Source of the DNA: a virus
IMG/VR virus record: IMGVR_UViG_3300023061_000286
Coordinates: 1-43,725 of that record
DNA length: 43,725 nucleotides
Direction: 5' to 3' (one strand)
Under the pieces are notes generated by a model. The model was given only the letters and a program-made list of their open reading frames with translations. It had not been told where the DNA came from and ran no database searches. Each line of letters opens with the position of its first letter. The first letter of the stretch is position 1. Below, piece by piece: positions 1-43,725 of the stretch. Position numbers and translations under genes: made by a program.

Positions 1-469
1 CACCCCCATTACCAAATAAACACAAAACAAAAGGTTTGACCCCCTCCCCCCCTATGTCCACCTCTGTCTTGTCCCTCATGTCAGTGTAGTTTTTAGCAGT
101 AAATTGTGCGAAGTTGCTGTTATACAGCCCATTGAGCCCATTCTCCACTAAAAACTCCTTCTGTATCTCTAGGCTAGTATCAAAGGCTTGCTTAAACTCC
201 GGATGATCCTGCGCCCACCCATATAATTGACTCATTGGTACACCCAGCCACCGCGCGAACTTGCTCAATGTTGGGAGACTGTTCGGCACACGCTCCAAAT
301 AAACGTCACCTTTTTTATTCTTTTTCATCTCCTTTGTGTATGGTTCTACGCTAAAGTACTCAATAATCAGCTCAGAATGGCTTTTTTCATAAATAACAGG
401 CTCACCACTTGCCGTTAGAGGGATTAGAAACTTGTCCTGCTTGTCTACTATCCCGAAATCATTTTGCAT
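1..469 (-). CDS. terS: terminase small subunit, N-terminal part (cut by window end)
   Basis: DNA-recognition subunit of the packaging motor. Reading from ATG 469-467 the frame stays open to base 1 (156 codons). The helix-turn-helix stretch LSKFARWLGVPMSQLYGWA is followed by a long helix and the segment NGLYNSNFAQFTAKNYTDM. This layout is typical of P22 gp3-like small terminases (a lone HTH, then NG-Y-N, then a KN-DMRDKTE-type ending). The C-terminal part is at the other end of the window, abutting terL, so the gene is split by the point where a circular or permuted genome was opened. Joined directly, or through the 7-base end match, the frame is off; one extra base at the C-rich junction would restore it. 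It follows a strong promoter at 500-528. Confidence 0.85.
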   Translation of the reverse strand, partial: MQNDFGIVDKQDKFLIPLTASGEPVIYEKSHSELIIEYFSVEPYTKEMKKNKKGDVYLERVPNSLPTLSKFARWLGVPMSQLYGWAQDHPEFKQAFDTSLEIQKEFLVENGLNGLYNSNFAQFTAKNYTDMRDKTEVDIGGEGVKPFVLCLFGNGG

Positions 470-499
470 GGATTAGATCGAAGGTATAAAACTATCGGG

Positions 500-528
500 A
501 GTATATTACACAATAATTTTGATGTCAA
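500..528 (-). promoter_or_regulatory. sigma70-type promoter of terS and late genes
   Basis: On the minus strand TTGACA (528-523) and TATACT (505-500) are separated by exactly 17 bp. The implied start of transcription is about 30 nt before the terS ATG at 469. The tandem 19-bp repeats end two bases upstream of the -35, a position typical of activator sites. Confidence 0.8.
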
Positions 529-529
529 T

Positions 530-569
530 CCCAACTCCTTCCAACTTTTTCCCAACTCCTTCCAACTTT
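530..569. repeat. two tandem 19-bp repeats upstream of late promoter
   Basis: CCCAACTCCTTCCAACTTT occurs at 530-548 and 551-569, a 21-bp period or two helical turns. The repeats sit immediately upstream of the late -35 on the minus strand. Same-face spacing fits binding of a dimeric regulator; which protein binds is unknown. Confidence 0.85.
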
Positions 570-616
570 GACAAATAGAAAGAAAGTGTTTTATTAAAGA
601 GATTGTATAATAATAC

Positions 617-660
617 TTTTTTAAAAAAAAATATGTCTTTTTTTAAAAAAAAAGTATGTC
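617..660. repeat. two A/T-tract repeats ending in TATGTC
   Basis: Two successive units of 6-7 T, then 9 A, then TATGTC (617-637 and 638-660; the second has an extra G). Self-complementary T/A tracts melt easily and bend DNA. A TATGTC-like sequence recurs beside the arms of the neighbouring inverted repeat, so the elements may form one array. Confidence 0.75.
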
Positions 661-665
661 AAATT

Positions 666-762
666 TGTGCTAACTTGTGGAAGATGTGGAAGGTCGTTTT
701 AAAAAGGGGAAAGTATAAGCATAGTTTTACTTTTTAGAAAGCACCTTCCACAAGTTAGCACA
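666..762. repeat. perfect 18-bp inverted repeat with 61-bp spacer
   Basis: TGTGCTAACTTGTGGAAG at 666-683 is exactly inverted at 745-762. Outside the arms the similarity continues less perfectly (ATGTCA on both sides). The arms are too far apart for a simple terminator and have no U-tract. They could be paired operator or origin-protein sites. Confidence 0.85.
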
Positions 763-1037
763 GAAATGACATAAAATGAAAAACTTGTATCGCCAAAGCT
801 ACAACTAGCCATTTCTCAAAAACCCTAGTGATTATAAACGAAGTTAGATTCAATATCAACAGCCCCATTTTGTCAATGGTGATTATGAAATATTATTTCT
901 TTGTCAAGTTCAAAAATTGTATACACCATCCCATTAACGCTTCTTTAACGCTTATTAGTCAAGCCCATTATTACCTTTAGTTTAAGCCATTTACTACAAA
1001 AGCCACAACAAAGCACATACTTTTTATTAATAAAGTA

Positions 1038-1066
1038 TTGACACCATACAATAACAAGAGTATACT
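1038..1066 (+). promoter_or_regulatory. sigma70-type early promoter
   Basis: TTGACA (1038-1043), a 17-bp spacer and TATACT (1061-1066). It lies 40 bp before the first plus-strand gene at 1106 and probably drives the first early genes including the ArdA-like gene. Confidence 0.8.
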
Positions 1067-1105
1067 ATAGACAATCAATCAATAATATCCCATAACAACA
1101 CAAAC

Positions 1106-1222
1106 ATGAAAAAGAAAACCTGCCCACGTTGCAAAGAAAAAAAAGACCTCATCATCCTCCTTATTTTTTCCAACTTCACCACCAACATTATTTTATTTCT
1201 TTATCTATACGGACTCGTTTAA
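1106..1222 (+). CDS. 38-aa zinc-knuckle membrane microprotein
   Basis: Begins MKKKTCPRCKEKK, giving one CPRC pair, followed by a hydrophobic segment from about residue 16 (LIILLIFSNF) to the end (IILFLYLYGLV). A basic, cysteine-containing head with a single membrane-type stretch suggests a small inner-membrane protein. It is the first frame after the early promoter and lies 27 bp before the next gene. Very short, and not recognised as a known family. Confidence 0.5.
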   Translation: MKKKTCPRCKEKKDLIILLIFSNFTTNIILFLYLYGLV

Positions 1223-1249
1223 TCATTATTTAATAACCTTTTAATTATT

Positions 1250-1822
1250 ATGACAAATTACGAAAAACAAGCCACCGACTTTCTAAGGAAAACAGGTGCA
1301 ACTCTCACCGCAGAGTTTAAAGCCCACGGGAAACACTTCTCATCAGACAAAGAAGAACGAGACATATATACTATAACCATCAAACGTGGTGATCGTTCAA
1401 TGGTCTTTGACTTTGGGCAGAGCTTAGATGAAAGCGGTTTATTTTGGACTTATGCAGGAGGTAAGGGGAGAATGCCAAACAGAAAAAACGTACCAATCCC
1501 TACACACATTCGAAAGGACTTAATAAAAAATAATCAGAATGTCGGAAATAAATACACTAACCCCAAATTGACCAGATTCTTTCTTGATATTGGTTTACCA
1601 GAAATAACATGGGAAACAGGCAAGGCGCCGAGAGCTTATGACGTTCTGGCCTGTTTACAATGTTCAGATGTAGGAAGCTTCGAGGATTTTTGTGGATGTT
1701 TCGGTTATGACGAAGACAGCAAAACAGCAGAAGCAACTTACAAAGCCGTATTAAAAGAATATACAGAGCTTTGCACCCTGTTCAACAGTGAAGAGGTGGC
1801 AGAGATGGCAGACATTAATTAA
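1250..1822 (+). CDS. conserved phage hypothetical protein
   Basis: A 190-aa protein starting after an A/T-rich leader (TTTTAATTATT directly before ATG). The pattern FDFGQS near residue 55, then AYDVLACL and FEDFCGCFGYDEDS, then a helical AEATYKAV and an LFNSEEV ending, recalls a hypothetical protein common in phages and plasmids of diverse bacteria; I know no function for it. It is the first sizeable early gene, next to an antirestriction gene, which suggests a role in host takeover, but that is inference. Confidence 0.85.
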   Translation: MTNYEKQATDFLRKTGATLTAEFKAHGKHFSSDKEERDIYTITIKRGDRSMVFDFGQSLDESGLFWTYAGGKGRMPNRKNVPIPTHIRKDLIKNNQNVGNKYTNPKLTRFFLDIGLPEITWETGKAPRAYDVLACLQCSDVGSFEDFCGCFGYDEDSKTAEATYKAVLKEYTELCTLFNSEEVAEMADIN

Positions 1823-1842
1823 CCAATAACCCTTTTACCATC

Positions 1843-2154
1843 ATGACAAATTTCACTACAGACATGACAGACAAAACCCTCCTGGAATTTATGGAGGAAG
1901 AAGGTATAAATGAAAATCAAATGAGCGCTTGCCGTGCTTATATTGAATCATGCGGAGTAATAAGCCTATCAAACTTTGAGGAAAATTATCAAGGACAATT
2001 CAAAGACGATGAATCTTTCGCTGAGAATATGGCCGATCAAATGGGCTTGATTGGTGGCCTGAACTGGCCTCATACTTGCATTGACTTGGAACGGGCAAGC
2101 CGAGAGCTTATGATGGATTACAATGAGCAAGACGGGCATTATTTTATAGCTTAA
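1843..2154 (+). CDS. ArdA-like antirestriction protein
   Basis: ArdA proteins are acidic DNA mimics that block type I restriction enzymes. This 103-aa acidic protein contains FEENYQGQF, then an FAENMADQMG segment and the tail ASRELMMDYNEQDGHYF. These match the ArdA signature (F-E-Y-G-F, FAEE, then AR-L--DY---DG--F). Full ArdA is about 165 aa, so this is a short form with only part of the usual fold. It lies early, 20 bp after the preceding gene, as expected for a protein needed straight after DNA entry. Confidence 0.75.
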   Translation: MTNFTTDMTDKTLLEFMEEEGINENQMSACRAYIESCGVISLSNFEENYQGQFKDDESFAENMADQMGLIGGLNWPHTCIDLERASRELMMDYNEQDGHYFIA

Positions 2155-2334
2155 AAGCTATCCAGCCCCGCCCTATAGAAATTCATTTTAGTTTTAAATA
2201 AATTTTGACGGTTCTTTTGATCGGACACCAGACTTACAACCAACTCTGAGAGAACAATCATAACCAAAAACAAAGGGGGCTTTTTTTATAAGCAAAAGAT
2301 ATAACACTTTAATAATAAAGTCAATGGTTTTTGT
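2155..2334. other. gene-free spacer after ArdA-like gene
   Basis: No gene is visible. AGCCCC near 2162 could pair with GGGGCT near 2276, which is followed by a T-run (about 2280-2287), so a long-loop terminator for the upstream transcript is possible. A GTTCT/AGAAC pair lies inside. The structure is weak. Confidence 0.3.
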
Positions 2335-2363
2335 TTGACAATCGGGTAAACGTTGCGTAAAAT
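2335..2363 (+). promoter_or_regulatory. sigma70-type promoter of helicase operon
   Basis: TTGACA (2335-2340), 17 bp, TAAAAT (2358-2363). Transcription would start near 2370, giving a leader of about 130 nt before the helicase ATG at 2502, with the structured element described at 2384-2475. Confidence 0.75.
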
Positions 2364-2383
2364 TCATGGTTGCTAATTAAATA

Positions 2384-2475
2384 CCTCTGCGCATGAAGCA
2401 TATATCTTATTTTTTCGCCCTTAAAAATCCTCATGGGACTATTTGCGTAGAGGCTTTTTTCCCATGGGGGTTTTT
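2384..2475 (+). promoter_or_regulatory. structured leader: two U-run hairpins able to form a pseudoknot
   Basis: Stem 1 pairs CCTCTGCGCA (2384-2393) with TGCGTAGAGG (2444-2453) and is followed by C and six T. Stem 2 pairs CCTCATGGGA (2429-2438) with TCCCATGGGG (2460-2469) and is followed by G and five T. The 5' arm of stem 2 lies in the loop of stem 1 and its 3' arm lies beyond it, which is H-type pseudoknot topology. Each stem alone resembles an intrinsic terminator. Placed between promoter and helicase gene, it is likely an attenuator, antiterminator or riboswitch-like element. Confidence 0.6.
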
Positions 2476-2501
2476 GCGGGTGATCTAATAATTAAAACAA
2501 A

Positions 2502-3914
2502 ATGACAGACAGCGCAGTAGACATCGAGGGGAATATGAAGGCACCTGAAAAAGTGTGGGCTATTGCTATAAACTTATTGGAGGAAAAGGAAATGATCTAT
2601 ATAAAGAGGGGTCCGTATGTTTATAAAGGTGGTGTGTGGGAACAGGTGGAGGATATTGCGATTGAGGCATGGATACACTACGCCTGGATTAAAGGGTTCA
2701 GAAGCCCGCCCACGTCCCACAACATCAAGGAAATCGTTGGGTCATTAAAGATAGCGACTTTTAATCAATATGGAGACTTGCCATATGCAGAGAAACCGAC
2801 AAACAAGATCAATCTAAAGAGTGGGATATTCGACATTGAAACCGGGAGTATAAAGCCGTATGAGAAAGAGGATTTTATATTTCAAAAACTACCATTTGAT
2901 TATAAAGACAAGATAGAGGGCAGTAAAATGTTAAAATTCTCCAAGTTTTTGACAACCTCAATGAATTATAATTGGGACCCGAACAAGAAAGGGCCTATTG
3001 ACCCTGATAAGGAATTTATAAAGAGGGTACAGTTCGTCCAGGAGTGGATCGGGTATTCTTTTTTATCCGGGAATCCTTTCGAGAAAGCTTTGATCATGAT
3101 CGGGGAGGGGCAGAACGGCAAGGGGGTATTGCAACATATTTGGACATCACTTGTCGGAAGGCACAATGTATCGGCCATACCACTTGATAGACTGGAAGAT
3201 AAAACAGAAATTTCCGGAGCAAAAGACAGGTTGGTTAATTTCTCTTATGATTTATCTGGAAATGTTCAGCTTGATACCGGGTGTATCAAGATTGCCTCGG
3301 AGGGTGGAACAGTTCGGGCTAGTGACAAGTTCGAACAGCCTTATGATTTTGTATTTACAGCTAAAATAGTAATAGCCTGTAATGAACTACCTTATACGAA
3401 GAATATGGGGCGAAGTATTACAAGACGATTCTTTATACTGCCATTCGAACGTGAGTTTGAGGAGCATGAGAGGGACACAACATTAAAAACATGTATCATA
3501 AATAGTGAATTAGACATGATATTTTCATGGGCTATTTGTGGGCTACGGAGGCTACTTAAACGTGGGAGTTTTGATACTCCTGCTATATGTGAACAAGCAA
3601 TTTATGATTACAAGATGGAAAGCGATACTGTGGCATTGTGGATCGAAGAAGATGAGGCTATTAAGGTGGACCACTCCATCAAAACAAAATCAAGTATTGT
3701 GTATAAGGCATACAAAGACTTCTGTTACGAAAGTGGTGTCCGAACTATGGGGCGCACCAGGTTTTATAAAGCCATGCGCAAAAGAAACATGCACCACGCT
3801 AGGTCGAAAGGAGGATACTGGTTCCTAAGCGGTATTGATGTGATCAATGCTATCGGCGAGCATAAAATAAAAAAAGAGCAAACACGGGGGGAGATTCAAG
3901 ATAAACCGTTTTAA
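2502..3914 (+). CDS. D5-type superfamily 3 replicative helicase
   Basis: A 470-aa ATP-driven helicase of the phage/plasmid primase (P4/D5) group. Walker A GEGQNGKGV is at residues 201-209 and a Walker-B-like NFSYDLS at about 246-252. Motif C KIVIACNELP is at 288-297 and an arginine-rich RSITRRFFILPF follows. The region before the ATPase matches the D5 N-terminal domain; a C-terminal winged-helix-like part follows residue 370. No primase active site (archaeo-eukaryotic or TOPRIM) is visible. The next gene, 2 bp downstream, supplies a CHC2 zinc finger. The protein ends in QDKPF. Confidence 0.9.
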   Translation: MTDSAVDIEGNMKAPEKVWAIAINLLEEKEMIYIKRGPYVYKGGVWEQVEDIAIEAWIHYAWIKGFRSPPTSHNIKEIVGSLKIATFNQYGDLPYAEKPTNKINLKSGIFDIETGSIKPYEKEDFIFQKLPFDYKDKIEGSKMLKFSKFLTTSMNYNWDPNKKGPIDPDKEFIKRVQFVQEWIGYSFLSGNPFEKALIMIGEGQNGKGVLQHIWTSLVGRHNVSAIPLDRLEDKTEISGAKDRLVNFSYDLSGNVQLDTGCIKIASEGGTVRASDKFEQPYDFVFTAKIVIACNELPYTKNMGRSITRRFFILPFEREFEEHERDTTLKTCIINSELDMIFSWAICGLRRLLKRGSFDTPAICEQAIYDYKMESDTVALWIEEDEAIKVDHSIKTKSSIVYKAYKDFCYESGVRTMGRTRFYKAMRKRNMHHARSKGGYWFLSGIDVINAIGEHKIKKEQTRGEIQDKPF

Positions 3915-3916
3915 TT

Positions 3917-4414
3917 ATGAAATACCTATCCAGCCTAAATCTACCGGCAAGCTGTCTTTCCACCGAAGAGGAGGAATATTTGGATGCAGAAGCGCGTCAT
4001 GAGTCCTGGTGTAAAAAGAATAGAAATGGACACGGGCGCACACCCTCTAAATTTGAGGTGTTAGATGCCTTTAGAGACATTCTAAGCCAGATTGCCTGGT
4101 CTTACGTCCAAAACGGTGGGGCACACCCTAAAAGGGCCTTAGAATGGATGAATGACCTAAGGGGGAAGGGGATAGATTGGTCCCGGGCCAGAAACTACCC
4201 TATTTTGAACCTTATTCATCAATGTGGATTCGAGCCCCGGATGAATTTCATATCCTGCCCGTTCCATGGATCTGACTCTGACGCGTCCCTTAAAATTTAC
4301 ACGAATACAAATAGCTGGTATTGCTATGGGTGTAACAAGGGCGGGAGCCCGATTGATTTTATTAAGTACCTGACCGGATGCACTGTAAAAGAGGCGGCGG
4401 AAAGGTTGAGTTAA
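3917..4414 (+). CDS. CHC2 zinc-finger protein (primase-type DNA-binding domain)
   Basis: A 165-aa protein whose last 60 residues are a DnaG-type CHC2 zinc finger: C114-P-F-H117 and C136-Y-G-C139, followed by GGSPIDFIKYLTG and the helix VKEAAERL. In DnaG and T7 gp4 this domain reads the template for primer start. The first 105 residues are helical and unknown to me, and there is no TOPRIM catalytic domain, so this is a zinc finger without an obvious primase. It is coupled to the helicase (2-bp gap), suggesting the two work as one replisome loader. Confidence 0.8.
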   Translation: MKYLSSLNLPASCLSTEEEEYLDAEARHESWCKKNRNGHGRTPSKFEVLDAFRDILSQIAWSYVQNGGAHPKRALEWMNDLRGKGIDWSRARNYPILNLIHQCGFEPRMNFISCPFHGSDSDASLKIYTNTNSWYCYGCNKGGSPIDFIKYLTGCTVKEAAERLS

Positions 4415-4422
4415 CTTTTCTC

Positions 4423-4451
4423 TTGACACTATTTTAAAACTTTGCTAGTAT
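4423..4451 (+). promoter_or_regulatory. sigma70-type promoter of small-gene cluster
   Basis: TTGACA (4423-4428), 17 bp, TAGTAT (4446-4451), directly after the CHC2 gene stop. Start of transcription near 4458 leaves a leader of about 26 nt before ATG 4484. Confidence 0.8.
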
Positions 4452-4483
4452 TCCGTTGCACCTATAATATAACTAAATTAAAA

Positions 4484-4663
4484 ATGGCTTATAAAGAAGG
4501 AACAATATTCGTACCAATCACTCTTGATAAAAAGGAAGATGAAAAGTTAAAGAAAGTTGCAGAAGAGGAAGTAAGATCAAAAACCAAGATGGCTAAATTC
4601 TTATATCTTAAAGGATTACAAAATTATGAGGATTCAAAAGGATTGTCCGATGTGCAATCATGA
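4484..4663 (+). CDS. ribbon-helix-helix regulator
   Basis: A 59-aa protein with a beta strand TIFVPITLD and two helices (EDEKLKKVAEEE and KTKMAKFLYLKGLQNYE), the layout of Arc/CopG-type ribbon-helix-helix repressors, which bind operators as dimers through the strand. ATG 4484 is chosen because it follows the promoter at the right distance and starts exactly at the strand; an upstream TTG at 4442 would lie inside the -10. A regulator heading its own promoter suggests autoregulation. Confidence 0.7.
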   Translation: MAYKEGTIFVPITLDKKEDEKLKKVAEEEVRSKTKMAKFLYLKGLQNYEDSKGLSDVQS

Positions 4664-4781
4664 TCTTAATATAGATGATGTTTTGATACGGAAAGCAACG
4701 AGCCCGAATGATGAAGATGTTTTCGAGGAAATGCTGGTTTGTGATAATTGTAATTACCAAGAAGAAATACCTAATGACTAG
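4626..4781 (+). CDS. 51-aa zinc-ribbon protein
   Basis: Overlaps the end of the preceding gene by 38 nt in another frame. It encodes MRIQKDCPMCNHD near the start and EEMLVCDNCNYQE near the end, two CxxC knuckles about 30 residues apart, the hallmark of a small zinc ribbon. The stop overlaps the next start (ATGACTAG), so the three genes are translationally coupled. Role unknown; such ribbons often bind nucleic acid or RNA polymerase. Confidence 0.7.
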   Translation: MRIQKDCPMCNHDLNIDDVLIRKATSPNDEDVFEEMLVCDNCNYQEEIPND

Positions 4782-4911
4782 AAAAATACCAAAAGTTAAT
4801 CGGCCAAATCCAAATGCGTTTGGTAAAGATCCAGTCCTATCAGTAGATAAGATTCTATTCGGAGGATGGCAACCAACACTAGACCGGATTAAGGCCGGTG
4901 TTAAGAGGTAA
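4774..4911 (+). CDS. 45-aa hypothetical protein
   Basis: Starts at ATG 4774 inside the stop region of the zinc-ribbon gene. It is basic and proline/asparagine-rich at the start (KVNRPNPNAFGKDP), then LSVDKILFGGWQPTLDRIKAGVKR. A longer frame from 4708 exists, but its extra residues are the shadow of the zinc-ribbon gene. I do not recognise the family. Confidence 0.5.
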   Translation: MTRKIPKVNRPNPNAFGKDPVLSVDKILFGGWQPTLDRIKAGVKR

Positions 4912-4937
4912 CTTAATACCCCATAATACTAAATAAT

Positions 4938-5150
4938 ATGAAAACTATAATAATCGTAACCATAATAGCAGTATTAGGCATAGCGCTTGGTATATATGGT
5001 TTAGCTACTATAGAAACTTGTTTTGAGGATGGATACAGTATTTCAGTTTTTGGAGCAGATAGATATGCCGGTACAGATTATGATAAAGCATTAGAGATGG
5101 CTAATGGCAATCCAGTCTATGTTGTAAATAAACATATAAAATGTAACTAA
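4938..5150 (+). CDS. 70-aa membrane or exported protein
   Basis: An N-terminal hydrophobic segment (residues 3-22, IIIVTIIAVLGIALGIYG) is followed by a polar domain with two cysteines (ETCFEDG and HIKC at the end) that could form a disulfide outside the cytoplasm. It is either a single-pass membrane protein or exported without a clear AxA cleavage site. The leader is A/T-rich with no Shine-Dalgarno. Family not recognised. Confidence 0.6.
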   Translation: MKTIIIVTIIAVLGIALGIYGLATIETCFEDGYSISVFGADRYAGTDYDKALEMANGNPVYVVNKHIKCN

Positions 5151-5184
5151 AATAATTACTCAGAAAGGAGGGTTGAAGTGGCGG
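5151..5184 (+). promoter_or_regulatory. purine-rich spacer with hairpin
   Basis: Contains AAAGGAGGGTTG, the only strongly Shine-Dalgarno-like string nearby, but with no start codon at a usable distance. GTTGAAGT (from about 5172) can pair with ACTTCCAAC (about 5188-5196) across the -35 of the next promoter, with one bulge. Confidence 0.3.
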
Positions 5185-5213
5185 TTGACTTCCAACAATA
5201 AATACTGTAATAT
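5185..5213 (+). promoter_or_regulatory. sigma70-type promoter giving a nearly leaderless mRNA
   Basis: TTGACT (5185-5190), 17 bp, TAATAT (5208-5213). The expected start of transcription (5219-5221) coincides with the ATG at 5220, so the mRNA of the HNH-like gene may have no leader. Confidence 0.55.
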
Positions 5214-5219
5214 TTAGAT

Positions 5220-5609
5220 ATGAAAACTTGTACTAAATGTAAACAGGAAAAAGGCTTAGATTGCTTTAGAAACAATAAGCACTACGCAAAAGACAAAGAA
5301 CACCTTTGTATAGACTGCAAAAAAAAATTAGAGGCTAATTGGAGAGAAAAGAATAGGGAAAAAATAAGAAAGAAAGATAGGGAGCATTATAGGAAAAACT
5401 CAGATAGGATAAAGAAACAGCGTAAAGCTAATTATGACCCAATAAAAGTAAGGGCAAGATGGTTGGTTAAAAAAATTGAAGCAGAGCAATGTATCTTCTG
5501 CGACAAAATTGGTCAAAAGCACCATCCTGACTATTCTCATCCATTGGATATAGTATTCTTATGTCCTAGCCATCACAAGCAAGTGCATGATGGAACAATT
5601 GAGATTTAA
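5220..5609 (+). CDS. HNH-like endonuclease family protein
   Basis: A 129-aa protein with an N-terminal zinc pair (CTKCKQEKG) and a second pair (CIDCKK). A long basic helix spans about residues 40-75. The C-terminal module has CIFC (about 95-98), KHHPDYSHPLD and FLCPSHHKQVHDG. The HH-P and C-xx-HH-xx-H patterns are those of small phage HNH-type zinc-finger nucleases often found near replication genes or as homing nucleases. The basic linker probably binds DNA. Whether it cuts cannot be told from sequence. Confidence 0.75.
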   Translation: MKTCTKCKQEKGLDCFRNNKHYAKDKEHLCIDCKKKLEANWREKNREKIRKKDREHYRKNSDRIKKQRKANYDPIKVRARWLVKKIEAEQCIFCDKIGQKHHPDYSHPLDIVFLCPSHHKQVHDGTIEI

Positions 5610-5666
5610 TCCTTGCCTTCAATCTTCCTTCCTGAATAATAACCAAACAATATGGAATCATTCACC

Positions 5667-5696
5667 GCTTATTTTTTAATTAAAAACATTATGAAG
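5667..5696 (+). repeat. 30-bp leader repeat, copy 1
   Basis: Identical to 6253-6282. It covers GC, the 13-mer TTATTTTTTAATT, nine bases and the ATGAAG start of the gene at 5691. It marks ATG 5691, not 5652, as the likely start. Confidence 0.85.
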
Positions 5697-5891
5697 AGCA
5701 AAATGAAAAAATGTAAATACTGTGAGGACTTGGAATCAATGGATTCAGAATGTCCTGATGAACCACATCAAGGGTCAGTAATATTCTGTGATGAATGTGA
5801 AGCAGATTATTATGTTAATTATGGAACTGGCGAAATAAATACCTGTAATGAACAGGCAGGATTTAATCACCCTGAACTCAAGAAATTATGA
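5691..5891 (+). CDS. 66-aa zinc-binding small protein
   Basis: Two cysteine pairs, CKYCEDL near residue 8 and FCDECEADY near residue 34, then YVNYGTGEINTC. A four-cysteine zinc ribbon is likely. ATG 5691 is chosen because it follows the repeated leader; starting at ATG 5652 would translate that leader. The stop overlaps the next start (ATGA). Function unknown. Confidence 0.65.
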   Translation: MKSKMKKCKYCEDLESMDSECPDEPHQGSVIFCDECEADYYVNYGTGEINTCNEQAGFNHPELKKL

Positions 5892-6106
5892 AACAGTCAA
5901 ACAAGCAAATGACTAAATTTAGCTTAACTGCATCAGTTACAATATCAATTTCAACTACAGTTGAAGCAGAGACGCTTGAAGAAGCTATCGAAAAGTCAAA
6001 GGATAGAGAAATCGAATCTTATAATCATAATTATCTTCAACATGAGGATGTGTGGGTATCAGATGTATATGATGGAGAACCAATGGAGATCGTAGAAAAT
6101 AAATAA
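5888..6106 (+). CDS. 72-aa hypothetical protein, DpnD-like repeat fold
   Basis: KFSLTASVTISISTTVEAETLEEAIEKSKDRE is a beta hairpin followed by a helix, resembling the small beta-beta-alpha proteins with the pattern T-EAET-EEAIE-A common in phages (DpnD/PcfM-like). Start and upstream stop overlap as ATGA. The rest is acidic. No activity can be assigned. Confidence 0.6.
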   Translation: MKQSNKQMTKFSLTASVTISISTTVEAETLEEAIEKSKDREIESYNHNYLQHEDVWVSDVYDGEPMEIVENK

Positions 6107-6115
6107 CCCCAACCT

Positions 6116-6241
6116 ATGACTGTAACAAAAATAACACCCATTAGACTGCCTCTATACATAAAAGAGGCTATCCATAAGGCAAGAGGTAAAAAAACCCTCA
6201 CAGCATGGGTTATTGAGGCAATACGAGCTAAACTAAAGTAA
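6116..6241 (+). CDS. 41-aa ribbon-helix-helix protein
   Basis: MTVTKITPIRLPLYIKEAI, then ARGKKTLTAWVIEAIRAKL: a short strand with two helices, the minimal ribbon-helix-helix (CopG/antitoxin) fold. It lies 9 bp after the previous gene. It may be a second small regulator of this cluster. It is short, but the fold pattern is clear. Confidence 0.6.
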   Translation: MTVTKITPIRLPLYIKEAIHKARGKKTLTAWVIEAIRAKLK

Positions 6242-6252
6242 TTGGGTACAAA

Positions 6253-6282
6253 GCTTATTTTTTAATTAAAAACATTATGAAG
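6253..6282 (+). repeat. 30-bp leader repeat, copy 2
   Basis: Exact copy of 5667-5696, again ending at the start codon of a gene (ATG 6277), with TTATTTTTTAATT nine bases before ATG. Confidence 0.85.
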
Positions 6283-6501
6283 GATAAAATTACAGCTAGC
6301 GAAGCTTTATTCGCATTTATAGCTTGGTTAACAGCTAGGCAAGAAAAGATAACTATGTCCGCGTCAAATGATGCAGCCGAACCATTGGAACTTGTCACTA
6401 GTTTTTGCTTGGAAAATAACCTAGAAGCACCTCGTGAAAATTACACAGATTTTTATAAATTACCTAAAAGCCCTGATAAGATCATTGGGGAGAATGGGTA
6501 A
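6277..6501 (+). CDS. conserved small phage hypothetical protein
   Basis: A 74-aa protein beginning MKDKITASEALFAFIAWLT, then ASNDAAEPLELVTSFCLENNL and a PRENYTD motif. This arrangement (AxEALF-F--WLT, DAA--ELV--FC--N-L--PRE-Y) is one I associate with small hypothetical proteins scattered through phages of many hosts. Likely helical and soluble. Function unknown. Confidence 0.7.
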   Translation: MKDKITASEALFAFIAWLTARQEKITMSASNDAAEPLELVTSFCLENNLEAPRENYTDFYKLPKSPDKIIGENG

Positions 6502-6559
6502 ATATAAAGATACAACTTTTAGATACTGTAGAACTTGTTTTATTCTTTATAAGAATTAG
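6494..6559 (+). CDS. possible 21-aa CxxC peptide
   Basis: Overlaps the preceding stop and reads MGKYKDTTFRYCRTCFILYKN. A purine-rich GGGGAG lies just before the ATG. The CRTC pair fits the many zinc knuckles nearby, but a frame this short can be chance. Confidence 0.25.
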   Translation: MGKYKDTTFRYCRTCFILYKN

Positions 6560-6564
6560 AAGCT

Positions 6565-6753
6565 ATGAAAAGATTATTATGTTTAATAGGAATACATGAT
6601 TGGGAATGGCTAGAAAAATCAAACGAGCCAGCCTGCTATGGAGGAACACTAAGTTGGAAGAAATGTAGGACATGTGGTAAGGAAACAGAGGGGATGTGCT
6701 CGCATGCCATTGGACCCATAAAATTTACGATGAAGGATAATGTTAAAATTTAA
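6565..6753 (+). CDS. DUF1660-like small phage protein
   Basis: A 62-aa protein: MKRLLCLIGIHDWEWLE, then KKCRTCGKE. The M-(K/R)-L-C-G-H-W start plus a downstream CxxCG is the pattern of the DUF1660-type small zinc proteins of phages. Cysteines and histidine probably hold one zinc ion. No function is known. Confidence 0.65.
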   Translation: MKRLLCLIGIHDWEWLEKSNEPACYGGTLSWKKCRTCGKETEGMCSHAIGPIKFTMKDNVKI

Positions 6754-6762
6754 TAAAAACCT

Positions 6763-7107
6763 ATGAAGACATTTTTTTCACTATCAGATTACTTAGATGA
6801 ATTTGGAGAGGAATTTACAGACGAAGAAAAGAACATAATGGCTTCTGCTCTCATGCTAAACAACCATGCTAAGGCACTAGAAGAAGCAAACAAAAGGATT
6901 AAGGAGCTAGAGAAAAGGCTAAATCTAACTGAGAAGGATTTGTACACATCTATCTGTGATCAGCTAGATGAGCTTGAAAAGAAATTGGAGTTTGTGATGT
7001 CGAAAGGAGCAATAGCGAAAGGGGGACTTGTCGTTGATGGAAAACAAATTCATGAAACCGAAGACTCTGTAGGGTGGCTTTATGATGTAATTAATAAAAA
7101 TGCCTAA
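6763..7107 (+). CDS. coiled-coil hypothetical protein
   Basis: A 114-aa protein with an acidic N-terminus (LSDYLDEFGEEFTDEEKN) and a coiled coil from about residue 35 to 80 (heptads around EEANKRIKELEKRL and QLDELEKKLEFV), followed by a short C-terminal domain with VGWLYDVI. It probably oligomerises. It overlaps the next gene by 8 nt. Family not recognised. Confidence 0.65.
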   Translation: MKTFFSLSDYLDEFGEEFTDEEKNIMASALMLNNHAKALEEANKRIKELEKRLNLTEKDLYTSICDQLDELEKKLEFVMSKGAIAKGGLVVDGKQIHETEDSVGWLYDVINKNA

Positions 7108-7354
7108 AGAACTAACTTTAACCTGTAGGTGTGGAAGCTTTGATCATCAATGGAGACTTAGCAAATGGGAAGAGGATGATTACGTCCTAGAGTGCATAAG
7201 CCCGTTCAATAACGGAATATGGCACAGGATTAAAAAAGCTCTAAGATATATCCGTAAAGGAGGAGACCTGTACCACTTTGATATGTGCCTGAACAAGAAA
7301 GATGTTCATAAGATGAAAAAAGTAATTGATAAAATGTTATGCTTAAAAATATGA
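7100..7354 (+). CDS. 84-aa hypothetical protein
   Basis: Starts MPKELTLTCRCGSFDHQWRLSKW, with a CRC pair, then SPFNNGIWHRIKKALRYI, a basic helix, and a basic C-terminal helix. The pattern CRC-x(5-6)-W and a short beta domain recurs in small phage proteins. No partner is visible other than its neighbours, to which it is coupled by overlaps at both ends. Confidence 0.6.
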   Translation: MPKELTLTCRCGSFDHQWRLSKWEEDDYVLECISPFNNGIWHRIKKALRYIRKGGDLYHFDMCLNKKDVHKMKKVIDKMLCLKI

Positions 7355-7725
7355 ATAACGGAGACAAATTAACGGCTGTAATAGAACACGCAGAGAAGAA
7401 TGGATTTAAGAAATGGTGGGTTCCTGAAAATTTAACCGCATCTATGTCCTTTTCTGAAAGAATTGGGTTTAGCATGACATCCAAAGCCTTTGGCGTAATG
7501 GTTACAGTGGATAGAGACACGCAGGTAATTCCACATCAGTATATACTTTTATCACATGAATTTGCTAAGAAATATTGGGGAGAATCTACGAACACTCACG
7601 AGGTAGGCTTTGATCATGCTACTTGTGAGATAATAAAAATAGAACAAACTAATTGGCAATACCACCTACAACAAGCCGTAATCAGTAAAGACCCATTAGA
7701 CTATTACTACAAATGCTTAAAATAA
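7351..7725 (+). CDS. hypothetical protein
   Basis: A 124-aa protein starting at ATG 7351 (ATGA overlap with the previous stop; an in-frame ATG lies at 7339). Mixed alpha/beta with LTASMSFSERIGFSMTSKAFG, VDRDTQVIPHQYILLSHEFAKKYWG and a tail of WQYHLQQAV and LDYYYKCL. The central part recalls small phage proteins found with replication genes, but I cannot name a family. Confidence 0.6.
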   Translation: MNNGDKLTAVIEHAEKNGFKKWWVPENLTASMSFSERIGFSMTSKAFGVMVTVDRDTQVIPHQYILLSHEFAKKYWGESTNTHEVGFDHATCEIIKIEQTNWQYHLQQAVISKDPLDYYYKCLK

Positions 7726-7736
7726 CCACTTAAATC

Positions 7737-7764
7737 ATGACTAAAGAACTAAACTTAATATAAT
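7737..7764 (+). promoter_or_regulatory. likely promoter of recombination genes
   Basis: ATGACT (7737-7742), 16 bp, perfect TATAAT (7759-7764); start of transcription near 7771, just before ATG 7784. The weak -35 is identical to that of the promoter at 42051-42079. Confidence 0.5.
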
Positions 7765-7783
7765 TTTTTAACCCAAAATTCCC

Positions 7784-8500
7784 ATGAATGATGTAACCAT
7801 ACATAGAGTCGATTCCCCGTACGGAGGAGATCGATTTTACCGGGGTTTCAGCCCCGAAGGAGTAGAGGTATTCTGCTTCCCATCCGTAACCACAATTCTT
7901 GATGGCGCCGTGCCAAAGGACCAATATCTTATTCGATGGATCCGCGAGCAAGGTATCGGAGGCCAGGCCATCTTCGAGCAAGCCGGAAAACAGGGCACAG
8001 AGGTCCATGTAGCCATTGAAACACTCCTCGAGGGTGGTAATGTGCCTGTGGACGATAACATGCCTTATAAGGTAAAGAAATGCCTTCAGGCCTTTATTGA
8101 TTGGCACAATGAGTACAAACCGGAAACACTGGAAACCGAGCAGATTGTATTTAACATGAATGACATGTATGCCGGGGGTTGTGACTACGTTTGCAAGATC
8201 GGGGGTGAGGTTTACGTTATTGACTGGAAAACTTCTACCAGCATTGTGGATAAGCATCTTTATCAGGTCGCGGCCTACCGTAAGGCACTGGAAGCTAAGT
8301 ACCCGGGTGCAAAGACCGCCATTGTACACTTAGGAAATAAGACAAAGAAGAAGTATTCAATGAAAGAATTTGATTGGGAGCCAGAGTATGAGAAGTTTGC
8401 AATGTTTAATAATGTTTGGCGCCAGCTTAATCCGGGGGCAAAGCCAAAAGAGAATAATTTTCCGGATGTGTTCGAGCTACAAACCTCTAACGAGGATTAA
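7784..8500 (+). CDS. RecB/Cas4-like PD-(D/E)XK exonuclease
   Basis: A 238-aa nuclease of the Cas4/RecB type. Visible active-site elements are H75 in GTEVHVAIE, E118 in ETEQIVF, D134 in GGCDYVC, D147 and K149 in VIDWKTS, and the QxxxY motif YQVAAYRKALE after them. The C-terminal iron-sulfur cysteines of true Cas4 are absent, so it belongs to the phage exonuclease branch. It heads a recombination block with an ssDNA-binding protein 27 bp downstream. It likely resects ends or processes replication intermediates. Confidence 0.85.
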   Translation: MNDVTIHRVDSPYGGDRFYRGFSPEGVEVFCFPSVTTILDGAVPKDQYLIRWIREQGIGGQAIFEQAGKQGTEVHVAIETLLEGGNVPVDDNMPYKVKKCLQAFIDWHNEYKPETLETEQIVFNMNDMYAGGCDYVCKIGGEVYVIDWKTSTSIVDKHLYQVAAYRKALEAKYPGAKTAIVHLGNKTKKKYSMKEFDWEPEYEKFAMFNNVWRQLNPGAKPKENNFPDVFELQTSNED

Positions 8501-8527
8501 GCAATTTTATTTTATAACTCCAATATT

Positions 8528-9142
8528 ATGTCTAAAGGTTTCTTTCAAAACCATGACTCTAAGGAGTACACAAGCGATGGAAAATTCTTTCGCTTTGAAC
8601 CTGGTGAAAACCTCGTTCGTATTTTATCAACACCCATCCACATGATGACCGTGTTTATGGGTAAAGGGATCGCCCCACAGGTTGTAAAATCTGTATCGGA
8701 AGTCCCAAACGGTAAAGATGGTACACACCGCTTTATGTGTTACGTTTATAACCATAAAGAGGAAAAGATCCAAATTGCCGAGTTCCCGGTTAGCGTTGTT
8801 AACGCTCTGTCCGACCTTGCAAAAGGAAAGACTTACGGTTTTAAAGGTGAACTTCCACCATACGACATCCTTATCATGAAGAAGGGTGAAGGAATGGAAA
8901 CTCGTTACACGGTTGCTGCCGGACGTAACGAAGAAGAAATGCCCAAAGAGGTTCTTGATGAACTTGCCTCTCTGCCTACTTGCGAGGAGATTAAAGATAA
9001 AAAGTATAAGGAACAAAATCCTGGCGCTGAAAACAATCCGAATGCCACTAAGGAGGAAAAAGAAGATAAAGCGGCAAAGGACGCTGAAGATGTTTTCAAT
9101 GATCCTAAAAAGCCTACCGAAAAAGAGATTAAGAATATGTAA
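8528..9142 (+). CDS. phage single-stranded-DNA-binding protein
   Basis: A 204-aa protein. The N-terminal FFRFEPGENLVRILSTPIH, followed by HRFMCYVYN, IQIAEFPVSVVNALSDLA and LIMKKGEGMETRYTV, is the pattern I associate with phage OB-fold ssDNA-binding proteins next to Cas4-like exonucleases. From about residue 160 it becomes a charged, disordered Lys/Glu-rich tail ending EKEIKNM, without the bacterial SSB tip. It protects single strands made by the upstream nuclease and the helicase. A strong hairpin follows the stop. Confidence 0.75.
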   Translation: MSKGFFQNHDSKEYTSDGKFFRFEPGENLVRILSTPIHMMTVFMGKGIAPQVVKSVSEVPNGKDGTHRFMCYVYNHKEEKIQIAEFPVSVVNALSDLAKGKTYGFKGELPPYDILIMKKGEGMETRYTVAAGRNEEEMPKEVLDELASLPTCEEIKDKKYKEQNPGAENNPNATKEEKEDKAAKDAEDVFNDPKKPTEKEIKNM

Positions 9143-9148
9143 TTCTCC

Positions 9149-9202
9149 CCCCGCTTATTGCGGGGCCGGGGATACCGGTGAGGCTTTCCTCGCCGTTCCC
9201 GG
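9149..9202 (+). terminator. two adjacent GC-rich hairpins after ssb-like gene
   Basis: CCCCGC (9149-9154) pairs with GCGGGG (9160-9165). Immediately after, CCGGG (9166-9170) pairs with CCCGG (9198-9202), enclosing CGGTGAGG with CCTCGCCG (9176-9195). They are very GC-rich for this genome. There is no clean T-tract, so this may be an mRNA-stabilising or processing structure rather than a terminator. Confidence 0.6.
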
Positions 9203-9219
9203 TTCCTTAATAAAATGTT

Positions 9220-9423
9220 ATGAAAAATTTCAGAAAAATCTTAAAGAATATAAATTCACCAAGTCGAAGAAAGTCAATAACGCGGTTCAAACGTATCCGG
9301 GATAATGATGTAATGGGAAGTTCATGGGCAAACCAGTCATCAAAAAAACTACTTGTCATCGTTGGTAAAGTAAAACCTAAAATTAAACAAAATGCTCGAA
9401 AAACAATTTCAAATACAGTTTAA
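9220..9423 (+). CDS. possible basic 67-aa protein
   Basis: An open frame after the hairpins, very Lys/Arg-rich (MKNFRKILKNINSPSRRKS, then KKLLVIVGKVKPKIKQN), overlapping the next gene by 32 nt. It could be a small nucleic-acid-binding protein or a chance frame in A-rich DNA; no motif decides. Confidence 0.35.
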   Translation: MKNFRKILKNINSPSRRKSITRFKRIRDNDVMGSSWANQSSKKLLVIVGKVKPKIKQNARKTISNTV

Positions 9424-9883
9424 GCGCAGTGTAAGTATGTACTGTTCTGATAACGGTATAGATTTGTACGCTTACCATAAATATCCGGATACTGGTATCT
9501 GGCAAACTCCGTATGATTGCCATGTAAGATTGCCCGGGAGATTTCTTGCTTTCGAGCTCAAGGTTAACCGGCTTAAAACAAAGTTCAATTTCAAGGAAAT
9601 GTTTAAAAATCGTTACCATGAAATACAAAACTTAAAAAGAGACAAGGCTATGGGGGATGAAGCATGGGTCGTGATAGCGTGGAAGGTGTGTGGGACCTGG
9701 AAGATATTCGCGGTAACCCCGGGCCAGGCGGATCATTATTACCGGAATGGATCAATAGATGCTGAGGACATGACCTGCATAGAGCTTAACCGGAAACGAA
9801 ACGATTTTACAAATGAACTCTTATTCGATTTAACCCCTCTTATGAATGGATTTCAAAAAAAGGAAGATAATCCAGATTCATAA
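9392..9883 (+). CDS. RecU-like Holliday-junction resolvase / PD-(D/E)XK nuclease
   Basis: A 163-aa protein with the resolvase core YPDTGIWQTPYDCHVRLPG, then FLAFELKVNR: catalytic D42 and E55-x-K57, as in RecU and VRR-type resolvases. A helix with conserved His/Gln (YHEIQNLKRDK) and a strand with AWVVIAW follow. It should cut branched DNA before packaging. It sits behind the exonuclease and ssDNA-binding protein, as in many phage recombination modules, and overlaps the next small gene. Confidence 0.8.
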   Translation: MLEKQFQIQFKRSVSMYCSDNGIDLYAYHKYPDTGIWQTPYDCHVRLPGRFLAFELKVNRLKTKFNFKEMFKNRYHEIQNLKRDKAMGDEAWVVIAWKVCGTWKIFAVTPGQADHYYRNGSIDAEDMTCIELNRKRNDFTNELLFDLTPLMNGFQKKEDNPDS

Positions 9884-10010
9884 AGAGATCCGGGAGAAAA
9901 AACAGAGGATAAAAAAGGAGTGGGTAGAAACAGGAGCGTGTGAAAATATAACAAAAATTTTACATGAAAAACGTAAACCATCAATCTCTCCGGACGAATT
10001 GCCATTTTAA
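9846..10010 (+). CDS. 54-aa basic protein with SSB-tip-like C-terminus
   Basis: Overlaps the resolvase by 38 nt in another frame. It is strongly basic and helical (KKRKIIQIHKEIREKKQRI), then ends SPDELPF. The last residues resemble the acidic-hydrophobic tip (D-D-x-P-F) of bacterial SSB, through which SSB recruits replication and repair proteins. The phage's own ssDNA-binding protein lacks this tip. It may recruit host factors; this is inference from a short motif. Confidence 0.55.
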   Translation: MDFKKRKIIQIHKEIREKKQRIKKEWVETGACENITKILHEKRKPSISPDELPF

Positions 10011-10048
10011 TAACCTCCTACTAAAACTCTCCCTCTTAATAACCGACA

Positions 10049-10125
10049 CCCTCCCCTCTCCTAAATTCATACGGGATAGGGCGATAAGTAGGGTGTGGAG
10101 GAGGATAATCAAACTTACTTCTTAA
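10049..10125 (+). repeat. 77-bp direct repeat, copy 1 (gene leader)
   Basis: Identical over 77 bp to 10749-10825, exactly 700 bp away. It contains CTCCCCTCTCC near the start and GGAGGAGG near the end, which can partly pair, and GGGATAGGG between. Each copy lies just upstream of a small gene, so it acts as a shared 5' leader or promoter-leader cassette. In copy 1, ACACCCT/AGGGTGT adds a 7-bp stem. Confidence 0.9.
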
Positions 10126-10149
10126 ATTTAATTTTTAATTTTACTTACT

Positions 10150-10701
10150 ATGTCCAATACAAACTGTACAAATGTTGATAGCTGTTATAGCTGTGATAGC
10201 TGTGATAGCTGTTATAGCTGTCGTAGCTGTTATAGCTGTAGTAGCTGTGATAGCTGTCGTAGCTGTCGTAGCTGTCGTAGCTGTAGTAGCTGTGATAGCT
10301 GTCGTAGCTGTCGTAGCTGTCGTAGCTGTGAATGCGTTAACTTTGCATTATTCTGCCATAAAATAGAATGTAAAAAAGATTACCTATTCAACAAGCAAGT
10401 AACTCACGAAAGATACATCGAAGTTCGAAATAAATACTTAGAATTATGCGGAGATTGGGAGCCAAGGCGAGCCAATGGAAATGAACTCTACAAAGAAGCT
10501 GGATGTAATTGGCAAGAAGTAGACATGAATAAATTTACAGCAATTGGCGAAGTCATTAATTACTTGAAGGGATTAGAAGAATTTAACGAAAAAATATTCA
10601 AAGAAATAACAGGGGTTGACGCGAGCAAAAAAGAAGAAGAATTAACTATTGAAGAAGTATGTAAGGAACTTGGAAGAACCATAAAAATAAAAAAATCCTA
10701 A
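10150..10701 (+). CDS. cysteine-triplet-repeat protein
   Basis: A 183-aa protein. Residues 10-60 are 17 uninterrupted triplets xSC (x = Asp, Tyr, Arg or Ser), placing a cysteine every third residue. They are followed by ECVNFALFCHKIECKKDY and a C-terminal domain with NKQVTHERYIEV, FTAIGEVINYLKGL and EELTIEEVCKELGRTIKI. The C-terminal part matches my memory of phage proteins with Cys-rich N-terminal repeats and an FNK-VT-ERY domain, none of known function. The Cys array could bind metal clusters or form a regular extended or beta-helical rod. Confidence 0.8.
   Translation: MSNTNCTNVDSCYSCDSCDSCYSCRSCYSCSSCDSCRSCRSCRSCSSCDSCRSCRSCRSCECVNFALFCHKIECKKDYLFNKQVTHERYIEVRNKYLELCGDWEPRRANGNELYKEAGCNWQEVDMNKFTAIGEVINYLKGLEEFNEKIFKEITGVDASKKEEELTIEEVCKELGRTIKIKKS
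10177..10329 (+). repeat. 17 tandem 9-bp coding repeats
   Basis: The unit is NNNAGCTGT (AGC serine and TGT cysteine invariant; first codon GAT, TAT, CGT or AGT). Uniform codons show recent expansion. Replication slippage would add or remove whole triplets without changing frame. Confidence 0.9.
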
Positions 10702-10721
10702 CAACCCCACCCTTAACGGCT

Positions 10722-10747
10722 AACGAGGGCGACTTCGGTCGCTCGTT
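10722..10747 (+). terminator. UUCG-capped hairpin
   Basis: AACGAG, bulged GG, CGAC, loop TTCG, GTCG, CTCGTT: a 10-bp stem with the very stable UUCG tetraloop, right after the Cys-repeat gene and directly before the second 77-bp repeat. It lacks a T-tract, so termination is not certain. Confidence 0.6.
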
Positions 10748-10748
10748 G

Positions 10749-10825
10749 CCCTCCCCTCTCCTAAATTCATACGGGATAGGGCGATAAGTAGGGTGTGGAG
10801 GAGGATAATCAAACTTACTTCTTAA
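10749..10825 (+). repeat. 77-bp direct repeat, copy 2 (gene leader)
   Basis: Exact copy of 10049-10125. Here it lies 8 bp before the start of a small membrane-protein gene. Confidence 0.9.
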
Positions 10826-10833
10826 TTAAAGAT

Positions 10834-10974
10834 ATGAACTACACAATTTATCTAATTTTATGGGGGATACTTGGAGGATTTATAGCATATTGCGGAATAA
10901 GTATTAGGACGTGGAAATTTTATGTAATTATAGTGATTACATGGGGGATAGTAATTTCTTATTCAACGTTATAA
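10834..10974 (+). CDS. 46-aa two-helix membrane protein
   Basis: Almost wholly hydrophobic: LILWGILGGFIAYCG (about residues 7-21), the polar turn ISIRTWK, then FYVIIVITWGIVIS (29-42). Two membrane helices with a short basic loop. It follows a perfect copy of the leader that precedes the Cys-repeat gene, so both may be expressed together. Candidate roles are lysis timing or membrane exclusion; none is shown. Confidence 0.6.
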   Translation: MNYTIYLILWGILGGFIAYCGISIRTWKFYVIIVITWGIVISYSTL

Positions 10975-11060
10975 CATCACAGCCTTGACGGTAATCCTAC
11001 ACATTTCAATCAAAAACCTACGCAAACCTAGGCAAAGCTTAATTACTAACAAATGAGATT

Positions 11061-11267
11061 ATGATATCAATAGAACAACCAACCTGTAGAAAATGTGGAA
11101 AAGAATGTGAGGCACTTGGTGACGATTTATGTTTACGATGCCAATCTCCAAAGCCCTGTAAGATTTGTGGTAGAAAAACAAAGAATAATCTAAGCATAAG
11201 AGCCGAAAGGAAATTTGTTTGCACTGAATGTGTATTTTTAATACAAAATAGCACCCCTACACCCTAA
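11061..11267 (+). CDS. 68-aa double zinc-ribbon protein
   Basis: Four cysteine pairs in order: CRKCGKEC, CLRCQ, CKICGRK and CTEC. They suit two zinc ribbons in only 68 residues. Probably nucleic-acid or protein binding. The leader is an A/T-rich spacer (10975-11060) in which I see no clear element. Confidence 0.65.
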   Translation: MISIEQPTCRKCGKECEALGDDLCLRCQSPKPCKICGRKTKNNLSIRAERKFVCTECVFLIQNSTPTP

Positions 11268-11280
11268 CTTAAAAGATATT

Positions 11281-11553
11281 ATGTCTAAACAAGAACTATC
11301 ACAGTGCTGTAATGCTCCTGGTAAATACGTAGGAATGGGTGACTTTGGAGAAGATGATGTGTGTACAGTGAGTAAAGCATGCTCTAAATGCGGAAGGTCA
11401 TTCATACCAAAGTATATTTGTCATAAGTGCGGAATATATATAGGAACTGGAAAGCCCAAGGGGCTAATGGATAGGATAGAAAAGCGTGGGTATTGCGGAT
11501 TGTGTGAGAAAGTAGGACTAGTTGTTCCCCCATCATTTTATAATATTAAATAA
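11281..11553 (+). CDS. 90-aa zinc-binding protein (CCNAP type)
   Basis: LSQCCNAPGKYVG, then CSKCGRSFI, YICHKCGIY and GYCGLCEKVG. The CCNAP start with a later CxxCG is common in small phage zinc proteins, and a related start occurs in the gene at 12030. It probably holds two zinc ions. Function unknown. Confidence 0.7.
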   Translation: MSKQELSQCCNAPGKYVGMGDFGEDDVCTVSKACSKCGRSFIPKYICHKCGIYIGTGKPKGLMDRIEKRGYCGLCEKVGLVVPPSFYNIK

Positions 11554-11555
11554 TT

Positions 11556-11897
11556 ATGAAAGAATACCAAAAATTATTAGAGCAATTCCCAAAGGGAAAA
11601 GACACCATAGGACATGTGTTGGAGAAGATAAAAATGGGTGAGGAAGATAAAGGGATAAGCTATACACCTAAAATTTGGATGGGGGAGGATATTGAAAAAA
11701 CTGTTGGTATTTGGAAACCTCTAGGCTTCACCAAATCCCTCCAAGAGATACTCGAGAAGGAGCTGGAGGAGGTAGAAACAACAATAACACCGAAAAATCC
11801 TAAAGAAATGTGGGATGGTAGAAAAAAATATGTATCAAAACAACTCAAACCAGAAGCCAAAGAACTATTCGACTTCCTTGAAAAGATTATTATTTAA
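11556..11897 (+). CDS. hypothetical protein
   Basis: A 113-aa charged, mainly helical protein (YQKLLEQFPKGKDTIGHVLEKI, then TKSLQEILEKELEEVET and LKPEAKELFDFLEKIII). The phrase KPLGFTKSLQEIL and the C-terminal helix recall small phage hypotheticals. It lies two bases after the preceding stop and immediately before a strongly structured spacer. Confidence 0.6.
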   Translation: MKEYQKLLEQFPKGKDTIGHVLEKIKMGEEDKGISYTPKIWMGEDIEKTVGIWKPLGFTKSLQEILEKELEEVETTITPKNPKEMWDGRKKYVSKQLKPEAKELFDFLEKIII

Positions 11898-11902
11898 CTT
11901 TG

Positions 11903-12016
11903 TTCATTGAAATGGGATAAGGGCTAGTGCATGGGGTGACTATACGATTGTAAAGGCGGATTCATGCCCAGTAGCTAAACTATCGTCAATTCCCCACCTT
12001 ATCCCATTCTAGTGAA
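11903..12016 (+). ncRNA. candidate structured RNA or leader element A
   Basis: A perfect 12-bp stem, AATGGGATAAGG (11911-11922) with CCTTATCCCATT (11997-12008), is extended outside by TTCATT with AGTGAA (one G-U). Inside, GCTA (11923-11926) can pair with TAGC (11972-11975) and GCATG (11929-11933) with CATGC (11963-11967). It fills the spacer before the gene at 12030. It is not a tRNA: the T-arm and anticodon arm are missing. It is a free RNA or a cis-regulatory leader. Confidence 0.6.
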
Positions 12017-12029
12017 TAACTTAAAAACT

Positions 12030-12404
12030 ATGTCTAAACCATTATCAAATTGCTGTAACGCTCCAATGCAAACAGAAGGTGAAACCACTAAATTCTTGTA
12101 TTGCTCAAAATGCTCACAACCATGTGATCCAAAAAAGCCACCCTATGATAGGGCAGGTCTTGAGAATTACGGGAAGGTTATCAAAGTAACTCCTAAATTA
12201 AGGAGGCAGGCAGAAAAGGTATCCAAAATATTTGATGAGGAGCGTCTACAAAGAGTCGTAAAGGCTTCTAATCGGGATCAGAAGGCGGTGATGGATAATG
12301 CTGAGATAATGAAAGAGCTAGTTGAGAATCAAATGGAAATCGACAAAGCCTTTGATGAGGGTAAAAAATCCAAGTCAATGCAAATAGACGAATGGATGAA
12401 TTAA
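12030..12404 (+). CDS. zinc-binding protein (CCNAP type) with helical tail
   Basis: A 124-aa protein: LSNCCNAPM, then FLYCSKCSQPCD, giving one zinc site in the first 40 residues. Helices follow, ending EIDKAFDEGKKSKSM and IDEWMN. ATG 12030 is preferred over a GTG at 12012, which lies inside the hairpin arm of element A. The tail motif EIDKAF-x-x-G-x-KS recurs in the next gene, so the two share a domain. Confidence 0.65.
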   Translation: MSKPLSNCCNAPMQTEGETTKFLYCSKCSQPCDPKKPPYDRAGLENYGKVIKVTPKLRRQAEKVSKIFDEERLQRVVKASNRDQKAVMDNAEIMKELVENQMEIDKAFDEGKKSKSMQIDEWMN

Positions 12405-12450
12405 GGAAAAAGATGGCTAATTATATTCGTGATTATTTAATTAATATTCA

Positions 12451-12699
12451 ATGAAAGACCTACTAAAAATCTGTCAGCTTTACGGGGTCAAGATACAGCA
12501 CCAAAAACAGCTTGAAGGATTAATACACCATGAAATCGACAAAGCCTTTGAGGGGGGACAGAAGTCACAAAACAGAGGAATTAGCAACTGGATTAACGAG
12601 GGCAACAGGAATAAGTACGGTGAGTCGGTAGATATTTGTGATTGTTGCATGAAGATTGGAACTGGGTTTATGCTAGGAACTTGTGAGGATTGTCTTTGA
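12451..12699 (+). CDS. hypothetical protein with EIDKAF tail motif and zinc knuckles
   Basis: An 82-aa protein. A helical start contains EIDKAFEGGQKSQ, a relative of the tail of the preceding protein, then GISNWINEG; the C-terminus has CDCCMKIG and CEDC, a small zinc site. The upstream A/T leader has TTTAATTAA close to the ATG. Probably arose by domain shuffling with its neighbour. Confidence 0.6.
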   Translation: MKDLLKICQLYGVKIQHQKQLEGLIHHEIDKAFEGGQKSQNRGISNWINEGNRNKYGESVDICDCCMKIGTGFMLGTCEDCL

Positions 12700-12708
12700 T
12701 TCCTAAAT

Positions 12709-12781
12709 CCGATTTGGAAGTACGGCTATGAGCTGACGAGTGATTAGCCAGTAGGCATTAGTATTACCTCTTCCAAGTCGG
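12709..12781 (+). ncRNA. candidate structured RNA or leader element B
   Basis: CCGATTTGGAAG (12709-12720) pairs with CTTCCAAGTCGG (12770-12781), 12 bp with one wobble, the same closing-stem length as element A. Inside, GGCTA (12724-12728) pairs with TAGCC (12745-12749), and both elements contain a GCC(C)AGTAG string in the 3' half. It lies between stop 12699 and start 12806. A family relationship with element A is plausible but unproven. Confidence 0.55.
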
Positions 12782-12805
12782 CTTGAGAAATTAATCCAAA
12801 ATAAG

Positions 12806-12997
12806 ATGAAGAAACTACCCGAAGTAATAAAAACAGCCGAAAAGGTCACGCTCTATTTCATTTGTGGTGAATTCTGGCCAAAAGAAGTAAGCAAAAAACA
12901 CAAGGATCAATTGGCAGAAGCATTCAGTTCAAAACGTGGAAGATTTGAATGGGAACAGGATTCCATTGTAAGAAAACTTATTGAGCTTGGATATTAA
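12806..12997 (+). CDS. 63-aa hypothetical protein
   Basis: Short alpha/beta protein (VIKTAEKVTLYFICGEFWPKEVSKKHKDQLAEAF, read as a strand and helix, then GRFEWEQDSIVRKLIELGY). No motif is recognised. It follows structured element B and starts at ATG 12806 with an AT-rich leader. Confidence 0.55.
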   Translation: MKKLPEVIKTAEKVTLYFICGEFWPKEVSKKHKDQLAEAFSSKRGRFEWEQDSIVRKLIELGY

Positions 12998-13009
12998 ATA
13001 ACCACAAAC

Positions 13010-13069
13010 ATGAAATCTCGGGGTGGGAAAACACCACCTCGGGGAAATAGGCTCTACAAAGCCACATAA
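13010..13069 (+). other. hairpin element / possible 19-aa peptide
   Basis: GGTGG and CCACC form a short stem within GC-rich sequence, followed by GGCT/AGCC. The same bases can be read as a 19-codon frame, MKSRGGKTPPRGN and so on to TAA. I favour a leader structure for the next gene; both readings are weak. Confidence 0.35.
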
Positions 13070-13097
13070 CAACTACTATAAAATATAATTTATAATC

Positions 13098-13295
13098 ATG
13101 AAGAAACTTTTAATTTTAATCAAAGGAGTAATCCGACTTCCATTATTTATTTTACAATGGATTGTGTTTGTTCCGATTGCTGGTATATTTGTCACTCTTT
13201 CAATCTTGGAAGGACTTGGAAGTAAAAAAGAATTTTATCAAACAAGTTTTTTTAGATTAAGCACGAAGATTCAAGAGAGAATATTTTTTAAATAA
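13098..13295 (+). CDS. 65-aa membrane protein
   Basis: A basic start (MKKLLILIKGVIRLP), then one or two hydrophobic segments (residues 14-38, LFILQWIVFVPIAGIFVTLSIL), then a polar, basic tail. An inner-membrane protein of unknown role; holin or exclusion roles are possible but not supported by a motif. Confidence 0.6.
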   Translation: MKKLLILIKGVIRLPLFILQWIVFVPIAGIFVTLSILEGLGSKKEFYQTSFFRLSTKIQERIFFK

Positions 13296-13299
13296 CCGT

Positions 13300-13449
13300 A
13301 TGAATTGTAAAACCTGCGGAAAAGGAATAAGTCATTATTGGATTACAAAAAAGCCATATTGCAATAAAGCGTGTGAGAAGAAAAGTATGTATAATGGTTT
13401 ACCAAAAGAAATGAAAGACTTATTTGGAAATTTATCAACTAAAAAATAA
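13300..13449 (+). CDS. 49-aa zinc-finger protein
   Basis: MNCKTCGKGISHYW, then KPYCNKACEKK, then a helix (LPKEMKDLFGNL). The pair CxxC with CxxxC spaced 16 residues is a small treble-clef or MYND-like zinc knuckle. It starts 5 bp after the previous stop. Function unknown. Confidence 0.65.
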   Translation: MNCKTCGKGISHYWITKKPYCNKACEKKSMYNGLPKEMKDLFGNLSTKK

Positions 13450-13473
13450 CAACCTTACTAAGGTAAAATAGAT

Positions 13474-13830
13474 ATGAAAACAATATTCGACAACATCAAA
13501 GGCAGGAAGTGGGATTGGTTTGGATTAAAGAAGTCTAATCCATTTTTTCAATTTAACCTTATTGATGCAGTTGAAGAAAATTGCAGTCAAATACAGATAT
13601 TTTTTACAGATGAGGATTATAATTTATTTTCACTCGCAGACCTCCTAGCAAATAAGAGTTGGTGCAAGGCGGTGTGGGGGGATAGTATAGATTGTGTCTG
13701 TACTGGTTATTCACACGATTGTAAGTGTAATCCACAATGGATTAACTGTTCTCAATATGCCTTTGCAGGGTTGCAAATATCTGGTGAAGAATCATGCCTT
13801 AAATACATAAAAGAAACAATGAATGCCTGA
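13474..13830 (+). CDS. hypothetical protein
   Basis: A 118-aa protein. The centre has SLADLLANKSWCKAVWG, then CVCTGYSHDCKC and a C-terminal AFAGLQISGEESCLKYIKETM. The W-C-x-A-V-W-G phrase with a helix afterwards is typical of small phage proteins of unknown function. It overlaps the next gene by 8 nt. Confidence 0.65.
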   Translation: MKTIFDNIKGRKWDWFGLKKSNPFFQFNLIDAVEENCSQIQIFFTDEDYNLFSLADLLANKSWCKAVWGDSIDCVCTGYSHDCKCNPQWINCSQYAFAGLQISGEESCLKYIKETMNA

Positions 13831-14059
13831 AAAACTCTACACAACACTTAACCCCCACGAGCAACCGAAGGAACTCGGAATAGAGTTTGTATTATTATGG
13901 CGCGGGAAACTTCAATGCTTCAAGCTGGGATCGATAAGGAGCGATAGATTGGATTTTGTAGACAGGGGGGCGGGGAAGCTTATAGCCCTCATAAGCAGAC
14001 ACATGACAGATTACGGGGAAAGGGTGCGGGTGCATAAAGTGATTGAGCCTAATTCTTAA
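13823..14059 (+). CDS. 78-aa hypothetical protein
   Basis: Mostly beta, basic: YTTLNPHEQPKELGIEFVLLWRG, then KLGSIRSDRLDFVDRG and a helix ALISRHMTDYG. No known family. Coupled to the preceding gene by overlap. Its GC content looks somewhat higher than that of its neighbours, hinting at a separate origin. Confidence 0.55.
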   Translation: MPEKLYTTLNPHEQPKELGIEFVLLWRGKLQCFKLGSIRSDRLDFVDRGAGKLIALISRHMTDYGERVRVHKVIEPNS

Positions 14060-14069
14060 TTAAAATATT

Positions 14070-14432
14070 ATGTCTAAACTATCAAATCTCGAAAAAATCA
14101 AAGCGGCTTGGGCTATGCGATATAGTGCAAAGCTCAGTACAAGTAATTTTGTGGTAGTAAGCGTTGGGGATAGCACAATCGCAGTTAGAAACATGCGTTC
14201 AGTAAAGTACTTCACCTCCAAGCAAACTGAATCAATGAAAATCACAGGCTACCTCTACGCAGGGGAGTTAGCTGGGAATGATCCAATACCGGAGGGGCAG
14301 AAGTTTAGGGTGAAGGAAACTGGGGAGATAATGATATTTAAAAGAAAATGGAAACGAGCCATAGATTTAATTGATGAAACTGATGCAGATTGGAATTATG
14401 GATATGAAGAGATAGAGCCGATTTTTGAATGA
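14070..14432 (+). CDS. hypothetical protein
   Basis: A 120-aa alpha/beta protein: a helical start (SNLEKIKAAWAMRYSAKL), beta strands (FVVVSVGDSTIAVRN), then KFRVKETGEIMIFKRKW and an acidic end. The segment EGQKFRVKETGEIMIFK looks like a small beta barrel. The family is not recognised. The stop overlaps a following ATG (ATGA at 14429). Confidence 0.55.
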   Translation: MSKLSNLEKIKAAWAMRYSAKLSTSNFVVVSVGDSTIAVRNMRSVKYFTSKQTESMKITGYLYAGELAGNDPIPEGQKFRVKETGEIMIFKRKWKRAIDLIDETDADWNYGYEEIEPIFE

Positions 14433-14596
14433 AGATAGTAATATGCAAAAAATACATAAATGGACAAAATAACATTCACACGAACGGTTCCATTTATAGT
14501 TCAGGGGAGAAGGAAGGAATTTACTTAATTATTTATTTTTTAATTTTATTAATATTATGTTTGGACTATTCAAAAAGAAAACCACAGGTGGCATAG
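14429..14596 (+). CDS. doubtful 55-aa frame with hydrophobic segment
   Basis: ATGA-overlapped start and a hydrophobic run (IYLIIYFLILLILC), but that run is the translation of the A/T-rich leader of the next gene, and the frame overlaps that gene by 40 nt. More likely chance than real. Confidence 0.2.
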   Translation: MKIVICKKYINGQNNIHTNGSIYSSGEKEGIYLIIYFLILLILCLDYSKRKPQVA

Positions 14597-14790
14597 GGCA
14601 TGAGGTAGGTGCAAAAGTTGCCAATTTATCTGGTCGCCTAAGTGCAAACAGGATAAACGAACTGGAGGAAAAATTTGATGCGCTGTGCGATCATCTCAAA
14701 GTTAGAATTCATTCTAATCGTGGTTACAGGGTGGTAGAAAGGAAGGCACCTGATGGAGCCTCAGATACATGTCAAAAAACATGTGAATAA
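14557..14790 (+). CDS. 77-aa hypothetical protein
   Basis: MFGLFKKKTTGGIGHEVGAKVANLSGRLSANRI, then a helix ELEEKFDALCDHLKV, then basic strands and DTCQKTCE at the end. It starts 11 nt after the 13-mer TTATTTTTTAATT. A soluble small protein; the FGLFKKK start recalls phage proteins that touch membranes, which is only an impression. Confidence 0.55.
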   Translation: MFGLFKKKTTGGIGHEVGAKVANLSGRLSANRINELEEKFDALCDHLKVRIHSNRGYRVVERKAPDGASDTCQKTCE

Positions 14791-14799
14791 AAGGCAAAC

Positions 14800-14840
14800 C
14801 CAAACATGAAGAAAGACCATGTTTGGAATTTATTTTTTAT
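14800..14840 (+). terminator. hairpin with T-rich tail
   Basis: CCAAACATG (14800-14808) pairs perfectly with CATGTTTGG (14818-14826); loop of nine bases; followed by AATTTATTTTTTATTT. It is a good candidate for an intrinsic terminator between the small-gene cassettes and the lipoprotein gene. Confidence 0.65.
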
Positions 14841-14858
14841 TTCTTAATTCATAATTTT

Positions 14859-15230
14859 ATGAAGAAGTTACTTACCGTCGCAATCGCGGCAATCATTTTG
14901 GCAGGGTGCGCACCATCTTGTTATGATATAGCAAAAGAACAATGTGGATCAGATGGAGTTGAAAGTGCAAATGGACCAAGTAAAAGCTGTAATATTATTT
15001 GTGCCAAATCAAGCGAGGTCGAACGCGGGAGTTATCTTGATGATGAAAGCAACCGGGCAACGTGTTACGGTGGAAATGTTATGTTTGAAACGTTTGAATG
15101 TAGTGATGTTCAAGAATGGGGAACCTCATGTAAAGAATATACTCCAGTAGCAATAGAATCAGAGGGGATCGTAGCGCACTTCACTTGTGCTCAATGGACG
15201 GAAATGTTAAAACAGTATCAAGTAAACTAA
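14859..15230 (+). CDS. phage lipoprotein
   Basis: A 123-aa protein. MKKLLTVAIAAIILAGC is a textbook lipoprotein signal with lipobox LAGC, so cysteine 17 should be lipid-modified after export. The mature part has eight or more cysteines (such as SCYDIAKEQC, SCNIIC, TCYGG, FTCAQW), suggesting several disulfides outside the cytoplasm. Starting at ATG 14859 removes an unlikely 12-residue extension from 14823. Phage lipoproteins of this size include superinfection-exclusion proteins; that role is inference. Confidence 0.75.
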   Translation: MKKLLTVAIAAIILAGCAPSCYDIAKEQCGSDGVESANGPSKSCNIICAKSSEVERGSYLDDESNRATCYGGNVMFETFECSDVQEWGTSCKEYTPVAIESEGIVAHFTCAQWTEMLKQYQVN

Positions 15231-15254
15231 TTTTATTTTTTAATTCATTTAATA

Positions 15255-15509
15255 ATGAATAACTCAAAGTATCCGCTAATTATAGCGATCATAGCTCTTT
15301 TAATTGCTTCCGTTGGAGCATACAGGGCTTTCAAAGTTGATCCGGTTCGGATTGGCGCAAAACAAATCTGCGATGCTTACGTGCAAGGTAGTCAGTACGG
15401 AGCGCAGGCGCAGGGGGAACTTATTAATCAAGAACTTAAAAAACAGATTGATAGCGGGGAGATTATTTTGAAGGAAGATCAAGCCAAAAAGGCTGAATCA
15501 AAAGAATAA
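15255..15509 (+). CDS. single-pass membrane protein
   Basis: An 84-aa protein with one membrane helix (residues 7-22, PLIIAIIALLIASVGAY), then GAKQICDAYVQGSQYGAQ and a charged helical end. The start lies nine bases after TTATTTTTTAATT. Together with the lipoprotein just upstream it may form an envelope-located pair. Confidence 0.65.
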   Translation: MNNSKYPLIIAIIALLIASVGAYRAFKVDPVRIGAKQICDAYVQGSQYGAQAQGELINQELKKQIDSGEIILKEDQAKKAESKE

Positions 15510-15538
15510 TTGACTTTAGCAAGAAAGTATGATAGCTT
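15510..15538 (+). promoter_or_regulatory. possible promoter
   Basis: TTGACT (15510-15515), 17 bp, TAGCTT. The -10 is poor, but TTGACTT, seven bases, AAAGTATGATA is shared with the better promoter at 41464-41492 on the other strand, which argues for function. Confidence 0.4.
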
Positions 15539-15568
15539 ATTTTCGGTTTATAATTAATTATTTTTATT

Positions 15569-15931
15569 ATGCCTAATAAGAAAACAGTTAAAGAAGAGCC
15601 TAAAGAAGAAGTGAAAGAAGAAGTGAAAGAGGAAGTGAAAGAAGAAGTGAAAGAAGAAGTGAAAGAGGAAGTGAAAAAGAAATCAAAGAAGGTCGAAAAA
15701 AAGCCTAAAAAAGAAACATTTATTTTAACAGAAGGCAGATTTAAAGATGAGGAATTTATTAAGGAAAGAGAGCTGAATCCATTCTGCGTTAAAGAAGATG
15801 TTAAAGAAGAGGTTGCTACAGCCTTTCACAACATGAAAAAATATGAGTGCTACGTTGCACATGATGGCCCTTTCTATTATGGTACCTGTAAAGGTCACCC
15901 GTATATCGCTCGCGCAGGTGGGCTTAAATAA
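15569..15931 (+). CDS. EVKE-repeat protein
   Basis: A 120-aa protein. Residues 8-36 are EVKE-type repeats, then a Lys-rich linker (KKSKKVEKKPKK), then a compact C-terminal domain (LTEGRFKDEEF and AHDGPFYYGTCKGHPYIA). The first half is a charged, extended helix or disordered tether. The second half may be the functional part. It lies in the stretch that leads to the chaperonin genes. Confidence 0.65.
   Translation: MPNKKTVKEEPKEEVKEEVKEEVKEEVKEEVKEEVKKKSKKVEKKPKKETFILTEGRFKDEEFIKERELNPFCVKEDVKEEVATAFHNMKKYECYVAHDGPFYYGTCKGHPYIARAGGLK
15600..15676 (+). repeat. 12-bp tandem coding repeat
   Basis: About six units of GTGAAAGA(A/G)GAA encoding V-K-E-E. Near identity of units points to slippage expansion. 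Confidence 0.8.
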
Positions 15932-15940
15932 ATAGTAATT

Positions 15941-16300
15941 ATGCTTGAAGAAAAATCATATACATTCAAAGAGCTACAGGCTCTTTGGGGTGAATGGGAA
16001 AATACATTAACCACCCATTCTCAAAGAAAGGTTGCAGAAATTAAAGTTTCGAATACGGATATCCGTAGGCAGCATGGTATTGGGTGGATTTATTATACCG
16101 TACATTTTTTAGAGTTTATTTCAATTAAAGAAGCGCAAAATGAAAAATTACAAAAAACCTACTCAGGAGCCGTTAAAGATGGAGCCAATACAACCGAAGG
16201 TGGAGCAGGGGGAAACACAGCCGGAGAAGATCCAGGAGACGCCGGAAGAAAATCCCCAGACAAAAAAGGAGGAACCAAAAAAGCAGACAGTCCTAAATGA
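15941..16300 (+). CDS. hypothetical protein with out-of-frame overlapping tail
   Basis: A 119-aa frame. Residues 1-65 look like a real domain (YTFKELQALWGEWENTLTTHSQRKV, then HGIGWIYYTVHFLEF). After about residue 70 it turns into a Gly/Lys-rich low-complexity tail that is simply another reading of the next, more convincing frame. Either two genes overlap by 161 nt, or one gene is broken by a frameshift near 16140. Confidence 0.55.
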   Translation: MLEEKSYTFKELQALWGEWENTLTTHSQRKVAEIKVSNTDIRRQHGIGWIYYTVHFLEFISIKEAQNEKLQKTYSGAVKDGANTTEGGAGGNTAGEDPGDAGRKSPDKKGGTKKADSPK

Positions 16301-16376
16301 ATGGGGCCATGAGGAGGAAGTAGAACCGGACAAGGTTGATCCTTCACTTGAATACGAACCAGTAAAAAAAAAGTAA
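16140..16376 (+). CDS. Pro/Glu-rich acidic protein or frameshifted C-terminus
   Basis: Starts with ATG inside the previous gene (+1 frame). A 78-aa Pro/Glu/Lys-rich chain, LKMEPIQPKVEQGETQPEK, ends NEWGHEEEVEPDKVDP and LEYEPVKKK. It is probably disordered. It ends 11 bp before groES. It could be a separate adaptor-like protein or the natural C-terminal half of the upstream gene. Confidence 0.5.
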   Translation: MKNYKKPTQEPLKMEPIQPKVEQGETQPEKIQETPEENPQTKKEEPKKQTVLNEWGHEEEVEPDKVDPSLEYEPVKKK

Positions 16377-16387
16377 CCCATTAAGAT

Positions 16388-16639
16388 ATGAAAAAATTAT
16401 TTAATTCTTTTATCGCCCTAGAGAAAATAGAGGACGATGAGGAGGGAATCTTTATTCCAGCGAGCGTACAAGAGCGTAAGCCCAAGGTGGGAACTGTTGT
16501 AGCTTTTGATGGAGATAACATTAAGGATATATCAATAGGAGACAAGATTGTCTTTATTGAATATGCAATTCACCCCGTCGAATTAAACGACAAGGAAATT
16601 TTATTTATTAAGCATGAGGACATAATCTGTTCTCTTTAA
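16388..16639 (+). CDS. groES: phage co-chaperonin GroES
   Basis: An 83-aa GroES-type lid protein; cellular GroES is about 95 aa. The core is recognisable: FNSFIALEKI (strand 1), then the mobile-loop region with GIFIPASV, which corresponds to the GroEL-binding GI(V/I)L/P tripeptide region, then KVGTVVAFDGD, IGDKIVFIEYA and the end ILFIKHEDIICSL. The loop and the roof hairpin are shortened. It sits 2 bp before groEL, as in cellular operons. It should cap the phage GroEL during folding of a phage protein. Confidence 0.85.
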   Translation: MKKLFNSFIALEKIEDDEEGIFIPASVQERKPKVGTVVAFDGDNIKDISIGDKIVFIEYAIHPVELNDKEILFIKHEDIICSL

Positions 16640-16641
16640 TT

Positions 16642-18258
16642 ATGACACCTATAAAACCAAGGGACATTCTATTCAAGGACGAAATGCGCGCAAAGTTAAG
16701 TGAGGGCGCTAAAAAAATATATGACGTTGTAAGAATAACAATGGGGGCCAAAGGCCGTAATGTTATCTTTGACCAGGAGAACGATGATCCTTTCATTTTA
16801 AATGATGGAGTTCGTTGTGCCAGGGAGGTCCTTCTGGCCGATAAATGGGAAAGGCTTTCAGCATCCCTTATTCGACAGGCATCCGAGAAAACAAATAGAA
16901 ACGCCGGGGATGGTACGTCCCTTACAATTGTTCTTGCTTACGCAATTCTGATCGAAGGACTAAAAAATATTAAAGAAGGTTTCAATCCAATGGTTCTTAA
17001 AAACGAAATCCAAGAAGCTGCGAAAGAGGTAGTAAAACTAATTAATGAGGTAGCTGTACCGGTTAAAGAAGCTGATCAGATCAGAGATATTGCTACGGTA
17101 TCCAGCCAGTCAGAAGAAATTGGTGAGTCTATCAGTGAGATTGTGAAAAAAGTTGGTAGAGATATGCCAATAACAGTTGAACGCGGTGGGCCTCCGGGGA
17201 TCAGTAATAAGATTATTGATGGTATGCAGTTCGAGAAGGGGTACATCAGCCCGGGGTTTATTACGGACCCCACTAAAATGAGGTTCGACAGACAGGAATG
17301 CCTTATAGCGATCATTGATAAGCGCCTTTCCACAAAAGAAGATGTAATTCCCATTCTTCGCCCGCTAATAAACCAAGCTAAGAACGGAGCTATCGAGTTC
17401 ATAAACCTTGTGATTGTAGCCACCGACCTTGAATCAGAAGCATTTGCTATTCTGGCACAGAATCACATTAAAGGATTACTTGAAATTCAGAACCTTAAAA
17501 TCCCTATTTCTATTTGTTGTGTTAACCCGATGCACTACGGCCAATTAAAGATTGACTTCATGCAGGACCTGGCACTTACTACTGGGGCCTCTTGCTACAG
17601 TGAGGAGGACGCACTAAACCTAAAAAACTTCAAATACGAAGATTTCGGATCTGCTGATCGCGTTCTGGTTGATATGTTCAACACGACTATCATCGGAGGC
17701 AATGGAAACAAGGAGAAGGTTGAGAAAAGAATTCAAGAAGTAGCTGCCTTAAGGGAGCAGGCAGAGGATGAAAACTCGGAAGATATTTTTGACCGGAGAA
17801 TCTCCATGTTAAAAGGTGGAGTTGGTATGTTATTAGTTTCAGCGAAAACTAAGAATGAGGATGATGAATTAATGCTCAGAGTAGAGGATGCAGTATTAGC
17901 TACAAAATCAGCGATCTCAGAGGGTGTAGTAACTGGCGGGGGTAAGACGCTCTATAATATCTCAAAGTCTCCCATAGGGGCAAAAAACACCACTGGCGTT
18001 AAAGTTATTGCCGATGCCCTTGAGTATCCAATTAAACAGATCATTGAAAATGCAGGAGGAACTGTTGAAGAGGAAATGTCAACAATAGTTATGGCCGGTT
18101 TGGATGATGGGTACAACGTGCTGAATGGAGAAATTGAAAACTTAAAAGAAAAGGGTATTATAGACCCAGCTAAGGTATTAAGAGAGGCGATTGAAAATGC
18201 TTCAAGTATTGCTTCAATGTTATTAACCACTGAATGCGCCCTAACTTATGCAGAATGA
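16642..18258 (+). CDS. groEL: phage chaperonin GroEL
   Basis: A 538-aa group I chaperonin. ATPase residues are conserved: GAKGRNV (35-41), D55 in LNDGVR (E. coli D52), GDGTS with D90 (D87), and D416 in RVEDAVLATKSA (D398), followed by GVVTGGG. The apical substrate-binding region is diverged: Y201 in GYISPGF is kept, but the usual PGFGDRR segment is replaced by NPMHYGQ, and E. coli Y203 is Gly. The GGM tail is missing. With groES it makes a self-contained folding machine, likely for capsid or fibre proteins. It overlaps the next gene by 11 nt. Confidence 0.95.
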   Translation: MTPIKPRDILFKDEMRAKLSEGAKKIYDVVRITMGAKGRNVIFDQENDDPFILNDGVRCAREVLLADKWERLSASLIRQASEKTNRNAGDGTSLTIVLAYAILIEGLKNIKEGFNPMVLKNEIQEAAKEVVKLINEVAVPVKEADQIRDIATVSSQSEEIGESISEIVKKVGRDMPITVERGGPPGISNKIIDGMQFEKGYISPGFITDPTKMRFDRQECLIAIIDKRLSTKEDVIPILRPLINQAKNGAIEFINLVIVATDLESEAFAILAQNHIKGLLEIQNLKIPISICCVNPMHYGQLKIDFMQDLALTTGASCYSEEDALNLKNFKYEDFGSADRVLVDMFNTTIIGGNGNKEKVEKRIQEVAALREQAEDENSEDIFDRRISMLKGGVGMLLVSAKTKNEDDELMLRVEDAVLATKSAISEGVVTGGGKTLYNISKSPIGAKNTTGVKVIADALEYPIKQIIENAGGTVEEEMSTIVMAGLDDGYNVLNGEIENLKEKGIIDPAKVLREAIENASSIASMLLTTECALTYAE

Positions 18259-18682
18259 TAATATAAATAGACAAAAGTTAAAATTCCTTAATGCTCTTCA
18301 GAATGATGAAATGATCATTAGGAATCTACCACTCCAAACCTATCGTCTGCATGGTGATCAGTTTAATAATTGCAGAGAATATATACCGACAGCCTTTGTC
18401 TACTTTGATAAGGGCTGGATCCCGGTAGAGATAAAGGCAAGTAAAAGGATATCACCTAGAAATGAATATCTCGATCTAAAAAGGAACCAGGTTCTCAAGA
18501 TGAATCAGATTGAGGGTGCGTTCCTTTTTAGCAGTGAGAAATTCTTTACGCTCATCACGGCAAAGTCCGTTTTAGATAATGGTGAGGAGCTTCATTCAGA
18601 TATTTTTGACAAACCTTGCCTGAGAATAACTAAAGAGTTTTTGAAATGGAATAACTATCCAATGCCTTTGCGATTTTCTTAA
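18248..18682 (+). CDS. PD-(D/E)XK nuclease-like protein
   Basis: A 144-aa protein: IPTAFVYFDKGWIPVEIKASKR carries the D-x(n)-E61-x-K63 core, then YLDLKRNQVLKMNQIEGAFLF, a helix with Gln and a strand, the layout of small resolvase/VRR-type nucleases. It starts inside the end of groEL and its stop abuts the stop of the first minus-strand gene. This is the third nuclease of this fold in the genome; role unclear (host DNA, branched DNA or packaging). Confidence 0.65.
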   Translation: MQNDNINRQKLKFLNALQNDEMIIRNLPLQTYRLHGDQFNNCREYIPTAFVYFDKGWIPVEIKASKRISPRNEYLDLKRNQVLKMNQIEGAFLFSSEKFFTLITAKSVLDNGEELHSDIFDKPCLRITKEFLKWNNYPMPLRFS

Positions 18683-19237
18683 TCAGCCAATTAAAGACGT
18701 ACAATTCTTATTGGTCATTTTTTTCAGCTTGTCATATTTTCTGAACACAGCGTACCCGCGAACGTAAAGATAGGTCCCTCCGTATCCCACTGTTTTCCAT
18801 AGCATTTTTCCATCCCATGTATCCATCGTGGCCCATCCTAATACTGAACGCCCCATGCAGTAGATCCAATGCCTTTGCCCCTCCCTTGTTAAAACCTCGA
18901 GTAACACAAAATGCTCAGGAGATTTACAGTACCCCTGGACCCTGCGTTTATCGTAATTGGTATAAGAATAATCTCTGAGAATCATTTCCATTCCATATTG
19001 CCTGAATACTTCATTCGCAGGTTGCCATATTATCTCATTATCTCCATTTAAACAGCTCTTCAGTGCGTCTGCTAACTCACTTGGCCTCAGGTAAGGTGCA
19101 CGCGTTACATGGTACGGAAAGAACTTTGAGTGGCCAATACATATCCCGGTAACTAAACACCCCTCTCTCCCAAGTGTAGTAGTACCCAACTTATGTTTCT
19201 TCCACATGGCATCATTTTGTGATAAGCGTATAGGCAT
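18683..19237 (-). CDS. C39-like cysteine peptidase domain protein
   Basis: A 184-aa protein starting at ATG 19237, eight bases after TTATTTTTTAATT (read on the minus strand); a longer frame from 19291 would translate that leader. The N-terminus, RLSQNDAMWKKHKLGTTTLGREGC, is the papain-like C39-family opening with catalytic C27; H109 in PEHFVLLE and D139 in MDTWDG complete a Cys-His-Asp triad. Such proteins cleave peptides or cell-wall crosslinks. Being last in the late operon, it could be an endolysin or a virion-associated wall enzyme. Confidence 0.7.
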   Translation of the reverse strand: MPIRLSQNDAMWKKHKLGTTTLGREGCLVTGICIGHSKFFPYHVTRAPYLRPSELADALKSCLNGDNEIIWQPANEVFRQYGMEMILRDYSYTNYDKRRVQGYCKSPEHFVLLEVLTREGQRHWIYCMGRSVLGWATMDTWDGKMLWKTVGYGGTYLYVRGYAVFRKYDKLKKMTNKNCTSLIG

Positions 19238-19262
19238 AATAAAGGAATTAAAAAATAAGGTA

Positions 19263-22200
19263 TTAGAAACTAAAATCAAACTCATTTCCAAAATCTATTT
19301 CAAAATCTATTTCAAAATCATCACCAAAATCTATGTCGAAATCGTCCCCGAAATCCATATCAAAATCTTTAGCGCTATTTATGATCCGTTCTTCTTTTGT
19401 ATCATTTTCACCGGAGTAAATATAGCGAAGCATTGATGGGGTTAAAGTTCTTTTTAGTTTACCGACACCCTTTAATGATCCTTCGTCACCATATTTTGAA
19501 TCATCTTTATATTTTTCTATTCTTACAAGCATGGCGAAGCTATCACCAATGTCCCGTAAGAATACCCCAAGCCTTGCAGGTGTTAACCAGAAATTAGGAT
19601 TTAATGCAGACAATGAAGAAGCAGATTCCCTGGCTATCTTTTGTTTAATTTTACCAACGAATGACTTATCCTCTTCATCAGCAGTGAAGTACATATACAT
19701 CATTAATGCAAGTGCACCAGTGGTTACAGTTGATCTAAATGTTTTTTTAAACTCATCAGACTCAAAAGCCTTCTTAGTATTACCATCTTTCCGTATTTGT
19801 ATTGCCATCTTTTTAAGGTTGTAAGCAGTCCTTAATAGTGTGGGTATAGCCCATGTTTTATATTTAAGTGCTACAGCAGCTTCAGGAGAAGTGGAAGCTA
19901 TAGACTCAGCGCCGGATACAACACGATAATTACCCATAGCAGTTCTTATCTCGCCAATTCTAGCGTCACTTATCTCGCCTGTTTTAAATTCTTGTTCAGT
20001 TAAAGACCCTAGTAAGTATGTTTTATTCGCCCGGACCTGTGCATCCCTAAATAATATAAACATTGTTTCGAGAAATTTATCACCAAGGCTATTGCCAGCA
20101 TCAACAATATCAACCCATGGATTTTCACCAATAAAATTCTCATACTTTTTGGCAATCTCTTTACCTCTTGCAGAATTTTGGCGCTCAATACCTTTGGTAA
20201 ACTTTTTAGAACCAAGGTCATTCCAGTTCATCATTGTTTCACCTACATTAGAGGCAACCCCAACGGGGATGCTTAAACCAAGATCAAGTATAGTCACGGC
20301 CATGTTCCCCATTTGAATAAGAATATCAGCCTTACTATTCCTTTTAATAAAATATTGCTTTCTGATACCCTTCTTTGTATTAAGCCACTCAGTAACAAAG
20401 CGATCAAATTCTTTACCAACATCTGATTGATCTTCTTTAAAGGCATAGGATACAGCCTTCATCTTAGGCACTATAGCGTCAATAGCTTTTTTCTTCTCAA
20501 ATGCAGAGGTATAAGCATTGAACGCCTTAGCAACATTCTTAGTTGGTTTTAATTTACCACTCCTCCTTTGAGCGAATTTAAAGAATTTTTCAAAACTTAT
20601 ATTCTGATCCGTTTCACCAATAGAGTTAAAGTCAACAAAGACATCACGTTCCCTGCTAAATATCTCTTTTATAGCTTGAACGAATCCATCCTCTTTCCAT
20701 GCTTCAAATACATCACGCATTAAATGAGTAATATAATTCTCCCTATAATTATTGAGCATGTTATTCTCAATAAGATAGTCACGCATTTTAATGTACTCAT
20801 TCATAATATACTCTCCATAAGCGAGCTCTTCTTTTGTCATATTCTTAGCCAATTCAATTTTCTTGTCTGGAGTAGCTTCAAGCCATTGGAATACTTCATT
20901 ATCTTGAACAGCAATTTGGAATCCTTTATCGCGACTTTTTCGTGCTGCCTTTGCAAGCTCATTAACTTCATGCTTCTTCTTTAGATAGATAGCGGTAGAA
21001 CTCATGTATAATTTATTCCAATCCTCTACAAGCCATTTATGTATTTTACTTTTCTTTGCTATAAGGGCATCTGGCAAATAATCATTAATACTCAGCATAT
21101 CCATATCTTTTAGATCTTCCTCTGTTACCCCTTTTAATTGTAGCAATTTTTCCCTTATCTGACGTACAGTGTATGCACCTTTAAATTCAGTACGATCAAT
21201 AGTTTCAAGCATACGTTTTGTAAGAAATACATCACCCTGCTTAAAGAAGTCTAGTGTTTCACTGAGCTCAGTAAGCTGCTCAATATTCATCTTATTAATA
21301 GGGGGAAGTTTCAAGGCGCTTCTGAGGTTGTCCACTTTCTTAAATTCCATTCCAGATATATAAGCCTTCAATTCGGATCTATTTAAAAGAAGTTCTTTCT
21401 TGCCGGAAGCCTGCGTCATAACATCACCGAGATACTTCTCAAACTCAGGTTCGCTCATAAGTTGAAAATCCTTTGACGCTACTTTATCAAATTCTTTTCC
21501 TGGCAATCTAAAATAATTTTTAATATGCCTTAGTCTTGAGCGCCTAACCCTGATCTGACTTTTAACAGCGTCTCTGTCGACTCTAAACTGATCTTCCTTA
21601 TTCAGCCGTATTGGTTTTGATATTTCTTTATAAGAAGGTAATTCCATAATATCAGCAAACGCATCTACATCACTCATTCCTGGGTCTATCTTGTCTCTGT
21701 ATTGCTCAAGAGCACTATCAACTTGGCTTCCCCAAATAGGATCCTTACGCATTGTTTCAAAGTCACTTGCTTCAAACTTATTTGTGTTCTTAGCCCTACG
21801 GATCTTATCGAATAACTGTAATTCTTTTTTATCGAAAGGTTCTACAACATCCTTTAGTGCCTGTTGCTCTATTTGTCTTTCGCTTACCTCAATTAAAAGT
21901 TGATGCGGAGTTTTCTTTTTAACGATTTCCTTTTTTGGAAAAATAAATTCCTGACCTTCCTTATTCGCTACCCCCAAAACCTTATCTGTATTTTTGTCTT
22001 TGATTAATTTCATATCAGTCAAAGATTCAAACTTCATGTCCGGAGCCTTCTTTTTATACCTATTGAACTGGTCTTTTGTTTGAGGCGTCTCCTGTACAGT
22101 CTCGGTTAATTGCTTACTGATAACATTTTTAGCATCCTTTATTGTATTTTCTATACTCTTCTTCTTACCAAACTCAGGGAAAGGCGTTACAGACCCCCTC

Positions 22201-23138
22201 TTATCATCTTTAACCTGTTTTAGAGCACTTGATACCTCTGGGGAAGTTGCGAAGCTTGTAGCCCCTCCTACAACAGCACCAGTCAATGCTCCGGCCTCAA
22301 AGCTTTCTAAAACATTATCGAATAGTTTTCTATCCTTATCGAATTCAGAAAATACTACATTGGAAACAATCTCCTGTGCAGCTTCAGTTGTCCCCTCTGT
22401 AATACCCTGCTTAACAAACTCAGAAGCAACTCTTTTTACGATATTCTTTTTTATAGTCTTTCCAGCAGGAGACTTACCAAGTAGTCTGCCAATAGGTGTA
22501 AATTCTAAAGCACCATTAATAAATCCGATCTTATCAGAAACAGATTGTGCGTCCTCCTCAGTTAATCCTAGTTTTTGTGCTTCCTGGTATGCTGCCCCAC
22601 CTTCTACACCAGCGGAAGAAACACCAGCAGTTGCTAAACCAGCAATAGGACCACCTGCAATAGTAGCAAGAACACTAGCGCCAAAAGTCATAGCCATGCT
22701 TGTAAGCCCCTCAGTAACAGTTCTTGTATAATAACGTGGATCACCATACTTACCAAGATCTTCAGGCTTTTGCCATTCTGGGTTGCTCGCTAATTTCTTC
22801 TGCATCTTATCTGATACACCGGCACCAAAGTCTGACACACTTTCAAACCCTAGCCTGTTACCAAGCTTTTCTAGTAAGCTGCCATAAATACTTGCGCTTT
22901 GTGTTGCCTTGCCTTTAAACCCCTCTCCTATCTGACCAATAGCACCGGGCTCAACATAGTCCGCGCGGATAGGTCTTGCGCTACTAGCAATATCAGTCTG
23001 CCTTCTTTCGTTTCCTAACTGATAAGCAGATTTTTGGTTATTCCAATCCTTAATTACCTGAGGTTCCTCAAATGGCTCATCAATAACGTTATTAATTTTC
23101 TTTTTAGCTGAATCTAAAATTAAAGAAAAATTTGTCAT
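19263..23138 (-). CDS. large internal virion (ejection-type) protein
   Basis: A 1291-aa protein, the largest here. Residues about 145-185 form a Gly/Ala-rich hydrophobic segment (ASVLATIAGGPIAGLATAG) able to enter membranes. The rest is mainly helical and charged. The last 30 residues alternate acids with Phe in repeats (DFGDDFDIDFGDDFEIDF), encoded by repeated A/T-rich units at 19267-19370. Size, position after the fibre genes and membrane-active segment fit podovirus internal core/ejection proteins. I find no clear transglycosylase motif. Confidence 0.65.
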   Translation of the reverse strand: MTNFSLILDSAKKKINNVIDEPFEEPQVIKDWNNQKSAYQLGNERRQTDIASSARPIRADYVEPGAIGQIGEGFKGKATQSASIYGSLLEKLGNRLGFESVSDFGAGVSDKMQKKLASNPEWQKPEDLGKYGDPRYYTRTVTEGLTSMAMTFGASVLATIAGGPIAGLATAGVSSAGVEGGAAYQEAQKLGLTEEDAQSVSDKIGFINGALEFTPIGRLLGKSPAGKTIKKNIVKRVASEFVKQGITEGTTEAAQEIVSNVVFSEFDKDRKLFDNVLESFEAGALTGAVVGGATSFATSPEVSSALKQVKDDKRGSVTPFPEFGKKKSIENTIKDAKNVISKQLTETVQETPQTKDQFNRYKKKAPDMKFESLTDMKLIKDKNTDKVLGVANKEGQEFIFPKKEIVKKKTPHQLLIEVSERQIEQQALKDVVEPFDKKELQLFDKIRRAKNTNKFEASDFETMRKDPIWGSQVDSALEQYRDKIDPGMSDVDAFADIMELPSYKEISKPIRLNKEDQFRVDRDAVKSQIRVRRSRLRHIKNYFRLPGKEFDKVASKDFQLMSEPEFEKYLGDVMTQASGKKELLLNRSELKAYISGMEFKKVDNLRSALKLPPINKMNIEQLTELSETLDFFKQGDVFLTKRMLETIDRTEFKGAYTVRQIREKLLQLKGVTEEDLKDMDMLSINDYLPDALIAKKSKIHKWLVEDWNKLYMSSTAIYLKKKHEVNELAKAARKSRDKGFQIAVQDNEVFQWLEATPDKKIELAKNMTKEELAYGEYIMNEYIKMRDYLIENNMLNNYRENYITHLMRDVFEAWKEDGFVQAIKEIFSRERDVFVDFNSIGETDQNISFEKFFKFAQRRSGKLKPTKNVAKAFNAYTSAFEKKKAIDAIVPKMKAVSYAFKEDQSDVGKEFDRFVTEWLNTKKGIRKQYFIKRNSKADILIQMGNMAVTILDLGLSIPVGVASNVGETMMNWNDLGSKKFTKGIERQNSARGKEIAKKYENFIGENPWVDIVDAGNSLGDKFLETMFILFRDAQVRANKTYLLGSLTEQEFKTGEISDARIGEIRTAMGNYRVVSGAESIASTSPEAAVALKYKTWAIPTLLRTAYNLKKMAIQIRKDGNTKKAFESDEFKKTFRSTVTTGALALMMYMYFTADEEDKSFVGKIKQKIARESASSLSALNPNFWLTPARLGVFLRDIGDSFAMLVRIEKYKDDSKYGDEGSLKGVGKLKRTLTPSMLRYIYSGENDTKEERIINSAKDFDMDFGDDFDIDFGDDFEIDFEIDFGNEFDFSF

Positions 23139-23140
23139 AG

Positions 23141-23677
23141 TTATTTTTTTAATTTTTTAAGCTCATCTTCATTCAAAGCTCCCTCAGGTAATTGGTAGCC
23201 AGGTCCACTTGATCCACCTGGCAATAAATTGCTAACCAATGTACCTATATATCCCTTTTTAGTTTCCCCATAAGTTGTATCAATTTCTCCAAAAAAATTA
23301 GGATACCTTTCTTTCAGTTCTTCTTTTAAATTTTCAATATATTTTCTATCACCACTACTTAAAAGTTTAAGCTGATCTTCTGGGAGGGCTTTTATAATAT
23401 CCTCATTCTCAAATACTTTTCTTAAAATCTTATCTATCTTTATACTACCACCGGTTATCAGATAGAAATCTTTTATTGTTTCAGCTAGATCATTATCATT
23501 TTCAGCAAGAGAGTCTGGAAAATTTTCAAGATAACTTGACGCGATAATCTGAGCAAATTCAGTAACCCTATTTTTTATAGTCGAATTTGAATCGTCAACA
23601 GTCGAACTTATTTTTTTCATGATTGATCTATAATCAACCATCTCACCATTTTCAACTTGTTCAGTCACATCATTCAA
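23141..23677 (-). CDS. C-terminal part of the NlpC/P60 gene, displaced by frameshift
   Basis: The named start is a TTG, but the frame is open and coding-like upstream to about 23776, through FDYGYGTGANGELVKRRGE, where it runs alongside the end of the upstream gene. Adding one T to the four-T run (plus-strand AAAA 23771-23774) fuses both frames into one protein of about 640 aa. The part itself is helical and acidic, ending LPEGALNEDELKKLKK. It is either the tail of one broken or slip-translated gene or, less likely, a separate protein. Confidence 0.6.
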   Translation of the reverse strand: MNDVTEQVENGEMVDYRSIMKKISSTVDDSNSTIKNRVTEFAQIIASSYLENFPDSLAENDNDLAETIKDFYLITGGSIKIDKILRKVFENEDIIKALPEDQLKLLSSGDRKYIENLKEELKERYPNFFGEIDTTYGETKKGYIGTLVSNLLPGGSSGPGYQLPEGALNEDELKKLKK

Positions 23678-23730
23678 ATAAGTATCATAAACTCTTTTTT
23701 CAAAATCACCTTTTAATTCCCCCCTTCTCT

Positions 23731-25068
23731 TTACCAGTTCACCATTAGCACCAGTACCATAGCCATAATCAAAAGTTTATTAAACTTTGGGTTAACCCTT
23801 CTAGCGCCAAGCACCTGGCTACCCCTCATAAATTCCTCACGATCTGTCTCTGATACACCTTGATTTGGATTGTTTGGAGAAGAGTGAATGATCGTACCGT
23901 TTTCAGTAAACATACCAACATGAGTTGGTTGCCCTTCCGGCATAGTTCCATTCTGCACCCTGAAATCCATTGGGCTCCTCAAGAAAACGAGGTCTCCGGG
24001 CTGTAAATTGTTCATGTCTACCTGGACACCCTTATCGCTATTAAATTGCGCTGCAGCGTTGTGTGGGACATCTACGCCATACATAGTCTTCCATGCTTGC
24101 TGGGTAAGTCCGGAACAATCAGTCTTGGCAGGTGAATTACCACCAAACGAATATTGAGCCTTTCTGAATGGTCGCGTGGAACCAAGCGCTGTTTTAGGAT
24201 TGTAATAAATATCAGTCTGCCCTCTTAAGGCGCTAGAGTCACCACCGTCTCTATCAATTTGCTCAATCGTATTCCATAAACTTGTCTGTGCCTGCTGATG
24301 CTCTTCCTGAGCATCATAAAGCTGCTTAGACACGTTAAACGCATCTTTATAGCTTCCCATGCCCGAAGTAACGTTATCCTGCGCTAAACGCAAGCTGGTG
24401 TTTAATTGCTGGATGTTAATTCCCATGTCATCAATAGTAGCTTTATATTCCCTCATCTGCCCCTGCCATGTTTCTTCAAGCATATTGATTTCATTGTCTA
24501 TGCTTCCGACCTCACCATTAATAAGTTTCTCAATCGTAACAGCATCGAGCCCCTGAGCTTTGTACTTTTCGATTAACTTGGGCCGGACCATGTACTTCTG
24601 ATTGTTCAATTTAGCTATTGCAGATCCGAACTGTTTATTCGCAACATATTTATCTTCATTGTTTCTGAACGCTCTCATTTCCGAATAGACAGCATTGAGC
24701 TCATTCGAATATAAATCAATACCAGCGTTTCTTCTTAATGCTGAATATTCTGATAAAAAGTTATCAGGTGTAAATCCAGATCCATATCTCTGGTCAGGCG
24801 GTGTGTACTCATAAAGAGGCTGAGAAGGCCCACCGGTACCATTCGGAGAAACCGGTTGATTGTTTGCGGGAGCACCTGTGTTTTGCTGGTCCTTAAACTT
24901 ACCAGCTATAGCGGAAGCGGTCTGATAAATTCTATTCTTATCAAGACCTAATGCCTTACCGGTATTCTTTACTTGTTCGAATATCCCCTTCAAAGAATCT
25001 GTTAAACCGGTCCCGGCAGTTCCGCTAGGGGTGGCTGGACCTCCTATACTTTTTAAATCTTGTGGCAT
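23731..25068 (-). CDS. virion-associated NlpC/P60 peptidase (frameshifted end)
   Basis: A 445-aa frame. Residues 1-300 are helical and Gln/Asn-rich, typical of an internal virion protein. Residues 305-410 form an NlpC/P60 domain: catalytic C318 in TDCSGLTQ, LQPGDLVFL, H383 in THVGMFTENG and H395 in TIIHSS. The enzyme should cut peptide crosslinks in peptidoglycan during DNA entry. The last 13 residues (LIMAMVLVLMVNW) are out-of-frame translation after the T-run at 23771-23774; the natural continuation is the frame at 23141. Confidence 0.85.
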   Translation of the reverse strand: MPQDLKSIGGPATPSGTAGTGLTDSLKGIFEQVKNTGKALGLDKNRIYQTASAIAGKFKDQQNTGAPANNQPVSPNGTGGPSQPLYEYTPPDQRYGSGFTPDNFLSEYSALRRNAGIDLYSNELNAVYSEMRAFRNNEDKYVANKQFGSAIAKLNNQKYMVRPKLIEKYKAQGLDAVTIEKLINGEVGSIDNEINMLEETWQGQMREYKATIDDMGINIQQLNTSLRLAQDNVTSGMGSYKDAFNVSKQLYDAQEEHQQAQTSLWNTIEQIDRDGGDSSALRGQTDIYYNPKTALGSTRPFRKAQYSFGGNSPAKTDCSGLTQQAWKTMYGVDVPHNAAAQFNSDKGVQVDMNNLQPGDLVFLRSPMDFRVQNGTMPEGQPTHVGMFTENGTIIHSSPNNPNQGVSETDREEFMRGSQVLGARRVNPKFNKLLIMAMVLVLMVNW

Positions 25069-25086
25069 ATCAATAAGGTTTAATGA

Positions 25087-26709
25087 TTAATAAGAAACTA
25101 ATGGATTTGTTCCATATTTTTTAAGCTGGTTCTGAGTATAAGTGCTTTTCTCCTCAGCCTTTCTCGCGGCTACCAATCCTGCTTTCAATCTCTTTTTGTT
25201 TAAATCGGTTTGCTCAAGATCAGCAGTCTTCTCAAGTTTTTTAGCTTTCAATGATAACTCCTGTTGTTTTTTGAAGGCATCGTAACCGGCGGTGATCCCC
25301 TCAAACCCTCGCTTCTTTGCAGTTGTATCACCCTCAACACCTCTTGTGTACTGAGTCTCAATGTTCTCACGAATAGGCGTTGTATCCTCACGGATGCCAC
25401 GAATAGCAGCACCAGATCCAAGACCGAGTTTTATTCCGCGATCAATGTAACCGGTAGAAGCAGAAGCAACAGCTTTGGCAAAAGCCTGGTCTGTTTCCGC
25501 GATAGCTTTCGCTCTATCGGTTTTTGCGTAATCTATGAAGCGATCATAGTCTTCCTGAATATACCTCTCACCTCTTGCCTTCCCTTCTGATTCTATCTTT
25601 TGTTCGGCGGTCTGCTTCTCCTGGAATAAACCAAAGACCTCATTAATGCTGTCCTTAATCTTTTTATAATCATCACCAATTTGCTGTTCAGCTAAGGCGT
25701 CCCACTGACTTGTAATAGTTTCTCTTTCAGCATCCGGCAAACCATCCAAGTAATCATTGAACGTAACAAACTCGTCCCAACTAGGATCAGTTGAATCATC
25801 CACCGCAGGAATATCACCATCACCCGTAGTACTACCATCAGATGCGGATGGTTCTTTCGTAGACCAGTAACCGGTTCCAGGAGTTTCGCTACTCTCTGTC
25901 CAGTATTTAGTTTTGCCGTCCATTTCTTTTGATGTACCTACTTCGACACCACCTATGGTCTGCGGAGCCTCAGCCTGGGCTTTATTATAATTTAGCTGCT
26001 CTTGTTTGGCGTAATTTCCAGTGTTAATAAATTGGTTAACACGACTTTTCAGAGCATCCCTTACGTCACTTCTACTATAATTTTTATTATTCCCACCAGT
26101 TACTTCATTAAAAACCTTATGCACTTCTTGTACAATTGGGCTACTTCTAGCAACAAATCTTTCAAGCTTTGCCTGATCCTCTTCACTAAACTTCGCCATG
26201 TTTATCCCCCTTTTAAAAGAATAGTCAGCTCTTGGATCTGATCCAATATCAGCAGGCAATCCCCAATACTGATTATACCATTGAGTACCAGCACCTCCTC
26301 CGGCCATATTTATTACCCCCTGTAGAGTCTGATCTAAATCCGTTGTACGCTCTTTTCCATTAATATCCCACCAAGTTACTGTCCCTAGTTTATCCGGAGT
26401 GACAGCAGCCAATTCTTCTTGTTTTTTTAGCTGATCATATTGTTGTCTATCTGAAAAATTCTGATATTCCTCAAAGCTTAAACCACCGGTACCAGTACCA
26501 GCTTGAAGTTGATTAATTTGAGCAGGGGTAAGATTTTGTTGTGCGGAAGCAATATCAAATGGCTTTTTATATGCACCATTCGATGCAATATCCTTAGAAA
26601 GACTATCTCCAAAAGTTATATCTCCGCCAGCAGGCCTTCCGGCTGCCACCCAAGCATTAACGTCCCCTTTGAATCCAGCCCTTTGTGCTGATAGAAATGT
26701 TTTCGCCAT
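25087..26709 (-). CDS. internal virion protein, unknown family
   Basis: A 540-aa protein, helical and Gln/Ala/Asp-rich. Its start, AKTFLSAQRAGFKGDVNAWVAAGRP, and a long C-terminal helical region (DYDRFIDYAKTDRAKAIAETDQAF, then a run of KKQQELSLKAKK) are typical of podovirus internal or core proteins. No enzyme motif. It lies 18 bp before the NlpC/P60 gene, so the three large genes probably form the ejected core. Confidence 0.6.
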   Translation of the reverse strand: MAKTFLSAQRAGFKGDVNAWVAAGRPAGGDITFGDSLSKDIASNGAYKKPFDIASAQQNLTPAQINQLQAGTGTGGLSFEEYQNFSDRQQYDQLKKQEELAAVTPDKLGTVTWWDINGKERTTDLDQTLQGVINMAGGGAGTQWYNQYWGLPADIGSDPRADYSFKRGINMAKFSEEDQAKLERFVARSSPIVQEVHKVFNEVTGGNNKNYSRSDVRDALKSRVNQFINTGNYAKQEQLNYNKAQAEAPQTIGGVEVGTSKEMDGKTKYWTESSETPGTGYWSTKEPSASDGSTTGDGDIPAVDDSTDPSWDEFVTFNDYLDGLPDAERETITSQWDALAEQQIGDDYKKIKDSINEVFGLFQEKQTAEQKIESEGKARGERYIQEDYDRFIDYAKTDRAKAIAETDQAFAKAVASASTGYIDRGIKLGLGSGAAIRGIREDTTPIRENIETQYTRGVEGDTTAKKRGFEGITAGYDAFKKQQELSLKAKKLEKTADLEQTDLNKKRLKAGLVAARKAEEKSTYTQNQLKKYGTNPLVSY

Positions 26710-26739
26710 AGTAACTATGTTATAAATTATTTTGAGTTT

Positions 26740-29109
26740 TTAGCCATAAAAACTACAGATAGCCTGTCCATCTGTGCTGTCTGTGGTTACCCTAATAGTG
26801 GAACCAGAAAATGCTACGTTCGTATATTTTTCATTATTTATATTCCCAACTTCTTGAAATTTTGCTTGTATGTTTCCGTTTCTACGTATTGTCACTTGTC
26901 CTATACCATTTATTCCAATTGCAACTATTGGTGATTGCATTTCACAGATAGCTTTTTCAGTACCAGTTGGATAGTTATATATTTCATCTTTAACTACAGC
27001 CCTAGTGCCCAAAAAGCAAAGACCCTTTAGATCAATTAACAATTTTGTTGCTGACAAAGCCTTACCTACAATCCTACTATATGTCCCTGGCGTAGTAGAA
27101 ATTTCACCAGATGTGTTAGAAAGCCAATAGGTTTCTCCGGGGGTTAATCCAGTTGTAGTCAAAACCGCTCCAGATGTTAAAATTGGGCTCGTATCTGCTG
27201 CATCACCTCCTGTGGCCAAAAATCCCGACATCATTCTTCCAGACTGGGCGTAAGAAGATGTGGACTTATAAATCTTTCCATCGTTCTTCATGTACACAAT
27301 ATTGTCTAAATACGGGAAAAGACCTCCAGCATCTTCAAGAGAAGCAACACCGGTGCCACCACCAAAACCTGTACTAAGTCTTAAGCCATTTTCTATAAAA
27401 TATTTTGAATCATCACTGTCCATTATCATACTTATTGTCACCCATCCAGCCGATGCAATTGAAGAAGACCCCATACTTGTAAAAGTATATGCTGCCTGAC
27501 TATTCCATGTAATTGTACTTGCATCCCATGAATCTTTTATTATATATGCCGTAGCAATATTCCCAGATCTCGCTGTTTCATTTCTAAAAACAAAATCAGC
27601 ACTTATTACCTCTATTAATTCACCAGCATTAAGTCCTAATTCTGCTTCTAAATCCCATGAAAAATAAGAATATTTTTTATTTGAACTTTGGTTACCAATA
27701 AGTAATGGATCAGTCGAGGAGTAATTTGTTGTCGGATTTGTCTCATCAACATAGGTATCCGTATCAGCATCTATCGTAGAACCATGAGCCACATATTTCC
27801 CGAAAGAAATTGCCTCTCCGGCAGCTATCGTTTCTCCGAGTTCAAATACACCAATCGTATCAGAGCCTCCTAGCTTAAGATTCGTCTGTATGTTCATCGT
27901 CTCCACATCATCCGCGTAAATTTTTCCACCTAGAGTCGCTCTAAAAGGAGCTGTGGCACGATTGGCAAAGTTGGCCCCAGCCCAGATAGCGATATCGGTA
28001 GAAGCATTCCCAGAATTTAATCCCGCTAAATTTGCCCCAGATCCAACCGCAATATGAGCAGCGTTTGCTGCACCTGAAACCAATGTTAAATTAGTGGCCG
28101 AAATAGAAGCGGCCCCTATACTAAAAGCCCCTATCGTAGCACTACCGGCTCCTATAGAACCAGCCGTAATCGTACCCAAATTAGCTGTAATTGCTGAAAG
28201 CTGGCTGACGTTCATCTCCGTGGCCGTAATCGTGTTTGCGGCTATCTCTGTAGCTGTGATAGTCCCGGCCGCTATCTCTGTAGCTGTGATAGTACCAACG
28301 GCTATCTCGGTTGCCGTAATCGTATTCGCAACAATCTCATTAGCCGTGATTGTATTGGCTGCAATTGAATCAGCAGTAAACAGTTTGTTAAAGCCTCCGG
28401 AACCACCAAACACTTGATACTCAGCATCCTTACCAGCCACGACATTTTCTGCTACGGCTATCAAAATCTTTCCGGACCCAACCGCATCGGATGGAGTTGT
28501 AGAAATCTGTAAAACAGTAATCGAAATGGCTGTATCGAGATAGATATAAGTTCTAGCTGATATATCCCCGGTATTCCCGGAATTTATTATGTAAGTCGTA
28601 CCATCCAAAAGCGTGATCGTTCCACTTGTCCATGCGACAGTATCCTCGTCCGTTGCACTGAAGGCCATATCTTGTTGCCAGCCCTGAATTGCAATCTCTG
28701 TGCCTGCTTGTAAGCCGTTTAAAATAACATTGGTGGTAAATTCAGCATGTTTACCCTTAACATAACCAGTAGGAAGAACATAAAAATTTGCATTTTCAAT
28801 ATCAGCATTTCTATCGGCAACATTACAACCTGCCCACTGAACACCAGTATTATCAACGTGCCATGAATTAGCAGAAGTTTTATCCGGGATATGAATAGAC
28901 CCGGCAACAAATTCCTCAATATAAGAAAGAACCCAATCCTTACCATCGAATATCTTAAAAATCAAAGTAGTCGGGTCAAACCACCCTTGTCCTTTTCTTG
29001 GCACCCTCGGCTCATCTATGGATACGATAATATTCTCAAGGGTTAGCTTAAGATTATCAAAGTCGCGCCTTACCGCAGCCGAATTGGAAAGAGAGGGTGT
29101 ATCACTCAC
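26740..29109 (-). CDS. tail fibre with TITATEIA repeats and a DNRLRE/CBM96-like domain
   Basis: A 789-aa protein. Residues 20-60 (VPRKGQGWFDPTTLIFKIFDG) look like the tail-attachment part. Residues about 245-310 repeat TITATEIA, typical of trimeric fibre shafts. About residues 425-530 resemble a DNRLRE/CBM96 carbohydrate-binding domain: DTYVDETNPTTNYSS, LLIGNQ, YFSWDL, then WDASTITWNSQ. The end has GLTPGETYWLSNTSGEIS, a common fibre-tip motif. It should contact the host receptor, perhaps a glycan. It overlaps the nozzle gene by 8 nt. Confidence 0.8.
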   Translation of the reverse strand: MSDTPSLSNSAAVRRDFDNLKLTLENIIVSIDEPRVPRKGQGWFDPTTLIFKIFDGKDWVLSYIEEFVAGSIHIPDKTSANSWHVDNTGVQWAGCNVADRNADIENANFYVLPTGYVKGKHAEFTTNVILNGLQAGTEIAIQGWQQDMAFSATDEDTVAWTSGTITLLDGTTYIINSGNTGDISARTYIYLDTAISITVLQISTTPSDAVGSGKILIAVAENVVAGKDAEYQVFGGSGGFNKLFTADSIAANTITANEIVANTITATEIAVGTITATEIAAGTITATEIAANTITATEMNVSQLSAITANLGTITAGSIGAGSATIGAFSIGAASISATNLTLVSGAANAAHIAVGSGANLAGLNSGNASTDIAIWAGANFANRATAPFRATLGGKIYADDVETMNIQTNLKLGGSDTIGVFELGETIAAGEAISFGKYVAHGSTIDADTDTYVDETNPTTNYSSTDPLLIGNQSSNKKYSYFSWDLEAELGLNAGELIEVISADFVFRNETARSGNIATAYIIKDSWDASTITWNSQAAYTFTSMGSSSIASAGWVTISMIMDSDDSKYFIENGLRLSTGFGGGTGVASLEDAGGLFPYLDNIVYMKNDGKIYKSTSSYAQSGRMMSGFLATGGDAADTSPILTSGAVLTTTGLTPGETYWLSNTSGEISTTPGTYSRIVGKALSATKLLIDLKGLCFLGTRAVVKDEIYNYPTGTEKAICEMQSPIVAIGINGIGQVTIRRNGNIQAKFQEVGNINNEKYTNVAFSGSTIRVTTDSTDGQAICSFYG

Positions 29110-31150
29110 GTTGATCTAAATGGTAATGAACTAATAATTTAATAATTTCACCTTGAGTTTTATCGACATCATCTGAACGGGTTATTTTAAATGCTATTGT
29201 TTTTCCACGTTTATACAAATTAAATTCTACCTTCTCCCTGCCCTGCGCTACTCGAGTTAAAGTACCTGCCCCATCTACTGTCGTATTAGCCATGGCCTCA
29301 GTGAAAACAATCACATCACCATCGAGATCCTTATCAATCCACTCAAATACAACCACACCGGATCCATTCTTGTAAGCAAAAATATTAGCCGATTCAGAAC
29401 TGACGTTTACCGCATCCATAATATTGTTAGCTGTCTCATCAGCGGTAGCTCCTATATTAAACTCATCAGTAGAAGCACCGGAAGCAACCGCGGTAATGGT
29501 AGTCGCATTTAAAACAAAAGACTCAGCAGCCGTAGGGAGGCCGGTTAGTGTCATAGTTCCTTTGGCCGGATAAATATCAACGCTACTCTTTGTATTGAAC
29601 GTGCCCAAAGTATCCCAAGCGCTATCTACATCCAAACGGTATTCAACCGTATAGGTAATAGCCACCGTGGACCTTTTCGCGACAACGAAAACCTTATCAA
29701 ACTCCTTATCAATATCGACAAAAGTTGAATACTGAGAACTAAAATCATCATCGCGCGTCTGGACAACAAGATCAATATCCGTACCATCATCATCACCCCC
29801 TAGAAACGCTGTATAAACATAATTATTAGCTCCGAGGTCAACAGTACCGAAAGATAAATTGCCAGCAAGTATAGCGCAAATATTAGCAGGCCACCCCTTG
29901 AGCCTATCCCATATCTGAGAATCAGGATCAGGATTAGCAAAATCGGACCGTAATATATCATATCTATAAGTATAATAAGTACCGCTGTCTGCTATGAATA
30001 AATAATAATAATTATCGTAAACCATACCACAAGCCGCTTGTAATTCTGCGGCACTATGTTCATCCAACCAGTCCTTAATATTTTCAGAGATAGGAGTTAC
30101 AGCAGCGGTAATATCGTATTCATAACGATTCACTACTTCTACACCGCGTTCTGATAAAAAGAATTGCATTTCGGCACCGGTAGCAAGAGAATTTTTAGCA
30201 TAAAGACCGACGCTCTTTGATCGTTCTTTTATTCCATAAACCCCATTGTTACCACTGATAACAGCAAATGAATTCTTTTTATAAACTATAAGTTGTTCAC
30301 CTAGCCCTTGCACCCTTCTTATATTTCCATCACCTTTCACATAAGGTACAAGGTTTGTTTGGGAGAATTGATCACCAATAACTTCATCGGAGAAATAAAC
30401 ATTATTTCCTTCCGCGCCCCACAACCGATCATCATGAACTTCAATATCATCAAAGTTTTTTGGAACCGTTAAATTAGAGGAAGAGGTACCATTGTATTTG
30501 AAAGTTGTATCGGTACCATTGGTCACTACAGCCTGGTCAGCTATCGTAAATATCTCATAAGTAGTAGTGGCATCAGGAGCAGTGTCGAATGGCTCTTTAA
30601 CGTAAAGTTTTGTAGCATCGTTCGCAACGATCAACTTACTTTGCCCGGCACCGGTACCCGTAAGAAGTTTCACCGCATACCCAATGTAAGCATCGACAGT
30701 CCATGATTTACCGGTATCAATCAAGGTACGCGTTGTGCTATCAGCGGTAGCCGTACCGGTTATAGAGGCAGTTGCGCTAATACAAGGAAAAGACTTGATA
30801 TAGGTATCAAGCGTGGTGGTAAGCGCCGTCTTATCTGTATTGCTCCACGCGACATCCCCATCGGTATAATTCCACTTCTTTAAAATTCGCGCGCATACAG
30901 CAAAAAAATAAGTCTTATCTAAAGCTTCTGCTTCAGCGAGGCCGGTTACCTTTACCGCGCCTATTGATCCACCCTTCTTTGTTATCCCCTTTCTAGCCTT
31001 AAATCCAAAACGATCAAAAACCGCATTTTGAGCGTCTCTTAACTGTTTAATCTCCGTTGGATCTCCGCGAGTACAAACACCAAGTCTGAATACATCATAC
31101 AATTTAGTTTTTGGCTGTTTTCGTGGAGATAATCTTGGAACATTTAACAT
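29102..31150 (-). CDS. tail nozzle / tubular protein
   Basis: A 682-aa beta-rich protein. LRDAQNAVFDRFGFKARKG at the start, WGAEGNNVYFSD, then RRVQGLGEQLIVYKKNSFAVISG and an FFLSERGVEVVN segment form the repeating blades I associate with podovirus nozzle proteins (T7 gp12 / P22 gp10 type). An inserted Ig-like region lies near residues 480-640. It forms the distal end of the short tail, between adaptor and fibre genes as expected. Confidence 0.75.
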   Translation of the reverse strand: MLNVPRLSPRKQPKTKLYDVFRLGVCTRGDPTEIKQLRDAQNAVFDRFGFKARKGITKKGGSIGAVKVTGLAEAEALDKTYFFAVCARILKKWNYTDGDVAWSNTDKTALTTTLDTYIKSFPCISATASITGTATADSTTRTLIDTGKSWTVDAYIGYAVKLLTGTGAGQSKLIVANDATKLYVKEPFDTAPDATTTYEIFTIADQAVVTNGTDTTFKYNGTSSSNLTVPKNFDDIEVHDDRLWGAEGNNVYFSDEVIGDQFSQTNLVPYVKGDGNIRRVQGLGEQLIVYKKNSFAVISGNNGVYGIKERSKSVGLYAKNSLATGAEMQFFLSERGVEVVNRYEYDITAAVTPISENIKDWLDEHSAAELQAACGMVYDNYYYLFIADSGTYYTYRYDILRSDFANPDPDSQIWDRLKGWPANICAILAGNLSFGTVDLGANNYVYTAFLGGDDDGTDIDLVVQTRDDDFSSQYSTFVDIDKEFDKVFVVAKRSTVAITYTVEYRLDVDSAWDTLGTFNTKSSVDIYPAKGTMTLTGLPTAAESFVLNATTITAVASGASTDEFNIGATADETANNIMDAVNVSSESANIFAYKNGSGVVVFEWIDKDLDGDVIVFTEAMANTTVDGAGTLTRVAQGREKVEFNLYKRGKTIAFKITRSDDVDKTQGEIIKLLVHYHLDQRE

Positions 31151-31156
31151 TGAAAA

Positions 31157-31813
31157 TTAGGGATTAGACCAAGTAAACCTTGAGCGCCTTTCTGACTCAG
31201 CATCACCGAAAGATTCTTCCTCATTGAACGTAATAAATTCTGAAATATATTCCTGTAAACGAGCAGTATAAAGCTGAAGAGCGTTACCGGCATCACTCCA
31301 CCTTCTTTTATCCTGGTAATATTGATACTGGGACCATAACAAACCAATTCTCTGGCCATCTTCATCCGGAACATCTATTTCTTCACCACTTGTACCATCA
31401 AGATCATCTGATAATGCTACATAGTAAACGTAAATATTCTCAGAAAGAAGCGGCTTAATACCAATCTGTCGACCATGACCAGCAGCAGAAGTTCTACCTT
31501 TAAAATACCAGTAGATAGGAGTTCCACCACCGATATCGTCTGTGAGCGTGTTACGCTTCCTTAGAGGCAGTGTAACCTCATTTGAGTCTTGTACTTCCAT
31601 CATGTACAGAAAATCGCTAGGAAGGGCTCCTATGCCGCTTGTAAGCGAAATCGTTGTTTTAACACTTTCAAAGAACGTTGGGTGTTGCTGAACAATATCT
31701 CTTCTTACTTTATGATAACCGATATTAGCATACTTACCCTGGTTGGATGCACTAACGGAAGAATCGTCCACCATTCTTATTAGCTCTGATTTTAAATCTG
31801 TAAATTCTAGCAT
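31157..31813 (-). CDS. head-tail adaptor protein
   Basis: A 218-aa protein: helical start (FTDLKSELIRMVDDSSV, NIGYHKVRRDIVQQHP), then the beta phrase GIGALPSDFLYMMEVQ, then PIYWYFKGR and IYVYYVALSDDL, and a C-terminal helical part. The LPSDF strand after an N-terminal helical bundle is characteristic of podovirus/siphovirus adaptors (gp11 / tail-tubular-A-like). It is encoded 6 bp before the nozzle. Confidence 0.7.
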   Translation of the reverse strand: MLEFTDLKSELIRMVDDSSVSASNQGKYANIGYHKVRRDIVQQHPTFFESVKTTISLTSGIGALPSDFLYMMEVQDSNEVTLPLRKRNTLTDDIGGGTPIYWYFKGRTSAAGHGRQIGIKPLLSENIYVYYVALSDDLDGTSGEEIDVPDEDGQRIGLLWSQYQYYQDKRRWSDAGNALQLYTARLQEYISEFITFNEEESFGDAESERRSRFTWSNP

Positions 31814-31820
31814 TATTAAA

Positions 31821-32117
31821 TTAGTTTTTACGTTTTAATAACTCCTTAATATCTCCCGCCATTTCCAATTGACCATTTTTTAATTCACCAATATCTTCTT
31901 TTAATTCTATATATTGCATTTTAAGAACTGGAACGACTTCAATTTTTTTCTCAATAGAAATAATTGACAGCTTATTATCTCCAATATCTTTTTCATTGGC
32001 CAAAACTTTTGATTCCCAATTACCGGCCAGGCGCCCGGTAGCTAGAGCCCATACTACCAATGCAATTAAAGTCGCAATACCAATATGGATTGAGTAATCT
32101 TTTAAAGTTTTGATCAT
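31821..32117 (-). CDS. membrane-anchored coiled-coil protein (spanin-like)
   Basis: A 98-aa protein with one N-terminal membrane helix (residues 12-28, IGIATLIALVVWALATG) and a coiled-coil remainder (LSIISIEKKIEVVPVLKMQYIELKEDI by heptads). This is the layout of Rz-type inner spanins. It overlaps the holin-like gene by 4 nt. No Rz1-like partner is visible inside it. Confidence 0.55.
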   Translation of the reverse strand: MIKTLKDYSIHIGIATLIALVVWALATGRLAGNWESKVLANEKDIGDNKLSIISIEKKIEVVPVLKMQYIELKEDIGELKNGQLEMAGDIKELLKRKN

Positions 32118-32320
32118 GATCCTGAATTTAATTTTTTAGTAATCTCATTAAGGACATAAATTACAAAAACGGACACACCTTCACCTAATTGAAGGTCCGG
32201 TAAAATATCTGTCAAATAACCTGTAAACAAAAGTAATGATGCTAGCCCAAATCTCCAATAGAAAGATTTAGCCCTCTTTCCGGTGAAGATCGTTTTAAAA
32301 ATGAATGTTAGAGTTTCCAT
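32114..32320 (-). CDS. holin-like membrane protein
   Basis: A 68-aa protein with two hydrophobic segments (WRFGLASLLLFTGYLTDIL and GVSVFVIYVLNEI) and a basic N-terminal part (TGKRAKS), ending polar. Small size, two helices and a spanin-like neighbour suggest a holin. No sequence family can be named. Confidence 0.5.
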   Translation of the reverse strand: METLTFIFKTIFTGKRAKSFYWRFGLASLLLFTGYLTDILPDLQLGEGVSVFVIYVLNEITKKLNSGS

Positions 32321-32330
32321 AACAAATAAG

Positions 32331-32711
32331 TTATTGAAGTAATTTTATAATTTCCTGACGCAGTTCTTTTTTAGTCATTGGCCCATTTATTTTAATCTTT
32401 TTTTCTTTTGTTTCTTTTTTCACTACAGCGTCTAAAATTGGCAAATTATTTACATCGAAATCATACCCCTTCTCCTTGTCGTTAAAATCTTCTAGCAATC
32501 CAGATTTTACCAGAGAATATTCTTCGACAGATAAGCAGTAACGTTCACTCTTAATATCAAGAGCACTTTTTCCTACTAAACATTCTTTCTCTACTACCTC
32601 AGGCTCTTGATCAATTGTTAATGGAGCGCCGTATGAAACTATCGACAAACTAATAACAGCTATGGTAGCAGAAACCCCTAAGCCTATGAGAATTGATTTG
32701 TAATTTGGCAT
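32331..32711 (-). CDS. membrane-anchored or exported hypothetical protein
   Basis: A 126-aa protein. N-terminal hydrophobic helix at residues 6-27 (ILIGLGVSATIAVISLSIV), then an acidic extracytoplasmic-type domain with two cysteines (ECLVGKSALDIKSERYCLS) that may pair, and a charged helix at the end. No known family. It belongs to a run of late genes with export signals. Confidence 0.6.
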   Translation of the reverse strand: MPNYKSILIGLGVSATIAVISLSIVSYGAPLTIDQEPEVVEKECLVGKSALDIKSERYCLSVEEYSLVKSGLLEDFNDKEKGYDFDVNNLPILDAVVKKETKEKKIKINGPMTKKELRQEIIKLLQ

Positions 32712-32712
32712 A

Positions 32713-32811
32713 TTAAAGACGGTTTGTGTTAACTGGAATTATTTGAGCTTGTGTTCCCGTTGGGGAAGCTTCGACTAGAGCGTCCGTTGCATCATCTGTC
32801 TGACTTTGCAT
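32713..32811 (-). CDS. possible 32-aa overlapping peptide
   Basis: ATG 32811 lies inside the preceding gene's end in another frame and reads MQSQTDDATDALVEASPTG to TAA at 32713. It may be a small gene or the shifted end of its neighbour. No motif decides. Confidence 0.3.
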   Translation of the reverse strand: MQSQTDDATDALVEASPTGTQAQIIPVNTNRL

Positions 32812-32980
32812 AAACAGCCCCAGAATCAGCAATAGGAGTAGGAGTGGTTATTTCAGATAAGAAAAGAACGCCATTTGTTGCAGCTTCACCCAATCCTTGT
32901 CCAAGTTGAACTGCATAAGCGGCAGTCGTAATAATCGCAAATAAAACGATTGCCGATAATGTTTTTAGAAATTTATTCAT
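32792..32980 (-). CDS. short Sec-signal protein with fibre-like segment
   Basis: A 62-aa protein. MNKFLKTLSAIVLFAIITTAAYA is a clear Sec signal with an AYA cleavage site. The mature part (ATNGVLFLSEITTPTP, GAVYAKSD) resembles the repeated unit found in phage fibre tips, where it normally continues with a Leu-Tyr-Phe strand. It stops abruptly, so it may be a truncated relative of the large gene upstream. Confidence 0.6.
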   Translation of the reverse strand: MNKFLKTLSAIVLFAIITTAAYAVQLGQGLGEAATNGVLFLSEITTPTPIADSGAVYAKSDR

Positions 32981-33002
32981 AGATAGTTTTAGTTAGATTA
33001 TT

Positions 33003-35912
33003 TTAATTATCGCTACGAGAACGTTCATACCAATTATCATCCCCGGAATCGTATTGGAGAGTGATTGTGTCCCCAAGCCCTAAAGTAAAATCATTTCCAC
33101 CAGAAAGCTGTAATCCAGTATTCGCCAATTGGGCTTCATCTTGAAGTTTAACTGTATTTGTATCATTGGTACCCTGAATAGTAACAATGGTTCCATCGCT
33201 AGCTGGATCAACGATTGTTGGTGTTCCGGTTAATGTAACCGCGCCACCGTTACCAACAACGCGCATATTCTCGTTTGTGACAGTGATTTGGGTAGCTGCC
33301 AATAGGGAGGTATCCCCTGATGGTTCAACCACAAGAATTTGGTTTATTTCAAATTCATCATCGCTTGTTACTGTGGCGATTGCTGTAGTTCCGTCTTGTT
33401 CAGCGAAGATCACATTACCATCAGCACCACCACCGGATTGAGTTCCTCCATAAAGTACAACATCACCACCGGCTTGAGCTGAACCACCAGTGATAGCATC
33501 CCCACCAATCATATGCACATCAAATCCATCACCGGGAGCCACTGCTATTGCTGTTATTTTATTATCTCCTGCTACTGAACCGAAATCAAAATCCCAATCA
33601 TCAGAAGTATGAAGTGAGCCAAACGCAACCGTAGATTCTGAACCGCCATTGTCTACATAATCAGCAATATAACCTGTAATATAAGTAGAAGCTGCATCGC
33701 TTGCGTGTCCCTCTACTGTAGCTGAATATGAAGACATCAAGTTTCCTGCGGTGGTCAACCCCGTGGAGTGTGTATCGTTTAACTGTGTTGTTCCAGCGGT
33801 TACATTGCCGCCGTAATAAGCTGTATTAATCAAAGCTCTAGTTCCACCCGCTGAAGGTGCACCACTGCCACCGTGATTAAATGCTACTGTATCGGTAGTA
33901 GGAGTTGTTAATTCGTTCACAACAACCTTTCCAAGTTCGCTTACAGTAAACACATCATTAGCCCCAGAAGTTGCTTTGAAGTGATAAATCTCATCCGCCC
34001 CAGTAGTGTCAGTCAAAGTCATCTTTGACCAGTTGTTTACATAAACATCTGAACCACCAGCCACATTTGGATCGTTGATTGTTCTTTCTGTTATAAAGCC
34101 AAAACTTTCAGTTTGAGTGTTTGTAATTGCCTGTGGTCTAACCGCTACACCATTATTTTTAATCGCTACTGCTGAACCTGATGCTCCAAGATGAGGAGCG
34201 CCGGAAAGTACCAAGTTACTATCATATGTAATCGATCCCCATACGTTATTTGTCACATCGGGGTCTTCGGTTACACCGGAAGCAATAACAAGCGTATTTG
34301 TTGACTGTGCCGCTATTTTATAATTATTTGTGGTTGAACCATTATCAAACAATATCATCTTACCAGTTGTATCTGATGAAACTCTTAAAGTCTTAACGTC
34401 CTGGGAAGTGCTTAGTGAAATGGCACCTGATGTTGCTCCTGTATTACCAAGCACAAAGTTTCGATTATCGTCCATCTGGAGTGTGCTGCTAAATGTAGCT
34501 GCTGCTGTAAATTGTACTTGTGAACTTGTTGCTAATCCTTGCACATTGAATGCTTCTCTAAGAGTTCCTCCACCAACTATTTCAAACTTTAATTTACCAT
34601 CAAGGTCTGAATTGTCTGGATCTTTAATCTCTGCCGTAAATCTTCCGTAGTTTTTTCTTGCTCCCAAATCATCATTACTATCAAATGTCATTACCATGAT
34701 GTCGTCATCTGCCGCTGGAGACGCTGTGTCTTTGAAGAAAGTTAAAGTCGCACCTACCGCATCATCGGTCTCTTTTAAAATCGTAATATCCCCTAGCGAC
34801 CCACCACCACCCAATGAGAGTGAACCAGTTGTGGCTATATTTGCACTTCCAAAATTCCACGTTCCGGCAGGATCATTGAAAATAATATCCCCTTCATGTC
34901 CACGGTAATCAGCAGTGGTTACAACGACGTTTGAAGCATCGGCCAAATCATAACCATAATCAACCGTGGCCGCGCGCACCGCGAAGGCAGAGCCGGCAGC
35001 TTTTGGATAAAGAACCACTCCGTTTGTTAATTTCTGATCTGTACTTGAATGTGTATGCAATGAAGCGATTGAGCTTTCACCGCCACTAGCCATCGCGGAA
35101 AGCTGTTTGTAAAAAATAGCCAGTCCGGTATTTTCACCACCATCATGATCTACCGTAGCATCCGCATCATAATTTTTAACAGTCAAACCAGCGGTGGTGC
35201 CGGTATATGTAGCACCGGCCCCGAGTGTTGTTTTAATTAAATGTCCGGCACTTGCCCCAGCGGGAAGGTCAGTTGAATCTCCAATACTAAGTTCAGAACT
35301 AGCGATTACACCTTCCGTAAGAGTAAAATTCGGAGCAGTAATATCAGCTCCGGATCCAGCATTTGTAATCTCAAAAACACCCTGCGTATCAGTAGCATTG
35401 ACTTGGGCGAACGTAGCCAGCTTGGCCGATCCAACCTCAGCCAAATTTCTAGTCACCCATAAACCATAGCCATCGGCAATATCTTGTTCGATTTTTGCAC
35501 CATATTTTCCAAGTATAGATAAAGCATCCGTAGCAGTACCCTGCGAATCAATAACGACAGCATTCGGATTATTGGTGACATCATTCATGGTTACGGTGAT
35601 ACCAGTCTGATTATCACCATCGGCAACCGTAATATTTATATTACCAACATTATCAATATCATACCCGTCCATATCAAAATCACTGAATGCCGTACCACCG
35701 AATGTAAAAAGCCCGGAAACATTTAAGTCAACAGTTTCCATATTCGCCCATCCAGTAAGTTCATCACGCGCAGAGGCCGGAACTAAATCCGTTAACCCGC
35801 TAGGCTTAACAAATTGAGCAGAATTTAAACCACCCCCAGAAACACCAGCCAAAGCAAAGTTTGGTAAGAGTAAAATTAATGTTAGTAAGGAATAAAAGAA
35901 TTTTTTAAACAT
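33003..35912 (-). CDS. large fibre-like protein with Sec signal peptide
   Basis: A 969-aa protein. MFKKFFYSLLTLILLLPNFALA is a standard signal peptide with ALA cleavage. The mature part starts GVSGGGLNSAQFVKPSGL, then a very long Gly/Thr/Ser/Ala-rich, beta-rich, repetitive region. The end, LGDTITLQYDSGDDNWYERSRSDN without its last residues, matches the closing motif of many phage appendage proteins. It looks like a virion fibre, yet it carries an export signal, which ordinary virion proteins lack. It could be assembled in the periplasm or displayed on the host surface. Confidence 0.7.
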   Translation of the reverse strand: MFKKFFYSLLTLILLLPNFALAGVSGGGLNSAQFVKPSGLTDLVPASARDELTGWANMETVDLNVSGLFTFGGTAFSDFDMDGYDIDNVGNINITVADGDNQTGITVTMNDVTNNPNAVVIDSQGTATDALSILGKYGAKIEQDIADGYGLWVTRNLAEVGSAKLATFAQVNATDTQGVFEITNAGSGADITAPNFTLTEGVIASSELSIGDSTDLPAGASAGHLIKTTLGAGATYTGTTAGLTVKNYDADATVDHDGGENTGLAIFYKQLSAMASGGESSIASLHTHSSTDQKLTNGVVLYPKAAGSAFAVRAATVDYGYDLADASNVVVTTADYRGHEGDIIFNDPAGTWNFGSANIATTGSLSLGGGGSLGDITILKETDDAVGATLTFFKDTASPAADDDIMVMTFDSNDDLGARKNYGRFTAEIKDPDNSDLDGKLKFEIVGGGTLREAFNVQGLATSSQVQFTAAATFSSTLQMDDNRNFVLGNTGATSGAISLSTSQDVKTLRVSSDTTGKMILFDNGSTTNNYKIAAQSTNTLVIASGVTEDPDVTNNVWGSITYDSNLVLSGAPHLGASGSAVAIKNNGVAVRPQAITNTQTESFGFITERTINDPNVAGGSDVYVNNWSKMTLTDTTGADEIYHFKATSGANDVFTVSELGKVVVNELTTPTTDTVAFNHGGSGAPSAGGTRALINTAYYGGNVTAGTTQLNDTHSTGLTTAGNLMSSYSATVEGHASDAASTYITGYIADYVDNGGSESTVAFGSLHTSDDWDFDFGSVAGDNKITAIAVAPGDGFDVHMIGGDAITGGSAQAGGDVVLYGGTQSGGGADGNVIFAEQDGTTAIATVTSDDEFEINQILVVEPSGDTSLLAATQITVTNENMRVVGNGGAVTLTGTPTIVDPASDGTIVTIQGTNDTNTVKLQDEAQLANTGLQLSGGNDFTLGLGDTITLQYDSGDDNWYERSRSDN

Positions 35913-35931
35913 AATATTTCAAATTATAAAA

Positions 35932-36393
35932 TTATTGGCACAAAAACGTTACTCCATCACCATTTATTTCTGAGTCGATATAAATATTTGCCAAATCACC
36001 TGAGTGGGCAAAGTGATACGCATTAGCAGGCAGTATTAAAACACCCTGCCGAGTAGCAGGATCCTCAACGACAGTAGATCCACCAATAACAATATCACCT
36101 GTATTATCCTCTTCCGCCTGGATGCTACATTCATCGAAAGTAGTAGCAGTGGCGGCAAGCGCGACAGCGGTTCCGGCAGTTGTTACAACCTTTCTTCCAT
36201 CAGTATAAGTGACAGAAGATGGCGCGACACTGGAGGTGGATACTCGAACAGCAACCTTACCGGTGGCGAGTTCAACGAATTTATCATACTCGCGCTGATT
36301 AATGTCCATTGGCAGGGCAGCATAAGCGATACTACTAAAAATAACCGCAAATAAAGCGGCGAAAGCGAATACTGAGAAGGTATATTTTTTCAT
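35932..36393 (-). CDS. small beta-sandwich virion-type protein with Sec signal
   Basis: A 153-aa protein. MKKYTFSVFAFAALFAVIFSSIAYA is a signal peptide with AYA cleavage. The mature part has VTTAGTAVALAATATTFDECSI, NTGDIVIGGS and LANIYIDSEINGDGVTF, a phrase set common in small phage head- or tail-associated proteins (strand, TGxIxVGGS, then IYxDxxxxGxGV). It again combines a virion-like domain with an export signal. Confidence 0.65.
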   Translation of the reverse strand: MKKYTFSVFAFAALFAVIFSSIAYAALPMDINQREYDKFVELATGKVAVRVSTSSVAPSSVTYTDGRKVVTTAGTAVALAATATTFDECSIQAEEDNTGDIVIGGSTVVEDPATRQGVLILPANAYHFAHSGDLANIYIDSEINGDGVTFLCQ

Positions 36394-36409
36394 GATTAAG
36401 ATAGTTTTA

Positions 36410-36595
36410 TTAAATAAATACCCGGCGTTCCGGGATCATGCGGGAATTTTTAATTTGTTCAGTAAATCCACGAAGGGCACCACTATAAGATTCAACTCTT
36501 TGTTTTTCTCTATTTTTCTCAACGACACCTTTATTATTTTCATCAATGGCGTTGATCCTATTGGCATTTACATGCGCGATATGTCTTTTATCCAT
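36410..36595 (-). CDS. 61-aa hypothetical late protein
   Basis: A basic helical protein (NREKQRVESYSGALRGFTEQ) between two structural genes, starting after an A/T-rich leader. No family known. The opposite-strand frame over the same bases (36392-36661) has no support. Confidence 0.45.
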   Translation of the reverse strand: MDKRHIAHVNANRINAIDENNKGVVEKNREKQRVESYSGALRGFTEQIKNSRMIPERRVFI

Positions 36596-36657
36596 AATGT
36601 GATTAATAAGTTATTTCGAGAGCCGGAGATTCCCGTAACCGGCTCCCGTTTAACTCA

Positions 36658-37149
36658 TTAAGCAGCAGTAACATAAGCTTCTGGATCGATTTTGCGATAA
36701 CGCATAACCCATTCAATAGCACCAGTGTTAGTAGCAGCACAATCAATATCAAGTGTCCCTTTCTGTAAAAGGAAGGAAGTAGCTTGTATTGCTAGTGGCA
36801 CACCAGCAGCAGTGTTAATAAGGGCATTACCGAATGTTCCAGAGATGCTGTACCGACTTGCGGCAGCATCAGCAGAAATATTAAGAGCAGCACATACATC
36901 GGTATCAGAACCAGATGCAGGATTTGCAATTAATTTTGTATCGTTAGCTTGAGTTTGAATAACAGTAGTAACCTTACCAACTATATCAATTAGCTCGATT
37001 TTACCACCGTTAATGTCAAAGAGTGCAGCTTGCGTACTAGCAGGAAGAGTTCCTGCTGGACGTACAACAGTCAAGATGTCACCATCTTTTTCGTTGTAGT
37101 GCTGATCTCCTGCCGGGATTGTGTTTAAATTATCTCCCATTGAAGTCAT
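36658..37149 (-). CDS. virion decoration-like protein
   Basis: A 163-aa protein, beta-rich: GDILTVVRPAGTLPASTQAALF, then IELIDIVGKVTTVIQTQANDTKLIANP and a C-terminal GAIEWVMRYRKIDPEA. It is encoded directly downstream of the capsid gene (24 bp), where decoration or stabilising proteins are usual. The pattern KIELIDIVGKVTTVIQTQ-N is familiar from phage structural proteins without a name. No signal peptide. Confidence 0.6.
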   Translation of the reverse strand: MTSMGDNLNTIPAGDQHYNEKDGDILTVVRPAGTLPASTQAALFDINGGKIELIDIVGKVTTVIQTQANDTKLIANPASGSDTDVCAALNISADAAASRYSISGTFGNALINTAAGVPLAIQATSFLLQKGTLDIDCAATNTGAIEWVMRYRKIDPEAYVTAA

Positions 37150-37173
37150 AACATTTTAAATTAGTGGATAAAA

Positions 37174-38382
37174 TTAAGATACAGTTTTGTTTGTAAGAGC
37201 TGAAGAAGAACGAGGATTGAAACATACCAGATTCCCCATTCCGATCAAAGCAGCTTGATACTGAGTAGAGACACCTTGTCCAGTAGAAGCAGGAAGGATT
37301 TTCATGATTCCTTCACCTTCATTAAGCCAACTGATAGGTTCAAGTTGAGCCATTTTGAAATCTTGTTCTGTAAGACAATACATTTCAGTAAGAGGAAGGT
37401 GATAGTTGATAGCCATTGGAATTTCTCGGCTACCAGCAGCAACAGCAAGACCAGACCATCCACCAGTAAGAGAGATAGAATTAACTACTCTTTTAAGAGA
37501 TGTAAGGTATCCAGCATATTTGTTCTGAAGATCTTGAGAAGTAACAATGAAATTAGGTGATCCAAAACGATCAGCCATTTGCACCATTGTAGTAACGTGA
37601 TTCATTTGAAGAGTAGCGGCTGTGTTTTCTACATAAGAAGTAGTCCATCCAGCACCAGCGCGAGTAACACCCTGCCACGCAGAAGTGTAATCAGTATTGT
37701 CAATCAAACCAGCAATACCCATAATTTCATAAAAGGTAGTAGTAGTGTGACAGTTTTTACGAACAACTCGATCATCAACAGCTACGGTCAAAGAAGAAAT
37801 AGTAGCTTGGTTGTTGAAATAATCAACATCAGTAGTAGTAGAACTATCAGCAGATCCACCAGTGATATTAGATTTTGTGTCAATCTCATATTCTTCATCT
37901 AGCACAAGTCCGTGAGCGTTATCTACAGTAAGAGTAGTAACAGTCCCAGCAGTTGCAACGTAAGTAATTACACCTTCACCAAAAGTAGTCATTTGGCGAT
38001 CTAAATCTTTAGCAAGTTGACTCATAGCCTCTTCACCGTATTGAGATACAAGAGATGCAAGAGAGCCAGGCTGTCCTTTACAAGCCTTCATAGCTTGCCA
38101 TGTTAGTTTATGAGAAGCTACATAAGTCTTAGCAGCTACATTCATTTGGTCGTAGGTAGGAGCACCAGAAGCAACATCGCCACCTTCGGCTTGTGTTGAA
38201 ACTCCGGCATGTGCACCTACTACAGAAGAGAAATAAATTGTGTTGTTGTTGAACCGTACTTTTTTCCCACTCTGAGAGAAACGATCAAAGAGCATTGTTT
38301 CTTTAGGAAGGAAATTGCGGATTTGAGGAAGAATGTCTTTTTCCAAAATATCCGCTACGGCTGATAAAGTTCCGTCGGCCAT
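37174..38382 (-). CDS. major capsid protein (HK97-type)
   Basis: A 402-aa protein. The start, SAVADILEKDILPQIRNFL, and FDRFSQSGKKVRFNNNTIYF match the N-arm and E-loop region of HK97-type capsid proteins. EIMGIAGLIDNT, GSPNFIVTSQDL and the C-terminal QYQAALIGMGNLVCFNPRSSS follow in the usual order. An inserted beta region lies near residues 140-210. Position after the scaffold supports the call. It is a plausible client of the phage GroEL. Confidence 0.85.
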   Translation of the reverse strand: MADGTLSAVADILEKDILPQIRNFLPKETMLFDRFSQSGKKVRFNNNTIYFSSVVGAHAGVSTQAEGGDVASGAPTYDQMNVAAKTYVASHKLTWQAMKACKGQPGSLASLVSQYGEEAMSQLAKDLDRQMTTFGEGVITYVATAGTVTTLTVDNAHGLVLDEEYEIDTKSNITGGSADSSTTTDVDYFNNQATISSLTVAVDDRVVRKNCHTTTTFYEIMGIAGLIDNTDYTSAWQGVTRAGAGWTTSYVENTAATLQMNHVTTMVQMADRFGSPNFIVTSQDLQNKYAGYLTSLKRVVNSISLTGGWSGLAVAAGSREIPMAINYHLPLTEMYCLTEQDFKMAQLEPISWLNEGEGIMKILPASTGQGVSTQYQAALIGMGNLVCFNPRSSSALTNKTVS

Positions 38383-38405
38383 AATATTTTATATTAGTAA
38401 TTAAA

Positions 38406-39086
38406 TTAGTATCCTTGATTTGCCAGTTTTTCCGATCCGCGATCCGCAGCTTGCTGGAAGGCTTGGCTTCTATTAGCAGGCTGGTTATCAGATAGGTCAG
38501 GAGAGGCCGGTCTACCACCAGAATCAATTACTGATTTTGGTTTTCGAGAAGCTCGATAATTGATAAGCTTATCTTTATGGAGTAGGAAGAAAGCATCCTC
38601 AGGATCTTTAAGACCCTTTTTATCCATAAATTTATCTAGCTCATCAAAGTCGAACTTTGGCTTACCGTTTTCACCATCCCATTCTGTTACCATTTTACCT
38701 TTCCACGCATCTAAATGCTGGATATTGATAGCATCATCTACCATCTGTTTAGCTTGATCTTGAGTAACTAATCCCTCTTTAGGCATTAATTTTTCAAAAA
38801 TAGGCTTCAAGTCAGATGCCATTTTCTGCTGATCGGCAGGTAAAGACTTAATCGCGTCATCGAGAGGACTAACTTCCTCTTTTGCACCGTTTGCTTGTAA
38901 TGCGCCCATGAAAGCACTTGCTATATCTGATCCGACTTGTTTGGTATCTATTTCTGCCGGCGCAGATACTGGGGCACTAGGTTCTTGTGGAGCTATAGGT
39001 TCAGCTCCGCCCGCAGGAGCAGCGGGTTCGCCTGAAAAACCGCTGCTTAATTCATTATTAAGTGCGGCATCGTCTTGGGTGTTCAT
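38406..39086 (-). CDS. capsid scaffolding protein
   Basis: A 226-aa acidic protein, Pro/Ala-rich at the start (EPAAPAGGAEPIAPQEP), helical in the middle (KPIFEKLMPKEGLVTQDQA), Gln/Asn-rich at the end. This composition and its place between portal and capsid genes are typical of scaffolds, which guide shell assembly and are then removed. No protease domain is visible. Confidence 0.75.
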   Translation of the reverse strand: MNTQDDAALNNELSSGFSGEPAAPAGGAEPIAPQEPSAPVSAPAEIDTKQVGSDIASAFMGALQANGAKEEVSPLDDAIKSLPADQQKMASDLKPIFEKLMPKEGLVTQDQAKQMVDDAINIQHLDAWKGKMVTEWDGENGKPKFDFDELDKFMDKKGLKDPEDAFFLLHKDKLINYRASRKPKSVIDSGGRPASPDLSDNQPANRSQAFQQAADRGSEKLANQGY

Positions 39087-39203
39087 AATTGTGTAGTTAT
39101 TTTATAAAACGAATAATAGACAAATTGTCTGCTGTTCGCTTTATATCTCCTCCTATAATGATAATGATCATTTGCTAAATAACTATTAGCATAAAACTAA
39201 AAA
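39087..39203 (-). promoter_or_regulatory. spacer with palindrome between portal and scaffold genes
   Basis: AGACAA-A-TTGTCT (39118-39130) is a perfect short palindrome, flanked by CGAA and TTCG that could extend a hairpin; ATGATCAT follows. It may slow or end transcription after the portal, or be an operator. There is no U-tract. Confidence 0.4.
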
Positions 39204-41156
39204 CTAAGCAAGTGGATTCGATTGTGGTGGAGGCCCAGCGGCGGGTCCGGCAGGTTGCGGAGGCCCGGCAGCAACTTGTGGCCCGGCAGCATTCTGAATA
39301 TATGCCTCAGTCTGTTTCATGTGTTCAGCTACTATTTGAGCTACCTGCTCATTTTTTGCATCACTCGCGCTACTTAATAAAGCAGAATGTATCATCATGT
39401 GCGTATCGTGATCCTCACCTTCCTGCGGAGCAACAGATACGCCTTTTGCCATCTTTAAATTCTCACCTTCCGCGATAGCAAGATCCGGATTATTAATCTT
39501 ATTCTCCTCTTTTTCTTTTTCCAGTTTGTCCAAAAGTTCGCGGGTATTTCCAATCTTATAAGTTTCAAGGACAGTTTCTTTAGGAAGAACCCCAAGCTGG
39601 AATAGCTCCACGGCGTCCTGACGTTGCTGTAGATCGCTGAAAGCGTCACCTGGTACTATCTCAACCTCAATCTTCTTAAAAGACTTTAAACGGACAGTAT
39701 CGTCACTATCCTGAGCTAATCCATTCTCAATAGCACGATCACCTACAATTTGTTTCTCGAATTTCTTCTCTCCATCTTCTTCGAAAACCATCTTTCGAAC
39801 ATCGGTATAATTCTCGGAAGCAAACTCAAGGATTCTTTCGAATAAATCCTCGAGGAAAATCTTTAAATTTTGTAGTGGCTCATTAACATTATTCACATTA
39901 GCTGCTTGCAATTGTGCAATAGCTACCCCGGAGTTAGCAGATCCGGATAAACGACCCTGACTCTCGGAATGAATTGTCTGAGACTCCATGAACCGGATGT
40001 TGTTGTTCAAATGTTCGAAGACAGTATTTGGAAGAGCCGGAGGCTGATGGAATTGTGGCGGCTGAGAACCGGTGTATCGAATAACCTGCCCATGGTTATC
40101 TGTACGATAACTGAACCGGGCATTAGCCGGGGCCAAAAGTTTCACTTTATGAGTATATTCAATCCATGCCTCAACATTTGATACTGCGTTATTGATAGAT
40201 TTCTGCGGATCAATCATGTCTGATAGCCAAGCGCGAGTGTAATAAACACCAGGCTGATCTTCCGGACGATAAGCTAGAACATTGTACCTATTACGATCAA
40301 CAACCTCGTTACGCGCGATAATATCTCCAATCTTAGTAGTCACACGTAATTTCTGCTTACCATCCTCAAAAATCTTTTGCTGCCTCTCAATAACAATAGC
40401 CCCCTCAGAAGGTCCGTTCATTTTTTTATCCTCACTGAACTTAAACGTATAATAATCGTTCAAACGATCAGATAAGGAAAATCGACCATCTGGCGGGAGA
40501 CTCTCAAGTTCCCCGCGCTTGTCCTTATACATCGGATCATTCACAATATGATAAATCGGTTTCTTGAATGACCTAATAAAGAAAGTAGCTGATTCAGGAT
40601 TACCATCCATCGGAGCATCGGTGAAACAATTAAGAGGATCTTCCACCCAAAATTTCATATCATCCTTTTCGTCGTCCCAATCAAAACACATATACCCAAT
40701 ACCGGTATCAAGTCCATGACTCACAACCTGCTTAACTAGCTGGCCCAGGTTCCAATCCTTCCAAACCTTCTTGATAAAATAATAAGCTGTCTCAATCTCC
40801 TCTTCAGTAGCTTCCATATCTCCCCCGCGGACATGCACGCGCGGATCATTCTTAAAAATAAGTGACATGACCCCGCGCTTCTGGGACCGGACATAATTAA
40901 TAGTCCTTCGCTTGTCTCCTCGCGCGAGTGGAAGTGTCTTAATTACCTGCTCAGATTTCGAATAAACCACATGATGATTACCATCCACAAAATGCTTATT
41001 CACATAAGCCTCTATTTCCCACTTCTGTCTGAACTCCTTATCTTTTTTGATCTGTTCATCGATCTCAGTTAAAATCTGCTTCTCTTTCTTTGCTGGCTCA
41101 AAGGATTTTTTCAAACCCATAGCATCTTTAGCCCGAGTAAATAATGTATCCGGCAT
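39204..41156 (-). CDS. portal protein (P22-like)
   Basis: A 650-aa protein forming the 12-mer through which DNA passes. The order of features fits P22-like portals: a charged helical start (QKWEIEAYVNKHFVDGNHHVVY), INYVRSQKRGVMSLIFKNDP, VVSHGLDTGIGYMCFDWDD, then DPQKSINNAVSNVEAWI, and a C-terminal helical region followed by a Pro/Gly/Ala-rich tail (GPQVAAGPPQPAGPAAGP). It lies between the terminase and scaffold genes. Confidence 0.85.
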   Translation of the reverse strand: MPDTLFTRAKDAMGLKKSFEPAKKEKQILTEIDEQIKKDKEFRQKWEIEAYVNKHFVDGNHHVVYSKSEQVIKTLPLARGDKRRTINYVRSQKRGVMSLIFKNDPRVHVRGGDMEATEEEIETAYYFIKKVWKDWNLGQLVKQVVSHGLDTGIGYMCFDWDDEKDDMKFWVEDPLNCFTDAPMDGNPESATFFIRSFKKPIYHIVNDPMYKDKRGELESLPPDGRFSLSDRLNDYYTFKFSEDKKMNGPSEGAIVIERQQKIFEDGKQKLRVTTKIGDIIARNEVVDRNRYNVLAYRPEDQPGVYYTRAWLSDMIDPQKSINNAVSNVEAWIEYTHKVKLLAPANARFSYRTDNHGQVIRYTGSQPPQFHQPPALPNTVFEHLNNNIRFMESQTIHSESQGRLSGSANSGVAIAQLQAANVNNVNEPLQNLKIFLEDLFERILEFASENYTDVRKMVFEEDGEKKFEKQIVGDRAIENGLAQDSDDTVRLKSFKKIEVEIVPGDAFSDLQQRQDAVELFQLGVLPKETVLETYKIGNTRELLDKLEKEKEENKINNPDLAIAEGENLKMAKGVSVAPQEGEDHDTHMMIHSALLSSASDAKNEQVAQIVAEHMKQTEAYIQNAAGPQVAAGPPQPAGPAAGPPPQSNPLA

Positions 41157-41167
41157 TTTAAAAAAGG

Positions 41168-41434
41168 TTATTTATTATCTTTAACATTTTTAAGATCATC
41201 ATCTGTCATATCGCCTGGATCAATATAATCATCGGCATCTTCTACATCGTCACCTTTTACATCGCTGTCTTTCAAATCATCAAATACCTGCATATTTATT
41301 TCCTGCCCTTCTTTTTTCATCGTTAAAATAAGACGAATCTTTTCCTCGTTAGCTTTTAACAAATAAATAAGCAAATAAACCATTGCCCCCAATAAAGCAA
41401 GGTGTACTAATACGAATGTTATATAAATCGCCAT
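41168..41434 (-). CDS. 88-aa membrane protein
   Basis: One N-terminal hydrophobic helix (about residues 2-25, IYITFVLVHLALLGAMVYLL), a basic stretch (LKANEEKIRLILTMKKEG), then a very acidic tail (DVKGDDVEDADDYIDPGD). It sits first behind its own promoter, 11 bp before the portal. Possibly a membrane anchor for prohead assembly or lysis; not recognised. Confidence 0.6.
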   Translation of the reverse strand: MAIYITFVLVHLALLGAMVYLLIYLLKANEEKIRLILTMKKEGQEINMQVFDDLKDSDVKGDDVEDADDYIDPGDMTDDDLKNVKDNK

Positions 41435-41463
41435 ACAAATTTTATTAGAACATAGTTACATTC

Positions 41464-41492
41464 TATATATCATACTTTTGCTTTTAAGTCAA
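41464..41492 (-). promoter_or_regulatory. sigma70-type promoter of head genes
   Basis: On the minus strand TTGACT (41492-41487), 17 bp, TATATA (41469-41464). It starts transcription about 25 nt before the gene at 41434 and so drives portal, scaffold and capsid. It shares TTGACTT-N7-AAAGTATGATA with the possible promoter at 15510. Confidence 0.75.
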
Positions 41493-41543
41493 AAAGGAAA
41501 GGGCTGGCAAGCGTAATGACCTACGGGGTGATTATAGCATAAA

Positions 41544-41947
41544 GTCCACGTCTTGATGGACTATTTCTCTGTACGGGTGTAGTTGAATCCTATTGGTAGT
41601 ATAAAATCAAATGGTGGTTTATTGTCCCGCTTTGGGACATAATCACCAATTTCTCTAGCGACATTATCAAATACATTATCTAATGAACTTTGCACTGCTG
41701 TAAATTGAAAATGGTCTATCGTTTGACGGAGTAGGTCTTTAAATGCTTTGCGTTGTTCTGGATCAGAAAACGTGGCATCTGCTAAGGTAAGAATCTTACC
41801 AGTAAAATATTTAAAATCATCTTGGATTAAACTTCCAAGAGTGCATCTGGCCGATGATGTAAGGTCGGTAGCCTCAGTATATGAAGCTTTTTCGTTTTGT
41901 GGTTGTGACATAACATAACAATTAAAAAATAAAGACAAGACGTGGAC
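41544..41947. repeat. 12-bp inverted repeats flanking the gene at 41561-41911
   Basis: GTCCACGTCTTG (41544-41555) and CAAGACGTGGAC (41936-41947) are exact inverted copies on either side of one gene. They could be remnants of a mobile insertion, or in the minus-strand mRNA a long-range stem closing the whole transcript. Confidence 0.75.
41561..41911 (-). CDS. hypothetical protein, candidate moron
   Basis: A 116-aa soluble protein starting at ATG 41911, eight bases after TTATTTTTTAATT; a longer frame to 42163 would run through the terminase end and is not credible. ILTLADATFSDPEQRKAFKDLLRQ is a well-formed helical motif of a type seen in small proteins of phages and bacteria. It lies between terminase and portal, with its own promoter signals, an inverted repeat around it and another promoter after it: the layout of a moron. 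Confidence 0.65.
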   Translation of the reverse strand: MSQPQNEKASYTEATDLTSSARCTLGSLIQDDFKYFTGKILTLADATFSDPEQRKAFKDLLRQTIDHFQFTAVQSSLDNVFDNVAREIGDYVPKRDNKPPFDFILPIGFNYTRTEK

Positions 41948-41953
41948 ATAACT

Positions 41954-41993
41954 ATTATACCCCAAAAGAACAAAAATCTTAAATCTTTTGGGG
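41954..41993 (-). promoter_or_regulatory. promoter with overlapping 10-bp inverted repeat
   Basis: On the minus strand TATAAT (41959-41954), 17 bp, TTAAGA (41982-41977). The spacer and -35 lie inside a perfect inverted repeat, CCCCAAAAGA (41960-41969) with TCTTTTGGGG (41984-41993). The palindrome could be an operator or, as RNA, a hairpin ending the terminase transcript. Confidence 0.55.
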
Positions 41994-42050
41994 AAACCAT
42001 ATAAGCACAAACCGTTATTTACCCCGACAGCTTGTGAGTGCGGTACCCAT

Positions 42051-42079
42051 ATTATACTCCAACCCCTAAACAAAGTCAT
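42051..42079 (-). promoter_or_regulatory. second candidate promoter for the moron-like gene
   Basis: On the minus strand ATGACT (42079-42074), 17 bp, TATAAT (42056-42051), overlapping the 3' end of the large-terminase gene. The same ATGACT/TATAAT pair is seen at 7737-7764. Confidence 0.45.
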
Positions 42080-43556
42080 CATCATCAAGAAATTCCTCAT
42101 CCACGAAGCCGTCATTACCCTGTAACGCACGTTCGCGCACCCCCGGGGGTACAGAGTCCCCAAAGTAATCTACGTTCTTCATACGCTGAATATGACGTTG
42201 GACTATACCCTTCACCGAACGGTCCTCTGGTTCAGTGGGAATGGCTGTCTCGGAAAACCTGGACATAATCATGTACCTAAGTGCATCAACCGCGTGGTCA
42301 TTAATCTTGCACGGCTGATCGGGTGTGTCCGCCTTGAGCGACATCTGGTCCTTCCATTTATAATTACTTATCTCCCATTCCAATTTCGGACAGGCACCCT
42401 TAACAATAAAGAGTTTCGGGGCCCCGCGCTTCCCCGTGAAAGGATGAATCCGTTCCGGGTCGAACTTCATGTGCTCCGCCACCCTATTTATCCCCGCATG
42501 TACAGCATTCTGTCCCCGCGCAATATTTGTGATCCCATAATCCCCATATTCATCCGCCACGCTATACGCCGCGGGCCTCTTTGGAGACTGGAATATTTTG
42601 TCCTGCATGTGCGGGTCACCAATAACAACCATGTCCAAGCTGGGCATCAACTTCTGCTTCTTTATATTCTTAACATGATTACTCACAATCTCATTCGCCT
42701 TGTAATATTCCCCGGTCATAAAAACATTACCGTTCGTATCAATCCGCCCCCGGAGCATGACCGTAGGATTGCTCGCCCCGTGATCCATACCAAATATGTA
42801 ATCCCAATCCTTTGGTACCTTAAACGGCTTTACGATATTATGATCCTCGGAAAATTCCTTATAAATTAAGCCCGCATAAGATAGAAAATCACACTGGTAC
42901 TCCTGGTTGTATTCATCCTCGGTAATTTCCCTTCGTATCTGCTCGAGCTCATCCGGAAGAATGATCCCGCTTGTGGAGGCTTTTACCAAATAAGACTTCC
43001 AACTGGGTCCGTAGTCCCCGGTGAGCGCCTTCATATAATAATCATAGAAAGCATTCTTACCCTTGGGCGTTCCAATCATATCCAGCCAGCCCTGCGTGGT
43101 GGAAAGCATGGGCCTACAAATCTTGGTGTACACCTCCGGGTGCTGATCCTGAAACTCATCGAGAATGAGCCCGTTCAGCCCGGCCCCACGGAGAGAGTCC
43201 GGATTGTCACTACCTTTCAGCTCGAGCTTTGACTGAGTCTGCACACACGTTACTGATAGCTCATCCTCCCTCAGTTTGAACGTACCTTTTGGGAATTGGC
43301 TCGTCATGTACTTAATCATGTCCCAGGCGATCATCTTGGCCTGCCTGTATGTGGGAGCCACCAACCAATACTTGTGGTGAGTATTTTGGAGAATACTAAT
43401 AAGACACTTTGCACAGCCATATGCCGTCTTCCCGCACCGGCGATGCAGCACAATTACCTTATTCCTGCTCTTATCCCTAAATATTTTCTCCTGAATCCAG
43501 TTAAAAGTACGTTTATTGCCGTCTTTGTCCTGGAATAGGTGGATTTGGTTTGTCAT
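42066..43556 (-). CDS. terL: terminase large subunit
   Basis: A 496-aa packaging motor and nuclease. ATPase: Walker A LHRRCGKTA (37-45), Walker B LNGLILDEFQDQ with D133-E134, coupling motif GTPKGKN. Nuclease: D258 in FGMDHGASNPTV, D314 in VVIGDPH, and the C-terminal NDHAVDALRYM. The ATG lies 3 nt after the stop of the small subunit. The nuclease cuts the concatemer; the type of end cannot be decided here, but a split terS at the window ends fits headful packaging of a circularly permuted genome. Confidence 0.95.
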   Translation of the reverse strand: MTNQIHLFQDKDGNKRTFNWIQEKIFRDKSRNKVIVLHRRCGKTAYGCAKCLISILQNTHHKYWLVAPTYRQAKMIAWDMIKYMTSQFPKGTFKLREDELSVTCVQTQSKLELKGSDNPDSLRGAGLNGLILDEFQDQHPEVYTKICRPMLSTTQGWLDMIGTPKGKNAFYDYYMKALTGDYGPSWKSYLVKASTSGIILPDELEQIRREITEDEYNQEYQCDFLSYAGLIYKEFSEDHNIVKPFKVPKDWDYIFGMDHGASNPTVMLRGRIDTNGNVFMTGEYYKANEIVSNHVKNIKKQKLMPSLDMVVIGDPHMQDKIFQSPKRPAAYSVADEYGDYGITNIARGQNAVHAGINRVAEHMKFDPERIHPFTGKRGAPKLFIVKGACPKLEWEISNYKWKDQMSLKADTPDQPCKINDHAVDALRYMIMSRFSETAIPTEPEDRSVKGIVQRHIQRMKNVDYFGDSVPPGVRERALQGNDGFVDEEFLDDDDFV

Positions 43557-43559
43557 ATA

Positions 43560-43725
43560 CTATCCTTTAGCTTTGTCAACAACCCCATTTACCTGGGGGT
43601 CTGATATTTTTTCGGGGGGCTCTATATTTTCGGGGGGTACGTCGATGATTTTGTTAGGCTCACTTTTTACAGAGGGTGGGACGTTAGATGTTCCACCACC
43701 GCCCCCCAATTCCGGGGTCACCCCC
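43560..43725 (-). CDS. terS: terminase small subunit, C-terminal part (cut by window end)
   Basis: The frame ending in TAG (43562-43560), 3 nt before terL, is open to the window end and encodes about 54 residues, Gly-rich then Pro-rich (GGGGGTSNVPPSVKSEP, IIDVPPENIEPPEK), ending VNGVVDKAKG. A flexible Pro/Gly tail on the terminase small subunit is usual. It continues the N-terminal part at 1-469; one base is missing at the C-rich junction for a continuous frame. Confidence 0.75.
   Translation of the reverse strand, partial: GVTPELGGGGGTSNVPPSVKSEPNKIIDVPPENIEPPEKISDPQVNGVVDKAKG

Follow-up and report, generated by a model that had tools for sequence, protein, structure and literature searches.

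Three adjacent late genes of an uncultured tailed phage encode proteins whose N-termini, judged by sequence, are genuine Sec/SPI signal peptides, and the claim that this phage exports its fibres rests on the one of them that is clearly fibre-like, a protein of 969 aa. Tailed phages are taught to assemble entirely in the cytoplasm. Cultured marine phages with the same type of signal on fibres detected by MS/MS suggest, however, that some phages send fibres out of the cytoplasm. The observation is more general than this single phage, and a mechanism of export and late attachment is plausible.

Genomic setting

The stretch of DNA analysed here (the window) is an IMG/VR virus record of 43,725 bases from an uncultured tailed phage. 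A near-identical contig bridges its end and its start with one base between them, and the window is therefore probably a complete genome, permuted or circular. Searches with TerL and the capsid protein recovered only this near-identical contig and one distant contig that has TerL alone in common. The genes are podovirus-like (TerL, portal, capsid, GroEL, SU10-type adaptor, and an NlpC/P60 tail protein), and both the order TerL-portal-scaffold-capsid-adaptor and the SU10_adaptor domain are shared with the SU10-like podoviruses (Kuravirus); however, none of the SU10 structural proteins examined has a signal (0/15), whereas in the window phage signal-bearing genes are placed between capsid and adaptor. 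The gene leaders in the window look Bacteroidota-like.

All features located below are on the minus strand. The three signal-peptide ORFs are on the strand of the capsid genes, just downstream of these and before the adaptor gene. Neither the major capsid protein (37174-38382; phrog_14242, 7.3e-28) nor the SU10-type head-tail adaptor (31157-31813; PF24175, 4.7e-08) has a signal peptide. Their neighbours include a 98-aa protein with an N-terminal membrane anchor, possibly related to lysis (31821-32117; no significant family match), a 68-aa small membrane protein, possibly holin-like (32114-32320; hydrophobic segment seen by eye, no family match), and a 126-aa protein (32331-32711) for which the N-terminal anchor previously described was recovered as a hydrophobic segment at about residues 7-30, with no convincing cleavage site. 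A tail-fibre-like protein of 789 aa (26740-29109), which has PHROG tail/virion matches and a CBM96 domain (PF24517), lacks a signal peptide and provides an internal contrast.

Signal peptides in the window

The preliminary description had assigned clear signal peptides with AxA cleavage sites to three late proteins, and the predictor agreed in all three cases: the 153-aa protein (35932-36393), the 969-aa protein (33003-35912) and the 62-aa protein (32792-32980). In the 153-aa protein, which lies downstream of the capsid genes, the signal occupies residues 1-25 (36319-36393; MKKYTFSVFAFAALFAVIFSSIAYA^ALP, site AYA^A), in the 969-aa protein residues 1-22 (35847-35912; MFKKFFYSLLTLILLLPNFALA^GVS, site ALA^G), and in the 62-aa protein residues 1-23 (32912-32980; MNKFLKTLSAIVLFAIITTAAYA^VQL, site AYA^V). 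Each begins with a K-rich n-region that leads into a hydrophobic core and an AxA site, has no transmembrane segment further on, and is thus of the Sec/SPI type. These calls come from a rule-based predictor, not SignalP, applied to 58 ORFs of the window; apart from a single lipoprotein-like ORF, its remaining positives were small proteins with a transmembrane segment or an anchor. No signal was predicted in the portal, scaffold, capsid, adaptor, nozzle-like, NlpC/P60 tail, 1291-aa or 789-aa fibre genes. Among control virion proteins of P22, SU10, crAss001, phi14:2 and phi18:1 the predictor gave 0 positives in 70, which argues that three adjacent positives in the window are not due to chance. 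Shuffled N-termini of the signal proteins were still called in 4-15% of cases, reflecting the hydrophobic composition of these N-termini.

Wrongly chosen start codons were considered as a source of these signals and rejected, because the starts of the signal ORFs in the window directly adjoin the upstream genes; an AGGAGG upstream of a signal start in another phage (L044, below) and the signal codons of Cellulophaga phages, which evolve as protein, also speak against them.

The fibre-like protein and its relatives

The 969-aa protein has no Pfam family, only a weak PHROG match of unknown function, no sequence relative among isolate phages, and only chance matches to solved structures; that it is fibre-like is seen from its homologues, which are themselves predictions. 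Its C-terminal fibre-type domain (about residues 885-969; 33006-33260) has matches in two other phages, with 45% identity over residues 885-966 to a signal-bearing fibre-like protein of L044 and 52% identity of the C-terminus to a fibre-like ORF of L043, and a protein of the lineage L041 ends similarly (...SRSVN). A central domain (residues 216-359; 34836-35267) is shared by at least six further lineages of uncultured phages, with 46-60% identity to L005, L006, L007, L011 and L017 and 58% to L041, whereas the bacterial genomes scanned yielded no relative. AlphaFold returned a pLDDT of 37 for this shared domain with six sequences. In L017 the domain follows a phage cement domain (PF09956) in the same protein, and this fusion argues for a virion role of the central domain. 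It had been proposed to search homologous phages for the same signal: the carriers in L005, L006, L011 and L041 do begin with a signal peptide, with Q at +1, but those in L007 and L017 have none.

In L044, a phage with a contractile tail and ordinary Shine-Dalgarno starts, the baseplate genes are followed directly by three fibre-like genes with signals (AWA^A, AFA^G and VFA^K) and then by a lysozyme; an AGGAGG lies close upstream of the first of these three starts. These signals do not have the Bacteroidota pattern, indicating that the feature is not confined to Bacteroidota-type signals. Lysis-type genes often adjoin signal-bearing fibres, namely an M15 peptidase-like ORF (by sequence) in L006, lysozyme in L044, and small transmembrane genes in the window.

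The other two signal proteins are less informative. For the 153-aa protein, searches of families and of phages, isolates included, gave no match, and its mature form was modelled by AlphaFold with a pLDDT of 31. The 62-aa protein ends in a short fibre-like motif, EITTPTPIADSGAVY, which precedes a probable frame change; RNA folding at this frame change was not significant (z -0.34). Of the earlier statements that the proteins are virion-type and that two of them have fibre-type domains, both are borne out for the 969-aa protein by its C-terminus and the matches of its central domain, whereas the 62-aa protein has only the short motif and the 153-aa protein no family match, and to call these two virion proteins is a guess.

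Signal-bearing appendages of cultured Cellulophaga phages

In Cellulophaga phages, proteins annotated as virion proteins from MS/MS carry signals (phi10:1 gp091-094, phi18:3 gp085-087, phi39:1 gp26 and phi19:1 gp101-103), although the virion status is that given in the records and exported proteins that stick to particles could have co-purified; further signals were seen by eye in phi39:1 gp25 and phi19:1 gp104. Across phi10:1, phi18:3, phi39:1 and phi19:1 the signals occur on distal fibre, spike and pectate-lyase genes and on none of the capsid, portal and adaptor genes. The statement that tailed-phage structural proteins are normally cytoplasmic therefore agrees with the core proteins, none of which has a signal in any phage tested, whereas the distal appendages of these four phages depart from it.

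By hand count, 26 of the 27 signals in Cellulophaga phages have a Q immediately after the cleavage site, in agreement with the Q-rule described for SPI substrates of Bacteroidetes (PMC5837995). The window departs from this rule, its +1 residues being A, G and V. To judge from their codons, the Cellulophaga-phage signals are under purifying selection: in the lyase signal pS is 0.28 and pN 0, with all eight variable codons synonymous (8/8), and in the fibre signal pS is 0.16 and pN, at 0.04, about one fourth as high.

Annotation places the phages with these appendage modules in the Assiduviridae, Pachyviridae and Duneviridae, and phi19:1 and phi19:3, which infect one host strain, have a three-gene block in common with 98-99% protein identity. 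In phi46:3, gp081 combines a fibre-type signal with a lyase body that is 92% identical to phi19:1 gp102, so that the signal was apparently replaced and not lost. Sequence comparison thus indicates that appendage modules are exchanged between unrelated phage families with retention of the signal. This is not a habit of all phages of such hosts, an idea ruled out by the Bacteroidota phages crAss001, phi14:2 and phi18:1, in which no virion protein has a signal, and likewise by FCL-2, in which the predictor positives were small transmembrane or lysis-type ORFs only.

The Cellulophaga modules (phi10:1 gp091-095, phi18:3 gp085-087, phi19:1/phi19:3, phi46:3, Nekkels, Ingeline and phi39:1) resemble the genes of the window in that large late proteins of fibre or spike type, with Sec/SPI signals, are encoded one after another, but differ in their Q-rule signals and in the pectate-lyase annotation, which is absent from the window, and in blastp and phmmer comparisons no window protein matched any of the Cellulophaga phage ORFs included. 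These phages, not being sequence relatives, support the phenomenon but not the virion membership of the 969-aa protein. The open-licence literature yielded no account of virion fibres with signal peptides, and the paper on North Sea flavophages does not mention signal peptides (PMC8776804).

Proposed export and late attachment

For the window phage, we infer that the signal-bearing proteins are exported, cleaved and folded in the periplasm, and that they belong to the virion, which they would join at or after lysis. The 969-aa protein above all, with the other signal proteins, would be a virion appendage made as a Sec precursor that crosses the inner membrane late in infection. Signal peptidase I would remove the signal, and the fibres might then fold in the periplasm while capsids are filled in the cytoplasm; once lysis opens the envelope, the finished fibres would meet the released particles and attach to them. 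We give this account, of fibres exported by Sec, trimmed by SPI and joined to virions at or after lysis, an even chance of being right. Export of the fibres, with attachment outside or after lysis, had been suggested as one possibility in the preliminary description, and the signal-bearing distal fibres and spikes annotated by MS/MS as virion proteins in Cellulophaga phages speak for it; for the window phage it is an extrapolation. P22 tailspikes and T4 long tail fibres can be added in vitro to finished particles, so late joining is feasible, although these proteins are cytoplasmic and have no signal peptides (0/11 in P22 by the predictor). The frequent nearness of lysis-type genes to signal-bearing fibres fits attachment at or after lysis. 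Counting against the account are the signal-free carriers of the central domain in L007 and L017, the many phages whose virion proteins bear no signal, and the departure of the window from the Q-rule despite its Bacteroidota-like leaders.

A wider form of this account, which we offer more tentatively, is that assembly is split: heads and tails would be made in the cytoplasm, whereas adhesins and depolymerising spikes would pass through Sec, be trimmed (and pyroglutamate-capped in Bacteroidota hosts), and be fitted at or after lysis. Since fitting would take place outside the cytoplasm, the appendage modules could be interchangeable, and perhaps even shared goods between unrelated phages in one host.

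The signal-bearing proteins may alternatively, as the preliminary description also considered, stay outside the virion, coating the envelope or remaining in the periplasm, where they would block superinfection or keep virions near the cell. Phages are known to export exclusion proteins (T5 Llp and similar), and the window phage already has a separate, signal-free fibre (26740-29109). Phages of P. gingivalis encode Q-rule signal-peptide proteins of unknown function that are thought to modify the host surface (PMC10367356); like those of the window they are phage-encoded Sec substrates, theirs being adapted to the host signal peptidase, but they are not fibre-like and are read as modifiers of the host envelope (PMC10367356). 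For ORF22 of the Thermobifida (T. fusca) phage P1312, a protein of 1096 aa with a signal peptide and a CBM, export and prevention of superinfection have been proposed (PMC4569894); it is, like the 969-aa protein, a large phage protein with a signal peptide, to which it adds a carbohydrate-binding domain, but it differs in combining a phosphatase with the CBM, in its Gram-positive host, and in a proposed action at the cell wall (PMC4569894). Against such a role stand the MS/MS annotation of the Cellulophaga counterparts as virion proteins, the late position of the genes beside the capsid genes, which fits structural expression better than early exclusion, and the 969-aa protein itself, in which no outer-membrane anchor was noticed (type IX secretion domains were outside this check). 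We therefore consider a non-virion role unlikely, though it deserves serious attention.

An N-terminus left uncleaved could serve as a tether that holds the fibre at the inner membrane, or that inserts into a membrane during infection or lysis, and the neighbouring 126-aa (32331-32711) and 98-aa (31821-32117) proteins do have uncleaved anchors; however, good AxA sites in 3/3 window proteins and the adherence of the Cellulophaga phages to the Q-rule, a mark of SPI cleavage, make this improbable. Equally doubtful is that the proteins are morons, i.e., host-type secreted adhesins or enzymes acquired by phages and without a structural role: moron/auxiliary metabolic genes is indeed the PHROGs category of the phi39:1 pectate lyase, and the modules move between unrelated phages, but the central domain has no relative in the bacterial genome collection, and phage-type domains, including the capsid-cement fusion in L017, as well as the placement after baseplate genes in L044, speak against it.

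If virion adhesins are indeed exported by their signals and fitted late, assembly would gain a late step outside the cytoplasm, the movement of spikes between unrelated phages would be explained, and phenotypic mixing of host range after co-infection would be possible. The near-identical module in phi19:1 and phi19:3 hints at appendages as shared goods within one host strain.

Gene leaders and signal peptides

A Shine-Dalgarno-like motif was found at only two of the 52 gene starts in the window, and the leaders are rich in A/T with A at positions -3, -7 and -12, in which they resemble those of Bacteroidota. Despite these Bacteroidota-like leaders, the predicted signal peptides of the phage do not obey the Q-rule (glutamine at +1 after cleavage), the +1 residues being A, G and V.

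Signal-bearing proteins also occur in other phages. In L011, another uncultured phage lineage, a protein of 319 aa (529-1488) that carries a Q-rule signal peptide is encoded near the signal-bearing fibre gene; judged by eye it is possibly lectin-like, and a family search returned no match. The Cellulophaga phages phi19:1 and phi19:3 have three appendage proteins in common (98-99% identity) and share one host strain, yet their annotated families differ. A hypothetical protein of 167 aa in Croceibacter phage P2559S (12432-12935), whose gene is flanked by structural and tail genes, has a signal-peptide-like segment at its start.

Genome organization and other genes

A near-identical 18-kb contig bridges position 43725 to position 1, which points to a probably complete genome that is either permuted or circular. 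On the minus strand, a +1 frame without a stop (32713-32796, reading DDATDALVEASPTGTQAQIIPVNTNRL) runs from the end of the 62-aa ORF to the start of the next gene, which looks like a natural or programmed frameshift; the same open frame is present in the near-identical contig, which is possibly the same genome.

In the early region, a plus-strand ORF (14823-15230) with a lipoprotein-like start when read from an internal ATG (MKKLLTVAIAAIILAGC) is followed by a small anchored protein (15255-15509), and the two may form a spanin pair. Also on the plus strand are a 183-aa ORF with a striking N-terminal repeat of SCDSCYSC units (10150-10701) and a phage-encoded GroEL (16642-18258; phrog_5725, 1.3e-116); a GroEL is also among the annotated genes of Cellulophaga phages phi38:1 and phi14:2.
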